Source of the DNA: Aurantimicrobium minutum | GTDB lineage: Bacteria > Actinomycetota > Actinomycetes > Actinomycetales > Microbacteriaceae | DNA length: 64,000 bases | Direction of reading: 5' to 3' | Assembly (NCBI RefSeq): GCF_029892845.1 | Contig: NZ_JARXVT010000004.1 | Span: 62,001 to 126,000 of the forward strand | Shown here: one piece after another, positions 1 to 64,000 of the stretch | How positions within the stretch are numbered: the stretch's first letter is position 1 | Layout: every line of letters starts with the position of its first letter | Position numbers and translations under genes: made by a program | Notes under the pieces: generated by a model | What the model was told of the DNA's origin: nothing | What the model saw: the letters and a program-made list of their open reading frames with translations, nothing else | Databases searched by the model: none

Positions 1-1
1 A

Positions 2-247
2 GCTAGTCTTACTCAGGAAGCAATGCGAGTGCTGAAGAAGGTCTCTCGCAATGATGGCTACAACATCGGTATGAACCAAGGTCGTGTTGCAGGTGCCGGA
101 ATCGCAGATCATCTTCATCAGCATGTAGTGCCTAGATGGGCTACGGACTCAAATTTCTTCCCCATCATCGCCAAGAGCAAAGCAGTAACAGCTCTTCTCA
201 GTGATGTGCGCAATGCCATCGCGCAAGCATGGCCTGAAGGCAACTAA
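2..247 (+). CDS. HIT-family nucleotide-binding protein, C-terminal part (cut by window start)
   Basis: Only the last 81 codons are in the window; the reading frame is open from base 2. The histidine triad HLHQHVV is encoded at 110-130, the catalytic signature of HIT hydrolases and AP4A phosphorylase-like proteins that cleave nucleotidyl-phosphate bonds. In actinobacteria a HIT protein of the Rv2613c type (AP4A phosphorylase-like) stands just upstream of the pdxS region, which fits the next genes here. Substrate specificity cannot be read from this fragment. The stop lies 40 bases before pdxS on the same strand, so co-transcription is possible. Confidence 0.85.
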   Translation, partial: ASLTQEAMRVLKKVSRNDGYNIGMNQGRVAGAGIADHLHQHVVPRWATDSNFFPIIAKSKAVTALLSDVRNAIAQAWPEGN

Positions 248-287
248 ACTTTTTCCTCTCACCCTCCACATAAAGAAGTTGTAGAAA

Positions 288-1190
288 ATGACTGAAAAGA
301 ACAACGCACCCCTCACTGGCAGCAACCGCGTCAAGCGCGGACTTGCAGAGCAGCTCAAGGGTGGTGTCATCATGGACGTTGTTAATGCAGAACAGGCACG
401 CATCGCTGAAGACGCTGGTGCAATCGCTGTAATGGCTCTCGAGCGTGTTCCTGCAGACATTCGTGCCCAGGGTGGCGTTGCACGCATGAGCGACCCTGAC
501 CTCATCGAGGGCATCCAGGCTGCTGTGAAGATTCCTGTCATGGCAAAGGCTCGTATCGGTCACTTCGTTGAGGCCCAGGTTCTTGCCGAGCTCAACGTTG
601 ACTTCATTGACGAGTCCGAAGTTCTCAGCCCTGCTGACTACATCAACCACATCGACAAGTGGGCGTTTGACGTTCCTTTCGTCTGTGGTGCAACCAACCT
701 GGGTGAAGCACTTCGTCGTATCAACGAGGGTGCTGCCATGATTCGCTCCAAGGGTGAAGCTGGAACTGGTGACGTTTCTGAAGCAACCAAGCACATCCGC
801 AAGATCAACTCTGAACTGCGCTGGTTGTCCTCCATGTCAAAGGACGAACTTTATGTTGCTGCTAAGGAGCTTCAGGCTCCCTACGACCTCGTTGTTGAGG
901 TAGCTGCTGCAGGCAAGCTTCCTGTTCCCATGTTCACCGCTGGTGGCGTTGCAACCCCCGCAGATGCCGCAATGATGCTCCAGCTTGGTGCTGACGGTGT
1001 CTTCGTTGGCTCCGGTATCTTCAAGTCCGGTGAGCCCGCGGCTCGCGCTAAGGCCATCGTCAAGGCAGCAGCATTCTTCGATGACCCTCAGGTCATCGTG
1101 GAAACCTCTCGTGGCCTCGGTGAAGCAATGGTGGGCATCAATGTCTCAGACATTCCTGCACCACACCGCCTCGCTGATCGTGGCTGGTAA
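288..1190 (+). CDS. pdxS: Pyridoxal 5'-phosphate synthase lyase subunit PdxS
   Basis: This is the synthase subunit of the DXP-independent vitamin B6 pathway. It condenses ribose 5-phosphate, glyceraldehyde 3-phosphate and ammonia from PdxT into pyridoxal 5'-phosphate. The 300-residue protein has the full family length (about 294). Active-site positions by comparison with Bacillus PdxS are Asp30 (VIMDVV), Lys87 (VMAKARIGH, covalent intermediate) and Lys155 ([11 protein letters not shown], second lysine). The N-terminal start MTEKNN is preceded by a weak purine stretch. The 3' end overlaps the predicted pdxT start by 11 bases, so the two subunits are probably translationally coupled. Confidence 0.97.
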
Positions 1191-1806
1191 CTTCCACCAC
1201 CTCAGAATTGGCGTTCTCGCCTTTCAAGGTGATGTTCGTGAGCACATCCACGTTCTGGAAGAACTGGGTGCGCAGGTAGTCAAAGTTCGTCGTCCTGATG
1301 AACTTGCGTCCGTGGATGCCTTAGTCATACCTGGCGGAGAATCCAGCGTATTAGACAAGCTTGTGCGCTTGTTCGGCATGCAACAGCCACTGCGTGAAGC
1401 AATTGCCTCTGGACTCCCGGTTTTTGGAACATGTGCAGGGCTGATCATGATGGCAGACCATATTGTGGATGCCATTTCTGAGCAGGAATCCCTTGGTGGA
1501 CTTCACGTAGATGTTCGTCGCAACGCTTTTGGCACCCAAATTGATTCCTTTGAGGTTGATCTTGAGATGCCAGGTGTTACCGCTGAGCCAGTTCCCGCTA
1601 CCTTCATTCGTGCGCCTATCGTGGAGCGCGTGGGTGAGGGAGTCCGTGTGATTTCACAACTTGATGATGGGCGCATAGTTGCTGTTGAACAGGGATACCT
1701 TCTGGGAATCTCCTTTCACCCCGAAGTGAATGGGGATACTCGAGTGCATGAATACTTCCTTGGGCGCGTAGCCCAATCAGTCTCTGAGAAGAAAGCTAGT
1801 ATCTAA
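1180..1806 (+). CDS. pdxT: Pyridoxal 5'-phosphate synthase glutaminase subunit PdxT
   Basis: This class I glutaminase hydrolyses glutamine and channels ammonia to PdxS. Visible motifs are [14 protein letters not shown] at the N terminus, PGGESS, the nucleophile in FGTCAGL (Cys85) and the His-Glu pair in SFHPEVNGD near the C terminus. The open frame reaches back to 985, but that part is a shadow of pdxS. I chose GTG at 1180, which leaves seven residues before the conserved [10 protein letters not shown] and overlaps the pdxS stop. ATG 1141 and CTG 1201 are alternatives. The length of 208 residues is normal for PdxT. Confidence 0.93.
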
Positions 1807-1809
1807 GGC

Positions 1810-2568
1810 ATGTCTGGACATTCCAAATGGGCAACCACTAAGCACAAGAAGGCGATTATCGACTCTCGCCGTGCGAAGTCTTTTGCCAAACTGATTAAGA
1901 ACATTGAAGTTGCGGCCAAGCTCGGCGGTGCCGATCTTTCAGGTAACCCCACCTTGGTGGATGCAATCCAGAAGGCGAAGAAGACTAGCGTTCCCAACGA
2001 CAACATCGACCGCGCCGTCAAGCGCGGTGCGGGTCTGTCCGGTGAAACCGTCGAGTACACCACCATCATGTACGAAGGTTACGGACCCAACGGTGTAGCT
2101 CTCTTGATCGAATGTTTGACCGATAACAAGAACCGTGCAGCTGCAGAGGTTCGTACCGCCATGAGCCGCAATGGTGGCAACATGGCTGACCCTGGGTCTG
2201 TTGCATATAACTTCAGCCGAAAGGGTGTCATCCGCGTTTCAGCTCAGCCTGGTATCGATGAAGATTCCATTCTTGCTGCTGTTCTTGATGCTGGTGCAGA
2301 AGACGTAGAGACCCACAACGGCTCATTTGAAATTACTTCTGAGCCACAGGATCTCGTCAAGGTACGTGAGGCACTTCAGGCTGCAGGTATCGACTATGAC
2401 TCTGCAGATGCTGAATTTGTGCCCAATCTTGAGGTTGAAGTAGATGCAGACACAGCTCGCAAGGTATTCAAACTGATTGACGCCCTCGAAGACTCTGATG
2501 ATGTTCAGAACGTTTTCAGCAACTTTGATTTGAGCGAATCAGTTCTCGCTGAGCTCGAGCAGGACTAA
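1810..2568 (+). CDS. yebC: YebC/PmpR-family regulatory protein
   Basis: The 252-residue protein begins with the family signature [14 protein letters not shown] and contains the conserved segments [14 protein letters not shown] and [15 protein letters not shown]. YebC/TACO1 proteins were long called transcriptional regulators; more recent work in other species ties members to translation of proline-rich stretches. Which role applies here cannot be told from sequence. In actinobacteria it typically sits between pdxT and ruvC, as here. ruvC starts one base after its stop, so the genes are very likely one transcript. Confidence 0.95.
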
Positions 2569-2569
2569 C

Positions 2570-3124
2570 TTGCGCATTCTCGGAGTTGATCCGGGTCTCA
2601 CCCGCTGCGGCGTTGGAATTATTGATGCCAACCCTGATCGTTCTGTCTCTTTGGTGACCGTAACGGTACTGAAGACGGATAAAGACCTCGAACTTCCATT
2701 GCGCTTGTTGCAGTTACGTTCAGAACTTGCGTCGCTCATTGAGGAGTTCAAGCCCGAGCGAATCGCGGTGGAGCGAGTATTTGCTCAACATAATCTTCGA
2801 ACCGTGATGGGAACTGCCCAGGCCAGCGCGGTTGCCTTCGTGGAAGCTGCCGAGCGGGGGATTCCTGTCGACATGCACACACCGAGTGAAGTAAAGGCAT
2901 CAGTGACGGGCACAGGGCGTGCAAATAAAGTCCAAGTTGCAACAATGGTAGGTCGTTTACTCACTCTTCCTGAAGGCAAGTTGCTCCCTGACGCTACTGA
3001 TGCACTTGCCCTCGCTATTTGTAATGCGTGGCGCGGGGGAGCCGGAACTGCCCCGAAAGGTACTCTCACTCCTGCTCAGCAGCGTTGGCGTGACGCGGAG
3101 CGTCAGGCAAAGAAACGCGGTTAA
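2570..3124 (+). CDS. ruvC: Crossover junction endodeoxyribonuclease RuvC
   Basis: RuvC resolves Holliday junctions made by recombination and works with RuvAB. The 184-residue protein shows the four acidic catalytic positions of the family: Asp in ILGVDPGLTRCG (residue 7), Glu in IAVERVFAQ, and the Asp pair in LPDATDALALAIC. The start is TTG at 2570, one base after the yebC stop; it gives the canonical MRILGVDPG N terminus. The C-terminal tail is basic and lysine-rich, common in this family. It opens the ruvC-ruvA-ruvB cluster. Confidence 0.97.
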   Translation: MRILGVDPGLTRCGVGIIDANPDRSVSLVTVTVLKTDKDLELPLRLLQLRSELASLIEEFKPERIAVERVFAQHNLRTVMGTAQASAVAFVEAAERGIPVDMHTPSEVKASVTGTGRANKVQVATMVGRLLTLPEGKLLPDATDALALAICNAWRGGAGTAPKGTLTPAQQRWRDAERQAKKRG

Positions 3125-3143
3125 CACCGCTTAAGCTGGGCAG

Positions 3144-3743
3144 GTGATTGCCTCCCTGCGCGGCACCGTTCTTTCGGTGCGAGAGAACACCTGCATTGTT
3201 GATGTTCATGGTGTGGGGTACGCGGTGAACATCACCCCGACTCATAAACACTCTCTTACTGTTGGGAGCGAACATACATTCCTCACGTCACTGATTGTTC
3301 GTGAAGATTCAATGACGCTCTTTGGTTTTGAAAACCCAGAAAGTCTTGAGCTTTTTGAGTTGCTCCTTTCCGTTTCAGGTGTTGGACCTCGATCTGCACT
3401 GGCGGTTTTGGCTGAGCTTTCCCCTGCAGATATTTTGACTGCGGTAGTCAACGAAGATGACACTGTCTTTAAGAAGGTAACTGGCGTGGGTCCTAAGACC
3501 GCGAAATTGATTATCGTTCAGCTTGCGGGAAAGCTCACTGCTCTGTCGCACTCGGAAGCTGTCGTTGCTTCGATTCCCGCGAGTTCTGCCATCACTCTCA
3601 GCGTGGTCCAGGCATTGGTCGGTCTTGGGTGGAATGAAAAAGTTGCAAAAGATGCTGTTAATTCTTTAGACACTTCTTCGTCCACTGCCACGACTGCCTC
3701 CGTATTGAAAGATGCACTTGCTGCGTTATCGAGGAATAGCTGA
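3144..3743 (+). CDS. ruvA: Holliday junction branch migration protein RuvA
   Basis: RuvA binds the four-way junction and docks the RuvB motor. The start is GTG at 3144, giving [12 protein letters not shown], the usual N-terminal OB-fold opening. Two helix-hairpin-helix elements are visible ([16 protein letters not shown] and [15 protein letters not shown]), followed by the C-terminal domain III ([21 protein letters not shown]) that contacts RuvB. The length of 199 residues is normal. The stop overlaps the ruvB start by one base (TGATG). Confidence 0.97.
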
Positions 3744-4762
3744 TGGCAGAGGATGACATCACGTCCGTGGAACCTCTCGATGATGCTGAGTTGGACTTTG
3801 AAGGAGCTCTTCGCCCTTCCTCCCTTGATGAGTTCGTTGGTCAGCGCCGAGTAGTTGGTCAGCTTGATCTCCTACTCAAGGCAGCAGAAATGGATGGACG
3901 CACACCAGACCACATCCTGTTGGCAGGCCCTCCTGGTTTGGGAAAGACAACATTAGCCATGATTGTCGCTCACGAGACAGGTCGTGCTCTGCGGATGTCT
4001 AGTGGCCCAGCAATATCTCATGCCGGCGATCTGGCTGCGCTGCTGTCTTCTCTCGTACCTGGTGAAGTTTTGTTCATCGACGAGATCCACCGGATGGCTC
4101 GTTCTGCAGAAGAGATGCTGTATCTGGCGATGGAAGATTTCCGGATCGACATCATGGTGGGCAAGGGTGTTGGTGCCTCAAGTATTCCTCTCGAACTTCC
4201 ACCCTTTACGTTGGTCGGTGCTACAACTCGAACCGGATTACTTGCCAACCCTCTGCGTGACCGCTTTGGTTTTACTGGTCACCTTGAGTTCTATGGAACC
4301 GATGAGCTTTTGCGTGTTCTGATGCGCTCAGCTGCGCTTCTTGGGCTAGACATTCCGCAGCCAGCACTTGCTGAAATTGCTGGTCGAAGCCGGGGGACCC
4401 CACGTATTGCTAATCGCCTGCTTCGTCGAGTACGCGACTATATGACTGTTCATCCTGGCGAATCAGCTATAGACGCTGTGAATAACGCTTTAGCGCTGTA
4501 TGACGTGGACCCTCAAGGCCTTGACCGTCTTGATAGGTCGGTACTAGAAGTGCTGATCAATCGGTTCGCTGGGGGACCGGTTGGAGTCTCTTCACTTGCT
4601 GTTTCAATTGGTGAAGATGCGGAAACGATCGAAGCCGTTGTCGAGCCCTTCTTGATTCGTGAAGGCCTCGTGGTTCGAACCCCTCGTGGTCGTGTGGCAA
4701 CAGCAGCAGGCTGGCAACACTTGGGGCTCACCCCGCCTGCAAATGACCCCACTCTTCTGTGA
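3743..4762 (+). CDS. ruvB: Holliday junction branch migration helicase RuvB
   Basis: RuvB is the hexameric AAA+ motor that drives branch migration on RuvA-bound junctions. The 339-residue protein has Walker [10 protein letters not shown] (about residues 61-69), Walker [11 protein letters not shown], sensor/arginine regions [18 protein letters not shown], and a C-terminal winged helix ending in RTPRGRVAT. It begins in the TGATG overlap with ruvA. After its stop is a weak hairpin at 4779-4792 before yajC. Confidence 0.98.
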
Positions 4763-4778
4763 CCTATACTCAATTAGC

Positions 4779-4792
4779 GGTGATTTTTCACC
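4779..4792 (+). other. Short hairpin between ruvB and yajC
   Basis: GGTGA and TCACC can pair around a four-T loop. There is no T-run after the stem, so if it acts at all it may be an attenuator or weak terminator rather than a full intrinsic terminator. The yajC start is 28 bases further on. Confidence 0.3.
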
Positions 4793-4820
4793 ATTCTCCA
4801 GCACTAACTAAGGACTTCTC

Positions 4821-5213
4821 GTGGATGCAATGACACTCTTCATGATGGCTGTTCTCGCCGTCTTGGTCTTCTTTATGTTCCGTAACGGACAGAAGCGTAA
4901 AAAGGCAGCTGCAGAACTGCAAAACCAGGTCGTTGTAGGCGCACACGTCATGACCACTTTCGGTGTTTATGGAACCATCAAGTCCATCGACGAAGTTGAG
5001 AACATCGTTGTTCTTGAAACTTCCCCAAAGAACACACTCAAGCTTCACCGTCAGGCAATTGCACGTGTTGTTGAGTCGGCAGCAGTTGCTCCCACTGCAG
5101 GAGAGGCTATTGGCGCTGATCTGACTAACTTGGCTCTCAACCCTGAAGCTGAAGCTGGCAAGCTTGAAATCGACCCTCAGTTCGGTGAGCGTAAGCCTAA
5201 AAACTCAAAGTAA
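4821..5213 (+). CDS. yajC: Sec translocon accessory protein YajC
   Basis: YajC is a small single-span membrane protein that associates with SecD and SecF at the SecYEG translocon. The protein starts with a hydrophobic helix (about residues 3-20, LFMMAVLAVLVFFMF) followed by a basic RNGQKRKK cytoplasmic flank and the conserved VVVGAHVMTTFGVYGTIKSID segment. The start is GTG at 4821 with an upstream AAGGA. The C-terminal extension after about residue 90 is longer than in E. coli YajC and rich in Ala and Glu, as often seen in actinobacteria. The stop overlaps the secD start by one base. Confidence 0.95.
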   Translation: MDAMTLFMMAVLAVLVFFMFRNGQKRKKAAAELQNQVVVGAHVMTTFGVYGTIKSIDEVENIVVLETSPKNTLKLHRQAIARVVESAAVAPTAGEAIGADLTNLALNPEAEAGKLEIDPQFGERKPKNSK

Positions 5214-6919
5214 TGGCTAAATCTCAGTCGTCGCGCAAAGCGCTGCGCTCTTTGACGTGGCTTCTTGTCCTCGTTGCGGGCCTTTTTGGAATTAACGCTG
5301 CAGGTGTTCTGTGGGGTGGGGGCTCGTGGGCTCCTAAACTCGCTCTCGACCTTGAGGGTGGAACGCAGATTGTTCTCTCACCTCAGCTTGAAAGTGGACA
5401 GACCGTCACGGCTGAACAGATGGCTCAAGCTGTTTCCATCATTCGTCAGCGTATTGACGCTGCTGGTGTATCCGAAGCAGAGATCAACACTCAGGGAAAC
5501 AACAACATTGTTGTCTCCATTCCCGGAACACCTGACGATGCAACTCTGGCTCGAATCGAAGCATCTGCAAAGCTTGAATTCCGTGCGGTTCTCGAAGCCG
5601 GTGCCCCAACTTCTACTGCTGTAGGTGCTGATGGAACGGCAACTCCTGTTCCCGTTGGAACTATTGACCCCAACCTCTCAACTGTTCCCGCAGTGTCGCC
5701 GTCGAACGGTAGTGACCTCAACTGGGTAACACCTGCGTTGCAAGCTCAGTACGAACAGTTTGATTGTGCATCCGATAGCGCACAGACAACCAACACTGCT
5801 CCTGAAGACCAGCCTCTGATCACCTGTGATTTCAGTAATACGGTCAAATACATTTTGGGCCCTGTTGAAGTTTTTGGTTCTGATATTTCAAACGCAGGCG
5901 CAAGCCTTGTTACTACTTCGACCGGTGCTACGACTGGCCAGTGGGCAGTTGACCTTGCATTCAACGGCAAGGGAACAAAGGACTTCGGTGACGTCACAAC
6001 TCGTCTCAATGGTTTGACTGGTTCACAAAACCAGTTCGCCATTGTGTTGGACGGAAAAGTTCTCACTGCTCCTGCCACAAATGCAGCGATCACAAATGGA
6101 AGTGCCCAGATTACGGGTGGTTTCACTCAGGAGAGCTCAAAGACTCTTGCAGATCAGCTGAAGTATGGTGCTCTGCCTATCGGTTTCCAGGTTCAGTCAT
6201 CTGACACTATTTCGGCAACACTTGGTTCTACGCAGTTGATGAGCGGTCTGCTCGCAGGAGCAATCGGCCTCATCCTGGTTGTTCTGTATTCCCTCTTCCA
6301 GTACCGCACATTGGGTTTGGTTACCGTTGCTTCACTTATTGTTGCTGCAGTCTTGACTTACCTAGTGGTGACTATCCTTTCGTGGCGTGAAGGTTACCGA
6401 CTTTCTCTTGCCGGTGTTGCCGGTTTGATTGTGGCCATTGGTATCACTGCGGACTCTTTCATCGTGTACTTTGAACGAATTCGTGATGAGTTGCGAGACG
6501 GACGCGGTCTGGAATCTGCTGTTGAATCGGCGTGGAATCGAGCGATTCGTACCATTATCGCCAGTGACGCTGTCAACTTCTTGGCAGCCATTGTTCTCTT
6601 CATCCTCGCGGTTGGAAACGTTCGAGGCTTTGCTCTGACCTTGGGTCTCACTACTGTGGTCGACCTCTTTGTTGTCTCCTTGTTTACTCACCCGATTCTT
6701 CAGTTGTTGTCGAAGACCAACTTCTTCGCTAGCGGACACAAGCTTTCAGGCTTAGATCCCCAGGCGCTGGGAGCTGCGTATCGAGGTCGTGCACAGTTCG
6801 CTCCATCATCTGCTGTTTCTTCAGGGAAGCTGGCAAAGTCTTCCAAGGAAGCTCTTAAGCGTCAGACCATTGCTGAGCGTAAGGCTCAACAGTCCTCCGG
6901 TGAGAAAGGTGAGAACTAA
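5213..6919 (+). CDS. secD: Protein translocase subunit SecD
   Basis: SecD and SecF use the proton gradient to aid late steps of protein export. An N-terminal membrane helix (about residues 15-34) leads to the motif LALDLEGGTQIVL (consensus D-L-x-G-G). A large extracytoplasmic domain of about 300 residues follows, including an inserted Ser/Thr/Pro-rich stretch around residues 135-175. A C-terminal block with several membrane helices starts near residue 342. The length of 568 residues is typical of actinobacteria. secF follows with a TAATG overlap. Confidence 0.96.
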   Translation: MAKSQSSRKALRSLTWLLVLVAGLFGINAAGVLWGGGSWAPKLALDLEGGTQIVLSPQLESGQTVTAEQMAQAVSIIRQRIDAAGVSEAEINTQGNNNIVVSIPGTPDDATLARIEASAKLEFRAVLEAGAPTSTAVGADGTATPVPVGTIDPNLSTVPAVSPSNGSDLNWVTPALQAQYEQFDCASDSAQTTNTAPEDQPLITCDFSNTVKYILGPVEVFGSDISNAGASLVTTSTGATTGQWAVDLAFNGKGTKDFGDVTTRLNGLTGSQNQFAIVLDGKVLTAPATNAAITNGSAQITGGFTQESSKTLADQLKYGALPIGFQVQSSDTISATLGSTQLMSGLLAGAIGLILVVLYSLFQYRTLGLVTVASLIVAAVLTYLVVTILSWREGYRLSLAGVAGLIVAIGITADSFIVYFERIRDELRDGRGLESAVESAWNRAIRTIIASDAVNFLAAIVLFILAVGNVRGFALTLGLTTVVDLFVVSLFTHPILQLLSKTNFFASGHKLSGLDPQALGAAYRGRAQFAPSSAVSSGKLAKSSKEALKRQTIAERKAQQSSGEKGEN

Positions 6920-7926
6920 TGGCTAGTTTTTCTCAGTTCGGTAATGATCTTTACACCGGCGCTCGTTCAATCAACATTGTTGGTCGCCGTAAACTTTGGT
7001 ATTCCATTTCAGCAGTGTTGATTTTGATCAGCATTGTTGGGCCCATCATGCGCGGCGGTTTCAACTTCGGTATTGAATTCACCGGTGGTAGCGAATTCGT
7101 TGTGTCAAACGTGTCTGACACCTCACAAGCCTTGGCTACAGATGCTGTTCAAGCTGTGGATCCCAACATGGTCCCCAAGGTTTCTCGCCTCGGTGATTCA
7201 AGCGTTCGTGTTCAGACAGAACAGCTCACGGACACTGAAACCCGCGAAATTCGTAATGGCCTAGCAGGCGCTTACTCAGTTGCTGTTGAGAACGTCACCA
7301 GCTCATTCATTGGCGCTAGCTGGGGTCAGGACATCACTTCTCAAGCGATCCGAGGTTTGCTGGTCTTCCTCGTGCTTGCAGCGCTTGTCATGGCTATTTA
7401 CTTCCGAACCTGGAAGATGTCATTGGTTGCCATCATTGCTTTGCTTCACGACCTCGTCATCACAGCAGGTATTTACGGTATCTCGGGCTTTGAAGTGACT
7501 CCTGGTGCAGTAATTGGTTTGCTCACTATTCTTGGTTACTCGCTCTATGACACCGTTGTTGTTTTCGACAAGATTCGTGAGAACACGCGTGGAACTACGC
7601 GTGAAGCTGGATACACCTTTGCTCAACAGGTGAACTTGGCTGTGAACCAAACACTGGTGCGTTCTATCAACACTTCGGTCGTTGCAGCCCTTCCAGTGGC
7701 GTCAATTCTCTTCATCGGTGCTTTCGTTCTCGGTGCAGGAACATTGCGAGACATTTCTTTGGCTTTGCTCATTGGAATCATTGTGGGAACCTATTCCACG
7801 ATCTTCCTCGCTACTCCTCTCTACGCTCAGATTCGTTCCAATGAGCCTGAGATTCGAAAGAGCGATAAGAAGGTTCTTGCAGCTCAAGGTAAGTCTGACG
7901 CGGCTTCAGAGCCTGTCTCTGCCTAA
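6919..7926 (+). CDS. secF: Protein translocase subunit SecF
   Basis: This is the SecD partner, of normal length (335 residues). It has an N-terminal membrane helix (about 27-46), the conserved FGIEFTGGSEF motif, a short extracytoplasmic domain, and a membrane block including LLHDLVITAGIYGISGFEVTPGAVIGLLTILGYSLYDTVVVFDKIREN, written here only to name the LGYSLYDTVVVFDKIREN family signature. It ends with a soluble Lys/Ser-rich tail. The gap to rel is only 42 bases; in Mycobacterium an apt gene sits at this place and is missing here. Confidence 0.96.
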   Translation: MASFSQFGNDLYTGARSINIVGRRKLWYSISAVLILISIVGPIMRGGFNFGIEFTGGSEFVVSNVSDTSQALATDAVQAVDPNMVPKVSRLGDSSVRVQTEQLTDTETREIRNGLAGAYSVAVENVTSSFIGASWGQDITSQAIRGLLVFLVLAALVMAIYFRTWKMSLVAIIALLHDLVITAGIYGISGFEVTPGAVIGLLTILGYSLYDTVVVFDKIRENTRGTTREAGYTFAQQVNLAVNQTLVRSINTSVVAALPVASILFIGAFVLGAGTLRDISLALLIGIIVGTYSTIFLATPLYAQIRSNEPEIRKSDKKVLAAQGKSDAASEPVSA

Positions 7927-7968
7927 GTGCAGATAACCCCGTCATAATGGAAACCTCAAGGAGGCGAC

Positions 7969-10218
7969 ATGGTTGATACAACGGGTTCAACATCACTGCG
8001 TCGTCTTGTGCCACGAATCTTTAGCCGCGCACAACCTGCTGACGGTTTCGACAAGCTTCTCAAGACAGTTCGCCAACATCACCCTCGGGCTGACTTCATA
8101 CAACTTGAAGAGGCACATGAGGTAGCGCGCAAGGCACATGAAGGACAAAAACGTCGCTCGGGTGAGCCCTACATCACACACCCCATTGCCGTAGCTCAGA
8201 TCCTGGCCGAGTTGGGTATTGGCCCGAAGACCATCATTGCTGCGCTTCTCCACGACACAGTCGAAGATACTGACTACACGCTTGATGAATGTCGAGCACA
8301 GTTCGGCGCTGAAGTTGCCATGTTGGTTGATGGTGTAACCAAGCTCGACAAGGTGAAGTACGGCGACAGTGCTCAAGCCGAAACTGTTCGCAAAATGATT
8401 GTGGCAATGTCGAAAGACATTCGTGTTCTGGTTATCAAACTTGCAGACCGTCTTCACAATGCCCGTACCTGGGGCTTTATGCCTGTTGAATCTGCACAGC
8501 GCAAGGCTCGAGAAACACTTGAGATTTACACCCCGCTAGCTCATCGTTTGGGTATCCAGACCTTGAAGTGGGAACTAGAAGATCTCTCCTTTGCTGTCTT
8601 GCACCCCAAGATTTATCAAGAAATTGAAAACCTCGTCACACAGCGCACCCCTCAGCGCGAATCGTTTGTTCAGTCCGTGATCAAGGACGTAGAAAACGAC
8701 CTCAAAGCAGCTCGTATCCGCGGTGAAGTTAAAGGTCGCCCCAAGCAGTTTTACTCGATTTATCAAAAGATGGTTCTTCGCGGGCGTGAGTTTGATGAGA
8801 TCTATGACTTGGTTGGAATTCGCGTCATCGTGAACAGTGTTCGTGACTGCTATGGCATACTCGGCTCTATCCACGCCCGTTGGAACCCTATTCCTGGTCG
8901 CTTCAAGGACTACATCGCTACACCTAAGTTCAACCTTTATCAGTCTCTTCACACCACTGTGATGGGCCCTTCAGGTCGTCCTGTTGAAATCCAGATTCGT
9001 ACACCTGAAATGCATCACCGTGCTGAATTCGGTGTTGCTGCGCACTGGATGTATAAAGACCGAATGAACAGTGGCAAGAGTGACGATACCTTGGCTGTGC
9101 AGGACACCGACATGGCGTGGCTTGCTCACATCTCTGACTGGCAGGCAGAAACTGAAGACCCAGGAGAATTCCTCGACTCTCTTCGTTTTGAAATTGGTGC
9201 CAAAGAGGTTTATGTCTTCACTCCGAAGGGGCGCGTCATTGGCTTACCTTCTGGGGCAACACCCATCGACTTTGCTTATGCTGTTCACACCGAAATTGGT
9301 CACCGCACCATGGGGGCCAAGGTCAATGGTCGCCTTGTTCCGTTGGAGAGCAAGCTTTCCAGTGGTGACGTCATCGAAGTGCTTACTTCGAAGAACCCAG
9401 ATGCTGGCCCCAGTCAAGACTGGTTGAACTTTGTTCAAAGCACCCGCACACGTAACAAGATCAAGCAATGGTTTACCAAGGAACGCCGTGACGAAGCCAT
9501 TGAGCAAGGCAAAGACGCCATTGCTCGTGCAATGCGCAAACAAAACCTTCCCCTTCAGAAACTGATGACCCAGGACTCTTTGTCTGAAGTCGCAAGCAAC
9601 CTTCGCTATGAAGACGTCTCAATGCTCTATGCGGCGGTGGGAGAAGGACATGTCTCCACACAAAGCGTGATTGAGAAGATCCTTGCCAGTATTCATGAAG
9701 ATGGAGACACGGAGGAGGTTGAGTTTGTTCTGCCTTCTCGGGGACCCTCAAAGCCACTTCTGCACAGTGACTCAGGTGTTCTAGTTCGTGGTGCACCGGA
9801 TATCTTGGTCAAATTGGCAAAGTGCTGCACCCCAGTACCTGGTGATGCTATCTCCGGCTTCGTCACTCGCGGCCAGGGTGTATCTGTTCACCAGACAAGC
9901 TGCCACAACGTGTCGAACATGCTCAACGAACCTGAACGCATGATTGAAGTTGAATGGTCACCTTCATCAAAGAGCGTCTTCTTGGTTCAGATTCAAATTG
10001 AAGCTTTGGATCGTTCTGGACTACTTTCTGACGTGACGCGTGTTCTGTCTGAACACCACGTCAATATTTTGTCTGCAACGGTTAGTACCACTCAGGATCG
10101 CTTAGCGCTCAGCAGGTTCGTATTTGAGATGAGCGAAGTAACACATCTTGATCGGGTGCTCAACGCAGTTCGCCGTATTGATGCGGTCTATGACGTTTAT
10201 CGCGTCTCCGAGGGTTAG
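7969..10218 (+). CDS. rel: Bifunctional (p)ppGpp synthetase/hydrolase Rel
   Basis: This enzyme makes and degrades the stringent-response alarmone (p)ppGpp. The 749-residue protein has all expected parts in order: HD hydrolase domain (HPIAVAQIL; His95-Asp96 of LLHDTVEDT), synthetase domain with YSIYQKM and the RFKD signature (Arg311-Asp314), TGS domain (VYVFTPKGRVIGLPSGATPIDFAYAVH), and a C-terminal ACT domain. RxKD rather than ExDD at that place is the mark of bifunctional Rel enzymes. A strong AAGGAGG stands before the ATG. Its 3' end overlaps the convergent gene at 10215-10745 by four bases. Confidence 0.97.
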   Translation: MVDTTGSTSLRRLVPRIFSRAQPADGFDKLLKTVRQHHPRADFIQLEEAHEVARKAHEGQKRRSGEPYITHPIAVAQILAELGIGPKTIIAALLHDTVEDTDYTLDECRAQFGAEVAMLVDGVTKLDKVKYGDSAQAETVRKMIVAMSKDIRVLVIKLADRLHNARTWGFMPVESAQRKARETLEIYTPLAHRLGIQTLKWELEDLSFAVLHPKIYQEIENLVTQRTPQRESFVQSVIKDVENDLKAARIRGEVKGRPKQFYSIYQKMVLRGREFDEIYDLVGIRVIVNSVRDCYGILGSIHARWNPIPGRFKDYIATPKFNLYQSLHTTVMGPSGRPVEIQIRTPEMHHRAEFGVAAHWMYKDRMNSGKSDDTLAVQDTDMAWLAHISDWQAETEDPGEFLDSLRFEIGAKEVYVFTPKGRVIGLPSGATPIDFAYAVHTEIGHRTMGAKVNGRLVPLESKLSSGDVIEVLTSKNPDAGPSQDWLNFVQSTRTRNKIKQWFTKERRDEAIEQGKDAIARAMRKQNLPLQKLMTQDSLSEVASNLRYEDVSMLYAAVGEGHVSTQSVIEKILASIHEDGDTEEVEFVLPSRGPSKPLLHSDSGVLVRGAPDILVKLAKCCTPVPGDAISGFVTRGQGVSVHQTSCHNVSNMLNEPERMIEVEWSPSSKSVFLVQIQIEALDRSGLLSDVTRVLSEHHVNILSATVSTTQDRLALSRFVFEMSEVTHLDRVLNAVRRIDAVYDVYRVSEG

Positions 10219-10745
10219 AACAGAACTTTCTGTAATCGTGCCAGCGCCCTGCGCTTGTGAGGAATAGACACCATACTCTGGATAGTTCTTTCAACAAGTA
10301 CGTGTGAGAGATTAAACTTCTGCATCAATAAATGTAATGATTCGCCCATCGACACAGTTTCATTGTTGTCAGATTTCAACACGTCAATCAACGTCCTCAG
10401 GGGAGTAGTCACTCCATGTTTTCCTGATATCCAGATATCTGTTGTCGTGAGAGTCCGTTCTTCAATCTGAAGCTGAGGATTGTTTGGTTCACGAATGCGC
10501 TTTCCTTTCAAGGTTGACGCTGAATGGCGCCGTGGTTCAGGAATCACCTGATGAGCCCACAGTGCGGAAAACATGGTGAGAACCACAGGATGTCTTTCGC
10601 GACCCAGCACTAAAGAACTTCTTGAACGCCAGTCATCAATCTCATCCCACAACAGAAGCTTGTCGCTGATCTCGCCATCGAGACGAAGAGCTGCAAGCTC
10701 AGCAGAAGAGAAATAGTCCTGAAAAGATGAATGGCCCATCCGCAC
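10215..10745 (-). CDS. Hypothetical protein with a weak AbiEi-like segment
   Basis: I do not recognise this 176-residue protein with certainty. It is basic and soluble, without signal peptide or membrane helix. The middle part (ISGKHGVTTPLRTLIDVL) resembles the vTtpeRTlvDll element of AbiEi-type (type IV antitoxin-like) proteins, and the C-terminal helices are Arg-rich. No toxin partner (AbiEii nucleotidyltransferase) is adjacent, so an antitoxin role is not supported. The start may be GTG at 10745 or ATG at 10739; both lie inside a long inverted repeat at 10727-10768. The stop codon overlaps the end of rel tail to tail. It follows the DUF349 gene on the same strand after 54 bases. Confidence 0.65.
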   Translation of the reverse strand: MRMGHSSFQDYFSSAELAALRLDGEISDKLLLWDEIDDWRSRSSLVLGRERHPVVLTMFSALWAHQVIPEPRRHSASTLKGKRIREPNNPQLQIEERTLTTTDIWISGKHGVTTPLRTLIDVLKSDNNETVSMGESLHLLMQKFNLSHVLVERTIQSMVSIPHKRRALARLQKVLF

Positions 10746-10768
10746 ATAATGCGTGATGGGCCATTCAT
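10727..10768. repeat. Long inverted repeat over the start of the AbiEi-like gene
   Basis: The arm ATGAATGGCCCATC (10727-10740) is mirrored exactly by GATGGGCCATTCAT (10755-10768). The inner CGCA/TGCG pair (10741-10744 and 10750-10753) extends the stem with a one-base bulge and a five-base loop. In the minus-strand transcript both candidate start codons of the hypothetical protein fall in this hairpin. It could block translation, end transcription from the DUF349 gene, or be a protein-binding site. Confidence 0.7.
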
Positions 10769-10787
10769 GAAGTGAACATTCACTTCA
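10768..10787. repeat. Near-perfect 20-bp palindrome next to the inverted repeat
   Basis: TGAAGTGAA and TTCACTTCA are separated by two bases. It directly abuts the longer inverted repeat and lies between the DUF349 stop and the start of the hypothetical gene. Its symmetry suits a dimeric regulator's operator or the upper part of a terminator stem, but no T-run follows on either strand. Confidence 0.6.
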
Positions 10788-10799
10788 AGTGTGGACAAC

Positions 10800-12020
10800 T
10801 TACTTCAGGACAGCAAGCCATTCCTTCTGCGTTGCAATTGCTTCTTCGAGTTCTTTTGTCTTCTTGGAGTCCTTGGCTGCTTTGGCAGTGGCAAGTTCAG
10901 ATTCGAGCTTCTCAATTTTCTCTTCAAGTTGACCAGCAAGACCCTCAGAACGTGCCTGCTTTTCAGGGTTAGAGGCATTCCAGTGGTTGTCTTCTAGCTT
11001 GCGAACAGCTTGTTCAACCTTGCGCATGCGTTCTTCGGTGGGCTTGAGCTGTGCGCGTGGAACCTTGCCAGCAGCGTCCCACTTCTTTTGAAGAGCGTTG
11101 AGCTTGTTACGAGCGTCTACTCGATCAGTTGATTCAAGAAGAGCTTCAGCCTCTACGAGGATTGCAAGCTTCACTTCCAAGTTTCCTGCGAAGGAAGCGT
11201 CCTCAACCTCATCTTGTTCCTTCTTGGCTGCGTAGAGGGCATCTCCAGCTGCTTTGAAGCGGGTCCAGAGGGCGTCATCGATCTTCTTACCTGCACGAGG
11301 GGCAAGCTTCCACTGATCAAGCAATCCACGATAGGCAGCAACGCCGTTGGAGCCCTGCGAGAGGAGGGCCTCTGCCTTGGCAATGAGTTCTTCCTTTGCA
11401 GACTTTGCACCCTTGTTTTTTGAATCCAAATCGGCAAAAAAAGCGCGACGGTGCTGATCAAGTTTCTGGCGAGCATCGCGGAATCGCTTCCACAGATCGT
11501 TCGACTCAGTCTTTGACAGACGTGGGCCGTTCTTCTGAGCAGCCTGCCAGGCAGCAAACAATTCATCTACTTTTGCTGTGGTTGTCTTCCACTGAATCTT
11601 TGCTGGGTCGGCCGAAGCAAGAGCCTCAATTTGTTCGACGATCGCAACACGAGCAAGTCGAGATTCTTCAACTGCTGCTGCGTTCTTTTCTTTTTCTGCT
11701 TCGTTGAGCTCACTCAGGGAGGCAACAAGCTTCTCGAGGCGCTCAGCTAGAGCGGCATAGTTGCCGATGCCGTTCCGTGCCTCAACTTGCTCAGCAATCT
11801 TCTTTGAGCTTTCACTGATTTCTGCTGCAGGTGCACCACGCTTTGCGCGCTGTTCCAGCAGAACCAAGGCGGAATTGGTGTCATTGAACTTGCGTTCAAA
11901 GAAAGCTAAGGCCTCTTCAGGAGTGACATCTGCGTACTGACCAATCAGACGCTCACCGTCAGCTTCGACGACATATACATGGCCGGCTTCGTCGACACGT
12001 GCCGTTGTCTTTTCAGACAT
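10800..12020 (-). CDS. DUF349 domain-containing coiled-coil protein
   Basis: The product has 406 residues from ATG 12020 (MSEKTTARVDEAG), chosen because GAGGTGG stands just before it; the open frame extends ten codons further. After about 90 residues come at least three DUF349-type repeats of about 75 residues, each with a W and LWxRF-like core (DLWKRFRDARQKLD; ALWTRFKAAGDALY; KKWDAAGKVPR). A C-terminal Lys/Glu coiled coil closes the protein. The family is widespread next to rel in actinobacteria but its biochemical function is not settled. It is highly charged with no signal peptide, so cytoplasmic. The cyclophilin gene lies upstream in the same direction. Confidence 0.88.
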   Translation of the reverse strand: MSEKTTARVDEAGHVYVVEADGERLIGQYADVTPEEALAFFERKFNDTNSALVLLEQRAKRGAPAAEISESSKKIAEQVEARNGIGNYAALAERLEKLVASLSELNEAEKEKNAAAVEESRLARVAIVEQIEALASADPAKIQWKTTTAKVDELFAAWQAAQKNGPRLSKTESNDLWKRFRDARQKLDQHRRAFFADLDSKNKGAKSAKEELIAKAEALLSQGSNGVAAYRGLLDQWKLAPRAGKKIDDALWTRFKAAGDALYAAKKEQDEVEDASFAGNLEVKLAILVEAEALLESTDRVDARNKLNALQKKWDAAGKVPRAQLKPTEERMRKVEQAVRKLEDNHWNASNPEKQARSEGLAGQLEEKIEKLESELATAKAAKDSKKTKELEEAIATQKEWLAVLK

Positions 12021-12058
12021 AACAATCCACCTCGTTGGGATAGGGAACAACCAGCCTC

Positions 12059-12076
12059 AAGCCTAGAGCAAGGCTT
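12059..12076 (-). other. Hairpin between cyclophilin and DUF349 genes
   Basis: AAGCCT and AGGCTT pair around a six-base loop in the 72-base gap between these two minus-strand genes. No T-run follows, so it is at best a partial terminator or an RNA processing/stability element. Confidence 0.35.
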
Positions 12077-12092
12077 CCCTTCCCGGGGACTG

Positions 12093-12851
12093 TTACTTAA
12101 CGCTCACGCCAGTGAGTGTGACAGGTACCTTAGGTGCACCATCTGTGCCACCGTTGGCTGTGCCTTGGCTTGTCACCTGGGCCACGAGCTCTGGAAGACC
12201 ACTAGTGATGCGACCAATAACGGTGTATCCGCCTGCTGAATCACTGGGAATAGTGCTGTCTTCGTATACCAAGAAGAATTGGCTCCCCATAGAGTTGCCG
12301 TTTCCGCCTTGACGGGCCATCGCAATAGTTCCTGCAGGATAAACGTTGTCTGCAGGAGCATTCTCTACAGGGCCATAGGAATAACCAGGTCCACCGGTTC
12401 CATCTCCTACAGGATCACCACACTGGAGAACAAAGATTCCTTCAATGGTGAGGCGGTGGCAGCTAATTCCTTCATAGAATCCACTGCCAATCAGAGAGAT
12501 TGTGCTGGCCACAGCTTTGGGGGCAGCTTCGCCGTTGAGTTCAAAAGTAATGGGAACACCCGCAACATCCATTGCTCCGTTCCACACGCGGTATTCGCTG
12601 AGTGCAGCATCGGGGGAGCCATCTGTTGAAGCAGAGGGAGTAGAGGTCACTTCGGGGGCAGGTGACGTGATGGAAAGAACTGCTGAAGTAACACCAATTC
12701 CAAGAGCAATTGCCGTCACGCCGGAGATTGACCAGACAATCGCTCTATTCCGGGCCTTTTTGGCCTTCTGCGCGCGTTCATGAGCAGCTTTCCTATCTGC
12801 ATAAGACTTGATTCTGTCTCGGTCTTCTTTGGTTACGCGTTTGTCGCTCAT
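12093..12851 (-). CDS. Membrane-anchored peptidyl-prolyl cis-trans isomerase, cyclophilin type
   Basis: Cyclophilins speed cis-trans isomerisation of proline peptide bonds during folding. From ATG 12851 (MSDKRVTKEDRDR) the protein has 252 residues. It has a charged Lys/Arg N terminus, one membrane helix (about residues 40-62, IVWSISGVTAIALGIGV), a Ser/Thr/Pro linker, then the cyclophilin domain with CHRL, GDPVGDGTGGPGYSYG, AMARQGGNGNSMGSQFFLV and GGYTVIGRI. So the domain is probably outside the membrane. The frame is open to 12941 but that part overlaps the rarA start; MAK at 12860 is an alternative start. It is divergent from rarA with only 34 bases between. Mycobacterium has a cyclophilin (ppiB) beside rel as well. 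Confidence 0.9.
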   Translation of the reverse strand: MSDKRVTKEDRDRIKSYADRKAAHERAQKAKKARNRAIVWSISGVTAIALGIGVTSAVLSITSPAPEVTSTPSASTDGSPDAALSEYRVWNGAMDVAGVPITFELNGEAAPKAVASTISLIGSGFYEGISCHRLTIEGIFVLQCGDPVGDGTGGPGYSYGPVENAPADNVYPAGTIAMARQGGNGNSMGSQFFLVYEDSTIPSDSAGGYTVIGRITSGLPELVAQVTSQGTANGGTDGAPKVPVTLTGVSVK

Positions 12852-12885
12852 CTTCGCCATAGGAAGCAACGCTAATCTAAAGTCC

Positions 12886-14220
12886 ATGGCACAGGGCGAT
12901 TCGACACTCGGGGGACACACAGCTCCTCTAGCCGTTCGCATGAGACCTCGGAGTCTGACTGAAGTAGCGGGCCAAGATCAACTCCTCAAGACGGGCTCAC
13001 CTCTTCAAGTGTTGGCAGCACCAGGATCCCAGAGTGCAGTGTCTGTTATTTTGTGGGGCCCTCCCGGCACGGGTAAAACCTCCTTGGCACACGCCATTGC
13101 GACTTCTTCTGATCGTCGTTGTGTAGAACTTTCTGCAGTTACTGCTGGGGTGAAGGACGTCCGTTCTGTTATGGAGGAGGCTCAATCACAGCGTGATTTA
13201 TACGGCGTACGCACTTTGCTTTTTCTTGATGAGATTCATCGCTTTAGTAAGGCGCAACAAGATGCCCTTTTACCAGGCGTTGAAAACGGCTGGGTCACAC
13301 TCATAGCAGCCACGACTGAGAATCCTTCGTTTAGTGTCGTAACTCCTTTGCTTTCACGATCACTCCTGTTACGTCTCGAGCCACTCTCTGATGCTGCGTT
13401 AGATGCACTTATCCAGCGTGCTCTTGATGAGCCATTTGGCTTGGCAGGAAAATTCAGCGTTGATGAACAAGCTCGAGGTGCAATCATCAATTTCGCCTCC
13501 GGTGATGCTCGTAGAGTATTGACTTCCTTAGAGGCTGCTTCTGCGATTGCTCAGCAAACCTCGAAAAAGAAGTCTGGAATCATTGCGGTTACGGCTGATC
13601 ATGTTTCGGCAGCAGTGGATTCGGCTCTTCTTCGCTACGACCGCAATGGTGATGAGCACTACGACGTCATTAGTGCCTTTATCAAGTCAATTCGTGGTTC
13701 TGATCCTGATGCAGCTGTTCATTATCTTGCTCGCATGATTGCAGCGGGGGAGGATCCTCGATTTATCGCGCGACGTCTGATCATTTCTGCGTCTGAAGAT
13801 ATTGGTTTGGCAGACCCACACGCTCTCTCTGTTGCAACAGCTGCTGCGGATGCCGTTGCCTTTGTTGGTATGCCCGAAGGTCGAATTCCTCTTTCCGAAG
13901 CCACCCTTTATCTAGCTACTGCCCCTAAATCGAACGCTGCCTACAACGCGATTAATGCAGCGTTAGCTGATGTTCAAGCTGGTAAATCAGGTTCTGTCCC
14001 CAAACATCTTCGAGACGCTCATTACGCCGGAGCAAAGAAACTTGGACACGGTAAGGGATACCTGTATCCACACGATTCTGTTCTCGGCGTTGTTGAACAG
14101 CAATACCTGCCTGACACACTGGTTTCAACCGAGTACTACAAGCCCACAGACCACGGTTCTGAACGTGATGTCAAAGCGCGTCTGGAGAAACTTCGAGCCA
14201 TCACAAAGAAGCGTCGATAG
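12886..14220 (+). CDS. rarA: Replication-associated recombination protein RarA (MgsA) AAA+ ATPase
   Basis: RarA/MgsA/WRNIP1 ATPases act at stalled replication forks. The 444-residue protein has the family opening PLAVRMRPRSLTEVAGQDQLL, Walker A GPPGTGKTS, Walker B LFLDEIHRF, sensor ATTENPSF, and the C-terminal MgsA region (YDVISAFIKSIRGSDPDAAVHYLARMI; DPRFIARRLIISASEDIG). I chose ATG 12886, which gives MAQGDSTLGG; the frame is open to 12808 but this would overlap the divergent cyclophilin gene. Only two other genes separate the divergent cyclophilin from rel, the usual actinobacterial neighbourhood. Confidence 0.95.
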   Translation: MAQGDSTLGGHTAPLAVRMRPRSLTEVAGQDQLLKTGSPLQVLAAPGSQSAVSVILWGPPGTGKTSLAHAIATSSDRRCVELSAVTAGVKDVRSVMEEAQSQRDLYGVRTLLFLDEIHRFSKAQQDALLPGVENGWVTLIAATTENPSFSVVTPLLSRSLLLRLEPLSDAALDALIQRALDEPFGLAGKFSVDEQARGAIINFASGDARRVLTSLEAASAIAQQTSKKKSGIIAVTADHVSAAVDSALLRYDRNGDEHYDVISAFIKSIRGSDPDAAVHYLARMIAAGEDPRFIARRLIISASEDIGLADPHALSVATAAADAVAFVGMPEGRIPLSEATLYLATAPKSNAAYNAINAALADVQAGKSGSVPKHLRDAHYAGAKKLGHGKGYLYPHDSVLGVVEQQYLPDTLVSTEYYKPTDHGSERDVKARLEKLRAITKKRR

Positions 14221-14299
14221 CCACACGTCAATAGTGATAAGGTTTTAATGTCTATTTCGACTGTGAAGCGCGGCTGCAACACAGTAACGAAAGAACTGG

Positions 14300-14356
14300 A
14301 TGGCCCTGTAGCCGGGCACCATGACAAACCCCTCGATTTTTCGCTCTCTATGAGCG
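14300..14356 (+). promoter_or_regulatory. Structured leader before rpsD
   Basis: The 170-base gap between rarA and rpsD holds two hairpins: 14300-14322 (ATGG-CCC pairing with GGG-CA-CCAT, a two-base bulge) and 14342-14356 (CGCTC/GAGCG, five-base loop). S4 represses its own mRNA in other bacteria by binding a leader structure, so this is a candidate autoregulatory region. The link to S4 is inference, and I see no clear promoter boxes. Confidence 0.35.
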
Positions 14357-14390
14357 TGTTCATTTTGTTTGTTCAATCGAAAAGGAAATT

Positions 14391-15020
14391 GTGTCTACTA
14401 AGTCACGTACCCGTAGCAAGACCCGTCTGTCGCGTGCCCTCGGCATCGCACTGACCCCCAAGGCAGCAAAGTACCTGGAAAAGCGTCCCTACGCTCCAGG
14501 TGAGCACGGCCGCACCAAGCGCAAGGCTGACTCTGACTACGCAGTTCGTCTGCGTGAGAAGCAGCGTCTACGCGCTCAGTACGGTATTCGCGAAGCTCAG
14601 CTGCGCAACGTATTCCAGGAAGCTCGTAAGACCCAGGGTCTGACCGGTGAGAACCTGGTTGAGCTTCTCGAGATGCGTCTCGACGCTCTCGTTCTGCGTG
14701 CAGGTTTTGCTCGCACCACCGCTCAGGCACGTCAGCTGGTTGTGCACCGTCACATCCTTGTTGACGGTCAGCTGGTTGACCGTCCGTCTTTCCGCGTAAA
14801 GCCTGGACAGCTCATCCACGTCAAGCCACGCTCCGAGGTACTTGAGCCACTGCAGGTAGCTGCAGCTGGTGGCCACGCAGAGGTTCTTCCTCCCGTGCCT
14901 GCATACCTCGAGGTTGAACTCGACAAGCTTCACGCAACCTTGGTGCGTCGCCCCAAGCGTGCAGAAGTTCCCGTCACCTGTGACGTTCAGCTCGTGGTTG
15001 AGTACTACGCAGCTCGCTAA
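14391..15020 (+). CDS. rpsD: 30S ribosomal protein S4
   Basis: S4 is a primary 16S rRNA-binding protein of the small subunit body. The start is GTG at 14391 with a good AAAGGAAA ahead, giving MSTKSRTRSKTRLSR. The 209-residue protein shows KYLEKRPYAPGEHG, the S4 RNA-binding domain (LEMRLDALVLRAGFARTTAQARQLVVHRHILVDG) and the C-terminal VEYYAAR. It lies outside the main ribosomal protein clusters, as in some other Microbacteriaceae. No Zn-binding cysteines are present at the N terminus. A strong terminator follows. Confidence 0.97.
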   Translation: MSTKSRTRSKTRLSRALGIALTPKAAKYLEKRPYAPGEHGRTKRKADSDYAVRLREKQRLRAQYGIREAQLRNVFQEARKTQGLTGENLVELLEMRLDALVLRAGFARTTAQARQLVVHRHILVDGQLVDRPSFRVKPGQLIHVKPRSEVLEPLQVAAAGGHAEVLPPVPAYLEVELDKLHATLVRRPKRAEVPVTCDVQLVVEYYAAR

Positions 15021-15032
15021 ATTCTTAGCTCA

Positions 15033-15073
15033 GAAAGGGTGTGGATCTTCGGATCTGCACCCTTTCTTGTTTT
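15033..15073 (+). terminator. Intrinsic terminator after rpsD
   Basis: GAAAGGGTG-T-GGATC pairs with GATC-T-GCACCCTTTC around a TTCG tetraloop, followed by TTGTTTT. This is a classical strong stem with a U-rich tail 12 bases after the S4 stop and ends the rpsD transcript. Confidence 0.9.
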
Positions 15074-15136
15074 ATAGCTTGTGCTGCGCTCCCATAGACT
15101 GGAGTCTCGCATTTGCACCTTTCATCTGGAGAAATC

Positions 15137-15325
15137 ATGAAGCAGCTCTTTTGGCTTACCGTAGGCGTTATCGCCGGCTTCTTTGTCGCGCACAAAGTTA
15201 ACCAGACCGAAGAGGGCAAGGCGTTCTTCGCCAATCTTGACGCCAAGACTCGTGATTTCACAGACGCACTCGTTGAAGGTTACAAAGAGCGTGAGGCAGA
15301 GCTGCGCGCAGCTCGTAAGAACTAA
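15137..15325 (+). CDS. Small single-span membrane protein (hypothetical)
   Basis: The product has 62 residues from ATG 15137 with GGAGAAATC ahead; the open frame upstream to 15113 adds eight residues without a better ribosome site. An N-terminal hydrophobic helix with basic residues (MKQLFWLTVGVIAGFFVAHKV) is followed by a charged amphipathic tail (EGKAFFANLDAKTRDFTDALVEGYKER). No named domain is recognised. The gene sits two bases before alaS and downstream of the rpsD terminator, so it most likely shares the alaS promoter. Similar tiny proteins upstream of alaS are, as far as I recall, found in related actinobacteria. Function unknown. Confidence 0.8.
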   Translation: MKQLFWLTVGVIAGFFVAHKVNQTEEGKAFFANLDAKTRDFTDALVEGYKEREAELRAARKN

Positions 15326-15327
15326 CT

Positions 15328-17988
15328 ATGCAGACCGCTGAAATTCGCCAACGTTGGCTTGACTTTTTTGCTGCGCGTGAGCACACCGTAGTTCCTTCTG
15401 CATCACTTGTCAGTGATGACCCCACTCTTCTCTTCACCGTTGCAGGAATGGTTCCATTCATTCCTTACCTTTCTGGTGTTGTGCCTCCGCCATATCCACG
15501 TGCCACTAGCGTTCAGAAGTGCATTCGTACTCTGGACATTGAAGAAGTAGGAAAGACCACACGTCACGGTACTTTCTTCCAAATGAACGGAAATTTCTCG
15601 TTCGGCGACTACTTCAAAGAGCAAGCCATTGAATACGCCTGGGAACTCCTGACTTCTTCTGAATCTGATGGCGGTCTTGGCTTTGCAGAGAAGGATCTCT
15701 GGGTCACTGTTTATGAAGACGATGACGAAGCCATTGCCTTCTGGAAGAAGACCGCTGGTCTTCCTGACGAGCGCATCCAGCGCCGCGGCAAGGAAGACAA
15801 CTATTGGTCAACAGGCCAGCCCGGTCCTGCAGGTCCGTGTTCTGAAATTTACTTCGACCGTGGTCCTGCCTATGGCATTGAAGGTGGTCCTGTCGCAGAT
15901 GAAGACCGCTACATCGAAATCTGGAACCTTGTTTTCATGCAGTACCTCCGTGGTGAGGGAACTAGCAAAACCGAATTTGAAATCTTGGGTGAACTTCCCA
16001 ACAAAAACATTGACACTGGAATGGGTCTGGAACGTGTTGCTTTCCTCAAGCAAGGCGTAGAAAACCTCTATGAAATCGACCAGGTTCGCCCAGTGCTCGA
16101 TCGTGCTGCTGAACTCGCGGGTGTAACTTACGGCGCAAACCACGAGAACGATGTTCGTCTTCGTGTAGTCGCTGACCACGTTCGTTCCGCACTCATGCTC
16201 ATGGCAGACGGCGTTCAAGCTTCAAACGAAGGTCGCGGATATATCCTGCGTCGTTTGTTGCGTCGCTCTGTTCGTGCCATGCGTTTGCTCGGCGTTGACT
16301 CTGTGACTTTCCCAGAGCTGTTTACGGCTTCCCGCGATGCAATGAAGTCTGCTTACCCTGATGTTGAGAACGAATACGCACGTATTTCGCAGATTGCCTA
16401 TGGTGAAGAAGAAACTTTCCTCAAGACTTTGGCTTCTGGAACCACCATTCTTGATACTGCAGTGACCGAAACTAAGAAGTCAGGTTCTCAAGCACTTGCT
16501 GGCGACACAGCATTCTTGCTTCACGACACCTTCGGTTTCCCCATCGACCTCACCCTCGAAATGGCTGAAGAAGCTGGGCTGAGCGTTGATCGTGCTGCTT
16601 TCGACACTCTGATGCTGGATCAGCGCACACGTGCCAAGGCTGATGCGAAAGCAAAGAAGTCGATTCTTGCCGACCTCTCTATTTACACCGATCTTCGCTC
16701 AAAGGGTGAAACAGTCTTTACCGGTTACACCGACTTAGAGACGGAAACCAGCATTCTTGGTTTGCTCAAAGATGGTCTTCCTGTGCAGAGCGCATCAACC
16801 GGAGACATCGTTGAAGTCATCGTGGGAGCAACTTCTCTCTATGCAGAATCAGGTGGTCAAGTCTCCGATGCTGGTTCCATCATTGGTGACGGTTTTGACC
16901 TTGAAGTTCTCGATGTTCAGAAGCCTGTCAAGGGTCTCGTTTCCCACACGGTCGAGGTTCGAAGTGGTCAGGTAAACGCTGGCGCTCCTGCAACCACAGT
17001 TGTAGACAAGGCATACCGTGCTGCAGCTGCAGCTGCTCACTCGGCTACTCACCTTGTTCACGCAGCATTGCGTGAGGTTCTCGGAGAAACAGCCCACCAG
17101 GCAGGTTCTTTGAACAAGGCTGGCTACATGCGCTTTGACTTCTCATGGAACGAAGCACTTTCTGCTGAAACACGGACAGAAATCGAAGAGATTGCCAACA
17201 ATGCAATCTTGTCCGACTTCGAAGTGGTCACTCGTGAGATGGCTCTTGACGATGCTAAAAAAATGGGCGCAATGGCTCTCTTTGGTGAGAAGTATGGCGA
17301 GACCGTCCGCATGGTTGACATCGGGGGCCCTTGGTCACGCGAACTCTGTGCTGGAACTCACGTTGCTCACTCATCTCAAGTAGGACTTATCAACCTGGTT
17401 AGCGAAGCATCAGTTGGATCTTCAAACCGTCGAGTTGAAGCTTTAGTTGGAGCAGATGCTTTCAAGTCATTGGCTGCTGAACGTGCCATTGTGCATGAGC
17501 TGTCCTCTTCGTTGAAGGCACCTCGTGAACAGGTCACCTCTCGTGTTGCAGACCTCGTTGCCAACCTCAAAGCTGCAGAGCGCAAGATCGCTGAGTTTGA
17601 AGCAGCTGCTGTTCGTGAGCAGATTCCTGCACTTGTTGGTAAGGCTGCTCCTGTAGGTAAGGTCACAGCAATCGTGGAGACCGTTACTGGAGTCGCATCT
17701 GTCGATGATCTTCGAAACTTGGTTACCGGTGTTCGCGAGAAGGTTCAGTCCACCAACAGCGTTATTGCTTTAGGTGCTGTTGTCGACGGCAAGCCTGCCG
17801 TGATTGTTGCCACTACAGAGGCTTCTCGAGGTGAAGGCGCAAAAGCTGGTGCTCTTGCCAAGCTCGCTGCGGGAATCCTTGGCGGTGGCGGCGGCGGTCG
17901 TGATGACATGGCTCAAGGTGGCGGAACGAATGTCGCAGAGCTTGGTTCTGCTCTCCAAGCAATCGTCTCGGAGCTTCGCGGCCTCTAA
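15328..17988 (+). CDS. alaS: Alanine-tRNA ligase
   Basis: AlaRS attaches alanine to tRNA-Ala and edits Ser/Gly mischarging. The 886-residue protein is full length. Visible are the class II catalytic core (RQRWLDFFAAREHTVVPS; GTFFQMNGNFSFGDYFKE; TGMGLERV), the editing domain with Zn ligands HSATH and CAGTH, and the C-terminal C-Ala domain ending in the Gly-rich GGGGGGRDDMAQGGG stretch. It starts two bases after the small membrane protein and overlaps ruvX by one base (TAATG), so these genes are one transcript. Confidence 0.98.
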   Translation: MQTAEIRQRWLDFFAAREHTVVPSASLVSDDPTLLFTVAGMVPFIPYLSGVVPPPYPRATSVQKCIRTLDIEEVGKTTRHGTFFQMNGNFSFGDYFKEQAIEYAWELLTSSESDGGLGFAEKDLWVTVYEDDDEAIAFWKKTAGLPDERIQRRGKEDNYWSTGQPGPAGPCSEIYFDRGPAYGIEGGPVADEDRYIEIWNLVFMQYLRGEGTSKTEFEILGELPNKNIDTGMGLERVAFLKQGVENLYEIDQVRPVLDRAAELAGVTYGANHENDVRLRVVADHVRSALMLMADGVQASNEGRGYILRRLLRRSVRAMRLLGVDSVTFPELFTASRDAMKSAYPDVENEYARISQIAYGEEETFLKTLASGTTILDTAVTETKKSGSQALAGDTAFLLHDTFGFPIDLTLEMAEEAGLSVDRAAFDTLMLDQRTRAKADAKAKKSILADLSIYTDLRSKGETVFTGYTDLETETSILGLLKDGLPVQSASTGDIVEVIVGATSLYAESGGQVSDAGSIIGDGFDLEVLDVQKPVKGLVSHTVEVRSGQVNAGAPATTVVDKAYRAAAAAAHSATHLVHAALREVLGETAHQAGSLNKAGYMRFDFSWNEALSAETRTEIEEIANNAILSDFEVVTREMALDDAKKMGAMALFGEKYGETVRMVDIGGPWSRELCAGTHVAHSSQVGLINLVSEASVGSSNRRVEALVGADAFKSLAAERAIVHELSSSLKAPREQVTSRVADLVANLKAAERKIAEFEAAAVREQIPALVGKAAPVGKVTAIVETVTGVASVDDLRNLVTGVREKVQSTNSVIALGAVVDGKPAVIVATTEASRGEGAKAGALAKLAAGILGGGGGGRDDMAQGGGTNVAELGSALQAIVSELRGL

Positions 17989-18455
17989 TGCGAACTGGCG
18001 TTCGAGTCGGCATAGATATCGGTACCGTTCGAATTGGCGTTTCCCGAAGTGATCGTGACGGCTATTTAGCGACGCCGGTAGAAACGGTAGATCGTGGTTC
18101 CGAGGCTCCACTTTCGCGACTAGTTGCACTCGTTGACGAACTTGACGCCATCGAGATCATTGTGGGATTACCGTTGTCTCTCAACGGTTCTCACACTGCC
18201 TCGACAGACGATGCACTCATGATGGCCCACGAACTCTCGAAACTGACACACGTGTCTATTCGGCTCATAGATGAGCGTCTGACTACTGTTTCTGCGCATT
18301 CAGCCATGCGTGCCGTGGGGAAGAAGCAAAAGCAAACTCGTTCGGTTATTGATCAGGTAGCAGCAGTCATGATTTTGCAGCACGCACTGGATTCAGAGCG
18401 TTCAACGGGAAAGCTCCCGGGTAAAGACCTCAGCGAGTTTCCAGCTCAGTCATAA
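17988..18455 (+). CDS. ruvX: Putative pre-16S rRNA nuclease / Holliday junction resolvase RuvX (YqgF)
   Basis: The YqgF family has an RNase H-like fold; in E. coli it matures the 5' end of 16S rRNA, while a mycobacterial homologue resolves Holliday junctions. The 155-residue protein shows VGIDIGTVRIGVS (first Asp), IIVGLPLSLNGS, LIDERLTTVSA and the late Asp in VIDQVAAVMIL. It begins in a TAATG overlap with alaS, its usual partner in actinobacteria. mltG follows after 43 bases. Confidence 0.93.
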   Translation: MRTGVRVGIDIGTVRIGVSRSDRDGYLATPVETVDRGSEAPLSRLVALVDELDAIEIIVGLPLSLNGSHTASTDDALMMAHELSKLTHVSIRLIDERLTTVSAHSAMRAVGKKQKQTRSVIDQVAAVMILQHALDSERSTGKLPGKDLSEFPAQS

Positions 18456-18498
18456 GGTGCCTCGGTAGGCTGGCAGAAGTCCATTCCACGAACAGGCA

Positions 18499-19650
18499 GT
18501 GATGTTAGACGACCAATTCACCCCAGGCCCAACCCCTCCTTCGGCATCGACATTTTCCGATGTCCCGTCACATGCTGCCGGCAAACGGAGGAAGTCATCA
18601 CGTAACAAGCCAGCACTCGTCATTGGTTCGATCATTGGTGTACTTGTTCTTGTAGGCGCAGTACTGGGTGGTCTTTTTTACACCGGGATCCTCGGTGGCT
18701 CCCAAAACGATTATTCAGGTGGGGGACATGGTGAAGTCATTTTCACTATTGGTGAAGGTGAAATCGGTGATCAAATTGCCAACAATCTTGTCGAAGCTGG
18801 TGTGACTAAAAGTTTTGAATCTTTTTACCAGCTGCTCTTGGAGACCACGCCTGAACCTGTCTTTACTCCTGGTGTCTACAAGCTGAAGTTGGAGATGTCT
18901 GCTCAATCAGCTTTAGATGCCCTCCTGGATCCTGCCAACAGAGTCGAACTGACGGTGACAATTCCTGAGGGCACGACAGAGAAGAACGTTCTCAAGATGC
19001 TTGCTGAGGGACTCTCTATCCCCCTGGCAGATTTTGAAGCTGCCGTTGCAAATCCCGCTGAATACGGAGTTCCAGAACAAGCCACCACCCTTGAAGGTTT
19101 CTTGTTCCCTGCTACCTATACCTTCTCTCCTGGTGTGACTGCTAACGCGGTTATTCAGAGACTTGTCGATGAATCTCTCGCTGCACTTGATTCAGCTGGT
19201 GTTCCCACTGATCAGCGCTGGGAAACAATCATTATGGCTTCGGTCATTCAGCGTGAAAGCGGTCCTGACCCCGAGGACTTGTACAAAATCTCTCGTGTGT
19301 TCCACAACCGTTTGGAACAAGGCATGACGATGGGTTCCGACGTCACAACCTGTTACGGAGCAGGTTTGATTGGCAAGGATTGTTTGCTGATTACCCAAGC
19401 TGCTTTAGATGACACAAGCAACCTCTACAACACCAGAATTCTGACGGGTTTACCCATTGGTCCCATTTCGAATCCTGGTGCTGTGGCTATTGACGCTGCG
19501 TTCAATCCCACTGAGGGACCTTGGTTATTCTTTGTCACCGTAAATCTGACCACAGGTGAAACTGTCTTTACCGAGACAGCAGCAGAACATGAGGCTGCCG
19601 TAGAGCAGTATTACTCCTGGCTTGAAGCGCACCCTGAAGCAGTCGGATAA
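18499..19650 (+). CDS. mltG: Endolytic murein transglycosylase MltG
   Basis: MltG cuts nascent peptidoglycan and is thought to end glycan chains. The start is GTG 18499 or the adjoining ATG 18502. A disordered Pro/Ser N terminus and a basic stretch lead to one membrane helix (about residues 34-58). The extracytoplasmic part has a LysM-like domain and the YceG catalytic domain with ASVIQRESG (catalytic Glu of the family), VFHNRLEQGMTMGSDVT and GLPIGPISNPG. Two cysteines (TTCYG, KDCLL) could form a disulphide. The length of 383 residues is normal for actinobacteria. Confidence 0.94.
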   Translation: MMLDDQFTPGPTPPSASTFSDVPSHAAGKRRKSSRNKPALVIGSIIGVLVLVGAVLGGLFYTGILGGSQNDYSGGGHGEVIFTIGEGEIGDQIANNLVEAGVTKSFESFYQLLLETTPEPVFTPGVYKLKLEMSAQSALDALLDPANRVELTVTIPEGTTEKNVLKMLAEGLSIPLADFEAAVANPAEYGVPEQATTLEGFLFPATYTFSPGVTANAVIQRLVDESLAALDSAGVPTDQRWETIIMASVIQRESGPDPEDLYKISRVFHNRLEQGMTMGSDVTTCYGAGLIGKDCLLITQAALDDTSNLYNTRILTGLPIGPISNPGAVAIDAAFNPTEGPWLFFVTVNLTTGETVFTETAAEHEAAVEQYYSWLEAHPEAVG

Positions 19651-19654
19651 TGAG

Positions 19655-20512
19655 ATGACCTTAGATCTTCAATCTCTCGCGGTGGTCGGCCACCCGATTG
19701 CTCATTCCCTTTCTCCTGCTCTTCATAAAGCGGCCTATTCACAACTGGGCTTGGCGTGGAATTATGAAGCTGTTGATGTTGCTCCTGATGAGTTTGACTC
19801 TTTCTTAGCTTCGCGTGATTCATCTCTGCGTGGAATATCCGTGACGATGCCACATAAAGGGTCAGCTCTTTTAGCTGCGAATACCGTTGATCTGCTGTCG
19901 GAGCAAACAGGATCAGTGAACACCTTGTTGTGTGAATACGACAATGATGGTGTCCGTTCACTTCGGGGATTCAATACAGACGTTTTTGGAATCGTCAATG
20001 CTCTCAGAGACAGTCAACGAGAACATGCTCTACATGTTGCTGTCATCGGGAGCGGAGCAACAGCTTCGTCGGCAGTTGCAGCTGCTGCAGAACTGGGGGC
20101 AGAGCATGTCTCCATCATCGCGAGAACACCACAAAAAGCCTTTTATCTTGAAACAGTAGGCCAAGAATGTGGCGTGAATGTCTCAGTTAATTCGATTGAA
20201 GAGATTGCTTCAATCTCCGAAGTTGATGTTGCGATTTCAACTCTTCCCGGCGACGTTTCTCAATCACTTTCATCTCTTTCAAGGACAACGCAGGCCACAT
20301 TGTTGGACGTTGCTTACAGCCCCTGGCCCAGCGCTCGAGCTGGGGAATGGGCAAGTGCTGGGGGAGAAGTAGTGAGTGGTCTTCGAATGCTTGCTCACCA
20401 AGCACTCATGCAGGTTCGAATATTCGTCGGGGGATCTCCTTTTGATGTGCTTCCGGACGAAGAAGCTGTTAAAAGTGCAATGTTCGCTTCTGTAGGGCTT
20501 GAAACTCTCTAG
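19655..20512 (+). CDS. aroE: Shikimate dehydrogenase
   Basis: This enzyme reduces 3-dehydroshikimate to shikimate with NADPH. From ATG 19655 the protein has 285 residues; the frame is open further upstream but that would run into mltG. Motifs are VVGHPIAHSLSPALHKAAY (substrate binding), GISVTMPHKGS (catalytic Lys), GSVNTLL and GFNTDVFGI (catalytic Asp), and the nucleotide site VIGSGATASSAVAAAAE. The nucleotide motif is a variant of the usual GxGGxx. It starts the aroE-aroC-aroK-aroB-aroQ run. Confidence 0.93.
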   Translation: MTLDLQSLAVVGHPIAHSLSPALHKAAYSQLGLAWNYEAVDVAPDEFDSFLASRDSSLRGISVTMPHKGSALLAANTVDLLSEQTGSVNTLLCEYDNDGVRSLRGFNTDVFGIVNALRDSQREHALHVAVIGSGATASSAVAAAAELGAEHVSIIARTPQKAFYLETVGQECGVNVSVNSIEEIASISEVDVAISTLPGDVSQSLSSLSRTTQATLLDVAYSPWPSARAGEWASAGGEVVSGLRMLAHQALMQVRIFVGGSPFDVLPDEEAVKSAMFASVGLETL

Positions 20513-20552
20513 AGTGCAATTCCTTCCTCCGCGTCTATGACAAACTTGATAC

Positions 20553-21746
20553 ATGCTTAGATGGCTTACCGCAGGTGAATCTCACGGACCAGAACTGATT
20601 GCTGTTCTCGAGGGATTGCCAGCTGGCGTGCCAGTGTTGGCCGAAGATATTCAGCTCGATCTTCAACGTCGTCGTCTCGGCTATGGTCGCGGTGCACGGA
20701 TGAAGTTTGAGCAAGACGAACTCAACATTTCAGGTGGTGTTCGACACGGCAAAAGCCTCGGTGGACCGATTGCTCTTCGCGTGGGAAACAGTGAATGGCC
20801 AAAATGGGTCGACGTAATGAACCCTGCTCCAGTAGATGCCTCCGTACTTGAATCCGGTCGTGGTGCTGCACTTACCAGGCCACGTCCAGGCCACGCAGAC
20901 CTCGTCGGCATGCAGAAGTATGACTTTGATGAGTCACGCCCCATCTTGGAACGTGCAAGTGCACGAGAAACAGCAGCCCGTGTTGCCCTCGGCGCTGTCG
21001 CACGCTCCTTCTTGAACGAGCTGGGTATTACTCTTGTCAGTCACACGATTGCCATTGGTCCGGTTTCGGTTCCAGATGGAACTCCGCTTCCACATGCTTC
21101 AGATGTTGATTCACTCGATGCTGATCCACTCCGTTGCTTTGATAAAGCTACGAGTGACTTGATGTATGCAGAAGTAGAACAAACCCACAAGGATGGCGAC
21201 ACTATTGGTGGGGTTGTTGAGGTGTTGGCATACGGTTTGCCACCCGGGCTTGGCTCTCACGTTCACTGGGACCGCCGCTTAGATTCACAGCTTGCTGCAG
21301 CTCTGATGGGTATTCAAGCCATCAAAGGTGTTGAAGTGGGAGATGGATTCGAAACCACCCGACGCCGTGGCTCCGTTGCGCATGACGAACTCTTTGCTTC
21401 TGATGAGGGAATTGTTCGTGAAACTGATCGTGCTGGAGGCATCGAAGGCGGAATGAGTACGGGAACCGTTCTTCGTGTTCGTGCCGGAATGAAGCCCATC
21501 GCAACTGTGCCTCACGCCTTGCGCACAATCGATACTTCTACCGGAGAAGCAGCCCCTGCTCACCACCAGCGTTCTGATGTGTGTGCTGTTCCAGCTGCTG
21601 GCGTTGTTGCTGAAGCGATGGTCGCATTGACACTTGCGAATGCTGTTCTGGAGAAGTTTGGTGGCGACAGCATTGGCGAGACCAAGCGCAATCTAGACAG
21701 CTACCTCGCCCACATACCGGACTCTGTCCACACTGTCGGCAAGTAA
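20553..21746 (+). CDS. aroC: Chorismate synthase
   Basis: This FMN-dependent enzyme removes phosphate from EPSP to give chorismate, the last step of the shikimate pathway. The 397-residue protein carries the family signatures [37 protein letters not shown]-type [26 protein letters not shown], and [17 protein letters not shown]. The length is normal. aroK follows four bases after the stop. Confidence 0.98.
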
Positions 21747-21750
21747 GCAC

Positions 21751-22272
21751 GTGGCATCGCCTGTCGTCGTCTTTATCGGTGCTCCTGCTTCGGGTAAATC
21801 AAAAATCGCCAAGCGGGTTTCGTCACTTCTCGATGTTCCCAGAATTGATACCGACAAAGTAGTGGTTGAGAAGTACGGCCCGATCGTCGACATCTTCGAT
21901 TCTTCGGGTGAAGCAACTTTCCGCAATTACGAACGTGCTGCCGTTGTTGATGCTCTTGCGCAGAAGGCCATTGTGAGTTTGGGCGGGGGAGCAGTGCTCG
22001 ATCCTGCGACTCAGGCAGATTTGAAAAATGTACCTGTTGTTCTTCTCACCGTTTCTGAAGAAGCCGTTGAAGCCAGAATTCAAGGCCCCAAACGACCTCT
22101 TCTGAGGGGTGGAATTGATTCGTGGAAAGAACTTGTTGCTGCCCGTATGCCGATTTATACAGAACTTGCATGGAATACTTTTGATACATCGGCTGGTGAT
22201 CTGGACAAGATAGCTAAAGACATCGTTACTTGGATCAATGCCGGCACTCCACGACAAGGCAGCGCATCATGA
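21751..22272 (+). CDS. aroK: Shikimate kinase
   Basis: Shikimate kinase phosphorylates the 3-hydroxyl of shikimate with ATP. The start is GTG 21751 (VASPVVVFIGAPASGKSKIAKRV), so the P-loop GAPASGKS lies at the N terminus (consensus GxxGxGKS; the middle Gly is Ala-Ser here). Further features are RIDTDKVV, the substrate-binding arginine in FRNYER, and VSLGGGAVLDP. The 173 residues match the family. Its stop overlaps the aroB start in ATGA. Confidence 0.94.
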   Translation: MASPVVVFIGAPASGKSKIAKRVSSLLDVPRIDTDKVVVEKYGPIVDIFDSSGEATFRNYERAAVVDALAQKAIVSLGGGAVLDPATQADLKNVPVVLLTVSEEAVEARIQGPKRPLLRGGIDSWKELVAARMPIYTELAWNTFDTSAGDLDKIAKDIVTWINAGTPRQGSAS

Positions 22273-23354
22273 GTATTTCCCAGATTCACGTCACCGGTGG
22301 CGGCGATTACATGGTCAACATTGGTCGAGGAATGTTGGCCAATCCCGAGTCGTTCTTTGCCCCGATTTTTGGCCCTGCCGTCAATAAAGTTCTGATTATT
22401 CACCCGCCGACCATGGGTGCAATCGCGAACAAGCTTCGTGAACAACTCATGGGTGAACGTGAAGTTCTTCTCGCAGAGGTTCCTGATGCAGAAAACGCAA
22501 AACGCGTGGAAGTTGCAGCTTTCTGCTGGCAAGTATTAGGTCAAGCTGATTTCACTCGTTCGGACGCCATTATTGGTCTCGGCGGTGGAGCTGTAACTGA
22601 CCTTGCTGGTTTTGTTGCCGCTACGTGGCTTCGCGGAGTGAAGTTGATACAAATTCCCACGACGGTTTTGGGGATGGTTGATGCTTCTGTCGGAGGCAAA
22701 ACAGCCATCAATACCGCAGAGGGTAAAAACCTAGTTGGTTGTTTCTATGCTCCACATGCGGTTGTGTGTGACCTAGATGTTCTGGAAAAGCTTCCCCGTA
22801 ATGAACTTCTTGCAGGTTTTGCTGAGGTTGTGAAGTGTGGCTTCATAGCTGAACCTGAAATTCTCGACATCCTTGAAGCTGATGTAGATGTCGCCACTGA
22901 CCCCACTTCTCCTCAATTTCAACGTCTCATTGAACTTTCTGTCGGCATCAAGGCTCGAGTCGTTTCAGAAGACTTCACCGAGCAGGGGCAGCGCGAAATC
23001 CTCAATTACGGACACACTTTGGGCCATGCTATCGAGCACGCTGAGCGATACACCTGGCGTCATGGCGCAGCAATCAGCATCGGTATGGTCTTTGCTGCTG
23101 AGCTCTCTCGCATGACGCAGAATCTTCCTGATGAGGTTGTCGATCGTCATCGACGTATCCTTGAATCTCTCACTCTGCCAACTACGTATGGTGCAGAGGC
23201 CTGGGAGTATTTGTTGGGCACGATGAAACGTGACAAAAAGGCTCGTGGTTCCATGTTGCGCTTTGTTGTTTTGCGCGATGTGGGACAGCCCACCATCTTG
23301 AACGTTCCAGACACGTCGGTACTGTTCACTGCCTACCAAGAACTGACAGCCTAA
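22269..23354 (+). CDS. aroB: 3-dehydroquinate synthase
   Basis: This enzyme turns DAHP into 3-dehydroquinate, using NAD and a divalent metal. I start it at ATG 22269 in the ATGA overlap with aroK, giving MSISQIHVTGGGDYMV; the frame is open 13 codons further. Motifs are IGLGGGAVTDLAGFVAATW (NAD binding), IPTTVLGMVDASVGGKTAIN, FAEVVKCG, and metal ligands in NYGHTLGHAIEH. The length of 361 residues is typical. Confidence 0.96.
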   Translation: MSISQIHVTGGGDYMVNIGRGMLANPESFFAPIFGPAVNKVLIIHPPTMGAIANKLREQLMGEREVLLAEVPDAENAKRVEVAAFCWQVLGQADFTRSDAIIGLGGGAVTDLAGFVAATWLRGVKLIQIPTTVLGMVDASVGGKTAINTAEGKNLVGCFYAPHAVVCDLDVLEKLPRNELLAGFAEVVKCGFIAEPEILDILEADVDVATDPTSPQFQRLIELSVGIKARVVSEDFTEQGQREILNYGHTLGHAIEHAERYTWRHGAAISIGMVFAAELSRMTQNLPDEVVDRHRRILESLTLPTTYGAEAWEYLLGTMKRDKKARGSMLRFVVLRDVGQPTILNVPDTSVLFTAYQELTA

Positions 23355-23374
23355 GTTTCGTTAGGCTTAGTTAT

Positions 23375-23803
23375 ATGGCACGCATTCTTGTTCTCAATGG
23401 CCCAAATCTGGGTCGTCTCGGTTCTCGTGAACCAGATGTTTACGGCAACCAAGATCTTGCTGCCCTCAAAGTTCTGCTCGAAGCAGATGCCCCCTCTCAC
23501 GATATTGATTTGCGTCAGACGGATTCAGAGCCTGAACTGATGTCTTGGTTATTCGAAGCTGTCGATTCGAAGACCCCTGTGATTTTGAACCCTGCCGCAT
23601 TCACTCACTATTCCTACGCTCTTCGCGACGCAGCTGCCATGGTGACCAAAGCTGGTGTTCCCCTCATTGAGGTACACATTTCTAATCCACACTCTCGTGA
23701 AGAATTCCGCCACAACAGCGTAATTTCAGCTGTAGCAACAGGTGTTATTGCGGGATTCGGCTTTGATTCTTACCGTTTAGCTCTGTCTCAACTCACACGC
23801 TAG
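23375..23803 (+). CDS. aroQ: 3-dehydroquinate dehydratase, type II
   Basis: The small dodecameric type II enzyme dehydrates 3-dehydroquinate to 3-dehydroshikimate. The 142-residue protein shows LNGPNLGRLGSREPDVYG (catalytic Arg and Tyr), ILNPAAFTHYSYALRDA and EVHISNPHSREEFRHNSVIS (catalytic His). Reading NLGRLGSR where most have NLNLLGTR is a mild variant. It closes the aro run; efp follows after a 105-base gap. Confidence 0.95.
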   Translation: MARILVLNGPNLGRLGSREPDVYGNQDLAALKVLLEADAPSHDIDLRQTDSEPELMSWLFEAVDSKTPVILNPAAFTHYSYALRDAAAMVTKAGVPLIEVHISNPHSREEFRHNSVISAVATGVIAGFGFDSYRLALSQLTR

Positions 23804-23908
23804 CGCTGCGATGTGCTCGTAATACTGGGCACACACGTAGACTTGTCTGTTGGGTCACCACCCACAGTTTTGCCTTTGGGCATTTTGATTCATAAAAAAG
23901 GAACACAC

Positions 23909-24472
23909 ATGGCTTCTACCGCTGATATCAAGAACGGCATTGTCCTTAACATCGATGGTGCTCTCTGGACAATCATTGAATTCCAGCACGTCAAGCCAGG
24001 TAAGGGTGGAGCTTTCGTTCGCACCAAGATGAAGAACCTGATGACTGGCAAGGTTGTCGACAAGACTTACAACGCTGGTACCAAGATCGACATCACGAAC
24101 GTTGACCGCCGTGACTTCCAGTACCTCTACAACGATGGCAACGAATACGTCTTCATGGACAAAGGCAACTACGAGCAGCTTTCTGTCTCCGAAGTAGTTG
24201 TGGGCGATGCAAAGAACTTCATGTTGGAGAACCAGGACGTTCAGATTGCACTCCACGAAGGAACACCACTTTACGTTGAGCTTCCTGCTTCTGTCGTTCT
24301 TGAGATTACCTACACTGAGCCTGGCCTCCAGGGTGATCGTTCAACCGGTGGAAACAAGCCCGCCACTGTTGAAACAGGCTTTGAAATTCAGGTTCCTTTG
24401 TTCCTGGAAATCGGCACCAAGGTAAAGGTCGACACTCGTGACGGTTCTTACCAGGGTCGCGTAAACGACTAA
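23909..24472 (+). CDS. efp: Translation elongation factor P
   Basis: EF-P relieves ribosome stalling at polyproline. From ATG 23909 ([26 protein letters not shown] ahead) the protein has 187 residues; the longer open frame is non-coding leader. The tip loop reads [16 protein letters not shown] with Lys32 at the modifiable position. No EpmA/EpmB gene is nearby, and EF-P of actinobacteria is known to work unmodified. Described actinobacterial loops read PGKGP as I recall; here Pro is Gly. The C-terminal OB domain ends [17 protein letters not shown], as expected. Confidence 0.97.
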
Positions 24473-24475
24473 TTC

Positions 24476-24889
24476 ATGAGCGCTCGTACTAAAGCGCGCA
24501 AGCGCGCTCTCGATGTGCTTTTTTCAGCAGATGTGAGAGATATCTCAATTTCTGATGCGTTAGAAGCGGAAGCAGAAAGAGCGGCCAGTGAGCCGGAGCG
24601 TTCTGCTTCGTGGCTCTATGCCCGTGAAATTCTTGATGGTGTTATCGACCACAGCGTGGAAATCGATGAAACCATCGAAACATATGCTCGTGGTTGGTCT
24701 CTAGAGCGTATGCCTGCCGTAGATCGTGCAATTGTGCGCATTGCTGTGTGGGAAATCCTGTACAACCCAGAGGTTCCGAGCGCTGTTGCCGTGGATGAAG
24801 CTGTTGAAGCCGCAAAGACCCTGTCAACCGATGAATCCTCTGGATACGTCAACGGCCTGTTGGCTACTATCGCTTCGACTGCAAACTGA
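24476..24889 (+). CDS. nusB: Transcription antitermination factor NusB
   Basis: NusB pairs with S10 (NusE) on boxA RNA to suppress termination in rRNA operons. The 137-residue protein begins MSARTKARKRALDVLFSADVR and contains ETYARGWSLERMPAVDRAIVRIAVWEILYNPEVPSAVAVDEAVEAAKTLSTDESSGYVNGLLA (family core, quoted only to locate it at about residues 60-130). In actinobacteria nusB always follows efp, as here, with three bases between. The pyr operon leader follows. Confidence 0.95.
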   Translation: MSARTKARKRALDVLFSADVRDISISDALEAEAERAASEPERSASWLYAREILDGVIDHSVEIDETIETYARGWSLERMPAVDRAIVRIAVWEILYNPEVPSAVAVDEAVEAAKTLSTDESSGYVNGLLATIASTAN

Positions 24890-24910
24890 TACACTAAGTA
24901 CAACACCGAC

Positions 24911-24952
24911 ATCCTTTAATTTCCGTCCAGAGAGGCGGGGAAGGAGGTCAGA
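24911..24952 (+). promoter_or_regulatory. PyrR-binding RNA loop covering the pyrR Shine-Dalgarno
   Basis: GTCCAGAGAGGC (24925-24936) matches the core of the PyrR-binding loop known from Bacillus pyr attenuators (AGUCCAGAGAGGCU). CCG 24923-24925 pairs with CGG 24936-24938 and CC with GG around the AGAGA loop, with U24926 bulged, the same architecture with changed base pairs. The purine-rich GGGGAAGGA follows, and CCTT 24913-24916 can pair with AAGG 24941-24944. That lower stem takes up the Shine-Dalgarno AAGGAGG (24941-24947), so PyrR with UMP would block translation, the mode described in Mycobacterium smegmatis. Confidence 0.82.
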
Positions 24953-25495
24953 ATGACTGCACGAGCTATCATGCAGGCGACTGACATGCAACGCGCATTG
25001 ACGCGGATTGCTCACGAGATCCTTGAATCTAATCGAGGCGCTCAGTCCCTCATCCTTCTTGGCATTCCCACACGCGGCGTCACGCTCGCACATCGTCTCG
25101 CCGAAATCCTCGAATCAATCGTTCCTGGTTCTTCAGTACCTGTCGGCTCCCTTGACGTCACGATGTACCGCGATGATCTGTATCAGCAGCCCACACGCTC
25201 CACCGCGCCTACAGATGTGCCTGTCAGCATCGATGACATGACCGTTGTCCTAGTCGATGATGTCCTCTACAGCGGCCGAACAGTTCGAGCTGCACTGGAT
25301 GCCCTGACAGACCTGGGCCGCCCAAAGGCTGTCCGTCTTGCTGTTTTAGCAGATCGTGGCCACCGCGAACTCCCTATCAGGGCAGATTTTGTTGGCAAAA
25401 ATCTTCCTTCCGCACACGGCGAGCGCATCAATGTGCGCTTGGTCGAACATGACGGTGAAGATGGCGTTGAAATTGACGAGGTGATGAGCGTATGA
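24953..25495 (+). CDS. pyrR: Bifunctional pyr operon regulator / uracil phosphoribosyltransferase PyrR
   Basis: PyrR binds pyr mRNA in response to UMP and also has uracil phosphoribosyltransferase activity. The 180-residue protein shows the PRPP-binding motif [21 protein letters not shown] (about residues 97-117) and [24 protein letters not shown]. Its own leader carries the RNA target, so feedback control of the whole operon is likely. The stop overlaps the pyrB start (ATGA). Confidence 0.96.
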
Positions 25496-26451
25496 AGCAT
25501 CTTTTAAGTACTCGTGACGTTACCCGTGAAGAGGCTATCCAGCTTCTCGATATTGCCGAAGATATGTCCGCAGTCAATGATCGTGAGGTCAAGAAGCTGC
25601 CTGCACTTCGTGGCAAGACTGTTGTGAACCTCTTCTTCGAAGACTCCACTCGCACTCGCATCTCTTTTGAAGCAGCTGAAAAGCGTCTCTCTGCAGATGT
25701 GATCAACTTTGCTGCCAAAGGATCTAGTGTTTCTAAGGGCGAAAGTCTTAAGGACACAACGCAAACTCTCGCTGCTATGGGTGTCGATGCTGTTGTCATC
25801 CGACACGGCGCATCTGGTGCACCTCAGGTGCTCGCTCAAAGCGGTTGGATTGATGTTCCTGTGATCAATGCAGGCGATGGAACACACGAGCACCCCACTC
25901 AGGCTTTTCTGGATGCTTTCACTATGCGTAAGCGCCTACATGGTGCTGGTTCACGTGGAAAGGGCCTCGACGGTGTCAAAGTCAATATTGTCGGAGACAT
26001 TCTGCACTCACGTGTCGCGCGCTCAAACGTGTGGCTCCTACAAACGCTAGGTGCTGAAGTTCAATTAGTAGCTCCACCCACTTTGCTTCCCCATGCGGTC
26101 AACACGTGGCCTGTCTCTGTGAGCTTTGACCTGGATGATGCACTTGCTCAGAGCAAACCAGATGTCGTCATGATGCTGCGCATTCAACAAGAACGCATGC
26201 ATGACGCTTTCTTCCCTAATGAGCGGGAATACTCCAACATGTGGGGTCTTACACAGGAACGCTTCTACTCACTGCCAGCTAAAACAATGGTGATGCACCC
26301 CGGCCCCATGAATCGTGGCTTAGAAATTAGCTCAGCTGCAGCAGATTCCCCACAATCAACAGTCCTGGAACAAGTAGCCAACGGTGTCTCTGTCCGCATG
26401 GCAGCGCTCTATATGGTTCTTACCGGCGAACGAGAGGTAACTCATGACTAA
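25492..26451 (+). CDS. pyrB: Aspartate carbamoyltransferase catalytic subunit
   Basis: ATCase joins carbamoyl phosphate and aspartate, the first committed pyrimidine step. The 319-residue protein has the carbamoyl-phosphate motif [19 protein letters not shown] (STRT), [40 protein letters not shown] (HPTQ) and the aspartate-loop end [10 protein letters not shown]. No regulatory pyrI is present, typical of actinobacteria. It overlaps pyrC by eight bases. Confidence 0.97.
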
Positions 26452-27781
26452 TCCAGATTTGCTCATCAAAGGAGCCACGCTTCCGGATGGTTCTCGAGCT
26501 GACATCCTCATCGAAGGAACGCAGATAACTGCGGTTGGCAAGGGATTGAGTTCTGCCTCTGCAACAACTATTGATGCAGATGGCCTTGTGGTTCTGCCAG
26601 GACTTGTCGATCTGCACACACACCTGCGGGAACCTGGATATGAACAATCAGAAACTGTTCTCACTGGTACGCAGGCAGCAGCACTCGGTGGCTTCACTTC
26701 TGTGTTCGCCATGGCAAACACCCTTCCTGTTGCGGATACCGCAGGTGTGGTTGAACAAGTGCTTCGACTTGGTGACGAAGCTGGCTACGCCACTGTTCGT
26801 CCTATTGGAGCCGTAACCAAGGGACTTGAAGGAATCCAGCTTGCAGAGCTGGGTGCGATGGCCAATTCACGCGCGGCAGTGCGTGTTTTCTCCGATGACG
26901 GCAAGTGTGTCTTTGATCCACTGATCATGCGCAGAGCTCTTGAATACGTGAAAACCTTCGGTGGCGTTATCGCCCAGCATGCTCAAGAGCCTCGACTCAC
27001 CGTTGATGCTCAGATGAACGAGGGCGAAGTTTCAGCTCGTCTCGGTCTTGCTGGCTGGCCTGCAGTTGCCGAGGAATCCATCATCGCTCGCGATGTGCTC
27101 TTGGCCGAGCACACTGGCTCTCGTCTCCACATTTGTCACCTCTCTACTGCTGGATCAGTAGATGTTATTCGCTGGGCAAAAAAGCGTGGCATCAACGTCA
27201 CGGCTGAAGTTACCCCACACCACCTTCTTCTTACTGATGACCGTGTTGAAAGCTATGACGCCCGTTTCAAGGTGAACCCTCCACTGCGACGTGCTGAAGA
27301 TGTGATGGCGCTTCGAGAAGCACTCGCAGACGGAACCATCGATATCGTCGCAACTGATCACGCACCACACCCCATCGAGTCCAAAGACTGTGAATGGGGA
27401 GCTGCTGCGTTCGGCATGGTGGGACTTGAGTCAGCTCTAGCTGTAGTTCAAACCACCATGGTTGAGACCGGTTTGATTGGATGGGCAGATGTTGCGCGAG
27501 TCCTTTCTGAAACTCCTGCTCGAATTGGTGGACTTGCAACTCACGGTCAGAAGATCCAGCCAGGTATCCAAGCTGAACTTGTCTTGGTTGATCCTGCTAC
27601 CCGCCGTAACTTCGGAGTGGAAGACCTGGCAAGCTTGTCTCACAACTCTCCCTACCTTGGGATTGAGCTTGCTGGTCAGGTTGTCGCCACAATCCACCAG
27701 GGATATCTCACAACCGATGACCGAACTCTGGTTGCTGCTGATGTTGTATCTGCACAAGCTGAGGTGGTGGCCCGTGGATAA
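26444..27781 (+). CDS. pyrC: Dihydroorotase
   Basis: Dihydroorotase closes carbamoyl aspartate to dihydroorotate. The 445-residue protein is the long type I class: metal ligands in [10 protein letters not shown], later His in IAQHAQEPR and [10 protein letters not shown], the [12 protein letters not shown] signature, and a C-terminal composite domain. It starts eight bases inside pyrB and is overlapped by the start of the next gene, so the operon is tightly coupled. Confidence 0.97.
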
Positions 27782-28316
27782 AGTTCTCGCCACAGTCGTG
27801 GTAATTGCGCTCATTGCACTTGCTATCTCAGGAATGGCCATTGCTTGGCGCAAGCGTGTAGCTCGAGACAGCCGATTCCAGATCGTTGCTTCTGGTGCTC
27901 CTGTTGTTTCTCACAGTTCAGCACCAGCAGAGTTCTCCGGCCTGTATGTCGCAACTACTCTGGCAACTGACCCGCTACAGCGCGTAACTCTTCCGGGTCT
28001 TTCCTTCCGTGCTGATGCACATGTTCTCGTGAGCACGGACGGACTTTCAATTGCTCCACGTGGAGAAAAGTCGACCTTTATCCCTGCCGCGCAGATAGTT
28101 CAGATTCATCGCACTCAGGTAGCTATCGACAAAGCAGTTGAAAAAGACGGACTAACCGCAATCTCCTGGACAGCTTGGGACACCCTTGCTCAGGAAGATG
28201 TTGCGTTCACGTCCTTCTTCCGCTTCTCCATCCCTGAAGTGCGTCTTGCCTGCGAGAACGCGCTCACCATTAGTTTCCCCAACGCCAAAGCCACATCGAA
28301 AGAGGTTGCCTCGTGA
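27774..28316 (+). CDS. PH-like domain membrane protein of the pyr operon
   Basis: The gene starts at GTG 27774, eight bases inside pyrC; the open frame upstream is a pyrC shadow. The 180-residue protein has an N-terminal membrane helix ([20 protein letters not shown]) followed by RKR, then a soluble domain with [40 protein letters not shown] and a C-terminal helix. The same kind of protein occupies this place between pyrC and carA in Mycobacterium (Rv1382) and many actinobacteria, where it is listed as a PH-like domain or membrane protein. Its role in pyrimidine synthesis is not known; a membrane tether or regulator is speculation. Confidence 0.87.
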
Positions 28317-29467
28317 GTCTCACGACCCCCAATGCCGTATTAGTTCTCGAAGACGGTTCACGTTACGAAGGTCGCGCCTATGGTGCAGAAGGAACCACCT
28401 TCGGTGAGATTGTTTTCGCTACCGGTATGTCTGGTTACCAAGAGACACTGACAGACCCTTCCTATGCAGGGCAAATTGTGTTGATGACCGCTCCACACAT
28501 AGGCAACACCGGAATGAACGATAAGGACATGGAGTCTCGTCGCATTTGGGTTGCAGGCTACGCAGTGCGTGACGCGTCACGCATCGTCTCTAACTTCCGT
28601 GCAGAACGAAGCCTCGATAACGATTTAGACCATGAAGGCATCGTTGGTATCCAGGGCATTGATACCCGTGCCGTCACGCGCCACATCCGCTCAAAGGGTT
28701 CCATGCGCGCAGGTATTTTCTCAGGCTCAGCAGCAGCAGAATCTGCAGAAGCGCAGCTGACTAAGGTGCTTGAAGCTGATCAAATGGCAGGAAAGAATCT
28801 TTCCGCTCAGGTTTCAACTCAAGAAGAATACGTCGTGCCCGCAGTGGGGGAGAAGATTGGCTCAGTTGCCATTCTCGACCTCGGTGTGAAGACCTCGACA
28901 GTCAACTACATCGCTGAACGTGGCTTTGATGCCCATGTACTCCCACAAACGGTAACGGCTGAACAAATCCTGGCTATGAAGCCCTCAGCCTTGTTCTTCT
29001 CGAATGGTCCTGGAGATCCTGCGGCAAGTGACAAGCATGTTGAGCTCCTCAGTACTGTCCTTAAAGCAGGGATACCCTTCTTTGGCATCTGCTTCGGAAA
29101 CCAACTTCTTGGTCGCGCACTCGGCTTCAAGACCTACAAGTTGCCTTTCGGACACCGAGGAATCAACCAGCCGGTGCTCGACAAAGCCACTGGTCGCGTA
29201 GAGATCACCAGTCAGAACCATGGTTTCGCAGTAGACGCACCGATTGAGGGTGTTCTCGAGTCGCCTTCAGGTTTTGGCCGTGTAGAAGTCAGCCACTACA
29301 GCCTCAATGATCAGGTTGTGGAGGGTTTACGCTGCCTCGACATCAATGCTTTCTCTGTCCAGTACCACCCAGAAGCTGCATCGGGGCCTCACGATAGCAA
29401 CTATCTCTTCGACCGATTCCGCGACATGGTCCTCGCATCCGCTACTACCTCTGGAGCATCGAACTAA
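28313..29467 (+). CDS. carA: Carbamoyl-phosphate synthase small subunit
   Basis: CarA hydrolyses glutamine and passes ammonia to CarB. It starts with GTG 28313 in a GTGA overlap with the upstream gene. The 384-residue protein has the N-terminal CPSase domain ([38 protein letters not shown]) and a class I glutaminase with [15 protein letters not shown] (nucleophile Cys), [10 protein letters not shown] and [13 protein letters not shown] (His, Glu). carB begins in a TAATG overlap. Confidence 0.98.
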
Positions 29468-32400
29468 TGCCACGTCGTCCAGACATCAAATCAGTCCTCG
29501 TCATTGGATCCGGTCCGATCGTTATCGGCCAGGCCTGTGAATTTGACTACTCAGGAACTCAGGCCTGCCGCGTTCTTCGCGAAGAAGGCATCCGTGTGAT
29601 CTTGGTTAACTCCAACCCGGCCACCATCATGACCGATCCTGACTTCGCAGATGCAACCTATGTGGAGCCCATCACTCCTGAGGTCATCGAAGCCATCATC
29701 ATCAAGGAAAAGCCTGACGCTATTCTGCCCACCCTTGGTGGACAGACGGCGCTCAACGCTGCCATCTCCCTCCATGAGAATGGTGCTCTTGAGCGTCACG
29801 GCGTTGAGCTCATTGGTGCCAAGGTTGAAGCAATTCGCAAGGGCGAAGATCGTCAGATCTTCAAAGATCTCGTGCTTGCTTCTGGCGCTGATGTTGCTAA
29901 GTCATTCATTGCTCACACACTCGAAGAGTGCATTGAAGCAGCAAAAGAACTTGGCTACCCACTCGTTGTTCGCCCCTCATTCACTATGGGCGGTCTTGGC
30001 TCCGGTTTTGCTTACAACGAAGAAGATCTCATCCGCATTGCTGGTGACGGTATTCACTCCAGCCCAACCAGTGAAGTGCTCCTTGAAGAGAGCATCCTGG
30101 GTTGGAAGGAATATGAGCTCGAGCTCATGCGAGACACGGCCGACAACACTGTTGTCGTCTGCTCCATTGAGAACGTAGATCCCGTAGGCGTTCACACCGG
30201 TGACTCCATCACCGTGGCACCCGCATTGACGCTGACTGACCGCGAATACCAGAACCTCCGTGACATTGGTATCGAAATCATTCGCCTTGTTGGTGTCGAT
30301 ACTGGTGGTTGCAACATTCAGTTCGCCATCGATCCTAAGGATGGCCGTGTCATCGTGATCGAGATGAACCCACGTGTTTCTCGCTCCTCTGCGCTTGCTT
30401 CCAAGGCAACAGGATTCCCGATTGCCAAGATTGCAGCCAAACTAGCCATCGGTTACCGCTTAGATGAAATTCCTAACGACATCACCAAGGTGACTCCTGC
30501 GTCCTTCGAGCCGACACTTGACTATGTCGTGGTGAAGGTTCCTCGATTCGCATTTGAAAAGTTCCCCGCTGCTGATGCAACTCTGACGACCACCATGAAG
30601 TCGGTCGGTGAGGCCATGGCTATTGGTCGCAACTATGCAACAGCTCTCCAGAAGGCGCTGCGTTCACTAGAAAAGCGTGGCAGCTCCTTCCACTGGGGTG
30701 AGGAATCACGTTCAGTCGCAGAACTGCTCACCATCTCTCAGGTTCCTACTGACGGTCGAATCGTGACCGTCCAGCAGGCACTGCGCAAGGGTGCATCTCT
30801 TGAGCAGGTCTTCGAGGCAACCAAGATTGATCCCTGGTTCATCGACCAAATCGTTCTCATCAATGAGGTGGCTTCAGAAGTTCAGGCTGCACCGGCTCTG
30901 GATGCGTCTGTCATTCGTTATGCGAAGGACTTTGGATTCTCTGATGCTCAAATTGCTGAACTTCGTGGACTGACTGAGCAGGAAGTGCGAGACCAGCGTC
31001 ATGCGCTCGACATCCGTCCCGTGTTCAAGACTGTTGATACCTGTGCTGGTGAATTCCCAGCTTTGACCCCGTATCACTACTCGAGTTATGACCTGGAAAC
31101 TGAAGTCATGCCGAGTGAGCGCAAAAAGGTTGTCATTCTGGGCTCTGGTCCAAACCGTATCGGTCAGGGCGTGGAGTTTGACTACTCCTGTGTTCATGCA
31201 TCCTTCGCACTTTCAGATGCTGGTTATGAAACCATCATGATCAACTGCAACCCTGAAACAGTCTCAACGGACTATGACACCAGTGACCGTCTCTACTTCG
31301 AGCCCCTCACATTGGAAGACGTTCTTGAGGTCATTCACGCTGAAAGCAAGTCGGGTGAACTTGTAGGCGTCGTAGTTCAGCTCGGTGGACAGACAGCACT
31401 GGGTCTCGCAAAGGGCCTCAAGGCAGCCGGAGTAACTATTTTGGGTACAACACCCGAAGCAATCGACCTCGCAGAAGAACGTGGTGAATTCAGCCGTATC
31501 CTCGACGCAGCTAACCTGCTCGCTCCACGCAACGGCACTGCCACCGATGTTGAAGGTGCTGTGAAGGTCGCTGAAGAGATTGGTTACCCTGTCCTTGTCC
31601 GTCCGTCTTATGTTCTGGGCGGTCGCGGTATGGAAATTGTCTTCGACACAGCAACGCTGCGCGACTACTTTGTTCGTATCGATGGCCAGGCCATCGTTGG
31701 GCCAGATTCTCCACTTCTTGTGGATCGTTTCCTCGATGACGCGATTGAAATCGACGTAGATGCCCTCTTTGACGGAGAGCAACTCTATGTCGGTGGCGTG
31801 ATGGAACACATCGAAGAGGCGGGTGTTCACTCCGGTGACTCGGCTTGTACTCTTCCCCCCATTTCTTTGGGCAAGAAGGATGTCGACCGGGTTCGCGAAG
31901 CAACTCTCGCTATTGCGCAGGGAATTGGTGTGAGAGGTCTTCTCAATGTCCAGTTCGCTATCGGTGCTGGCGTTCTCTACGTTCTTGAAGCGAACCCTCG
32001 TGCATCTCGTACTGTGCCTTTCGTTTCCAAGGCGTTGGGCATTCCTCTGGCCAAGGCAGCTAGCCGAATCATGGTGGGGGAGAGCATTCGAGATCTCATC
32101 TCTGAAGGTCTCCTTCCTATCCAGGACGGCTCTGTTGTCCCCATGGATGCACCCATCGCAGTGAAGGAAGCTGTTCTTCCCTTCAAGCGTTTCCGCACTC
32201 CTGCAGGTAAGGTTGTGGACTCGCTGCTCGGCCCTGAGATGCGTTCCACCGGAGAAGTTATGGGTATGGACGTGAACTTCCCCATAGCTTTCGCTAAGGC
32301 ACAAGCCGGTGCGTATGGCGGATTGCCTTCCTCAGGAACCGTGTTCATCTCTGTTGCAGACCGCGACAAGCGCAACATTATTCTGCCTGCCTTGCGCTTC

Positions 32401-32757
32401 TCTCAGCTGGGCTTCAAGATTGTGGCTACTGAGGGCACAGCAGAGATTCTTCAGCGCAACGGTATCCCAGCAACCATCATCGGTAAGGTCAGCGCCAAGT
32501 TAGGCGATGACACCATCGTTGAGCTCATCAACCGCAACGAAGTAGACATTGTGATCAACACTCCCAGTGGATCAGCTGCTCGTGCAGATGGTTACGAAAT
32601 CCGCGCATCAGCTATTGCCGCAGACAAGCCTTTGTTCACCAATATGGCTCAGGTCAGTGCAGCTGTTGCTTCTATCGACACAATCCGCGAAGGTTTTGAT
32701 GTGTGCAGTTTGCAGGAATACGCCATCAAGCGTCGTGAGGCTCTGGCTCGAGCATGA
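29467..32757 (+). CDS. carB: Carbamoyl-phosphate synthase large subunit
   Basis: CarB makes carbamoyl phosphate from bicarbonate, ammonia and two ATP, feeding both pyrimidine and arginine synthesis. The 1096-residue protein has two homologous ATP-grasp halves ([22 protein letters not shown] and [21 protein letters not shown] mark their starts near residues 10 and 555) and a C-terminal MGS-like allosteric domain ([24 protein letters not shown]). Long open frames on its minus strand are shadows. pyrF follows by ATGA overlap. Confidence 0.98.
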
Positions 32758-33605
32758 GTGAACTAGGTTTCGGAGACCGACTCCAGACTGCCTTTGGGCA
32801 GTTTGGTCACCTCTGTGTCGGTATTGATCCCCATCCCTTTCTCTTGAATGAGTGGGAATTCGATGACACCTCCGTCAGCCTTCGTGAGTTTTCCCTCCGC
32901 GTAATCGATGCCTGCGTTGGCCAGGTAGGGATTATCAAGCCACAGGTTGCTTTCTATGAACGCCATGGTGCCAAGGGGATGGACGCTCTCGAATACGTCA
33001 TTCGCCGTGCTCGTGATGCTGGATTGATTGTCATTTCCGACTGCAAACGTGGAGATATCGGCAGCACCATGGAGGCCTATGCTCAGGCTTGGCTCACTCC
33101 CGGTTGGAATCTCGAATCAGATGCCATCACAGTGAGTCCTTACCTGGGCTCTGGAGCCCTCTCTCAAACTGTTGACTATGCCTTGTCTCACAACAAGGGT
33201 GTCTTTATTCTCGCTGCGACCAGTAATCCTGAAGCAGCGGTACTTCAGACAGCTCAAGTGACTCAAGGTATTCATCAAGGGAAGACCGTTGCCTCAGCAA
33301 TGCTGAGCGATGTTGCACGATGGGCAACTGAAGCTACACCAGCCAACTCGGTGGGAGCTGTATTGGGTGCGACACTAGACCTTCCTGCTTTGGGTATTCA
33401 ACCTGATGACTATCCCGCGCTTCCTGTACTTGCCCCAGGTTTTGGTTTCCAAGGTGCTCGCGTTGAGGATGCTCGTCGTTTGTTTGGAAACCTGTCGACC
33501 AATCTGATCGTGTCTGAAACCAGGAGTGTCCTCTCTGCAGGCCGTGAAGGTGTTGTGGAAGCAGTCACTCGTCGTGCTGGAGAGGTTGCTTCCGCTCTTG
33601 CCTAA
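32754..33605 (+). CDS. pyrF: Orotidine 5'-phosphate decarboxylase, type 2
   Basis: PyrF decarboxylates OMP to UMP, the end of the pathway. The 283-residue length and the catalytic motif [18 protein letters not shown] (Asp-Lys pair plus second Asp) are of the longer PyrF-2 subfamily of actinobacteria. Other visible parts are [25 protein letters not shown], and [18 protein letters not shown]. Missing pyr genes (pyrD, pyrE) are not in this window. The next gene starts five bases after the stop. Confidence 0.96.
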
Positions 33606-33609
33606 CATC

Positions 33610-34497
33610 ATGCCCGAGGTCGACCGCCGCGCAGCTGCGCAGGCGGGAGTCGTCGCGCGTCGCAAACGCGCTGCCATCAAAGCAGATGTTTTTGAAGGCC
33701 GCCGTTCTGCTCTTGATGTGTTCGTTGTGGCATCAATAGATCCCTCTTCCTCCGAAGCTACTCTGAGAGTGACTGACTTCCTGAAGTCCCTGCGCGGTGT
33801 GGGAGCGAACAAGATTCCACGCATTCTGGAGGATCTTGACATTTCTCCTCGAAAGCGTCTGGGGGGTTTGGGCAAACACCAACGTGTGGGATTGCGTAAA
33901 TGGATTGTGGCTTATCAGTCAAAGCGCAGTGAATCTTGGTCGCCCAAGGCTGTCGTGCTCGTTGGACCTTCAGGGGTCGGCAAAGGAACTGTTGTTAACC
34001 ACATAGTTCGCAACCACCCTCAGGTACACCTATCTATTTCTGCTACGACTCGCGATCCACGACCTGGTGAAGTCGATGGGGTCAATTATTACTTCATAGA
34101 TCACGGTGAATTTGACGCCATGATTTATTCGGAAGCACTCCTTGAGTGGGCTGAAGTTCATGGACAGAACAAATATGGAACACCACGTGGTCCAATCGAA
34201 AGTGCCCTTTCTCAGGGGCGAAGTGTCCTGTTCGAGATTGATTTACAGGGTGCACGTCAAATTCGCGAAACAATGCCTGAGGCCAGACTTGTTTTCCTTC
34301 TTCCTCCAGATTGGGACGAACTAGTTCGTCGTTTACGTGAGCGTGGAACAGAGTCAGAAGAAGAGATCAAACGCCGGCTTGAAACTGCATTTGGTGAATT
34401 GGCTGCCAAAGATGAATTCGACGTTCGGGTAATTAACCGAGACGTCACCGAAGCTGCCCAACAGGTCGTAGACTTAATGGGACTTATCAAGGAGTAA
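33610..34497 (+). CDS. gmk: Fusion of actinobacterial integration host factor (mIHF) and guanylate kinase
   Basis: From ATG 33610 the protein has 295 residues in one frame. Residues 1 to about 104 look like mIHF, the nucleoid-associated DNA-binding protein: an Ala/Arg helix ([19 protein letters not shown]), then [32 protein letters not shown] (helix-two-turn-helix type). Residues 113-295 are guanylate kinase with P-loop GPSGVGKGT (119-127), [19 protein letters not shown] and [15 protein letters not shown]. Elsewhere, as in Mycobacterium, the two are neighbouring separate genes. Guanylate kinase phosphorylates GMP/dGMP. Both halves look intact, so the fusion is probably functional. Confidence 0.93.
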
Positions 34498-34499
34498 TA

Positions 34500-34757
34500 A
34501 TGGCTACAAAGCTTGAAGGCATCATCAACCCACCTATCGACGACCTGCTCTCGAAGGTTGAATCTAAGTACGCATTGGTTATCTTTGCATCCAAGCGTGC
34601 TCGCCAGATCAACGACTACTACTCCGACCTTCACGAAGGAAGCCTCTTCGACAACGTTGGACCCCTCGTTGACTCCAACATCGACGACAAGCCTCTCTCC
34701 GTTGCTATGCACGAAATCAACGAAGACAAGCTAATCGCTCGTCCACTGTCGGCCTAA
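34500..34757 (+). CDS. rpoZ: DNA-directed RNA polymerase subunit omega
   Basis: Omega helps fold and assemble the beta' subunit. The 85-residue protein has [31 protein letters not shown] (typical opening, conserved SKYALVIxxxKRARQI) and the [16 protein letters not shown] tail. It lies two bases after gmk and 20 bases before coaBC, the standard actinobacterial order. Confidence 0.96.
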
Positions 34758-34777
34758 TATCCGAATCGACACCTGAA

Positions 34778-35998
34778 GTGTCGCGCACACCATTACGCAT
34801 TGTCGTCGGGATAACCGGCGGCATTGCTGCGTATAAGGCAGTATCTGTCGTGCGTGAATTCGTCAAAGACGGACACCACGTCGATGTCATTGCCACAGAA
34901 GCGGCTCTGCAATTTGTTGGGCGCCCAACCCTTGAAGCCATCAGTCGCAACCCTGTTCACGTCGGTCTCTATGACGATGTTGCCCAGGTGCGTCACGTTG
35001 CACTGGGTCAACAGGCTGATGTCATTGTTATTGCACCGGCAACAGCAAATACTCTTGCTCAAATTTCTTCTGGCCTAGCTCCTGACTTATTAGGGAATAC
35101 TGTCCTTGCTCGTCGGGGCCCTCTAGTCGTTGCACCTGCAATGCACACAGAGATGTGGGATAACCCAGCAACTCAGTCAAATATCGCAACACTCATCTCG
35201 CGTGGTGTCATTGTTGTTGGCCCAGGTGTTGGTCAACTCACCGGCTCAGACTCAGGTGTTGGTCGTATGAGTGAACCCGAGGACATTGTCGAGGCAACTT
35301 ATGCTTCAGTATCTTCTGACGTCTATCGAGACTTGGTCGGAAAAAGAATACTCATTACTGGTGGAGGTACCCGAGAGCCACTGGATCCTGTTCGATTTAT
35401 CGGTAATCGCTCTTCAGGGAAGCAAGCAGTGGCTCTTGCACAACGAGCTCTTGCACGTGGTGCTGAGGTCACCTTGGTCGCATCACATCTAGAGGTTGAA
35501 CCTCCAACAGGAGTACAAGTTCTATCTGTCTCTACCGCCGCGCAGATGCAGGAAGCAGTTCTTTCGTCAGCGCACGATTTCGACATTGTCATTATGGCTG
35601 CTGCTGTCTCTGACTATAGGGTAGACGCTGTTTCCAGCACCAAGATTAAGAAGTCAGAAAGTGAAGGAAGGCTTCACATTTCTCTCGTTGAAAACACTGA
35701 CATTCTCCGAGAACTCGTTCAGACCAAGTCATCAGGACAGATCATTGTCGGTTTCGCGGCTGAAACTGCTTCTGGAAGTGAGCTTCTTGAGCTTGCTCAA
35801 GAGAAGCTCAAGCGAAAGGGCTGTGACTACCTCGTGGTCAACCAAGTCGGTTGGGATCAGGGTTTCGCAACAGAAAGTAATGCCGTCACAGTCATTGCGT
35901 CTGGTGGCGATATTCTGAATACAGCAAACGGGACGAAACTGTCTGTAGCGGACACTATTCTCGATTGCATCACATCATCGCCATTCCAGAACGCGTAA
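34778..35998 (+). CDS. coaBC: Bifunctional phosphopantothenoylcysteine decarboxylase / phosphopantothenate-cysteine ligase
   Basis: CoaBC catalyses two successive steps of coenzyme A synthesis. The GTG start at 34778 gives [21 protein letters not shown]. The N-terminal flavoprotein half (CoaC, about 1-190) has [24 protein letters not shown] (His) and PAMHTEMW, the actinobacterial version of the PAMN motif. The flap reads [12 protein letters not shown], so the E. coli active-site Cys of LACGD is not seen, as appears usual in this phylum. The C-terminal half (CoaB) starts at [33 protein letters not shown] and has [13 protein letters not shown] and VGFAAET. Confidence 0.95.
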
Positions 35999-36044
35999 CT
36001 CGCGTGGCACACTCCAACGTCTATGTACGAGAGGACTAATCGCC

Positions 36045-37208
36045 ATGAGCGCTTTACGACTATTCACTTCTGAATCGGTTACCGAAGGTCACCCCGACAA
36101 AATTTGTGATCAGATTTCTGACAGCATCCTGGATAACCTTCTTGAACAAGATAAAGGCAGCCGAGTTGCTGTCGAAACGCTTGTTACAACCGGTCTTGTT
36201 CATGTTGCGGGTGAAGTCACCACAAAGGGATATGCAGAAATCCCTGACATCGTTCGAAATGTCGTCAAGGACATCGGCTACACCTCTTCAGATATTGGTT
36301 TCGATGGAGACAGCTGCGGAGTTTCTGTCTCCATTGGACAGCAATCGCCTGACATCGCCAACCTTGTTTTCGGTCAAGAAGAGCAGGGGGCAGGCGACCA
36401 GGGCATCATGTTTGGTTATGCAACTACTGAGACTGCTCAGTTGATGCCCTTGCCGATTTACCTCTCACACCGCATCGCTGAACGTTTAACTCAGGCTCGT
36501 AAAAGCGGTCAGCTCTCGTATCTTCGCCCAGACGGTAAAACTCAGGTCACCGTAGGTTATGACGGAATTGTTCCTCGTTCGATTGAAACCGTTGTCGTAT
36601 CTACTCAGCACGCTCCGCAAGCTGATGCCTCACTTGAAACATTGCGTGCCGATGTCATTGAACACATCATTCGTCCCGTGTTGGCTGACACTGGTTTCGA
36701 CTCTTCCGAAACGAACTTCATGGTCAACCCCATGGGCAAGTTTGAAATTGGTGGACCAAAGGGCGATGCTGGCCTGACTGGTCGCAAGATTATTGTTGAC
36801 ACCTATGGAGGGGCTAGCCGTCATGGCGGTGGAGCATTCTCCGGTAAAGATCCTTCGAAAGTTGACCGTTCTGCTGCATACGCAATGCGTCATGTGGCTA
36901 AGAACGCTGTTGCTGCCGGTTTCGCTGAAAAGCTAGAAGTTCAGATTGCCTATGCAATTGGTGTTGCACAACCTGTTGGTCTCTACGTGGAGACCTTTGG
37001 CACCGGCAAGGTTGATGACGAAATCATCATCAACGCAATTCGTGAGACCTTTGACCTCAGTCCTGCTGGAATTATTCGTGAGCTTGATTTGCTTCGTCCG
37101 ATTTACCGTCAGACTGCTGCATATGGTCACTTTGGCCGTGAACTTCCTGATTTCACCTGGGAAAAGCTCGACAAAGTAGATGACCTTCGCCGTTTGGCTG
37201 GTTTGTAA
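36045..37208 (+). CDS. metK: S-adenosylmethionine synthase
   Basis: MetK makes SAM from methionine and ATP. The 387-residue protein has [22 protein letters not shown] at the N terminus, [16 protein letters not shown], the [12 protein letters not shown] signature and the P-loop-like [26 protein letters not shown] precedes the ATG. No SAM riboswitch is evident in the 46-base gap from coaBC. Confidence 0.98.
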
Positions 37209-37211
37209 TAC

Positions 37212-39167
37212 GTGAACTCCCAACCTGGGTTTGCGAGTGTGTTACTGGACACACCGTTACCTCAGCTTGACCACGTCTTCGAATACCGGATTCCGGAATC
37301 CCTTCAAGGTCAAATTCTTGTGGGTTCTAAGGTTTCAGTTCCTTTACGTGGCGGAGCTCGATTCTCGGATGCGTACGTCACTGCAATAAGTGCCAAACAA
37401 GAATTTGTGGGAGAACTTCAATACATCGAGAAGGTCATCTCCAAGGTTTCGTTATTGCAACCTGAGACACTTGAATTGGCTCGTAAAGTAGCAGATCGTC
37501 AAGCAGGCTCGGCCATGGACGTGATTAGGCTCGCAATCCCAGCTAGATATGTTCGTTCCGAGAAAGCTTTTCTTGCTCAAGACCAAAAAGCACCTACATT
37601 TGTGGGCGGAATACACACTCGTCCTCAAGAATTTGCTGAAATCGAACTCTCACCAGGTTCTCGAACCGCAATCAAAGTACCGCCACGGTTAAGTCTCAAC
37701 ACTGGTTCGACTTCATCGAATTGGGTCGAGTTACTTATTTCCTTAGCAACTGAACAACTTTCACAAGGGTTTAGTACTGTTATTGCCGTTCCTGACTTTA
37801 GGGACATCGACAGTGTTGAACAGCAGATCAACGCCTCTGGGCTGAGTGAGAATTACGTCCGGGTTGATGCGAGACTTTCCGGTCAAGAACGGTTTACTAA
37901 TTACCTTCGTTCAATCGGAGAAGAACCACTGATTGTTCTAGGGAATAGATCTGCCGCCCTCGCTCCTGCGCATAATCTTGGCCTTCTCGCCCTCTGGGAC
38001 GACGGTGATCATAATTTCGAAGAACCGCTTGCACCCTATGCTCACGCGAGGGATGTTGCATTAGTGAGGCAGTCATTGACCAGCTGCTCGCTTGTTTTCG
38101 CTTCTCATACTCGATCTCTCGAGACACAGCGTTTGGTTGAACTAGGTTTCTTCGTCGAAGCATCTGTGCAGGCAGTGCAGCAACCGAAGATTGTGTTGAC
38201 AGATGCACATCTCGAAGAAGGAACATCACCTTCACGTATTCCCAGTGCTGCGTGGCTTGGGGCCAAGAAAGCTCTAGATTCCGGGCCAGTTTTAGTTCAA
38301 GTAGCGAGCCCTGGATTCTCTCCAGCACTAGTCTGCAGTGAATGTAAGGAACGTGCTCACTGTTCTTCATGTCATGGACCGCTGCAGTTAGTTCATAGAA
38401 ATTCTTCACCCAGTTGTCGTTGGTGCGGAAATATGAACACTTCATGGCTGTGTAAGGGTTGCGGTAGCAAACAGCTTCGTCCGGTTGCAGCCGGCACTGA
38501 ACGAACTTCGGACGAAATTGGAAGAGCTTTCCCAGGAGTGAAGGTGATTGTTGCCGACGGAAATCACATCATCACTTCGGTACCCTCATCTCCGGCCGTC
38601 ATTGTTGCCACACCAGGCGCGGAACCTGTTGCAGAAGGTGGTTATTCCGCAATTCTGCTCCTTGATGGCGAACGCTTACGCGGCAGAGAAGCTTTTCGGG
38701 TTGATGAAGATGTTCTTCGCAATTGGAGTAACACCATTGCACTAGCTAGACCAGAAGCAACGGTGTTCATCAACGGTGCAGGAAAAGCTCTCGGTAAAAC
38801 TCTTGCAGATTCTGCTCAAGTTCGCTGGGCTGCACATGAACTTTCTGATCGTATGGAATTGCACTTGCCACCAGCTGTTCGAGTGGTGTCGATTTCTGGT
38901 CCAACGGAGACTGTAAGAAACACGTGCGATGAACTCCCTGCACTTGCTGGCCATCGAATTCTTGGGCCCGTTGGTCAAAACGATGGTTCTGGTCGTGCAC
39001 TCGTGTTTTTTGAGTACAAAGATGGTGAGAAACTCGCAACTCACCTTCGTTCGGCCGTGATCACCTCTGCAACTCGTTCCAAGAAGCCGCCTGTCTCATC
39101 TGAGCGACCTTCTCGAGTGCTTAGACTGAGAGTGCGTTTTGACGATACTGATATCGATTCGCTCTAA
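37212..39167 (+). CDS. priA: Primosomal protein PriA, actinobacterial form lacking helicase motifs
   Basis: PriA directs replication restart. The GTG start at 37212 gives 651 residues. The N-terminal 3'-DNA-binding domain (ASVLLDTPLPQLDHVFEYRIPE) and the Zn-binding cysteine cluster (CSECKERAHCSSC ... CRWCG ... LCKGCGSK, about residues 375-420) are clear. The helicase core is degenerate: the Walker A region reads LSLNTGSTSSNW without GKT, and DDGDHNFEEP replaces the DEEH box before YAHARDVALVR. Actinobacterial PriA is known for this loss, so it probably acts as a DNA- and protein-binding factor without unwinding activity. Confidence 0.9.
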   Translation: MNSQPGFASVLLDTPLPQLDHVFEYRIPESLQGQILVGSKVSVPLRGGARFSDAYVTAISAKQEFVGELQYIEKVISKVSLLQPETLELARKVADRQAGSAMDVIRLAIPARYVRSEKAFLAQDQKAPTFVGGIHTRPQEFAEIELSPGSRTAIKVPPRLSLNTGSTSSNWVELLISLATEQLSQGFSTVIAVPDFRDIDSVEQQINASGLSENYVRVDARLSGQERFTNYLRSIGEEPLIVLGNRSAALAPAHNLGLLALWDDGDHNFEEPLAPYAHARDVALVRQSLTSCSLVFASHTRSLETQRLVELGFFVEASVQAVQQPKIVLTDAHLEEGTSPSRIPSAAWLGAKKALDSGPVLVQVASPGFSPALVCSECKERAHCSSCHGPLQLVHRNSSPSCRWCGNMNTSWLCKGCGSKQLRPVAAGTERTSDEIGRAFPGVKVIVADGNHIITSVPSSPAVIVATPGAEPVAEGGYSAILLLDGERLRGREAFRVDEDVLRNWSNTIALARPEATVFINGAGKALGKTLADSAQVRWAAHELSDRMELHLPPAVRVVSISGPTETVRNTCDELPALAGHRILGPVGQNDGSGRALVFFEYKDGEKLATHLRSAVITSATRSKKPPVSSERPSRVLRLRVRFDDTDIDSL

Positions 39168-39193
39168 ATATTTTCTGTTGTGAGGTTGGTGTT

Positions 39194-40108
39194 GTGAAAA
39201 TCATTTTCGCGGGCACCCCAGAGGCTGCAGTCCCCACACTCACATCTTTGATAAACAGCAGCTTCGATGTCGTGGCTGTGTTGACCAGACCTGATGCTCA
39301 TCAAGGTCGCAAAAGAATCCTGACACCTTCGCCGGTAGCTCAGGTGGCGCTTGATCATCACATACCAGTCATTTATGCCAACCGTATTGATGATGAAATT
39401 CAAGCGACAATCGATTTTTTCAACGCTGATTTGGGCGTAGTTGTCGCGTATGGAGCTCTCCTCCCAGAACTCACTCTGGGTTCACTCAAGCATGGCTGGA
39501 TCAACCTACATTTTTCTTCTTTGCCCTCTTGGCGAGGAGCAGCACCCGTCCAGTGGCAGCTTCTTTCTGGTGAAGTAATGGCAGGTTCTGCTGTGTTCAA
39601 ACTCGTTAAAGAACTCGATGCAGGAGATGTGTTTGATACTCGCGAGTGGCCCATTCTTCCTGACGAGACAAGCGGCGAACTTCTTGAACGCCTGTCTCAC
39701 CTCGGTTCTCGACAGGTTCTTGATGTCATTGACTCAATCAACTCAGGTAGGGCAATCGCCACAACTCAATCAGGGGAATCCTCCTACGCTCGAAAGCTCA
39801 ACCTCGAAGATGGACACCTCAATCTGAACAATGATTCTGATGTCGTCTACAACCAATACAGGGGAGTTACTCCAGAGCCTGGAGCATTCGTAGTCGTCGG
39901 AGAAGAAAGGCTCAAAATTCTCGAAGCTTTCAAGGGTGGAGATCAGATTGTGCCGCCAACACAGATTGTTTCCATTGAGAAAAAACTATTCTTAGGGTGC
40001 TCCTCAGGTTCACTCGAGCTCATTACCGTTCAACCCTTTGGGAAAAAAGCCATGTCCGCCATGGATTGGTTCCGTGGCCTTCGCCAGGAAGTAGTACACG
40101 TTTCGTGA
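39194..40108 (+). CDS. fmt: Methionyl-tRNA formyltransferase
   Basis: Fmt formylates initiator Met-tRNA using 10-formyl-tetrahydrofolate. The GTG start at 39194 gives MKIIFAGTPEAAVPTL. The catalytic region WINLHFSSLPSWRGAAPVQW (Asn and His) and LDAGDVFD (Asp) are present; the C-terminal tRNA-binding OB domain follows. 304 residues is normal. No def gene is adjacent. Its TGA overlaps the rsmB start as GTGA. Confidence 0.96.
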   Translation: MKIIFAGTPEAAVPTLTSLINSSFDVVAVLTRPDAHQGRKRILTPSPVAQVALDHHIPVIYANRIDDEIQATIDFFNADLGVVVAYGALLPELTLGSLKHGWINLHFSSLPSWRGAAPVQWQLLSGEVMAGSAVFKLVKELDAGDVFDTREWPILPDETSGELLERLSHLGSRQVLDVIDSINSGRAIATTQSGESSYARKLNLEDGHLNLNNDSDVVYNQYRGVTPEPGAFVVVGEERLKILEAFKGGDQIVPPTQIVSIEKKLFLGCSSGSLELITVQPFGKKAMSAMDWFRGLRQEVVHVS

Positions 40109-41514
40109 CAATCGAGAAGAAGCCTCATTCAAAAGGACCCAGACGGTCGCGGCCAATCACACCTTCACGTCTCGTGGCTTTTGAAGTACTCATGGCCGTG
40201 GATGAATATGATGCCTACGCAAACCTCGCACTTCCGGCAAAGATCAAAGAATTTGGTCTGAGTTCGAATGACGCCGGTTTAGCAACCGAGCTCACCTACG
40301 GCACTCTTCGCATGCAGGGTTTCTATGACCGCGTCATTGCCAATGCTTCCGCTCGAGATATCGACACTATCGATTTAGTCGTTCTCAACATTCTTCGGAT
40401 GGGTGTTCATCAACTGTTGAACATGCGCGTAGCTCAACATGCTGCTGTTGATGAGAGTGTCAATCTCGCAGAACACATGGCTTCCCTTGGTGCTGTCGGT
40501 TTTGTTAACGCAGTTCTACGTCGAACTAGTCGACATGATTTAGAAGACTGGCAAGACTTCATCACCAAAGACATCGCAAACGCCGACGAGCGATTAGCGG
40601 CGCTTTACTCACACCCCGTATGGATTGTTCGATCTCTCAAGCAAAGTCTTGAAGCAGAGGGCAGAGGTGAGGAATTAGAAGCCCTTCTTGCCAGCGATAA
40701 TGTCAATCCACGCGTTACTCTCGTCGAATTACCTGGATTCGTCGAAACCAACGACGAAGTAGAGGGTGAACCAACTAAGTATTCACCTATGGGAATGTCG
40801 CTGAACACCGGGGGAGACCCTACTCGATTTGCCAGAGTTCGAGAGGGTTTCGTCAGAGTTCAGGATGAAGGTTCCCAGCTAGCCGCACTTGTCCTTTCAC
40901 GGCATCATGACGTTACTTCAGGCGAGCAATGGCTTGATATGTGTGCTGGTCCCGGTGGAAAGGCGGCACTCCTTGCTGCTGAAGCGACTGTTGATGGAGC
41001 TGTTCTGACCGCAAATGAAGTGATACCTGGTCGTGCAGATCTGGTTCGGAACGCACTCGCAATACTTCCTGATGTTCATGTTGTCACCGGAGACGGTGTC
41101 GACATTGGTCCCGATCAGCCCAATGCGTATGACCGTATCCTTCTAGATGCGCCGTGTACTGGACTGGGTGCTCTTCGCCGCCGTCCAGAAGCGAGATGGC
41201 GTAAATCGCCTAAGGATGTGGGTGATCTCACTGGACTCCAAGCTCAATTGCTCGGCAGTGCTATCCAGGCGTTAAAGCCCGGCGGAGTTCTGGCATATGT
41301 GACTTGTTCACCCCACCTCGCCGAAACCAGAGGAATTGTTGAAGGTGCTCTTCGGAAGAACTCACACGTAACAGAACTCAATGCACGAGAAGTACTTGCC
41401 AACGTGGCTATGCAGCCTATGGACATTGCCGGAGATGCACTATCCGTCCAGTTATGGCCTCATCGTCATGGCACCGATGCAATGTTCATTTCACTTCTGA
41501 CAAAGTCAGAATAG
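40105..41514 (+). CDS. rsmB: 16S rRNA (cytosine-C5) methyltransferase RsmB (Fmu)
   Basis: RsmB methylates C967 (E. coli numbering) in 16S rRNA. I place the start at GTG 40105 in the GTGA overlap with fmt, giving 469 residues; the upstream open frame is a shadow of fmt. The NusB-like RNA-binding N-terminal domain (LVAFEVLMAVDEYDAYANLALP) is followed by the SAM-dependent domain with WLDMCAGPGGKAALLAA, DRILLDAPCTGLGALRRRPEARW (first Cys) and VLAYVTCSPH (nucleophile Cys). It ends close before rpe. Confidence 0.95.
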   Translation: MTIEKKPHSKGPRRSRPITPSRLVAFEVLMAVDEYDAYANLALPAKIKEFGLSSNDAGLATELTYGTLRMQGFYDRVIANASARDIDTIDLVVLNILRMGVHQLLNMRVAQHAAVDESVNLAEHMASLGAVGFVNAVLRRTSRHDLEDWQDFITKDIANADERLAALYSHPVWIVRSLKQSLEAEGRGEELEALLASDNVNPRVTLVELPGFVETNDEVEGEPTKYSPMGMSLNTGGDPTRFARVREGFVRVQDEGSQLAALVLSRHHDVTSGEQWLDMCAGPGGKAALLAAEATVDGAVLTANEVIPGRADLVRNALAILPDVHVVTGDGVDIGPDQPNAYDRILLDAPCTGLGALRRRPEARWRKSPKDVGDLTGLQAQLLGSAIQALKPGGVLAYVTCSPHLAETRGIVEGALRKNSHVTELNAREVLANVAMQPMDIAGDALSVQLWPHRHGTDAMFISLLTKSE

Positions 41515-41523
41515 GCTGACAGC

Positions 41524-42189
41524 ATGGCAATACGGATCAACCCCAGCATCCTTTCAGCTGATTTCGTCAACATGGAACGAGATCTAGGCGCAATTGCTAG
41601 TGCTGACCTTGCACACGTAGATGTTATGGACAATCATTTTGTCCCTAACCTCACCTTTGGTCCCCAAATGGTGGGTCGCATTCAGGATGTATCACCTATT
41701 CCACTCGATGTTCATCTCATGATTGAGAATCCGGAACGTTGGGCGCCGGGATATGCCGAACTTGGAGCTTATTCTGTAACTTTTCACGCTGAGTCGACAG
41801 ATAATCCTGTTGCCGTCGCTCGACGATTACGAGAAATTGGTGCTCGAGCCGGACTTGCAGTGAAACCAGGCACCGCTATCGAGCCCTACCTAGAACTGAT
41901 GTCTGAATTTGATCAAATACTGGTCATGACAGTTGAACCCGGGTTTGGCGGTCAATCCTTTATTTCTGACGTCATGCCCAAGATTGGTCTTCTCGCTGAA
42001 GCCAGACGAAAGTCTGGTCTAGACGTGTGGTTGCAGGTTGACGGAGGAATCACCCTCGACACCATCGGTATTGCCGCGGAGGCAGGAGCAGACACATTCG
42101 TTGCAGGATCGAGTGTCTATAACTCTGGCAATCCAGAGCAGGCAATCGCTGGACTTCGTTCTGCAGCCCACACTGCGCACAAGCACTAG
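41524..42189 (+). CDS. rpe: Ribulose-phosphate 3-epimerase
   Basis: Rpe interconverts ribulose 5-phosphate and xylulose 5-phosphate in the pentose phosphate pathway. The 221-residue TIM-barrel protein shows INPSILSADFVNMERDL, HVDVMDNHFVPNLTFGP (metal-binding His/Asp), LDVHLMIENPE, VEPGFGGQSFI and VDGGITLDTI with AGSSVYNS. All are standard. hisE starts 23 bases on. Confidence 0.97.
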   Translation: MAIRINPSILSADFVNMERDLGAIASADLAHVDVMDNHFVPNLTFGPQMVGRIQDVSPIPLDVHLMIENPERWAPGYAELGAYSVTFHAESTDNPVAVARRLREIGARAGLAVKPGTAIEPYLELMSEFDQILVMTVEPGFGGQSFISDVMPKIGLLAEARRKSGLDVWLQVDGGITLDTIGIAAEAGADTFVAGSSVYNSGNPEQAIAGLRSAAHTAHKH

Positions 42190-42212
42190 TAGAAGCAAGG
42201 TAGCCTTAAGGG

Positions 42213-42476
42213 GTGAAATCCTTTGATTCTCTCTTCTCTGAGCTCTCAGCTAAAGCTGTTGAGCGTCCTTCAGGCTCGCGAACCGTTGCAGAGCTGGATG
42301 CTGGCGTTCACGCTATTGGCAAGAAAATAGTCGAAGAAGCAGCCGAAGTATGGATGGCCGCTGAATATGAATCGCAGGAAGCGACTTCAGAAGAAATCTC
42401 TCAGCTTCTTTACCATGTTCAGGTTTTGATGATTGCGAAAGGTATCTCGCTCGACGAGGTCAACCATCATCTCTAA
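42213..42476 (+). CDS. hisE: Phosphoribosyl-ATP diphosphatase
   Basis: HisE hydrolyses PR-ATP to PR-AMP, step two of histidine synthesis. The GTG start at 42213 (AAGGG just ahead) gives 87 residues with [34 protein letters not shown] and [18 protein letters not shown], the conserved acidic metal-binding helices. In actinobacteria it is a separate gene just before hisG, as here, with a 39-base gap. Confidence 0.95.
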
Positions 42477-42515
42477 CCGTTCTTACTCCCTTCCACTTCA
42501 CAAAGGTTTAAACAC

Positions 42516-43355
42516 ATGTTGCGCGTAGCAATTCCAAATAAAGGTTCTCTGGCTGAGATTTCTGCTGAAATGCTCTACGAAGCCGGCTATACCGGACGAA
42601 AAGATCCTCGGGACCTTCACTACTCAGACACCCGAAACGGTGTTGAGTTTTTCTACCTGCGCCCACGTGACATCGCTACGTATGTAGGTTCTGGTGCACT
42701 TGACGTTGGAATTACTGGTCGAGACTTACTTCTGGATTCACACTCTGAAGCTCGTGAAATTGCTGAACTGTCGTTTGGTGACTCTACTTTTCGATTCGCA
42801 GGTCCTGCAGGTTCTTTCTCAGATCTTTCTGATTTAGCTGGCAAGAGAGTAGCAACGAGCTATCCAGGTCTTGTGGGCACATTCCTTGCACAAGCTGGTG
42901 TTCAATCCCACCTTGTTCAACTTGATGGTGCTGTCGAATCTGCCGTGCGTTTGGGTGTGGCGGACGCTGTTGCAGACGTAGTTTCTACCGGTTCTACTTT
43001 GCGTAAAGCTGGTTTGGATATTTTCGGCCCAGTAATTTTGCAATCTACTGCTGTGCTGATTAGCCGTGACGAATCAATTGACGGAATCAGTACTTTGATG
43101 CGCCGTCTCCAGGGCGTTCTCGTAGCGAAGCAGTTTGTCTTGATGGACTACGACGTTCCTAAGAACCTCCTTGATGCAGCATGTGACATAGCTCCCGGAA
43201 TCGAATCTCCAACTGTTAGCCCATTGCACGACCCTGAATGGGTAGCTGTTCGAGTAATGGTTCCTCGCGCAGACCGCAATGACGTGATGGACAAGCTGTA
43301 TGACTTGGGCGCACGCGCAATTCTAGTTTCAGCTATCCACGCAGCACGCCTGTAG
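42516..43355 (+). CDS. hisG: ATP phosphoribosyltransferase, long form
   Basis: HisG joins ATP and PRPP, the first step of histidine synthesis. The 279-residue length and C-terminal ACT-like domain ([40 protein letters not shown]) mark the long form, which is feedback-inhibited by histidine. N-terminal motifs are [30 protein letters not shown] and [25 protein letters not shown] stands upstream. Confidence 0.97.
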
Positions 43356-43357
43356 CT

Positions 43358-44119
43358 ATGTCCGTTGCCGTTCGAATCATTCCCTGCCTAGACGTAGCTG
43401 ATGGTCGTGTTGTCAAGGGGGTAAATTTCCTCAACCTCACGGACCAAGGCGATCCTGTTGAACTTGCTCAGTACTACTACGAACAAGGTGCAGACGAAAT
43501 CACTTTTCTGGATGTCAAAGCAACTGTCGAAAACCGTTCGACAATGTTTGAGGTGGTTGCTCGCACTGCAGATGCTGTCTTCATTCCGTTGACCGTTGGT
43601 GGTGGAGTGCGCACTGTCGAAGATGTGGCTCAGTTACTAGCCCATGGTGCAGACAAAGTGGGAGTCAACAGCGCCGCCATCAAGAGACCAGATCTAATTG
43701 ATGAAATTTCTTCTCGATATGGGGCTCAAGTTCTCGTACTTTCTTTGGATATCACTCGTTCATCGCATACAGATTCCGGTTTTGTAGTCACAACGCACGG
43801 CGGTCGCGAATTGACCGAAATAGATGCTCTGGACTGGGCCCGAGAAGCAATCAACCGCGGTGCTGGTGAGCTTCTGGTCAATTCCATCGACGCAGATGGC
43901 ACCAAAGACGGCTTTGACTTGGAACTGATCTCTGCTGTGCGGGAAATAAGTTCTGTGCCGGTTATAGCTAGTGGAGGAGCTGGTTCTGCGAAGGATTTCT
44001 CGGCTACAATTTCAGCTGGAGCCGACGCGGCTTTAGCGGCGAGCATTTTTCATTCGAAAGCTGTCACTATTAGTGAAGTAAAAGAATCTCTTCGAAAAGA
44101 TGGGTTTGAGGTGCGCTAG
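43358..44119 (+). CDS. hisF: Imidazole glycerol phosphate synthase cyclase subunit HisF
   Basis: HisF forms the imidazole ring and AICAR, using ammonia from HisH. The 253-residue TIM barrel shows [21 protein letters not shown] (Asp11-like catalytic residue), [53 protein letters not shown] (second catalytic Asp) and IASGGAGS. hisA and hisH are not in the window. hisI follows immediately after the stop. Confidence 0.97.
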
Positions 44120-44491
44120 ATGATTGCTTTTGACATCACCTCGCTCAAATTTGACGCCACTGGTCTCATTCCCGCCATCATTCAGGACTCCTCAAATCAA
44201 GAAGTTCTGATGTTGGGGTATATGAATGCTGAGGCAGTTCGTCGCACCCTTGAGGAAGGTCGCGTGACGTTTTGGTCTCGATCGCGCCAAGAGTATTGGC
44301 GTAAAGGTGACACCAGTGGACATGCACAGTTCGTCAGAAGCGTTCACCACGACTGCGATGCTGATACTTTGCTCATTGGTGTGGAACAAATTGGGGCAGC
44401 CTGCCACACAGGTTCCCGCACATGTTTTGAAGATTATGACGTGGAAGCACTCACCACAGTCGACTCTTCGGTCCTGAGACAGGTTGATTGA
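44120..44491 (+). CDS. hisI: Phosphoribosyl-AMP cyclohydrolase
   Basis: HisI opens the adenine ring of PR-AMP. The 123-residue protein has [58 protein letters not shown] and [12 protein letters not shown], which supply the Zn-binding cysteines and Mg-binding aspartates. It starts directly after hisF and overlaps trpE by one base, joining the his and trp genes in one unit. Confidence 0.97.
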
Positions 44492-46017
44492 TGGCTTCAC
44501 TCGACACTTCTTTCAAAGATTTCTCTCAGCTCGTTGGTGAGGGACATAAGGTCATTCCGATCACACGGTCGCTCTTTGCGGATGCTGAAACCCCGATCAG
44601 TATTTATCGCAAGCTTGCCTCCGGAGTTCCTGGTTCCTTTCTTCTTGAATCAGCAGAGCAGGGTGGAATTTGGTCACGTTTCTCCTTTGTCGGTGTCTCG
44701 AGTTACGGTGTCCTCACCGATCATGATGGTGTGCCAACCTGGCAAGATTTTGGCCTCAGTGCCGACGAAGCATTTGGTGGACAGATTCCTCCCACAGGAC
44801 TGTCGGCATTAGATGCCTTATACCGACGCTGGAAGACTCCACACATTGAAGGAATGCCTCCGCTGACAGGCGCCCTTGTTGGCTTCATCGGCTGGGAGGC
44901 AATTCGTGAACTCGAGAATCTCCCCGATGCGCCCACAGCTGATTTCTCAATTCCACGTCAAGCCCTCAGTTTTTCTCGTGAAGTGATTGTTCTCGATCAC
45001 AAATTCGGGACAGTCACGTTGATTTCGAATGTTCTTGTTCATGAAAGTGATACATCTACTCAAGATTTATTTGAGAAAGCACAGAATCGTCTTGATGATT
45101 TGCAGCGCAATTTATCCATTCCTGGTCCTGTTGGTTTGGCACATATTGATCTAGATATCGAAGCTAAACCCAAACTGAGAACTCCCAAGCAGGACTTTCT
45201 CAACTCTGTTGTCACGTCGAAGAAGCACATCGTCGCAGGTGATGTATTTCAAGTAGTGATTTCACAGCGGTTTGATGCTCACAATGAAGCCTCACCTGAA
45301 GATGTGTACCGCGTGCTGCGCAGTTTGAATCCCAGCCCGTACATGTACTTGCTTGCGCTTGAAACAGTTGATGGAAATCCTTATGCCATCGTTGGGTCCA
45401 GCCCTGAGGCCTTAGTTAAGGTCTCCTCGGGTCGTGTTTTCACCCATCCCATCGCAGGTTCCAGACCACGTGGTGCACATCCCGAAGAAGATTTAGAGCT
45501 TGAAACAGATCTTCTTGCAGATGAGAAAGAACGCTCCGAACATCTAATGTTGGTCGACCTTGCTCGCAATGACTTGCTTCGGGTGTGTGATGCCGGTTCA
45601 GTCGAGGTCACCGAATTTATGCGGGTCGAACGCTTTTCTCACATCATGCACATTGTGAGTTCTGTGGAAGGAAATCTTTCACCAGAGCGTGGACCAGTAG
45701 ACGTGTTCCGCGCCACGTTCCCCGCCGGAACCTTGAGCGGTGCACCAAAACCTCGTGCACTCGAAATCATTGACTCTTTAGAGCCCGCTCAACGAGGTGT
45801 GTACGGGGGAGTCGTGGGGTATTTCGACTTTGCCGGTGATGCTGATCTCGCAATCGCTATCAGAACCGTCGTCCTCAAAGATAAGAAAGCGTATGTGCAA
45901 GCTGGAGCAGGTCTTGTGATGGACTCCGTTCCAGAAACTGAGTATCTCGAAACTCAAAACAAAGCTGCTGCACCATTACGTGCTGTTGCGATTGCGAATG
46001 CATTGAAGAAGGTCTGA
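44491..46017 (+). CDS. trpE: Anthranilate synthase component I
   Basis: TrpE makes anthranilate from chorismate with ammonia from TrpG. I start at ATG 44491, one base into the hisI stop; TTG 44488 is possible. The 508-residue protein has the tryptophan feedback site region PGSFLLESAEQGGIWSRFSFVG (LLES) and catalytic signatures DVFQVVISQRF, IAGSRPRGAHPEEDLELE, RVERFSHIMHIVSSVEG, GTLSGAPKPRALEII and AGAGLVMDSVPETEYLET. There is no room for a leader peptide before it, so Trp-codon attenuation is not evident. trpD and trpG are elsewhere. Confidence 0.97.
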   Translation: MASLDTSFKDFSQLVGEGHKVIPITRSLFADAETPISIYRKLASGVPGSFLLESAEQGGIWSRFSFVGVSSYGVLTDHDGVPTWQDFGLSADEAFGGQIPPTGLSALDALYRRWKTPHIEGMPPLTGALVGFIGWEAIRELENLPDAPTADFSIPRQALSFSREVIVLDHKFGTVTLISNVLVHESDTSTQDLFEKAQNRLDDLQRNLSIPGPVGLAHIDLDIEAKPKLRTPKQDFLNSVVTSKKHIVAGDVFQVVISQRFDAHNEASPEDVYRVLRSLNPSPYMYLLALETVDGNPYAIVGSSPEALVKVSSGRVFTHPIAGSRPRGAHPEEDLELETDLLADEKERSEHLMLVDLARNDLLRVCDAGSVEVTEFMRVERFSHIMHIVSSVEGNLSPERGPVDVFRATFPAGTLSGAPKPRALEIIDSLEPAQRGVYGGVVGYFDFAGDADLAIAIRTVVLKDKKAYVQAGAGLVMDSVPETEYLETQNKAAAPLRAVAIANALKKV

Positions 46018-46019
46018 TC

Positions 46020-46658
46020 GTGAACTACCGAAAGTTCAAGACGTATTCGCTTCTTTCGTCATTCGTGCTCTCAGCATTGATACTCATTGGCTGGTCTCAA
46101 ACGTGGTTCCTCCTCGAAGTAACGTTCCCCACAGAAAACACTGATGGTCTCGAAGTCTCTGGTCAGATAGCAGCACCTGGTTTGAGCGCATTCGGTCTTG
46201 CTGGCTTTGCTGTGACAGCCGCTCTTGCTCTTTCCTCAATTCTGATTCGCCGAATTCTCGGGGTTCTGTTGATCATTCTTGGATCAGCAGTTGTTTCGGT
46301 CAGTATCTCTGCTTGGTCTGATCCTGTAATTTCTTCTGCGTCGTTGCTGACCTCTTTGAGTGCGATTTCAGATGTAGACACGTTAAGAACTTTCGTGATT
46401 TCTTCTCGTGCGACTGCGTGGCCGGGAATGACAGCTGTTGCCGGAATGCTTCTGGTCCCACTTGGAATTGTCATCGTCTTTACTGCCGGAAAGTGGGGTA
46501 CCGGTAGTCGAAAGTTCGACCGAGTCTCCAAAACGTTTGAAGAAGGCGCACAAAAAGCACCAACTCAATCAGTAACTCCTGAAAATTCAGATGTTTCTTC
46601 ATCGAATATTGATGCGTGGGACTCGTTGAGCCACGGAACAGACCCGACTATCAACTAG
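46020..46658 (+). CDS. Trp biosynthesis-associated membrane protein
   Basis: The 212-residue protein starts with GTG 46020, two bases after trpE. Four membrane helices are visible (about residues 8-27, 54-72, 76-95, 138-158), and the cytoplasmic tail ends DAWDSLSHGTDPT, the conserved end of the actinobacterial family associated with trp genes (Rv1610 type, TIGR02234). It keeps its place between trpE and trpC across actinobacteria, which argues for a link to tryptophan metabolism, but no activity is established. Confidence 0.9.
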   Translation: MNYRKFKTYSLLSSFVLSALILIGWSQTWFLLEVTFPTENTDGLEVSGQIAAPGLSAFGLAGFAVTAALALSSILIRRILGVLLIILGSAVVSVSISAWSDPVISSASLLTSLSAISDVDTLRTFVISSRATAWPGMTAVAGMLLVPLGIVIVFTAGKWGTGSRKFDRVSKTFEEGAQKAPTQSVTPENSDVSSSNIDAWDSLSHGTDPTIN

Positions 46659-46693
46659 AATTTAGCTAGAAGTTTTTCGCACTGAGGAGTGAC

Positions 46694-46930
46694 ATGAGCA
46701 ACGACATCGTTGATCCAGGAGAGGGCCACTCGCCCGCAGCATGGACTGCCGTTATTACCATGCTGGCATTCTTTGCCATCGGTACAACTGCATTCGTACT
46801 AGCTATTGAATGGCTTGTCTGGGCTTCTGTAGTCGGAATTTTTGTTGGTTGGGGACTTGGCTTCCTGCTAGCAAAGCTTGGTTACGGTGTGAACGGTCCT
46901 AAGTTCACCCCCAAGCCTCACCACTACTAA
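46694..46930 (+). CDS. Small membrane protein with HGxxPAAW-like motif
   Basis: The product has 78 residues from ATG 46694 with GAGGAGTGAC ahead. The N-terminal EGHSPAAW resembles the motif of the HGxxPAAW family. Two membrane helices follow (WTAVITMLAFFAIGTTAFVLA; VWASVVGIFVGWGLGFLL), and a tail KFTPKPHHY. It lies directly before trpC. Such proteins commonly accompany trp genes in actinobacteria, without known function. Confidence 0.88.
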   Translation: MSNDIVDPGEGHSPAAWTAVITMLAFFAIGTTAFVLAIEWLVWASVVGIFVGWGLGFLLAKLGYGVNGPKFTPKPHHY

Positions 46931-47701
46931 ATGCTCTCCGACCTGACAGCTGGCGCTCTCGCGGATGCAGCTGCACGTCGTGAGTTTGTAACCTATGCAG
47001 AAGTAGAAGCTGCAGCCTTAGCTCAGCTTCCAGCACTTGATGCAATGCAATTTCTTGCACCGGCTGAGCACATTAAAGTCATTGCTGAAGTGAAACGAGC
47101 AAGTCCTTCTCGTGGAGATTTAGCAGCAATTGTTGATCCTGCTGCATTGGCAAGAACATATGCCAATAATGGCGCCTCCACGATTAGCGTGTTGACCGAA
47201 GGTCGTAAGTTCAAAGGGACTTTAGACGATTTACGTGCAGTTCGGGCAGAAGTTTCAGTACCAGTACTGCGCAAAGACTTCATTGCTGAGAAATATCAAA
47301 TTCTAGAAGCACGTGCTGCAGGAGCAGACCTTGTTTTATTGATTGTCGCTGCACTTGAACAAAAGGAACTCATTGAGCTCAATGACTTTGCTTTGTCGTT
47401 GGGGCTTACTGTTCTTGTTGAAACCCATTCGCGTGAAGAACTTCATCGTGCCCTCGAAATTAATGCCTCACTCATTGGTGTGAACGCTCGTAACCTGAGC
47501 ACATTTGAGCTAGATCGTGAACTCTTCGCTTCGCTGGTTGAAGAAATTCCTTCAGGGGTCATCAAGGTGGCAGAATCAGCTGTAAGAAATGCAACAGATG
47601 TTCAGCACTATAGAGACGCAGGTGCTGACGTTGTTCTCGTAGGTGAAGCACTTGTCACCTCAGATCCCGCAGCAACCCTCCAATCCTTCCTGGCGGTATA
47701 A
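46931..47701 (+). CDS. trpC: Indole-3-glycerol phosphate synthase
   Basis: TrpC closes the indole ring from CdRP. The 256-residue TIM barrel has IKVIAEVKRASPSRGDL (catalytic Glu and Lys), VLTEGRKFKGTLDDL, VPVLRKDFIAEKYQI (catalytic Lys), LLIVAAL, LVETHSREEL, IGVNARNLSTFELD and VAESAV. It starts right after the small membrane protein's stop. trpF is not fused. Confidence 0.97.
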   Translation: MLSDLTAGALADAAARREFVTYAEVEAAALAQLPALDAMQFLAPAEHIKVIAEVKRASPSRGDLAAIVDPAALARTYANNGASTISVLTEGRKFKGTLDDLRAVRAEVSVPVLRKDFIAEKYQILEARAAGADLVLLIVAALEQKELIELNDFALSLGLTVLVETHSREELHRALEINASLIGVNARNLSTFELDRELFASLVEEIPSGVIKVAESAVRNATDVQHYRDAGADVVLVGEALVTSDPAATLQSFLAV

Positions 47702-48907
47702 ATGGCACTTCGAGATGAACTTGGCCCCTACTTCGGCGAATACGGCGGAAGATTTGTTCCTGAATCGCTGATTGCTGCATTGGATGAGCTTTCCGCAGCA
47801 TATGAACTCGCAAAGCTTGACCCTGGATTCCAGCAGGAACTGACTGAACTTCACCGAACCTATACCGGTCGCCCCTCCATCATTACTGAAGTTCCTCGCT
47901 TCGCAGAACACGCTGGTGGTGCGCGTATCTTCCTCAAGCGAGAAGATCTCAATCACACCGGTAGTCACAAGATCAATAACGTGCTGGGACAAGCTTTGCT
48001 TGCAAAGCGTCTTGGAAAGACCCGCATCATTGCAGAAACTGGAGCCGGTCAGCACGGTGTTGCAAGTGCCACTGCTGCCGCTCTGTTTGGGCTCGAGTGT
48101 GTTGTCTACATGGGAGAAGTTGACACTGTTCGTCAAGCTCTCAATGTTGCACGCATGCGTCTCCTCGGGGCAACCGTCATTCCCGTTACCACTGGGTCTC
48201 GTACACTCAAGGACGCCATCAACGAAGCACTGCGCGACTGGGTGGCAAATGTTGACACTACTCACTACTTGTTGGGCACGGTTGCAGGCCCTCACCCGTT
48301 CCCCGTTATGGTTCGTGACTTTCATAAGATTATTGGTGAAGAAGCCCGTGCTCAGATACTTGAGATTACAGGTCAGCTTCCAACTGCCGTTGCTGCATGT
48401 GTTGGTGGTGGCTCCAACGCGATTGGTATTTTCCATGCCTTCCTTGATGACCCATCGGTTGGCCTTTATGGTTTCGAAGCTGCTGGTCGCGGTGTAGACA
48501 CAGCAGAACACGCCGCGACGATCACAAAGGGTCGACCCGGTGTTCTTCACGGTGCTCGTTCCTACATGCTTCAAGATGAAGACGGACAGACAATTGAGTC
48601 TCACTCCATCTCCGCTGGACTTGATTACCCCGGCGTTGGTCCTGAACATTCGTGGTTGAACGATATTGGTCGTGCTCACTACCGGCCCATCACTGATGCC
48701 GAAGCAATGGATGCACTTCGTCTTCTTTCTCGCACAGAAGGCATCATTCCTGCCATTGAAACAGCACACGGTCTAGCCGGAGCTCTGCAGCTAGGGAAAG
48801 AGCTAGGGCCAGAGGCCATCATTTTGGTCAATAACTCTGGACGCGGTGACAAGGATATGGAAACTGCTGCGAAATACTTCGGCATTCTCGATGGGGTAGC
48901 AGAATGA
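47702..48907 (+). CDS. trpB: Tryptophan synthase beta chain
   Basis: TrpB condenses indole with serine using PLP. The 401-residue protein has [11 protein letters not shown], the PLP lysine in [10 protein letters not shown] (Lys90), [10 protein letters not shown], the phosphate loop [10 protein letters not shown], and [14 protein letters not shown]. The long antisense open frame over most of this gene is a codon-bias shadow. It overlaps trpA in ATGA. Confidence 0.98.
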
Positions 48908-49671
48908 GCTCCAAGGTTGAAGCGGCAATTTCCGCCAAAGGTAAAGTCCTCATCGGATACTTACCTGTTGGATTCCCTTCACTTGAGGGAAGCATCGAAG
49001 CCGCTGTAGCGCTCGTTGAAAGTGGCGTAGACATTCTTGAGCTCGGGGTTCCCTACACGGACCCAGTGATGGATGGATTGGTCATCCAGGAAGCAACTCA
49101 GGTTGCACTTGCCAACGGATTCAAGCTTCCTCATGCGATTGAAGCGGTCAAGCAAATCACTGCACGGGTTGATATCCCAGTTTTACTCATGACCTATTTC
49201 AATCCTGTTATTCAATATGGCGTTGATAAATTTGCGTCAGATTTGTCTGAAGCCGGGGGAGCAGGTCTCATTACACCAGACCTCATTCCCGATGAGGCTT
49301 CTGAGTGGCTAGCCGCAGCAGAGAAATACGATCTAGATCGTGTCTTTCTGGCTGCCCCTTCATCGACTGATGAACGACTCGCACAAGCAGTGCAGAACAG
49401 TCGAGGCTTTGTTTATGCGGTTTCCACCATGGGTATTACCGGTGCTCGTCAAGATGTTGACGTGGCAGCTAAGTCGCTTGTTGCTCGTTTACGTAACGTG
49501 GGAGCAACTCACATTGGTGTCGGCGTGGGTATCTCAAATGGGACACAGGTTCGAGAAGTATTGAATTATGGTGACGGAGCCATTGTTGGTTCCGCACTTG
49601 TCAAGGCGCTCAACGATGGTGGACTAACAGCACTTCGTTCAGTTGCGGCTGAACTCGCCTCAGGTAAGTAA
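48904..49671 (+). CDS. trpA: Tryptophan synthase alpha chain
   Basis: TrpA releases indole from indoleglycerol phosphate and passes it to TrpB. The 255-residue TIM barrel shows [15 protein letters not shown] (catalytic Glu region reads [17 protein letters not shown] with Glu and Asp), [38 protein letters not shown] and [17 protein letters not shown] replaces the common YxxAGdP, as in other actinobacteria. lgt follows after 34 bases. Confidence 0.96.
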
Positions 49672-49705
49672 TCTAACTTTCTACAATGTGACCTAAGCTG
49701 ACACT

Positions 49706-50566
49706 GTGCATTTGATAACGAGTATTCCCAGTCCTTCGATTCAATTCTTCGAGGTAGGTCCACTCCGCATTCACATTTATGCCCTCTGCATCCTGCTCGG
49801 GATTGCGTTGGCAACGTGGATCACAGATACTCGCCTTTCTCGGCGTGGGGCTGAACGTGGAGTCGTGCTCGACATCATTTTGTGGGCTGTTCCACTAGGC
49901 ATTATTGGTGCACGTTTCTATCACGTGTTTACACACCCAGCTGATTATTTTTATGACGGCGCTGACCTCATGAGAGTGTTTTACATCTGGGAGGGTGGCA
50001 ACGCCATCTTCGGATCACTTCTGGGTGGTGCTGTAGGTGCCTGGATCGGATGTAAGCAGACCGGCATTCGCTTCTGGTCCTTTGCAGACGCTCTCGCCCC
50101 CGCAATGTTAATTGCACAGGCAACGGGACGTTTAGGAAATTACTTCAACCATGAACTTTTCGGCCAGCCCACCACGCTTCCTTGGGGCTTGGAGATTGAA
50201 TCAACGAATGCAGCCTTCCCTGCTGGGTTGCCAGAAGGAACACTTTTTCACCCCATGTTCCTTTACGAAATCCTCTGGAATTTGCTGGGCGCATTTGTCA
50301 TCATCGTTCTCGAACGCAAGCTGTACTTGCGTTGGGGTAAGTCATTTGGTGTTTACCTGATTTGGTACGGCTTGGGTCGTTCTGTTTTTGAAACGTATCG
50401 TTTAGATCCAAGCGAGACATTTATGTCAATCAGGACAAACGTGTGGGGCGCCTTCGCAGCTATTGCGATTGGCATCGCCATTATTCTGATTCAAAACCGT
50501 CGCCACCCGGGTAAAGAGCTCAGTGTCTACTCTGAGGGCGGACCTACTGTAAAGTTGGATAAGTAA
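49706..50566 (+). CDS. lgt: Prolipoprotein diacylglyceryl transferase
   Basis: Lgt moves diacylglycerol from phosphatidylglycerol onto the lipobox cysteine of prolipoproteins. The GTG start at 49706 gives 286 residues with about seven membrane helices. The signature ATGRLGNYFNHELFGQPT contains the essential Arg and Asn; PLRIHIYALCILLGI is at the N terminus. The place of E. coli His103 (SFHGGL) reads AIFGSL, so that His is absent, which I believe is usual in actinobacteria. It closes the his-trp-lgt run. Confidence 0.95.
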   Translation: MHLITSIPSPSIQFFEVGPLRIHIYALCILLGIALATWITDTRLSRRGAERGVVLDIILWAVPLGIIGARFYHVFTHPADYFYDGADLMRVFYIWEGGNAIFGSLLGGAVGAWIGCKQTGIRFWSFADALAPAMLIAQATGRLGNYFNHELFGQPTTLPWGLEIESTNAAFPAGLPEGTLFHPMFLYEILWNLLGAFVIIVLERKLYLRWGKSFGVYLIWYGLGRSVFETYRLDPSETFMSIRTNVWGAFAAIAIGIAIILIQNRRHPGKELSVYSEGGPTVKLDK

Positions 50567-50744
50567 GTTATTACACACGGATCCGGGCAAAGATGCCCCC
50601 GTCAAGGCAATAACTGCTGAACTTCACCCCGCCACAAGCGGCCCAGAGGTACACGAAAGCGACAAGCTTCAATGTTTCACTTTTCCAGATGACTAAAGGG
50701 CCAATGTCGTCCCTCCCGATAAACGGTTTCGAGAGGAGGGTTCC
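50567..50744 (+). promoter_or_regulatory. Structured leader upstream of gltB
   Basis: This 178-base gap holds three possible helices: GGGC/GCCC at 50585-50598; GGCCC (50640-50644) with GGGCC (50698-50702), enclosing about 50 bases; and a strong hairpin CCCTCC-CGA (50711-50719) with TCG-AGA-GGAGGG (50729-50740). The last one takes up the gltB Shine-Dalgarno GAGGAGGG, so translation could be switched. I do not recognise a known riboswitch class. No clear promoter boxes are visible. Confidence 0.5.
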
Positions 50745-53700
50745 ATGTCGTTAGCGACTCCCCATCAGCGCTTTTCTTTGGCACCCGCTGCCCAAGGTCT
50801 GTATGACCCCACGCTTGAAAAAGATGCCTGTGGCCTGGCCATGGTTGCTACTTTGCGAGGCATTCCTGGACACGACATCATTGATGTCGCACTGAGTTCT
50901 CTCCGCAACCTTGAGCACCGTGGTGCAGTTGGATCGGATGCTGGTACTGGTGATGGTGCCGGTATTCTCACTCAAATTCCTGATGCGTTCTTGCGTGAAG
51001 TTGTAGATTTCATCTTGCCTGAATCCGGCTCATATGCAGTCGGAAATGCCTTTCTTCCTTTGAAAGATGCAGAGCGTTCTGCTATTCAAGCTCGTTTTGC
51101 AGAGATTGCTCATTCTGAGGGACTCTCAGTTCTCGGTTGGCGTGTAGTTCCCACAGCTCCAGATAATTTGGGAAAGCTTGCACGCGAAGCAATGCCAGCT
51201 ATTGAGCAGGTTTTTGTTGCGTCACTTTCGGGTGGTTTATCCGGCATTGAGTTAGACCGCTTGGTTTATCGACTCCGTAAGCGAGTAGAACGTGAATGTG
51301 AAATCTATTTCGCATCTCTTTCTTCACGAACTCTGGTTTACAAGGGCATGGTCACCACCTTGCAGTTGGAGCCTTTCTACCCTGATCTCAGTGATGACCG
51401 CTTTGCGTCCACATTGGCGCTGGTTCACTCACGTTATTCCACGAACACTTTCCCTTCGTGGCCTCTAGCTCACCCATTCCGCTTCATTTGCCACAACGGT
51501 GAGATCAACACTGTTCAGGGAAACCGTAACTGGATGCGAGCACGCCAATCGCAACTCGAATCCGAAATTCTGGGCGACATGAAGGATTTGCTCCCTATCT
51601 GCACTCCTGGAGCTTCAGATAGTGCATCTTTCGACGAAGTTGTTGAGCTCCTTACCCTCGCTGGTCGTCCACTTCCTCACGCCATCATGATGATGGTTCC
51701 TGAGGCTTGGGAAAACCAGCCAGATATGGAACCCACTCGTCGTGCTTTTTATGAGTACCACTCCTCGTTGATGGAACCATGGGATGGTCCTGCGGCCATT
51801 TGTTTCACAGATGGTTCACTCGTCGGTGCAACTCTTGACCGCAATGGGCTTCGTCCAGGTCGTTTCTTGGTTACAGACGACGGACTCATCGTCGTTGGTT
51901 CTGAGATCGGTGTCTATGACATTGACCCCGCCAAGGTTGTTCAGAAGGGTCGCCTCCAACCAGGAAAGATGCTTCTTGTTGACACAGTTGCGGGACGAAT
52001 CATCTCCGATGACGAAATCAAGAGTGAGCTTGCTGCTTCAGGTCCATGGCAGGAATGGATTGACCAGTCACGAATTGACCTTGAAGAACTTCCCGAACGT
52101 GAGCACATTGCGCACACTCGCAGCTCAGTGATTCGTCGTCAACGCACGTTTGGTTATACCGAAGAAGAACTTCGAATCATGCTTGCTCCAATGGCTAAGA
52201 CGGGTGCAGAACCCCTTGGTGCAATGGGTACCGATACGCCTATTGCTGTGCTTTCTTCTCGTCCACGCCTTTTGTTTGACTACTTTGTCCAACAGTTCGC
52301 ACAGGTTACAAACCCACCTTTGGACTCGATCCGTGAAGAGGTTGTCACCAGCCTCAAACTCGGTCTCGGCCCCGAGCGCAACCTTCTTGCTGCAGGCCCA
52401 GAACACACTGAACAGGTTGTTCTTGATTTTCCCGTCATTGACAATGACCAGTTAGCTAAGGTCCTTCACATCCGCGGTAAGAGCGGAGCACGTGAAGGTA
52501 TCAAGCTCAAAGGTCTGTATAAGGTCAACAAGGGTCCTCGCGCCATGGAGAAGCGACTTGCGCAACTCTGCGAAGAGGTCGATGAGGCAATTGCCCAGGG
52601 TATTAAGTTCATTGTTCTCTCTGATCGTGACTCCAACTCGGACATGGCTCCGATTCCGTCTTTGATGATGGTCTCCACAGTTCACCACCACCTCATTCGG
52701 ACAGAAAACCGCACCAAGGTTGGCATCGTTGTCGAAGCCGGTGACGTCCGTGAAGTTCATCACGTTGCAGTTCTTCTGGGTTATGGTGCTTCAGCAGTGA
52801 ACCCATACCTAGCCATGGAAACCTGCGAACAGTTGGTTCGTGATGAATTCATTACTGGTGTTTCAACCGAGAAAGCCACAAAGAACGTCATCAAGGCACT
52901 CGGTAAGGGTGTCCTCAAGGTGATGTCGAAGATGGGTATTTCTACCGTTTCTTCCTACACCGGAGCGCAAACATTTGAGGCTGTTGGTCTTTCCCAAGAA
53001 TTTGTAGACCAATACTTCACTGGCACAAACAGCAAGCTCGGGGGAGTTGGCATCAATGTCATCGCTGCTGAAAACCTTGCCCGTCATGCGTCTGCATATC
53101 CCTCTGATGGAGCCCCGCTGACCACTGAACGTCTCACTACAGGTGGCGAATTCCAGTGGCGACGTGATGGTGCACCGCACTTGTTCAACCCAGAAACTGT
53201 TTTCAAACTGCAGCATTCCACTCGCGAGCGTCGCTTTGATACTTTCCGGGAGTACACCAAGTTAGTAGATGATCAGACTCGTGAGCTCATGACTTTGCGC
53301 GGTCTTTTCACTTTGGAGACAGGCAAACGCAATCCTGTTCCTCTGGACGAGGTTGAATCCATCGAGTCCATTGTCAAGCGATTCTCAACCGGCGCAATGA
53401 GTTACGGCTCTATTTCGCCTGAAGCTCACGAGACACTCGCGATTGCGATGAACTCCATCGGTGCCAAGAGCAATACAGGTGAGGGTGGTGAAGATGTTGC
53501 ACGTCTTCTCGATCCCACTCGTCGTTCTGCCATTAAGCAAGTCGCATCTGGCCGTTTCGGTGTGACAAGCATGTATCTCACTCACGCTGATGACATCCAG
53601 ATCAAGATGGCTCAGGGGGCAAAACCTGGTGAGGGTGGACAGCTTCCCAACAACAAGGTTTACCCGTGGATCGCTCGCACTCGTCACGCAACCGCAGGTG

Positions 53701-55307
53701 TGGGTCTCATCTCACCTCCACCGCACCACGACATCTACTCGATTGAAGACCTCAAGCAGCTCATTTTCGACGTCAAGCGTGCGAACCCTGCCGCTCGCGT
53801 GCATGTGAAATTAGTGAGCCAATCCGGCATCGGTGCTGTTGCTGCAGGTGTTTCTAAGGCACTGGCCGATGTCATTCTGATCTCAGGTCACGATGGTGGT
53901 ACAGGTGCGAGTCCGTTGAACTCTCTCAAGCACGCTGGAACCCCCTGGGAACTAGGTCTTGCAGAAGCACAACAGACCCTCATGCTCAACGGAATGCGCG
54001 ACCGCGTTTCTGTTCAGGTAGACGGACAGCTCAAAACCGGACGTGACGTTATCGTCGCAGCCTTGTTGGGCGCTGAAGAGTTTGGTTTTGCAACCGCACC
54101 ACTCGTTGTCTCGGGCTGCATCATGATGCGCGTGTGTCACCTTGACACGTGTCCTGTTGGTGTCGCAACCCAGAACCCTGAGCTACGGGCACGATTCACA
54201 GGCAAGCCTGAGTTTGTCGTGAACTTCTTCCAATTCATTGCTCAGGAAGTACGTGAATACCTGGCTGAGCTTGGATATCGCAGCCTCGACGAAATCATTG
54301 GTCGAAATGATCTCCTCAACGTTAACGATGCAGTAGAGCACTGGAAGTCCGAAGGTCTGGATCTTGAGCCCATTCTGGTTGGCCCCAAGTTCTTAGCTGA
54401 CGAGCCTCGCATCCGTGCACGTGCACAAGACCATGAGCTTGAAGAACACTTTGACAACGAGTTGATTAATCTGTCACGTGCAGCGTTGTCTGAGGGTAAG
54501 CCTGTCTCGATTGAGCTTCCTATCCGCAACACCGAACGTGCTGTGGGAACCATGCTTGGTCACGAACTGACCAAGAAGTATGGTCAGGACGCTTTGCCAC
54601 ATGGAACCATCGACATCACCTTGACGGGAACGGCAGGTCAATCCTTTGGTGCCTTCGTTCCGTCAGGTATTACTCTTCGCTTAGTCGGTGACTCGAACGA
54701 CTACGTCGGTAAGGGTCTTTCAGGTGGTTCGATTGTGGTCAAACCTTCACCTTCTTCGAGGTTTGCTCCTGAAGAGAACGTGATTGCTGGAAACGTCATT
54801 GGTTATGGCGCAACGAGCGGTTCTATCTTTATCAGTGGTCTCGTGGGTGAACGATTCCTGGTACGTAACTCTGGTGCAACTGCAGTTGCTGAAGGCGTGG
54901 GAGATCACGCCCTCGAATACATGACCGGTGGTCTGGCAGTTATCCTCGGTTCAACAGGTCGCAACCTCGGTGCAGGTATGTCCGGTGGTATTGCCTACGT
55001 ACATTCCCTCGATCCCAACAAGGTCAATGCTGATTCGCTTGGATCTGGTGAGCTTCGTTTGGAAAAGCTGGGAAGCGCAGATGCAGAAATCCTCAAGGAC
55101 ATTCTTGAATCTCATCTTGCAGAGACAGGATCACCACGAGCATCTGCACTACTTGACCAGTTTGAGAAGACTGTTGATGAATTCACCAAGGTAGTTCCTC
55201 GTGACTATGCAGCTGTGCTGGAAGTGCGTCAGGAAGCCGAAAACGCTGGTATTGATCCAGACGGGGATGCGACCTGGAAGAAGATCATGGAGGTGACCGG
55301 TGGCTGA
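50745..55307 (+). CDS. gltB: Glutamate synthase (NADPH) large subunit
   Basis: GltB makes two glutamates from glutamine and 2-oxoglutarate. The 1520-residue protein is full length. A short propeptide precedes the nucleophile Cys29 ([11 protein letters not shown]) of the class II glutaminase domain; then the central domain, the FMN/2-oxoglutarate synthase barrel ([30 protein letters not shown]), the 3Fe-4S cysteines C1125, C1131, C1136 ([12 protein letters not shown]), and the GXGXG C-terminal domain. The Shine-Dalgarno is very strong but may be held in a hairpin. gltD begins eight bases before its end. Confidence 0.98.
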
Positions 55308-56757
55308 TCCCAAAGGTTTCTTGAACACGCGTCAGCGTGAAGTTCCTGCACGCCGTCCAGTTCCTATCCGCTTGATGGACTGGAAAGAAGTTTATGAAGC
55401 AGGAGACCGCGAGACGTTGGTTCGCCAAGCCGGTCGTTGCATGGATTGTGGAATTCCTTTCTGTCACCAGGGGTGCCCTCTCGGTAACCTGATCCCTGAG
55501 TGGAATGACCTCACCTGGCGCGGGGATGACAAGGATGCAATTGATCGCCTGCATGCGACCAATAACTTCCCGGAATTCACTGGTCGACTTTGTCCAGCAC
55601 CGTGTGAATCTTCCTGCGTTCTGAGCATCAATCAACCTGCTGTCACCATCAAGCAAGTTGAAGTATCAATCATTGATAAGGCATTTGATGAGGGATGGGT
55701 CACTCCTCTGATTCCTGAGCGTCTTTCAGGGAAGACTGTCGCTGTTGTAGGTTCTGGTCCCGCCGGCCTCGCAGCTGCTCAACAACTTACTCGTGCTGGT
55801 CACACCGTTGCTGTGTTTGAGCGTGACGAAAAAATCGGTGGACTGCTTCGTTATGGCATCCCTGATTTCAAGATGGAAAAGGTTCACATTGACCGTCGTC
55901 TTGAGCAGATGGAGGCAGAAGGAACTCGTTTCCGCCCAGGGGTCAACATCGGCACAGACATTACCTGGGAAGACTTGCGTAAGCGTTATGACGCTGTTGT
56001 AGTTGCTACCGGTGCGATGGTTCCACGAGACCTTCCCATTCCTGGTCGTGATCTTTCCGGTGTTCACTTCGCCATGGACTACCTTGCTCAGTCCAATCGG
56101 GCTGTAGATGGGCTTGTCGTAACAGACCAGATTCACGCTCAGGGAAAGCACGTTGTCGTTCTTGGTGGTGGAGACACCGGCGCAGACTGCATTGGAACTG
56201 CTCACCGTCACCAAGCAGCAAGTGTCACCAACCTAGCTATTGGCCAGCAGCCTCCAGCGGAACGTTCAGATTCTCAACCTTGGCCTACGTTCCCGAACCT
56301 TTTCGAAGTAACTAGTGCTCACGAAGAGGGTGGTACTCGGGAATTCCTCGTCTCGACAGTTGAGTTCTTGGGTGACAAAGATAGCAATGTTCGCGCAGTT
56401 CGCGTTGCAGAAACTGAGTTTGTCGATGGAGCTCGAGTTCCCAGAGCAGGCACTGAACGTGAAATCCCAGCTGACCTTGTTCTTTTGGCACTTGGTTTCA
56501 CTGGCCCTGAAGGCGAAATTGCAGAATCAGAGCTGGGTGTGAGCTTGACCCAACGAGGCAACATCAACCGTGATGCTCAGTATGCAACTGCTGAACCAGG
56601 CGTTTTTGTTGCTGGAGACGCAGGCCGTGGTCAATCACTCATTGTCTGGGCAATTGCCGAGGGTCGCGCTGCTGCAGCTGCAGTTGACCGCTACCTTGAA
56701 GGTGAAACCTTACTTCCAGTACCTGTAGCACCTACAGATCGCGGTTTCGCGGTTTAG
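55300..56757 (+). CDS. gltD: Glutamate synthase (NADPH) small subunit
   Basis: GltD supplies electrons from NADPH through FAD and iron-sulphur clusters to GltB. The GTG start at 55300 gives 485 residues. Cysteine groups for the clusters are C47, C50, C55, C59 ([13 protein letters not shown]) and C98, C102, C106 (CPAPCESSC). The FAD motif is [17 protein letters not shown], the NADPH motif [17 protein letters not shown], and the end reads [21 protein letters not shown]. It overlaps gltB by eight bases, fixing the operon. Confidence 0.97.
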
Positions 56758-56820
56758 TACGATTAGAAAGTCGCAATTCCCTCCTGCGACATGGCACCAC
56801 TGAAACGAAAGAGACATTTC

Positions 56821-58266
56821 ATGAGACGCGCCAAAATAGTTGCGACCCTAGGTCCAGCAACTTCCAGCTATGAGAGCCTGAAGTCAATCATCGAAGCTGG
56901 TGTTGACGTTGCACGTATGAACCTCTCGCATGGTTCTTACGATGTTCACGAAGAGGTTTACCGCAACGTTCGAAAGGCCGCAGAAGACCTCGGCAAGCCT
57001 GTAGCTGTGTTGGTTGACCTTCAAGGCCCCAAGATTCGTCTCGGCAAGTTTGAGGGTGGCCCTTACGACCTCGCTGAAGGCGATATCTTCAAGATCACCA
57101 TCGAAGACATTGTGGGCAATAAGGACATCAGCTCCACAACCTTTAAGGGTTTGCCCCACGACGTGAAAGCAGGGGACCCCCTCCTTATTGATGACGGCAA
57201 GGTCACCCTCCGTGTTCTCGAAACAGACGGAACTTTAGTCACCACTGTTGTTGAAGTACCAGGACCCATTTCGAACAACAAGGGAATTAACCTTCCTGGT
57301 GTTGCGGTCAACGTTCCCGCTCTTTCTGACAAGGATGAGGCAGATCTTCGCTGGGGCCTTCGTCTCGGTGCTGATTTCATTGCGTTGAGCTTTGTCCGCG
57401 ACGCAGCAGACATCAAGCGTGTGCACGAGATCATGGATGAAGAAGGCGTGCGCCTTCCCGTGATTGCCAAGGTTGAGAAGCCCCAGGCTGTCGACAATCT
57501 TGAAGAAATCGTAGATGCTTTTGACGCCATCATGGTCGCTCGAGGTGACCTCGGTGTTGAGCTTCCTCTTGAAGCTGTCCCCATTGTTCAGAAGCGTGCA
57601 GTCGAACTCGCGCGTCGCTGGGCAAAGCCCGTCATTGTGGCGACTCAGGTTCTTGAGTCCATGATTTCCAGCCCACGCCCAACCAGAGCTGAAGCTTCTG
57701 ACTGTGCCAACGCTGTGCTTGATGGCACAGATGCTGTCATGCTCTCGGGTGAGACTAGCGTCGGTGAATTCCCCACGATTACCGTTGCCACCATGGCTCG
57801 TATCATCGAGTCCACTGAAGACCACGGTCTAGAGCGTATTCCTGAGCTTGGCACCAAGCCTCGCACCCAGGGCGGCGCTATCACTCTGGCGGCTAAGGAA
57901 GTTGCAGAGTTCGTTGATGCGAAGTTCCTCATCGTCTTTACGGAATCCGGCGACTCAGCACGCCGTATGGCTCGTCTCCGCTCGGATATCCCCATGATCG
58001 TGCTCACACCTCACGAGCACATTCGTCGCCGTATGGCACTGACCTGGGGCGTCAAGTCCTACCTTGTTGAAGCTGTCACGCACACCGACCAGATGTTTGG
58101 TCAGGTTGATGATCTTCTCCTTGGTGAAGGTTTAGCAGAAGCAGGAGACAAGGTCGTAGTTATTGCCGGTTCCCCTCCCGGAATCGCCGGTTCAACTAAT
58201 GACCTTCGTGTTCACAAGGTTGGAGATGCTCGTAACGCTGCAGCTCCCGCCTATGAAAACCTCTAG
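56821..58266 (+). CDS. pyk: Pyruvate kinase
   Basis: Pyruvate kinase makes ATP and pyruvate from PEP, the last step of glycolysis. I start at ATG 56821 (MRRAKIVATLGPAT), which is the family's usual opening; the frame is open to 56791. The 481-residue protein has ARMNLSHGSYDVH, IAKVEKPQAVDNLEEI (catalytic Lys), IMVARGDLGVELP (metal-binding Asp), TQVLESMISSPRPTRAEASD and a C-terminal allosteric domain. A hairpin GTCGCA/TGCGAC (56770-56790) without T-run lies before it; a strong terminator follows. Confidence 0.97.
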   Translation: MRRAKIVATLGPATSSYESLKSIIEAGVDVARMNLSHGSYDVHEEVYRNVRKAAEDLGKPVAVLVDLQGPKIRLGKFEGGPYDLAEGDIFKITIEDIVGNKDISSTTFKGLPHDVKAGDPLLIDDGKVTLRVLETDGTLVTTVVEVPGPISNNKGINLPGVAVNVPALSDKDEADLRWGLRLGADFIALSFVRDAADIKRVHEIMDEEGVRLPVIAKVEKPQAVDNLEEIVDAFDAIMVARGDLGVELPLEAVPIVQKRAVELARRWAKPVIVATQVLESMISSPRPTRAEASDCANAVLDGTDAVMLSGETSVGEFPTITVATMARIIESTEDHGLERIPELGTKPRTQGGAITLAAKEVAEFVDAKFLIVFTESGDSARRMARLRSDIPMIVLTPHEHIRRRMALTWGVKSYLVEAVTHTDQMFGQVDDLLLGEGLAEAGDKVVVIAGSPPGIAGSTNDLRVHKVGDARNAAAPAYENL

Positions 58267-58274
58267 GTTTCATA

Positions 58275-58306
58275 AAGAAAAGCCCCTCATGTGAGGGGCT
58301 TTTCTT
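58275..58306. terminator. Bidirectional intrinsic terminator between pyk and tRNA-Leu
   Basis: AAGAAAAGCCCCTCA pairs with TGAGGGGCTTTTCTT around a two-base loop. T-rich ends exist on both strands (TTTTCTT on plus, TTTTCTT on minus), so it can end both the pyk transcript and the minus-strand tRNA transcript. Confidence 0.92.
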
Positions 58307-58311
58307 AGTTG

Positions 58312-58392
58312 TGCCGAATGTGGGACTTGAACCCACACGTCCGAAGACAAAGCATTTTGAGTGCTCCGCGTCTGCCATTCCGCCAATTCGGC
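58312..58392 (-). tRNA. tRNA-Leu, anticodon CAA
   Basis: Read on the minus strand it folds as a cloverleaf: acceptor GCCGAAT/ATTCGGC, D arm GCGGAATGGCAGACGC, anticodon stem GAGCA/TGCTT with loop CTCAAAA (anticodon CAA, reads UUG), a long variable arm TGTCTTCGGACG as in class II tRNAs, and T arm TGTGGG-TTCAAGT-CCCACA. The discriminator is A. CCA is not encoded. It stands alone between pyk and pdtaR. Confidence 0.93.
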
Positions 58393-58426
58393 TTGTAACT
58401 CTTCAAGAATATCCTAGGCTGGAGAC

Positions 58427-59047
58427 ATGGCCGACCAAGAGATCCAAACTCCCACCAAACGACGCGTTGTTGTTGCAGAAGATGAGTCCCTTATCCGCAT
58501 GGATATTGTAGAAACTCTCCGCGACAACGGTTTTGACGTTGTGGGGGAGGCCGGTGACGGTGAGGCCGCGGTAGCACTGGCAAAGGAACTTCGTCCCGAT
58601 CTCGTCGTAATGGATGTCAAGATGCCGAAACTCGATGGCATCTCTGCTGCAGACCAGCTCAACAAAGAGCACATTGCACCCGTTGTTCTTTTGACTGCAT
58701 TCAGCCAGAAAGAACTAGTTGAGCGGGCTACCGAAGCAGGAGCTCTTGCTTACGTGGTGAAGCCGTTCACTCCCAATGATTTACTACCTGCAGTTGAAAT
58801 AGCGTTGTCCCGTTGGGCACAAATTGTTGCCCTGGAAAACGAGGTCGCAGATCTCTCTGAGCGTTTCGAAACCCGCAAGATTGTTGACATTGCTAAGGGC
58901 ATTCTCAACGAAAAGATGGGTCTTACCGAGCCAGAAGCATTCCGTTGGATTCAAAAGGCTTCTATGGATCGTCGTCTCACCATGAAAGACGTTGCAGTGA
59001 CCATTGTTGATCAGCTTGGTTCTGACCAGAAAAAGGAAAAGAAGTAA
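58427..59047 (+). CDS. pdtaR: ANTAR-domain response regulator, PdtaR-like
   Basis: The 206-residue protein has a receiver domain (acidic pair EDE at 18-20, phosphorylation Asp63 in VVMDVKMPKLDG, Lys in VVKPFTP) and a C-terminal ANTAR RNA-binding domain (RKIVDIAKGILNEKMGLTEPEAFRWIQKASMDRRLTMKDVA). PdtaR of Mycobacterium (Rv1626) works with the histidine kinase PdtaS and binds RNA to act on termination. No kinase gene is in the window. The neighbourhood with polA and rpsA is as in Mycobacterium. Its stop codon lies in a hairpin shared with the convergent thioesterase gene. Confidence 0.93.
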   Translation: MADQEIQTPTKRRVVVAEDESLIRMDIVETLRDNGFDVVGEAGDGEAAVALAKELRPDLVVMDVKMPKLDGISAADQLNKEHIAPVVLLTAFSQKELVERATEAGALAYVVKPFTPNDLLPAVEIALSRWAQIVALENEVADLSERFETRKIVDIAKGILNEKMGLTEPEAFRWIQKASMDRRLTMKDVAVTIVDQLGSDQKKEKK

Positions 59048-59057
59048 CCTACTTCTT
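59039..59057 (-). terminator. Hairpin containing both stop codons of pdtaR and the thioesterase
   Basis: AAGAAGTA and TACTTCTT pair around an ACC loop. The TAA of pdtaR (59045-59047) and the complement of the TAG of the thioesterase (59049-59051) both lie inside. Reading the minus strand, the stem is followed by TTCCTTTT, so it is a plausible terminator for the thioesterase transcript; in plus direction no T-run follows. Confidence 0.6.
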
Positions 59058-59480
59058 CCGTTCCTTAATGAAGTTCGTCAAGCGAACTGTGGAAAGTCGT
59101 CGTCCACTTTCATCTGTGCACACGATTTCGTGAGTAGTCAGTGTTCTTCCCAAGTGGAGTGCTGTGCACGTTGCAATGACGAAACCTTCGGAGATGCTGC
59201 CGGAATGGGTTGCGCTCACTTCGATTCCTACCGCTACGCGCCCTTCTCCCGCAAACATATTGGCGGCAATAGATCCCAAGCCTTCAGCAATCACAATGTG
59301 AGCACCGCCGTGGAGTATGCCCACAGATTGGGTATTACCTTCTACTGGCATCGTTGCAACAGAGTACTCAGGGGAAAGCTCGTGCAGTTGAATATCCATC
59401 TTTTCCCACAGAGGTCCAGCAGAAAAGCCACGATATTGCTCAAGGTCGAGTACTGGGGGGCGGACATATTCAGAAGACAT
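59049..59480 (-). CDS. Hotdog-fold thioesterase, PaaI/YbgC-like
   Basis: The 143-residue protein has the 4HBT/PaaI motif GNTQSVGILHGGAHIVIAEGLGS (His57-Gly-Gly and Glu66) and a typical beta-strand end RLSTVRLTNFIK. Such enzymes hydrolyse acyl- or aryl-CoA thioesters; the substrate is unknown. GAGGAAAC precedes the ATG. It is convergent with pdtaR (one base between stops) and divergent from polA (48-base gap). Mycobacterium has a similar thioesterase (Rv1627c-Rv1628c area) close by, as I recall. Confidence 0.88.
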   Translation of the reverse strand: MSSEYVRPPVLDLEQYRGFSAGPLWEKMDIQLHELSPEYSVATMPVEGNTQSVGILHGGAHIVIAEGLGSIAANMFAGEGRVAVGIEVSATHSGSISEGFVIATCTALHLGRTLTTHEIVCTDESGRRLSTVRLTNFIKERKK

Positions 59481-59528
59481 TCAAGTTTCCTCGCAAGCTG
59501 AGTCTGGCGTGCTGTGTAGGCTTGGCAC

Positions 59529-62243
59529 GTGTCGAATAACGCCCAGCCTACCCTTATGGTCATTGATGGGCACTCGCTCGCATTTCGGGCGTTTTATGCC
59601 CTTCCTGTAGACAGTTTTCGGACTGCGGATGGACAGCACACGAATGCCATTCACGGCTTCATTTCGATGATGTTGAACCTTCTTGCTAAAGAGAAGCCAA
59701 CCCACTTGGCAGTTGCGTTTGATATCTCGCGCTACTCATTCAGAACCCGCGAATATCCCGAATACAAAGGAACTCGTGGAGAGACCCCACCAGAGTTCAT
59801 TGGACAAGTCCCACTCCTCCAGGATGCACTGCATGCCATGGGGATTACGACCATCACAAAAGAAGACTTTGAGGCCGACGATATTCTCGCCACTCTTGCT
59901 TCTCAAGGTTCCGCACAAGACTTCAAAGTTCTCGTTGTTTCTGGTGACCGCGACACAATTCAACTGATCGATGACAATGTGACTTTGCTGTATCCGTCAA
60001 AGCAAGGCGTTTCAGAACTCACACGCTATGACGCGGCCAAAGTTTTCGAGCGTTATGGAATTCAGCCTCACCAATACCCTGAAATTGCCGCCCTCGTGGG
60101 TGAAACCAGCGACAACCTGCCAGGTGTTCCCAAGGTAGGGGAGAAGACGGCTGTTAAGTGGATCAATGAGTTTGGCTCTCTCGACGAGATCCTTCGCCGT
60201 GCAGACGAAATCGGTGGCAAGGTCGGCGAAAGTCTTCGTGAGTTCAAAGAAAACGCGATCCGTAACCGTCGACTCAACCGACTCGTCAATGATGTGGAAC
60301 TACCTGTAGGACCGAAGGATCTGGAAAGACTTCCCTTTGATTCAGAGGCCGTCAAAGAAGTTTTTGGGCGCTTAGAATTCAAGTCGTTACTCACTCGTGT
60401 TCTTTCACTCAACGGTGAAGAAACGGCCCCTACGGCATCACAGCGATCCGCTCAAATACCGACTGCTATTAATACTTCTTCAGAAGAAGTACGTCCTGAA
60501 CCTGTAGTTGCTTCTGTTGCACCTCGTTCACAACAACTCTTAGACGAAGAACTTGCTGCGTGGTTGCACCGTGCTTCAGATACATCTCCACAGGGCGTCT
60601 CCGTTGAGCTAGAGGTATATGCCACAGGAATTGCAGTTGTGGGTCTGGCAACAGAAACAGAAACCGTTGCAGTTCCGTGGTCTCCCGTTCATGCGGATAT
60701 GAAACCCCTGATTGACTGGCTTGCAGGCCCCACGCCCAAGATTTTTCACGGGGCTAAAGAACAGATCAAAGCACTCCTTGCCGTTGGTGTTTCTATCGAA
60801 AACCTTGGTTTTGATACAGAAATTGCTGACTGGGTTCTTCGTCCAGACACGTCAAAGCGTGAGCTTGCTGATCTGACGAAGTTGTACCTGAACGAACTGT
60901 TACCAACGCCTGACCCTAATCAGCTTGTTCCAGATGATTCAGAGCTTGATGCTGGTGGTCGTGCGTGGTTCGTGCGCCGCATCGATGCCGCTATCCGAGA
61001 CAAGATGGAAGCAGCCACCCTGGCCCTCTTCCTAGAGATCGAAATTCCTTCACTCATCACACTTGCTGCTATGGAAATGCGCGGCGTGACGGTCAACAAG
61101 GACAAACTCCAGTCGCTGTCTGACGAACTCGGCACTCGCGCCGAAACGGCCAAAACCGAGGCTTTTGCCGTCATCGGTCGCGAAGTAAACCTCGCTTCGC
61201 CTAAACAACTGCAAGAAGTTCTTTTCGACCAGCTAGGTATGCCTAAAACTCGCGCAACGAAGACGGGTTACACCACCGATGCGACAGCACTAGCTGATCT
61301 TCAAGCAACAAACCCACATCCATTCTTAGGGTTACTCCTGGAACACCGTGATGTCACCAAACTCAAGCAAATAGTAGAGACATTAATCTTGGCTATTGGC
61401 CCTGATGGTCGCATTCACACCACCTATGGTCAAACGGGCACGAGCACAGGGCGTTTGTCTTCTGCGAACCCCAATTTGCAGAACATTCCGATCAGAACTG
61501 CTGATGGTCGTCGCATTCGTGAAGCATTCGAAGTAGGTGACGGCTTCGACACCCTGGTCACTGCTGACTATTCTCAGATCGAAATGCGCATCATGGCGCA
61601 CTTCTCAGAGGATGAAGGCCTCATCGAAGCGTTCATTTCAGGTGAGGATCTGCACAAATTCGTCGGTGCTCGCGTGTTCGGGGTAGAACCTGCCGAGGTT
61701 ACTGGTGAAATGCGTAGTCAAGTCAAGGCAATGAGCTACGGCCTGGCTTATGGGCTCTCCGCTTTTGGCCTTGCCAGACAGCTCGGAATTGATAACAGTG
61801 CTGCAAAGAAGCTGATGGCTGACTATTTCCAGCGCTTCGGGGGAGTACGCGACTATCTTCGAAGCGTTGTAGAACAAGCACGAGCACAGGGTTACACAGA
61901 AACGTTATTTGGTCGTAGAAGGCCATTCCCTGACTTGGCCAGCCCTAATCGTGTACTTCGTGACAATGCTGAAAGAGCAGCATTGAACGCCCCGATGCAG
62001 GGAACAGCTGCTGACATCATGAAAATTGCCATGATTGGTATCGAACAGGACCTTGTTGCACTTGAGTTAAAGTCACAATTACTACTTCAAGTTCATGATG
62101 AGTTGGTTTTAGAAGTCATTGAATCTGAACGTGAACAGGTTGAAAAGATCGTGATTGATCGAATGGCTCATGCTGCGAAGTTGAGCGTTCCACTAGATGT
62201 TCAAATTGGTATCGGCTCAAACTGGAATGAAGCCGCCCACTAG
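59529..62243 (+). CDS. polA: DNA polymerase I
   Basis: Pol I removes RNA primers and fills repair gaps. The GTG start at 59529 gives 904 residues. The 5'-3' nuclease domain (VIDGHSLAFRAFYALP; DFEADDILATLA; VSGDRDTIQLID) is complete. The 3'-5' exonuclease region is degenerate: VSVELEVYAT where the catalytic DxE is expected, though FDTEIADWVL remains. Polymerase motifs are intact: A (TADYSQIEMRIMAH), B (RSQVKAMSYGLAYGLSAFG) and C (LQVHDELVLEV). So it probably lacks proofreading, as known for mycobacterial Pol I. Confidence 0.97.
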   Translation: MSNNAQPTLMVIDGHSLAFRAFYALPVDSFRTADGQHTNAIHGFISMMLNLLAKEKPTHLAVAFDISRYSFRTREYPEYKGTRGETPPEFIGQVPLLQDALHAMGITTITKEDFEADDILATLASQGSAQDFKVLVVSGDRDTIQLIDDNVTLLYPSKQGVSELTRYDAAKVFERYGIQPHQYPEIAALVGETSDNLPGVPKVGEKTAVKWINEFGSLDEILRRADEIGGKVGESLREFKENAIRNRRLNRLVNDVELPVGPKDLERLPFDSEAVKEVFGRLEFKSLLTRVLSLNGEETAPTASQRSAQIPTAINTSSEEVRPEPVVASVAPRSQQLLDEELAAWLHRASDTSPQGVSVELEVYATGIAVVGLATETETVAVPWSPVHADMKPLIDWLAGPTPKIFHGAKEQIKALLAVGVSIENLGFDTEIADWVLRPDTSKRELADLTKLYLNELLPTPDPNQLVPDDSELDAGGRAWFVRRIDAAIRDKMEAATLALFLEIEIPSLITLAAMEMRGVTVNKDKLQSLSDELGTRAETAKTEAFAVIGREVNLASPKQLQEVLFDQLGMPKTRATKTGYTTDATALADLQATNPHPFLGLLLEHRDVTKLKQIVETLILAIGPDGRIHTTYGQTGTSTGRLSSANPNLQNIPIRTADGRRIREAFEVGDGFDTLVTADYSQIEMRIMAHFSEDEGLIEAFISGEDLHKFVGARVFGVEPAEVTGEMRSQVKAMSYGLAYGLSAFGLARQLGIDNSAAKKLMADYFQRFGGVRDYLRSVVEQARAQGYTETLFGRRRPFPDLASPNRVLRDNAERAALNAPMQGTAADIMKIAMIGIEQDLVALELKSQLLLQVHDELVLEVIESEREQVEKIVIDRMAHAAKLSVPLDVQIGIGSNWNEAAH

Positions 62244-62250
62244 CCTGATA

Positions 62251-62268
62251 TCCGCGAGTTTGCGCGGA
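62251..62268 (+). other. Hairpin between polA and rpsA
   Basis: TCCGCG pairs with CGCGGA around AGTTTG just after the polA stop. No T-run follows. The remaining 120 bases up to rpsA form its leader, with a possible GTCTGCCCGAAAGAC stem; I see no convincing promoter boxes. Confidence 0.35.
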
Positions 62269-62391
62269 AGTCTGTGGTGAAGTAATCTGAGAGATGCACA
62301 TTTGTGCGTTCTATCCGTCTGCCCGAAAGACAATTCACCAGCTTGCTGTGTCTGAAGGCCTGAAGTAAGTAAATACTGGAGCACGTTTTAC

Positions 62392-63852
62392 ATGACGCTT
62401 GTAGCAAAGAAGGCAGCCACTCAGGTTGCAATCAATGACATCGGTTCTGCTGAGGACTTCCTCGCCGCTGTCGAAAAGACCCTCAAGTTTTTCAACGATG
62501 GAGACCTCATTGAAGGCACCGTTGTCAAGGTAGACCGCGACGAGGTTCTCCTTGACGTTGGCTACAAGACCGAAGGTGTTATTCCTTCCCGCGAACTTTC
62601 CATCAAGCACGACATCGACCCTTCAGAGGTTGTCAAGGTCGGCGACACCGTTGAGGCTCTCGTTCTTCAGAAGGAAGATAAAGAAGGCCGCCTCATCCTC
62701 TCCAAGAAGCGTGCACAGTACGAACGTGCATGGGGCGATGTTGAGAAGATCAAGGATGCTGACGGCATCGTTACCGGTTCGGTTATCGAAGTTGTTAAGG
62801 GTGGCCTCATCGTTGACATCGGTCTTCGTGGATTCCTTCCTGCATCTCTCATTGAGCTGCGTCGCGTTCGTGACCTCACGCCTTACCTCGGCCAGGACAT
62901 CGAAGCCAAGATTCTCGAGCTAGACAAGAACCGCAACAACGTAGTTCTTTCTCGCCGTGCGCTTCTTGAGCAGACTCAGTCCGAGAGCCGCAGCACCTTC
63001 CTGGTTAACCTCCAGAAGGGTCAGATCCGTAAGGGTGTCGTTTCCTCAATCGTCAACTTTGGTGCTTTCGTAGACCTCGGTGGCGTAGACGGTCTCGTCC
63101 ACGTTTCAGAGCTCTCCTGGAAGCACATCGAGCACGCTTCTGAAGTTGTTGAAGTTGGCCAGGAAGTTACTGTCGAAATCCTCGAAGTTGACATGGACCG
63201 CGAGCGTGTATCGCTTTCGCTCAAGGCAACTCAGGAAGACCCATGGCAGGTATTTGCCCGTACCCACGCAATCGGACAGGTTGCCCCCGGTAAGGTCACC
63301 AAGCTCGTTCCATTCGGTGCATTCGTTCGCGTTGCAGACGGTATCGAAGGTCTCGTTCACATCTCTGAGCTCTCCAGCAAGCACGTTGAACTCGCAGAGC
63401 AGGTTGTATCTGTTGGTGATGACGTCTTCGTCAAGGTCATCGACATCGACCTCGAGCGTCGCCGCATCTCGCTCAGCCTCAAGCAGGCTAACGAGGGTGT
63501 TGACCCTGAGGGCACCGAGTTCGATCCAGCTCTCTACGGCATGCTCACCGAGTATGACGAGACTGGCAACTACAAGTACCCAGAGGGCTTCGACCCAGAG
63601 ACCAACGAATGGCGTGAGGGCTTTGATGCCGCACGTGAGAAGTGGGAACTGGACTACGCAGCAGCTCAGGCTCGTTGGGAACAGCACAAGGTACAGGTCA
63701 AGGCAGCTAATGAAGCCGAAGCCAATATTCCTGATGCTCCAGCAGCTGCAGCTTCTGAAAGCACCTCTTTCTCCAGCGAGGCAGCTTCTGCTGGAACCCT
63801 CGCTGATGACGAGTCGCTTGCAGCACTTCGCGAGAAGCTTGCTGGCAACTAG
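62392..63852 (+). CDS. rpsA: 30S ribosomal protein S1
   Basis: S1 binds mRNA at the ribosome and helps initiation. The 486-residue protein has four S1 RNA-binding domains (about residues 36-105, 122-188, 208-277, 294-363; for example GQIRKGVVSSIVNFGAFVDLGGVDGLVHVSELSW and GQVAPGKVTKLVPFGAFVRVADGIEGLVHISELS). The C-terminal tail is acidic and Ala-rich. Four domains and this length are the actinobacterial norm (six in E. coli). The 148-base leader suits autoregulation. Confidence 0.97.
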   Translation: MTLVAKKAATQVAINDIGSAEDFLAAVEKTLKFFNDGDLIEGTVVKVDRDEVLLDVGYKTEGVIPSRELSIKHDIDPSEVVKVGDTVEALVLQKEDKEGRLILSKKRAQYERAWGDVEKIKDADGIVTGSVIEVVKGGLIVDIGLRGFLPASLIELRRVRDLTPYLGQDIEAKILELDKNRNNVVLSRRALLEQTQSESRSTFLVNLQKGQIRKGVVSSIVNFGAFVDLGGVDGLVHVSELSWKHIEHASEVVEVGQEVTVEILEVDMDRERVSLSLKATQEDPWQVFARTHAIGQVAPGKVTKLVPFGAFVRVADGIEGLVHISELSSKHVELAEQVVSVGDDVFVKVIDIDLERRRISLSLKQANEGVDPEGTEFDPALYGMLTEYDETGNYKYPEGFDPETNEWREGFDAAREKWELDYAAAQARWEQHKVQVKAANEAEANIPDAPAAAASESTSFSSEAASAGTLADDESLAALREKLAGN

Positions 63853-63868
63853 TCACAAGAGTTATCAG

Positions 63869-63896
63869 ATGGGTGGGTCCTTCGGGACCCACCCAT
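63869..63896 (+). terminator. Strong stem-loop after rpsA
   Basis: ATGGGTGGGTCC pairs fully with GGACCCACCCAT around a TTCG tetraloop, 16 bases after the rpsA stop. The following bases TACTCG are not a T-run, so it may act with reduced efficiency or as an mRNA 3'-end stabiliser. coaE begins 19 bases later. Confidence 0.7.
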
Positions 63897-63915
63897 TACT
63901 CGTTAAGCTGATGTT

Positions 63916-64000
63916 ATGAAATTGGTTGGCCTCACCGGCGGTATTGGCTCAGGAAAGTCCACAATCGCGCGCCGTTTGGCAGAACATGGTGCACACATCA
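63916..64000 (+). CDS. coaE: Dephospho-CoA kinase, N-terminal part (cut by window end)
   Basis: CoaE phosphorylates dephospho-CoA, the last step of coenzyme A synthesis. The first 28 codons read MKLVGLTGGIGSGKSTIARRL and onward, with P-loop GGIGSGKS. The order rpsA-coaE is standard in actinobacteria. The rest lies outside the window, so intactness cannot be judged. Confidence 0.93.
   Translation, partial: MKLVGLTGGIGSGKSTIARRLAEHGAHI

Follow-up and report, generated by a model that had tools for sequence, protein, structure and literature searches.

The guanylate kinase fold occurs within a multidomain protein in the eukaryotic MAGUK family, whose GK domains serve as scaffolds instead of phosphorylating GMP. 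Bacterial guanylate kinase (Gmk), an essential enzyme, starts a few residues before its first strand. The actinobacterial IHF proteins (mIHF, Rv1388; sIHF, SCO1480) are small and stand-alone. In M. tuberculosis, mIHF is an essential nucleoid protein, and deletion of mihF required gmk and rpoZ in trans owing to polar effects (PMC6155035), which fits co-transcription of the pyrF-mihF-gmk-rpoZ cluster. Gmk forms dimers in those bacteria for which this was tested; in multiple phyla it is bound at the active site and inhibited by (p)ppGpp, the inhibition depending on dimer contacts (PMC6783271).

The window, that is, the whole 64,000-nucleotide stretch of Aurantimicrobium minutum DNA analysed here, encodes a protein in which these two families are joined. 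With actinobacterial IHF it shares the fold, the lid helix, the H2TH core, the core basic residues and the genomic place upstream of gmk, but it adds a C-terminal Gmk and has several flanking lysines changed. The kinase domain is full, about 50% identical to the M. tuberculosis enzyme (Rv1389, PDB 1s4q) and followed by rpoZ, whereas its first strand is preceded by ~110 residues made up of a DNA-binding domain and a linker. Unlike the MAGUK proteins, the fusion keeps all catalytic residues and has a DNA-binding domain as partner, and no common origin of the two architectures is implied. What is new is the combination: both families are known, and the system as such is of no new kind. The preliminary description knew of no functional account, and our literature search likewise found no paper on an mIHF-Gmk fusion; NCBI types NF041260 as a domain model, so curators may know fused forms.

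Architecture of the fused gene

The gene lies in the order carB, pyrF, mIHF-gmk, rpoZ, coaBC, metK, and its features and immediate neighbours are as follows.

32754..33605, + strand: pyrF (orotidine-5'-phosphate decarboxylase; TIGR02127, 274 bits), ending 4 nt before the fusion ATG
33610..34497, + strand: mIHF-guanylate kinase fusion gene, 295 aa, a single open frame with two domain matches
33622..33900, + strand: actinobacterial-type IHF domain (mIHF/sIHF), residues ~5-97 (NF041260, H2TH_5), with lid helix 3-29 and S13-like H2TH core
33901..33942, + strand: variable linker, residues ~98-111, with low pLDDT and the fastest evolution
33943..34479, + strand: guanylate kinase domain, residues ~112-290, with P-loop G119-T127 (TIGR03263; nearest PDB 1s4q)
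34500..34757, + strand: rpoZ (RNA polymerase omega), starting 2 nt after the fusion stop, identified from synteny

The frame runs for 295 codons from the ATG at 33610 to the TAA ending at 34497 without an internal stop. Both domains were recovered by hmmscan, with borders at residues 5-96 and 114-289 and the P-loop at 119-127, bearing out the uninterrupted frame, the coordinates and the domain borders of the preliminary description. The rpoZ candidate gave no match in an NCBIfam search at 1e-20, and a promoter scan returned one site only, below the chance mean. Six of the seven other genomes of the genus carry this fusion as well, neither domain being seen in the seventh (G001, a 190-contig assembly). 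Its recurrence in these congeners and in nearly all Microbacteriaceae indicates that it is neither a chance event nor an assembly slip.

The kinase half matches TIGR03263 with 227.6 bits at residues 114-289 (model positions 3-177 of 180; cut-off 160.45), and M. tuberculosis Gmk (1s4q) is the nearest PDB structure to this part of the model. Residues G119, G124, K125, S144, R148, R151, E154, Y160, E179, Y189, T191, D211, R241 and R256, which we take to be the P-loop and the GMP/ATP-binding and catalytic residues of GMP kinases, are invariant in both an 18-row and a 46-row alignment. The fusion thus carries a complete kinase, which is most likely active.

The IHF half matches Pfam H2TH_5 at residues 50-95 (34.8 bits; cut-off 27) and falls just under the NCBIfam NF041260 cut-off of 60 (59.8 bits at residues 5-96), a cut-off exceeded by a match in 169 of 200 Microbacteriaceae genomes. 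Its sequence matches in the PDB are mIHF 6tob (2.7e-7) and sIHF 4itq/6bek (2.2e-6). An AF2 model of the isolated domain (pLDDT 90.8) shows the lid helix plus S13-like H2TH core that define the sIHF/mIHF fold; its nearest structure is DNA-bound sIHF 6bek (rmsd 1.5, TM 0.88 by target length), then 4itq, with sIHF-DNA complexes at TM 0.83-0.88 by target length and mIHF 6tob next. Structure prediction for the whole chain gives an sIHF-like fold followed by a Gmk fold (mean pLDDT 89.4), separated by a weak block (65) at linker residues 101-110. With a pTM of 0.66 and this weak linker, the model does not fix how the two domains lie with respect to each other.

Distribution and origins of the fusion

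An IHF match was found in 185 of 200 Microbacteriaceae genomes, at least one of which (G020) is really ribosomal protein S13, and all of the matches listed for the family lie in open frames of at least 283 aa. For 45 distinct sequences a single frame was directly seen to encode both domains. The best 80 named loci, most of them matching in one stretch that starts at residue 1 or 2 and reaches about 290, come from Clavibacter, Leifsonia, Cryobacterium, Curtobacterium, Microbacterium, Agromyces, Leucobacter, Subtercola, Pseudoclavibacter, Agrococcus and others. The fusion is therefore the rule in Microbacteriaceae, as the preliminary description had suspected, and is the ancestral state of the family. 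One apparent split (L055 in G016) consists of overlapping frames and is probably a frameshift error in a genome that is 86% complete and 5% contaminated.

Elsewhere in the order, the remaining families have mihF and gmk as two neighbouring genes (21 loci). The fused and split loci are orthologous by synteny with gmk and rpoZ alongside, pyrF having the same place in both types within the order and rpoZ adjoining gmk in nearly all loci examined. Nearly every genome surveyed across the phylum has mIHF (137 of 149), and besides the window genome no IHF match in this survey lay in a frame of Gmk-fusion length except in one unrelated protein. Among 14 long mIHF frames from other actinobacteria, 13 stop directly behind the IHF domain, and wherever gmk was seen it occupied a different frame. 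The remaining one (L259, G454:C12:1089885-1090151), from another class, is a different protein, in which an IHF-like domain forms the C-terminal end of a 709-aa frame that by eye is partly Toprim- or JetD-like; it would be a second type of fusion involving an IHF domain. In the class, gmk was found without any mIHF in families f4 and f23 and in parts of f51 (L064, L065, L099, L101, L100, L103, L108, L109).

Fusions also occur in two further lineages. In f44, a family of the same class with genomes of 1.2-2.2 Mb, the IHF domain lies in frames of at least 291 aa in 36 of 40 genomes, 31 distinct sequences being seen fused and four split; the mix fits both gain and loss, which cannot be told apart. 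In f51, two of the 11 IHF-bearing genomes are fused. A tree of the combined IHF and Gmk columns places the Microbacteriaceae fusions in one clade (100/100) and those of f44 and f51 elsewhere, and a single origin was rejected (log-likelihood lower by 121, AU p=1.3e-5). The fusion hence arose at least three times, in Microbacteriaceae, f44 and f51.

In split relatives mihF and gmk are near each other and many overlap as ATGA (e.g. L136, L079, L164, L078), pointing to translational coupling. Given this closeness, a small indel at the junction would have been enough to join them, and we infer that two adjacent, often ATGA-overlapping genes of the pyrF-mihF-gmk-rpoZ cluster merged in this way.

The genome to which the window belongs (G000; 1.76 Mb in 12 contigs, with a completeness of 99.96%) was searched for a second mIHF, which, with an internal start, the preliminary description had named as the evidence that would speak against its reading. 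None was found, the only other match having E=0.096 and 31% identity. The locus of that match, L002, was not recognised by the IHF profile, and its longest frames are unlike mIHF. No match to Lsr2 was obtained in this genome and HU is present once, so that two of these three families are represented, HU and, in fused form, mIHF. Ribosomal protein S13 (rpsM) gives a weak match to the mIHF profile and may pass for an additional mIHF; the weak matches in G020 and G012 (L263 1-1401, L264 1-1501) are of this type, with rpsM beside rpsK.

Constraint and divergence in the IHF half

We consider it fairly probable that the product is a single protein with two functions, in which an active GMP kinase is tied by a flexible linker to an mIHF domain that still binds DNA. 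Seven core basic positions shared with stand-alone mIHFs (R17, R20, K24, R53, K68, K82 and R83 in window numbering) are K or R in 96-100% of 45 Microbacteriaceae fusions, in which glycines 65, 86 and 88 are kept in 91-100%. The mean net charge of the IHF half is +8.6 in Microbacteriaceae fusions vs +5.4 in relatives of the order that have the two genes separate. Between near relatives, dN/dS is 0.02-0.37 for the IHF half and 0.02-0.19 for Gmk, over pairs with computable dS and with many dS values saturated; the linker (10-27 aa long in relatives) is mostly the quickest of the three parts to change. The kept basic residues and the sIHF-like fold together support retained DNA binding and make a DNA-tethered kinase, one of the two possibilities raised in the preliminary description, plausible.

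The IHF half has nevertheless diverged in ways that count against a bifunctional protein. Microbacteriaceae have lost some of the basic positions found in stand-alone mIHF (alignment columns 14, 30, 66 and 81), several lysines among them, and residue 85, which we take to align with mIHF Arg173, has changed from R to G; arginines of the mIHF motif aligned with residues 82-85 reportedly contact DNA. The ratio of IHF to Gmk rates reaches 1.88 in Microbacteriaceae, while f44 fusions have 1.56 and split pairs 1.46-1.72 (1.46 for those of the order). Relative to Gmk, the IHF half of Microbacteriaceae is thus evolving somewhat faster under purifying selection, and is not in free drift.

It could be argued from this divergence that the IHF half is no longer a nucleoid protein and serves Gmk as a solubility, folding or RNA/ribosome-binding appendage built on an S13-type H2TH core. 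Such an appendage would fit the low profile scores of the Microbacteriaceae fusions (about 50-83 bits vs 115-149 for stand-alone mIHF of the order), the lost lysines, the weak profile cross-match to ribosomal S13 and the absence of the IHF half from some lineages. We nonetheless judge it unlikely, since the core basic residues are kept, net charge is not lower and purifying selection is strong; sIHF-DNA complexes are also the best fold matches, with S13 structures far behind, and the fused domain of f44 scores like stand-alone mIHF (up to 134 bits).

Possible coupling, loss and products of the fused chain

Under a bifunctional protein, the kinase and DNA-binding activities would be largely independent, the IHF arm carrying Gmk onto the nucleoid. 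Two arms per dimer would be expected because Gmk is dimeric in the species tested, and would make a two-handed DNA binder or bridger. A stronger proposal is functional coupling, in which GMP, GDP or ppGpp at the kinase site alters DNA binding, or DNA alters the kinase, making a nucleotide-sensing nucleoid protein. The retention of three independent fusions across whole clades suggests more than accident, and the dimer-dependent inhibition of Gmk by (p)ppGpp offers a sensing route in principle (PMC6783271). Against this, the linker is variable and modelled with low confidence, no conserved interface was seen, and adjacent overlapping genes fuse readily without functional gain.

Natural losses bear on the same question. 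The Microbacteriaceae genera g11, g14, g339, g330 and g325 have gmk without the IHF part (L061, L063, L145-L148, L150-L155), and the rest of their genomes yielded no IHF either, those of g339 and g325 being only 59-84% complete. The Gmk domain begins within about 25 nt of pyrF in g11, g14 and g339 and at a somewhat larger distance in g330 and g325, with rpoZ still following. The Gmk tree nests these genes, moderately supported, among the fused ones, which implies at least two losses after fusion. The IHF half is therefore not always needed, and its clean loss with the kinase unchanged in place means that the kinase does not require it, which argues against obligatory coupling for kinase activity. 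Coupling accordingly seems to us an improbable account, and the analysis gave no direct support to the tie between nucleoid binding and GMP/GDP levels suggested in the preliminary description.

More specific still is a nucleotide-responsive nucleoid protein, evolved three times, in which the two mIHF arms of a Gmk dimer bridge DNA with a grip set by GMP, GDP or ppGpp. A Gmk dimer with (p)ppGpp at the active site makes a two-armed, possibly ligand-responsive DNA binder conceivable, although we regard the full proposal as a long shot; if true, chromosome compaction would be linked to the guanine-nucleotide state.

It is very doubtful that the fusion exists at gene level only, with separate proteins still made by internal initiation or linker cleavage: the window has a GTG at or beside Val115 with AAGG upstream, but GTG and site are absent from the near relatives L048 and L052 and initiation there would cut into the first Gmk strand, while across Microbacteriaceae no start upstream of the Gmk domain is conserved (in-frame junction ATG in 4 of 46 sequences, any start with a 4-base ribosome-site match in 7 of 46). 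Eight of the 32 f44 fusions (L114-L116 and others) do have an in-frame ATG at one place, some 10 codons ahead of the Gmk domain, and extra free Gmk is possible in that part of the family.

The single bifunctional chain thus remains our preferred reading, and would amount to a nucleoid-located GMP kinase with the mIHF:Gmk dose fixed at 1:1. The lineages without the IHF half form a natural control, making any role of nucleoid binding in guanine-nucleotide metabolism directly testable. One chain serves for a nucleoid protein and a nucleotide enzyme across a whole family and in two further lineages. Should its DNA-binding half be functional, each molecule of GMP kinase in these cells could be located on the chromosome, and a nucleoid protein would be locked in quantity to a metabolic enzyme.
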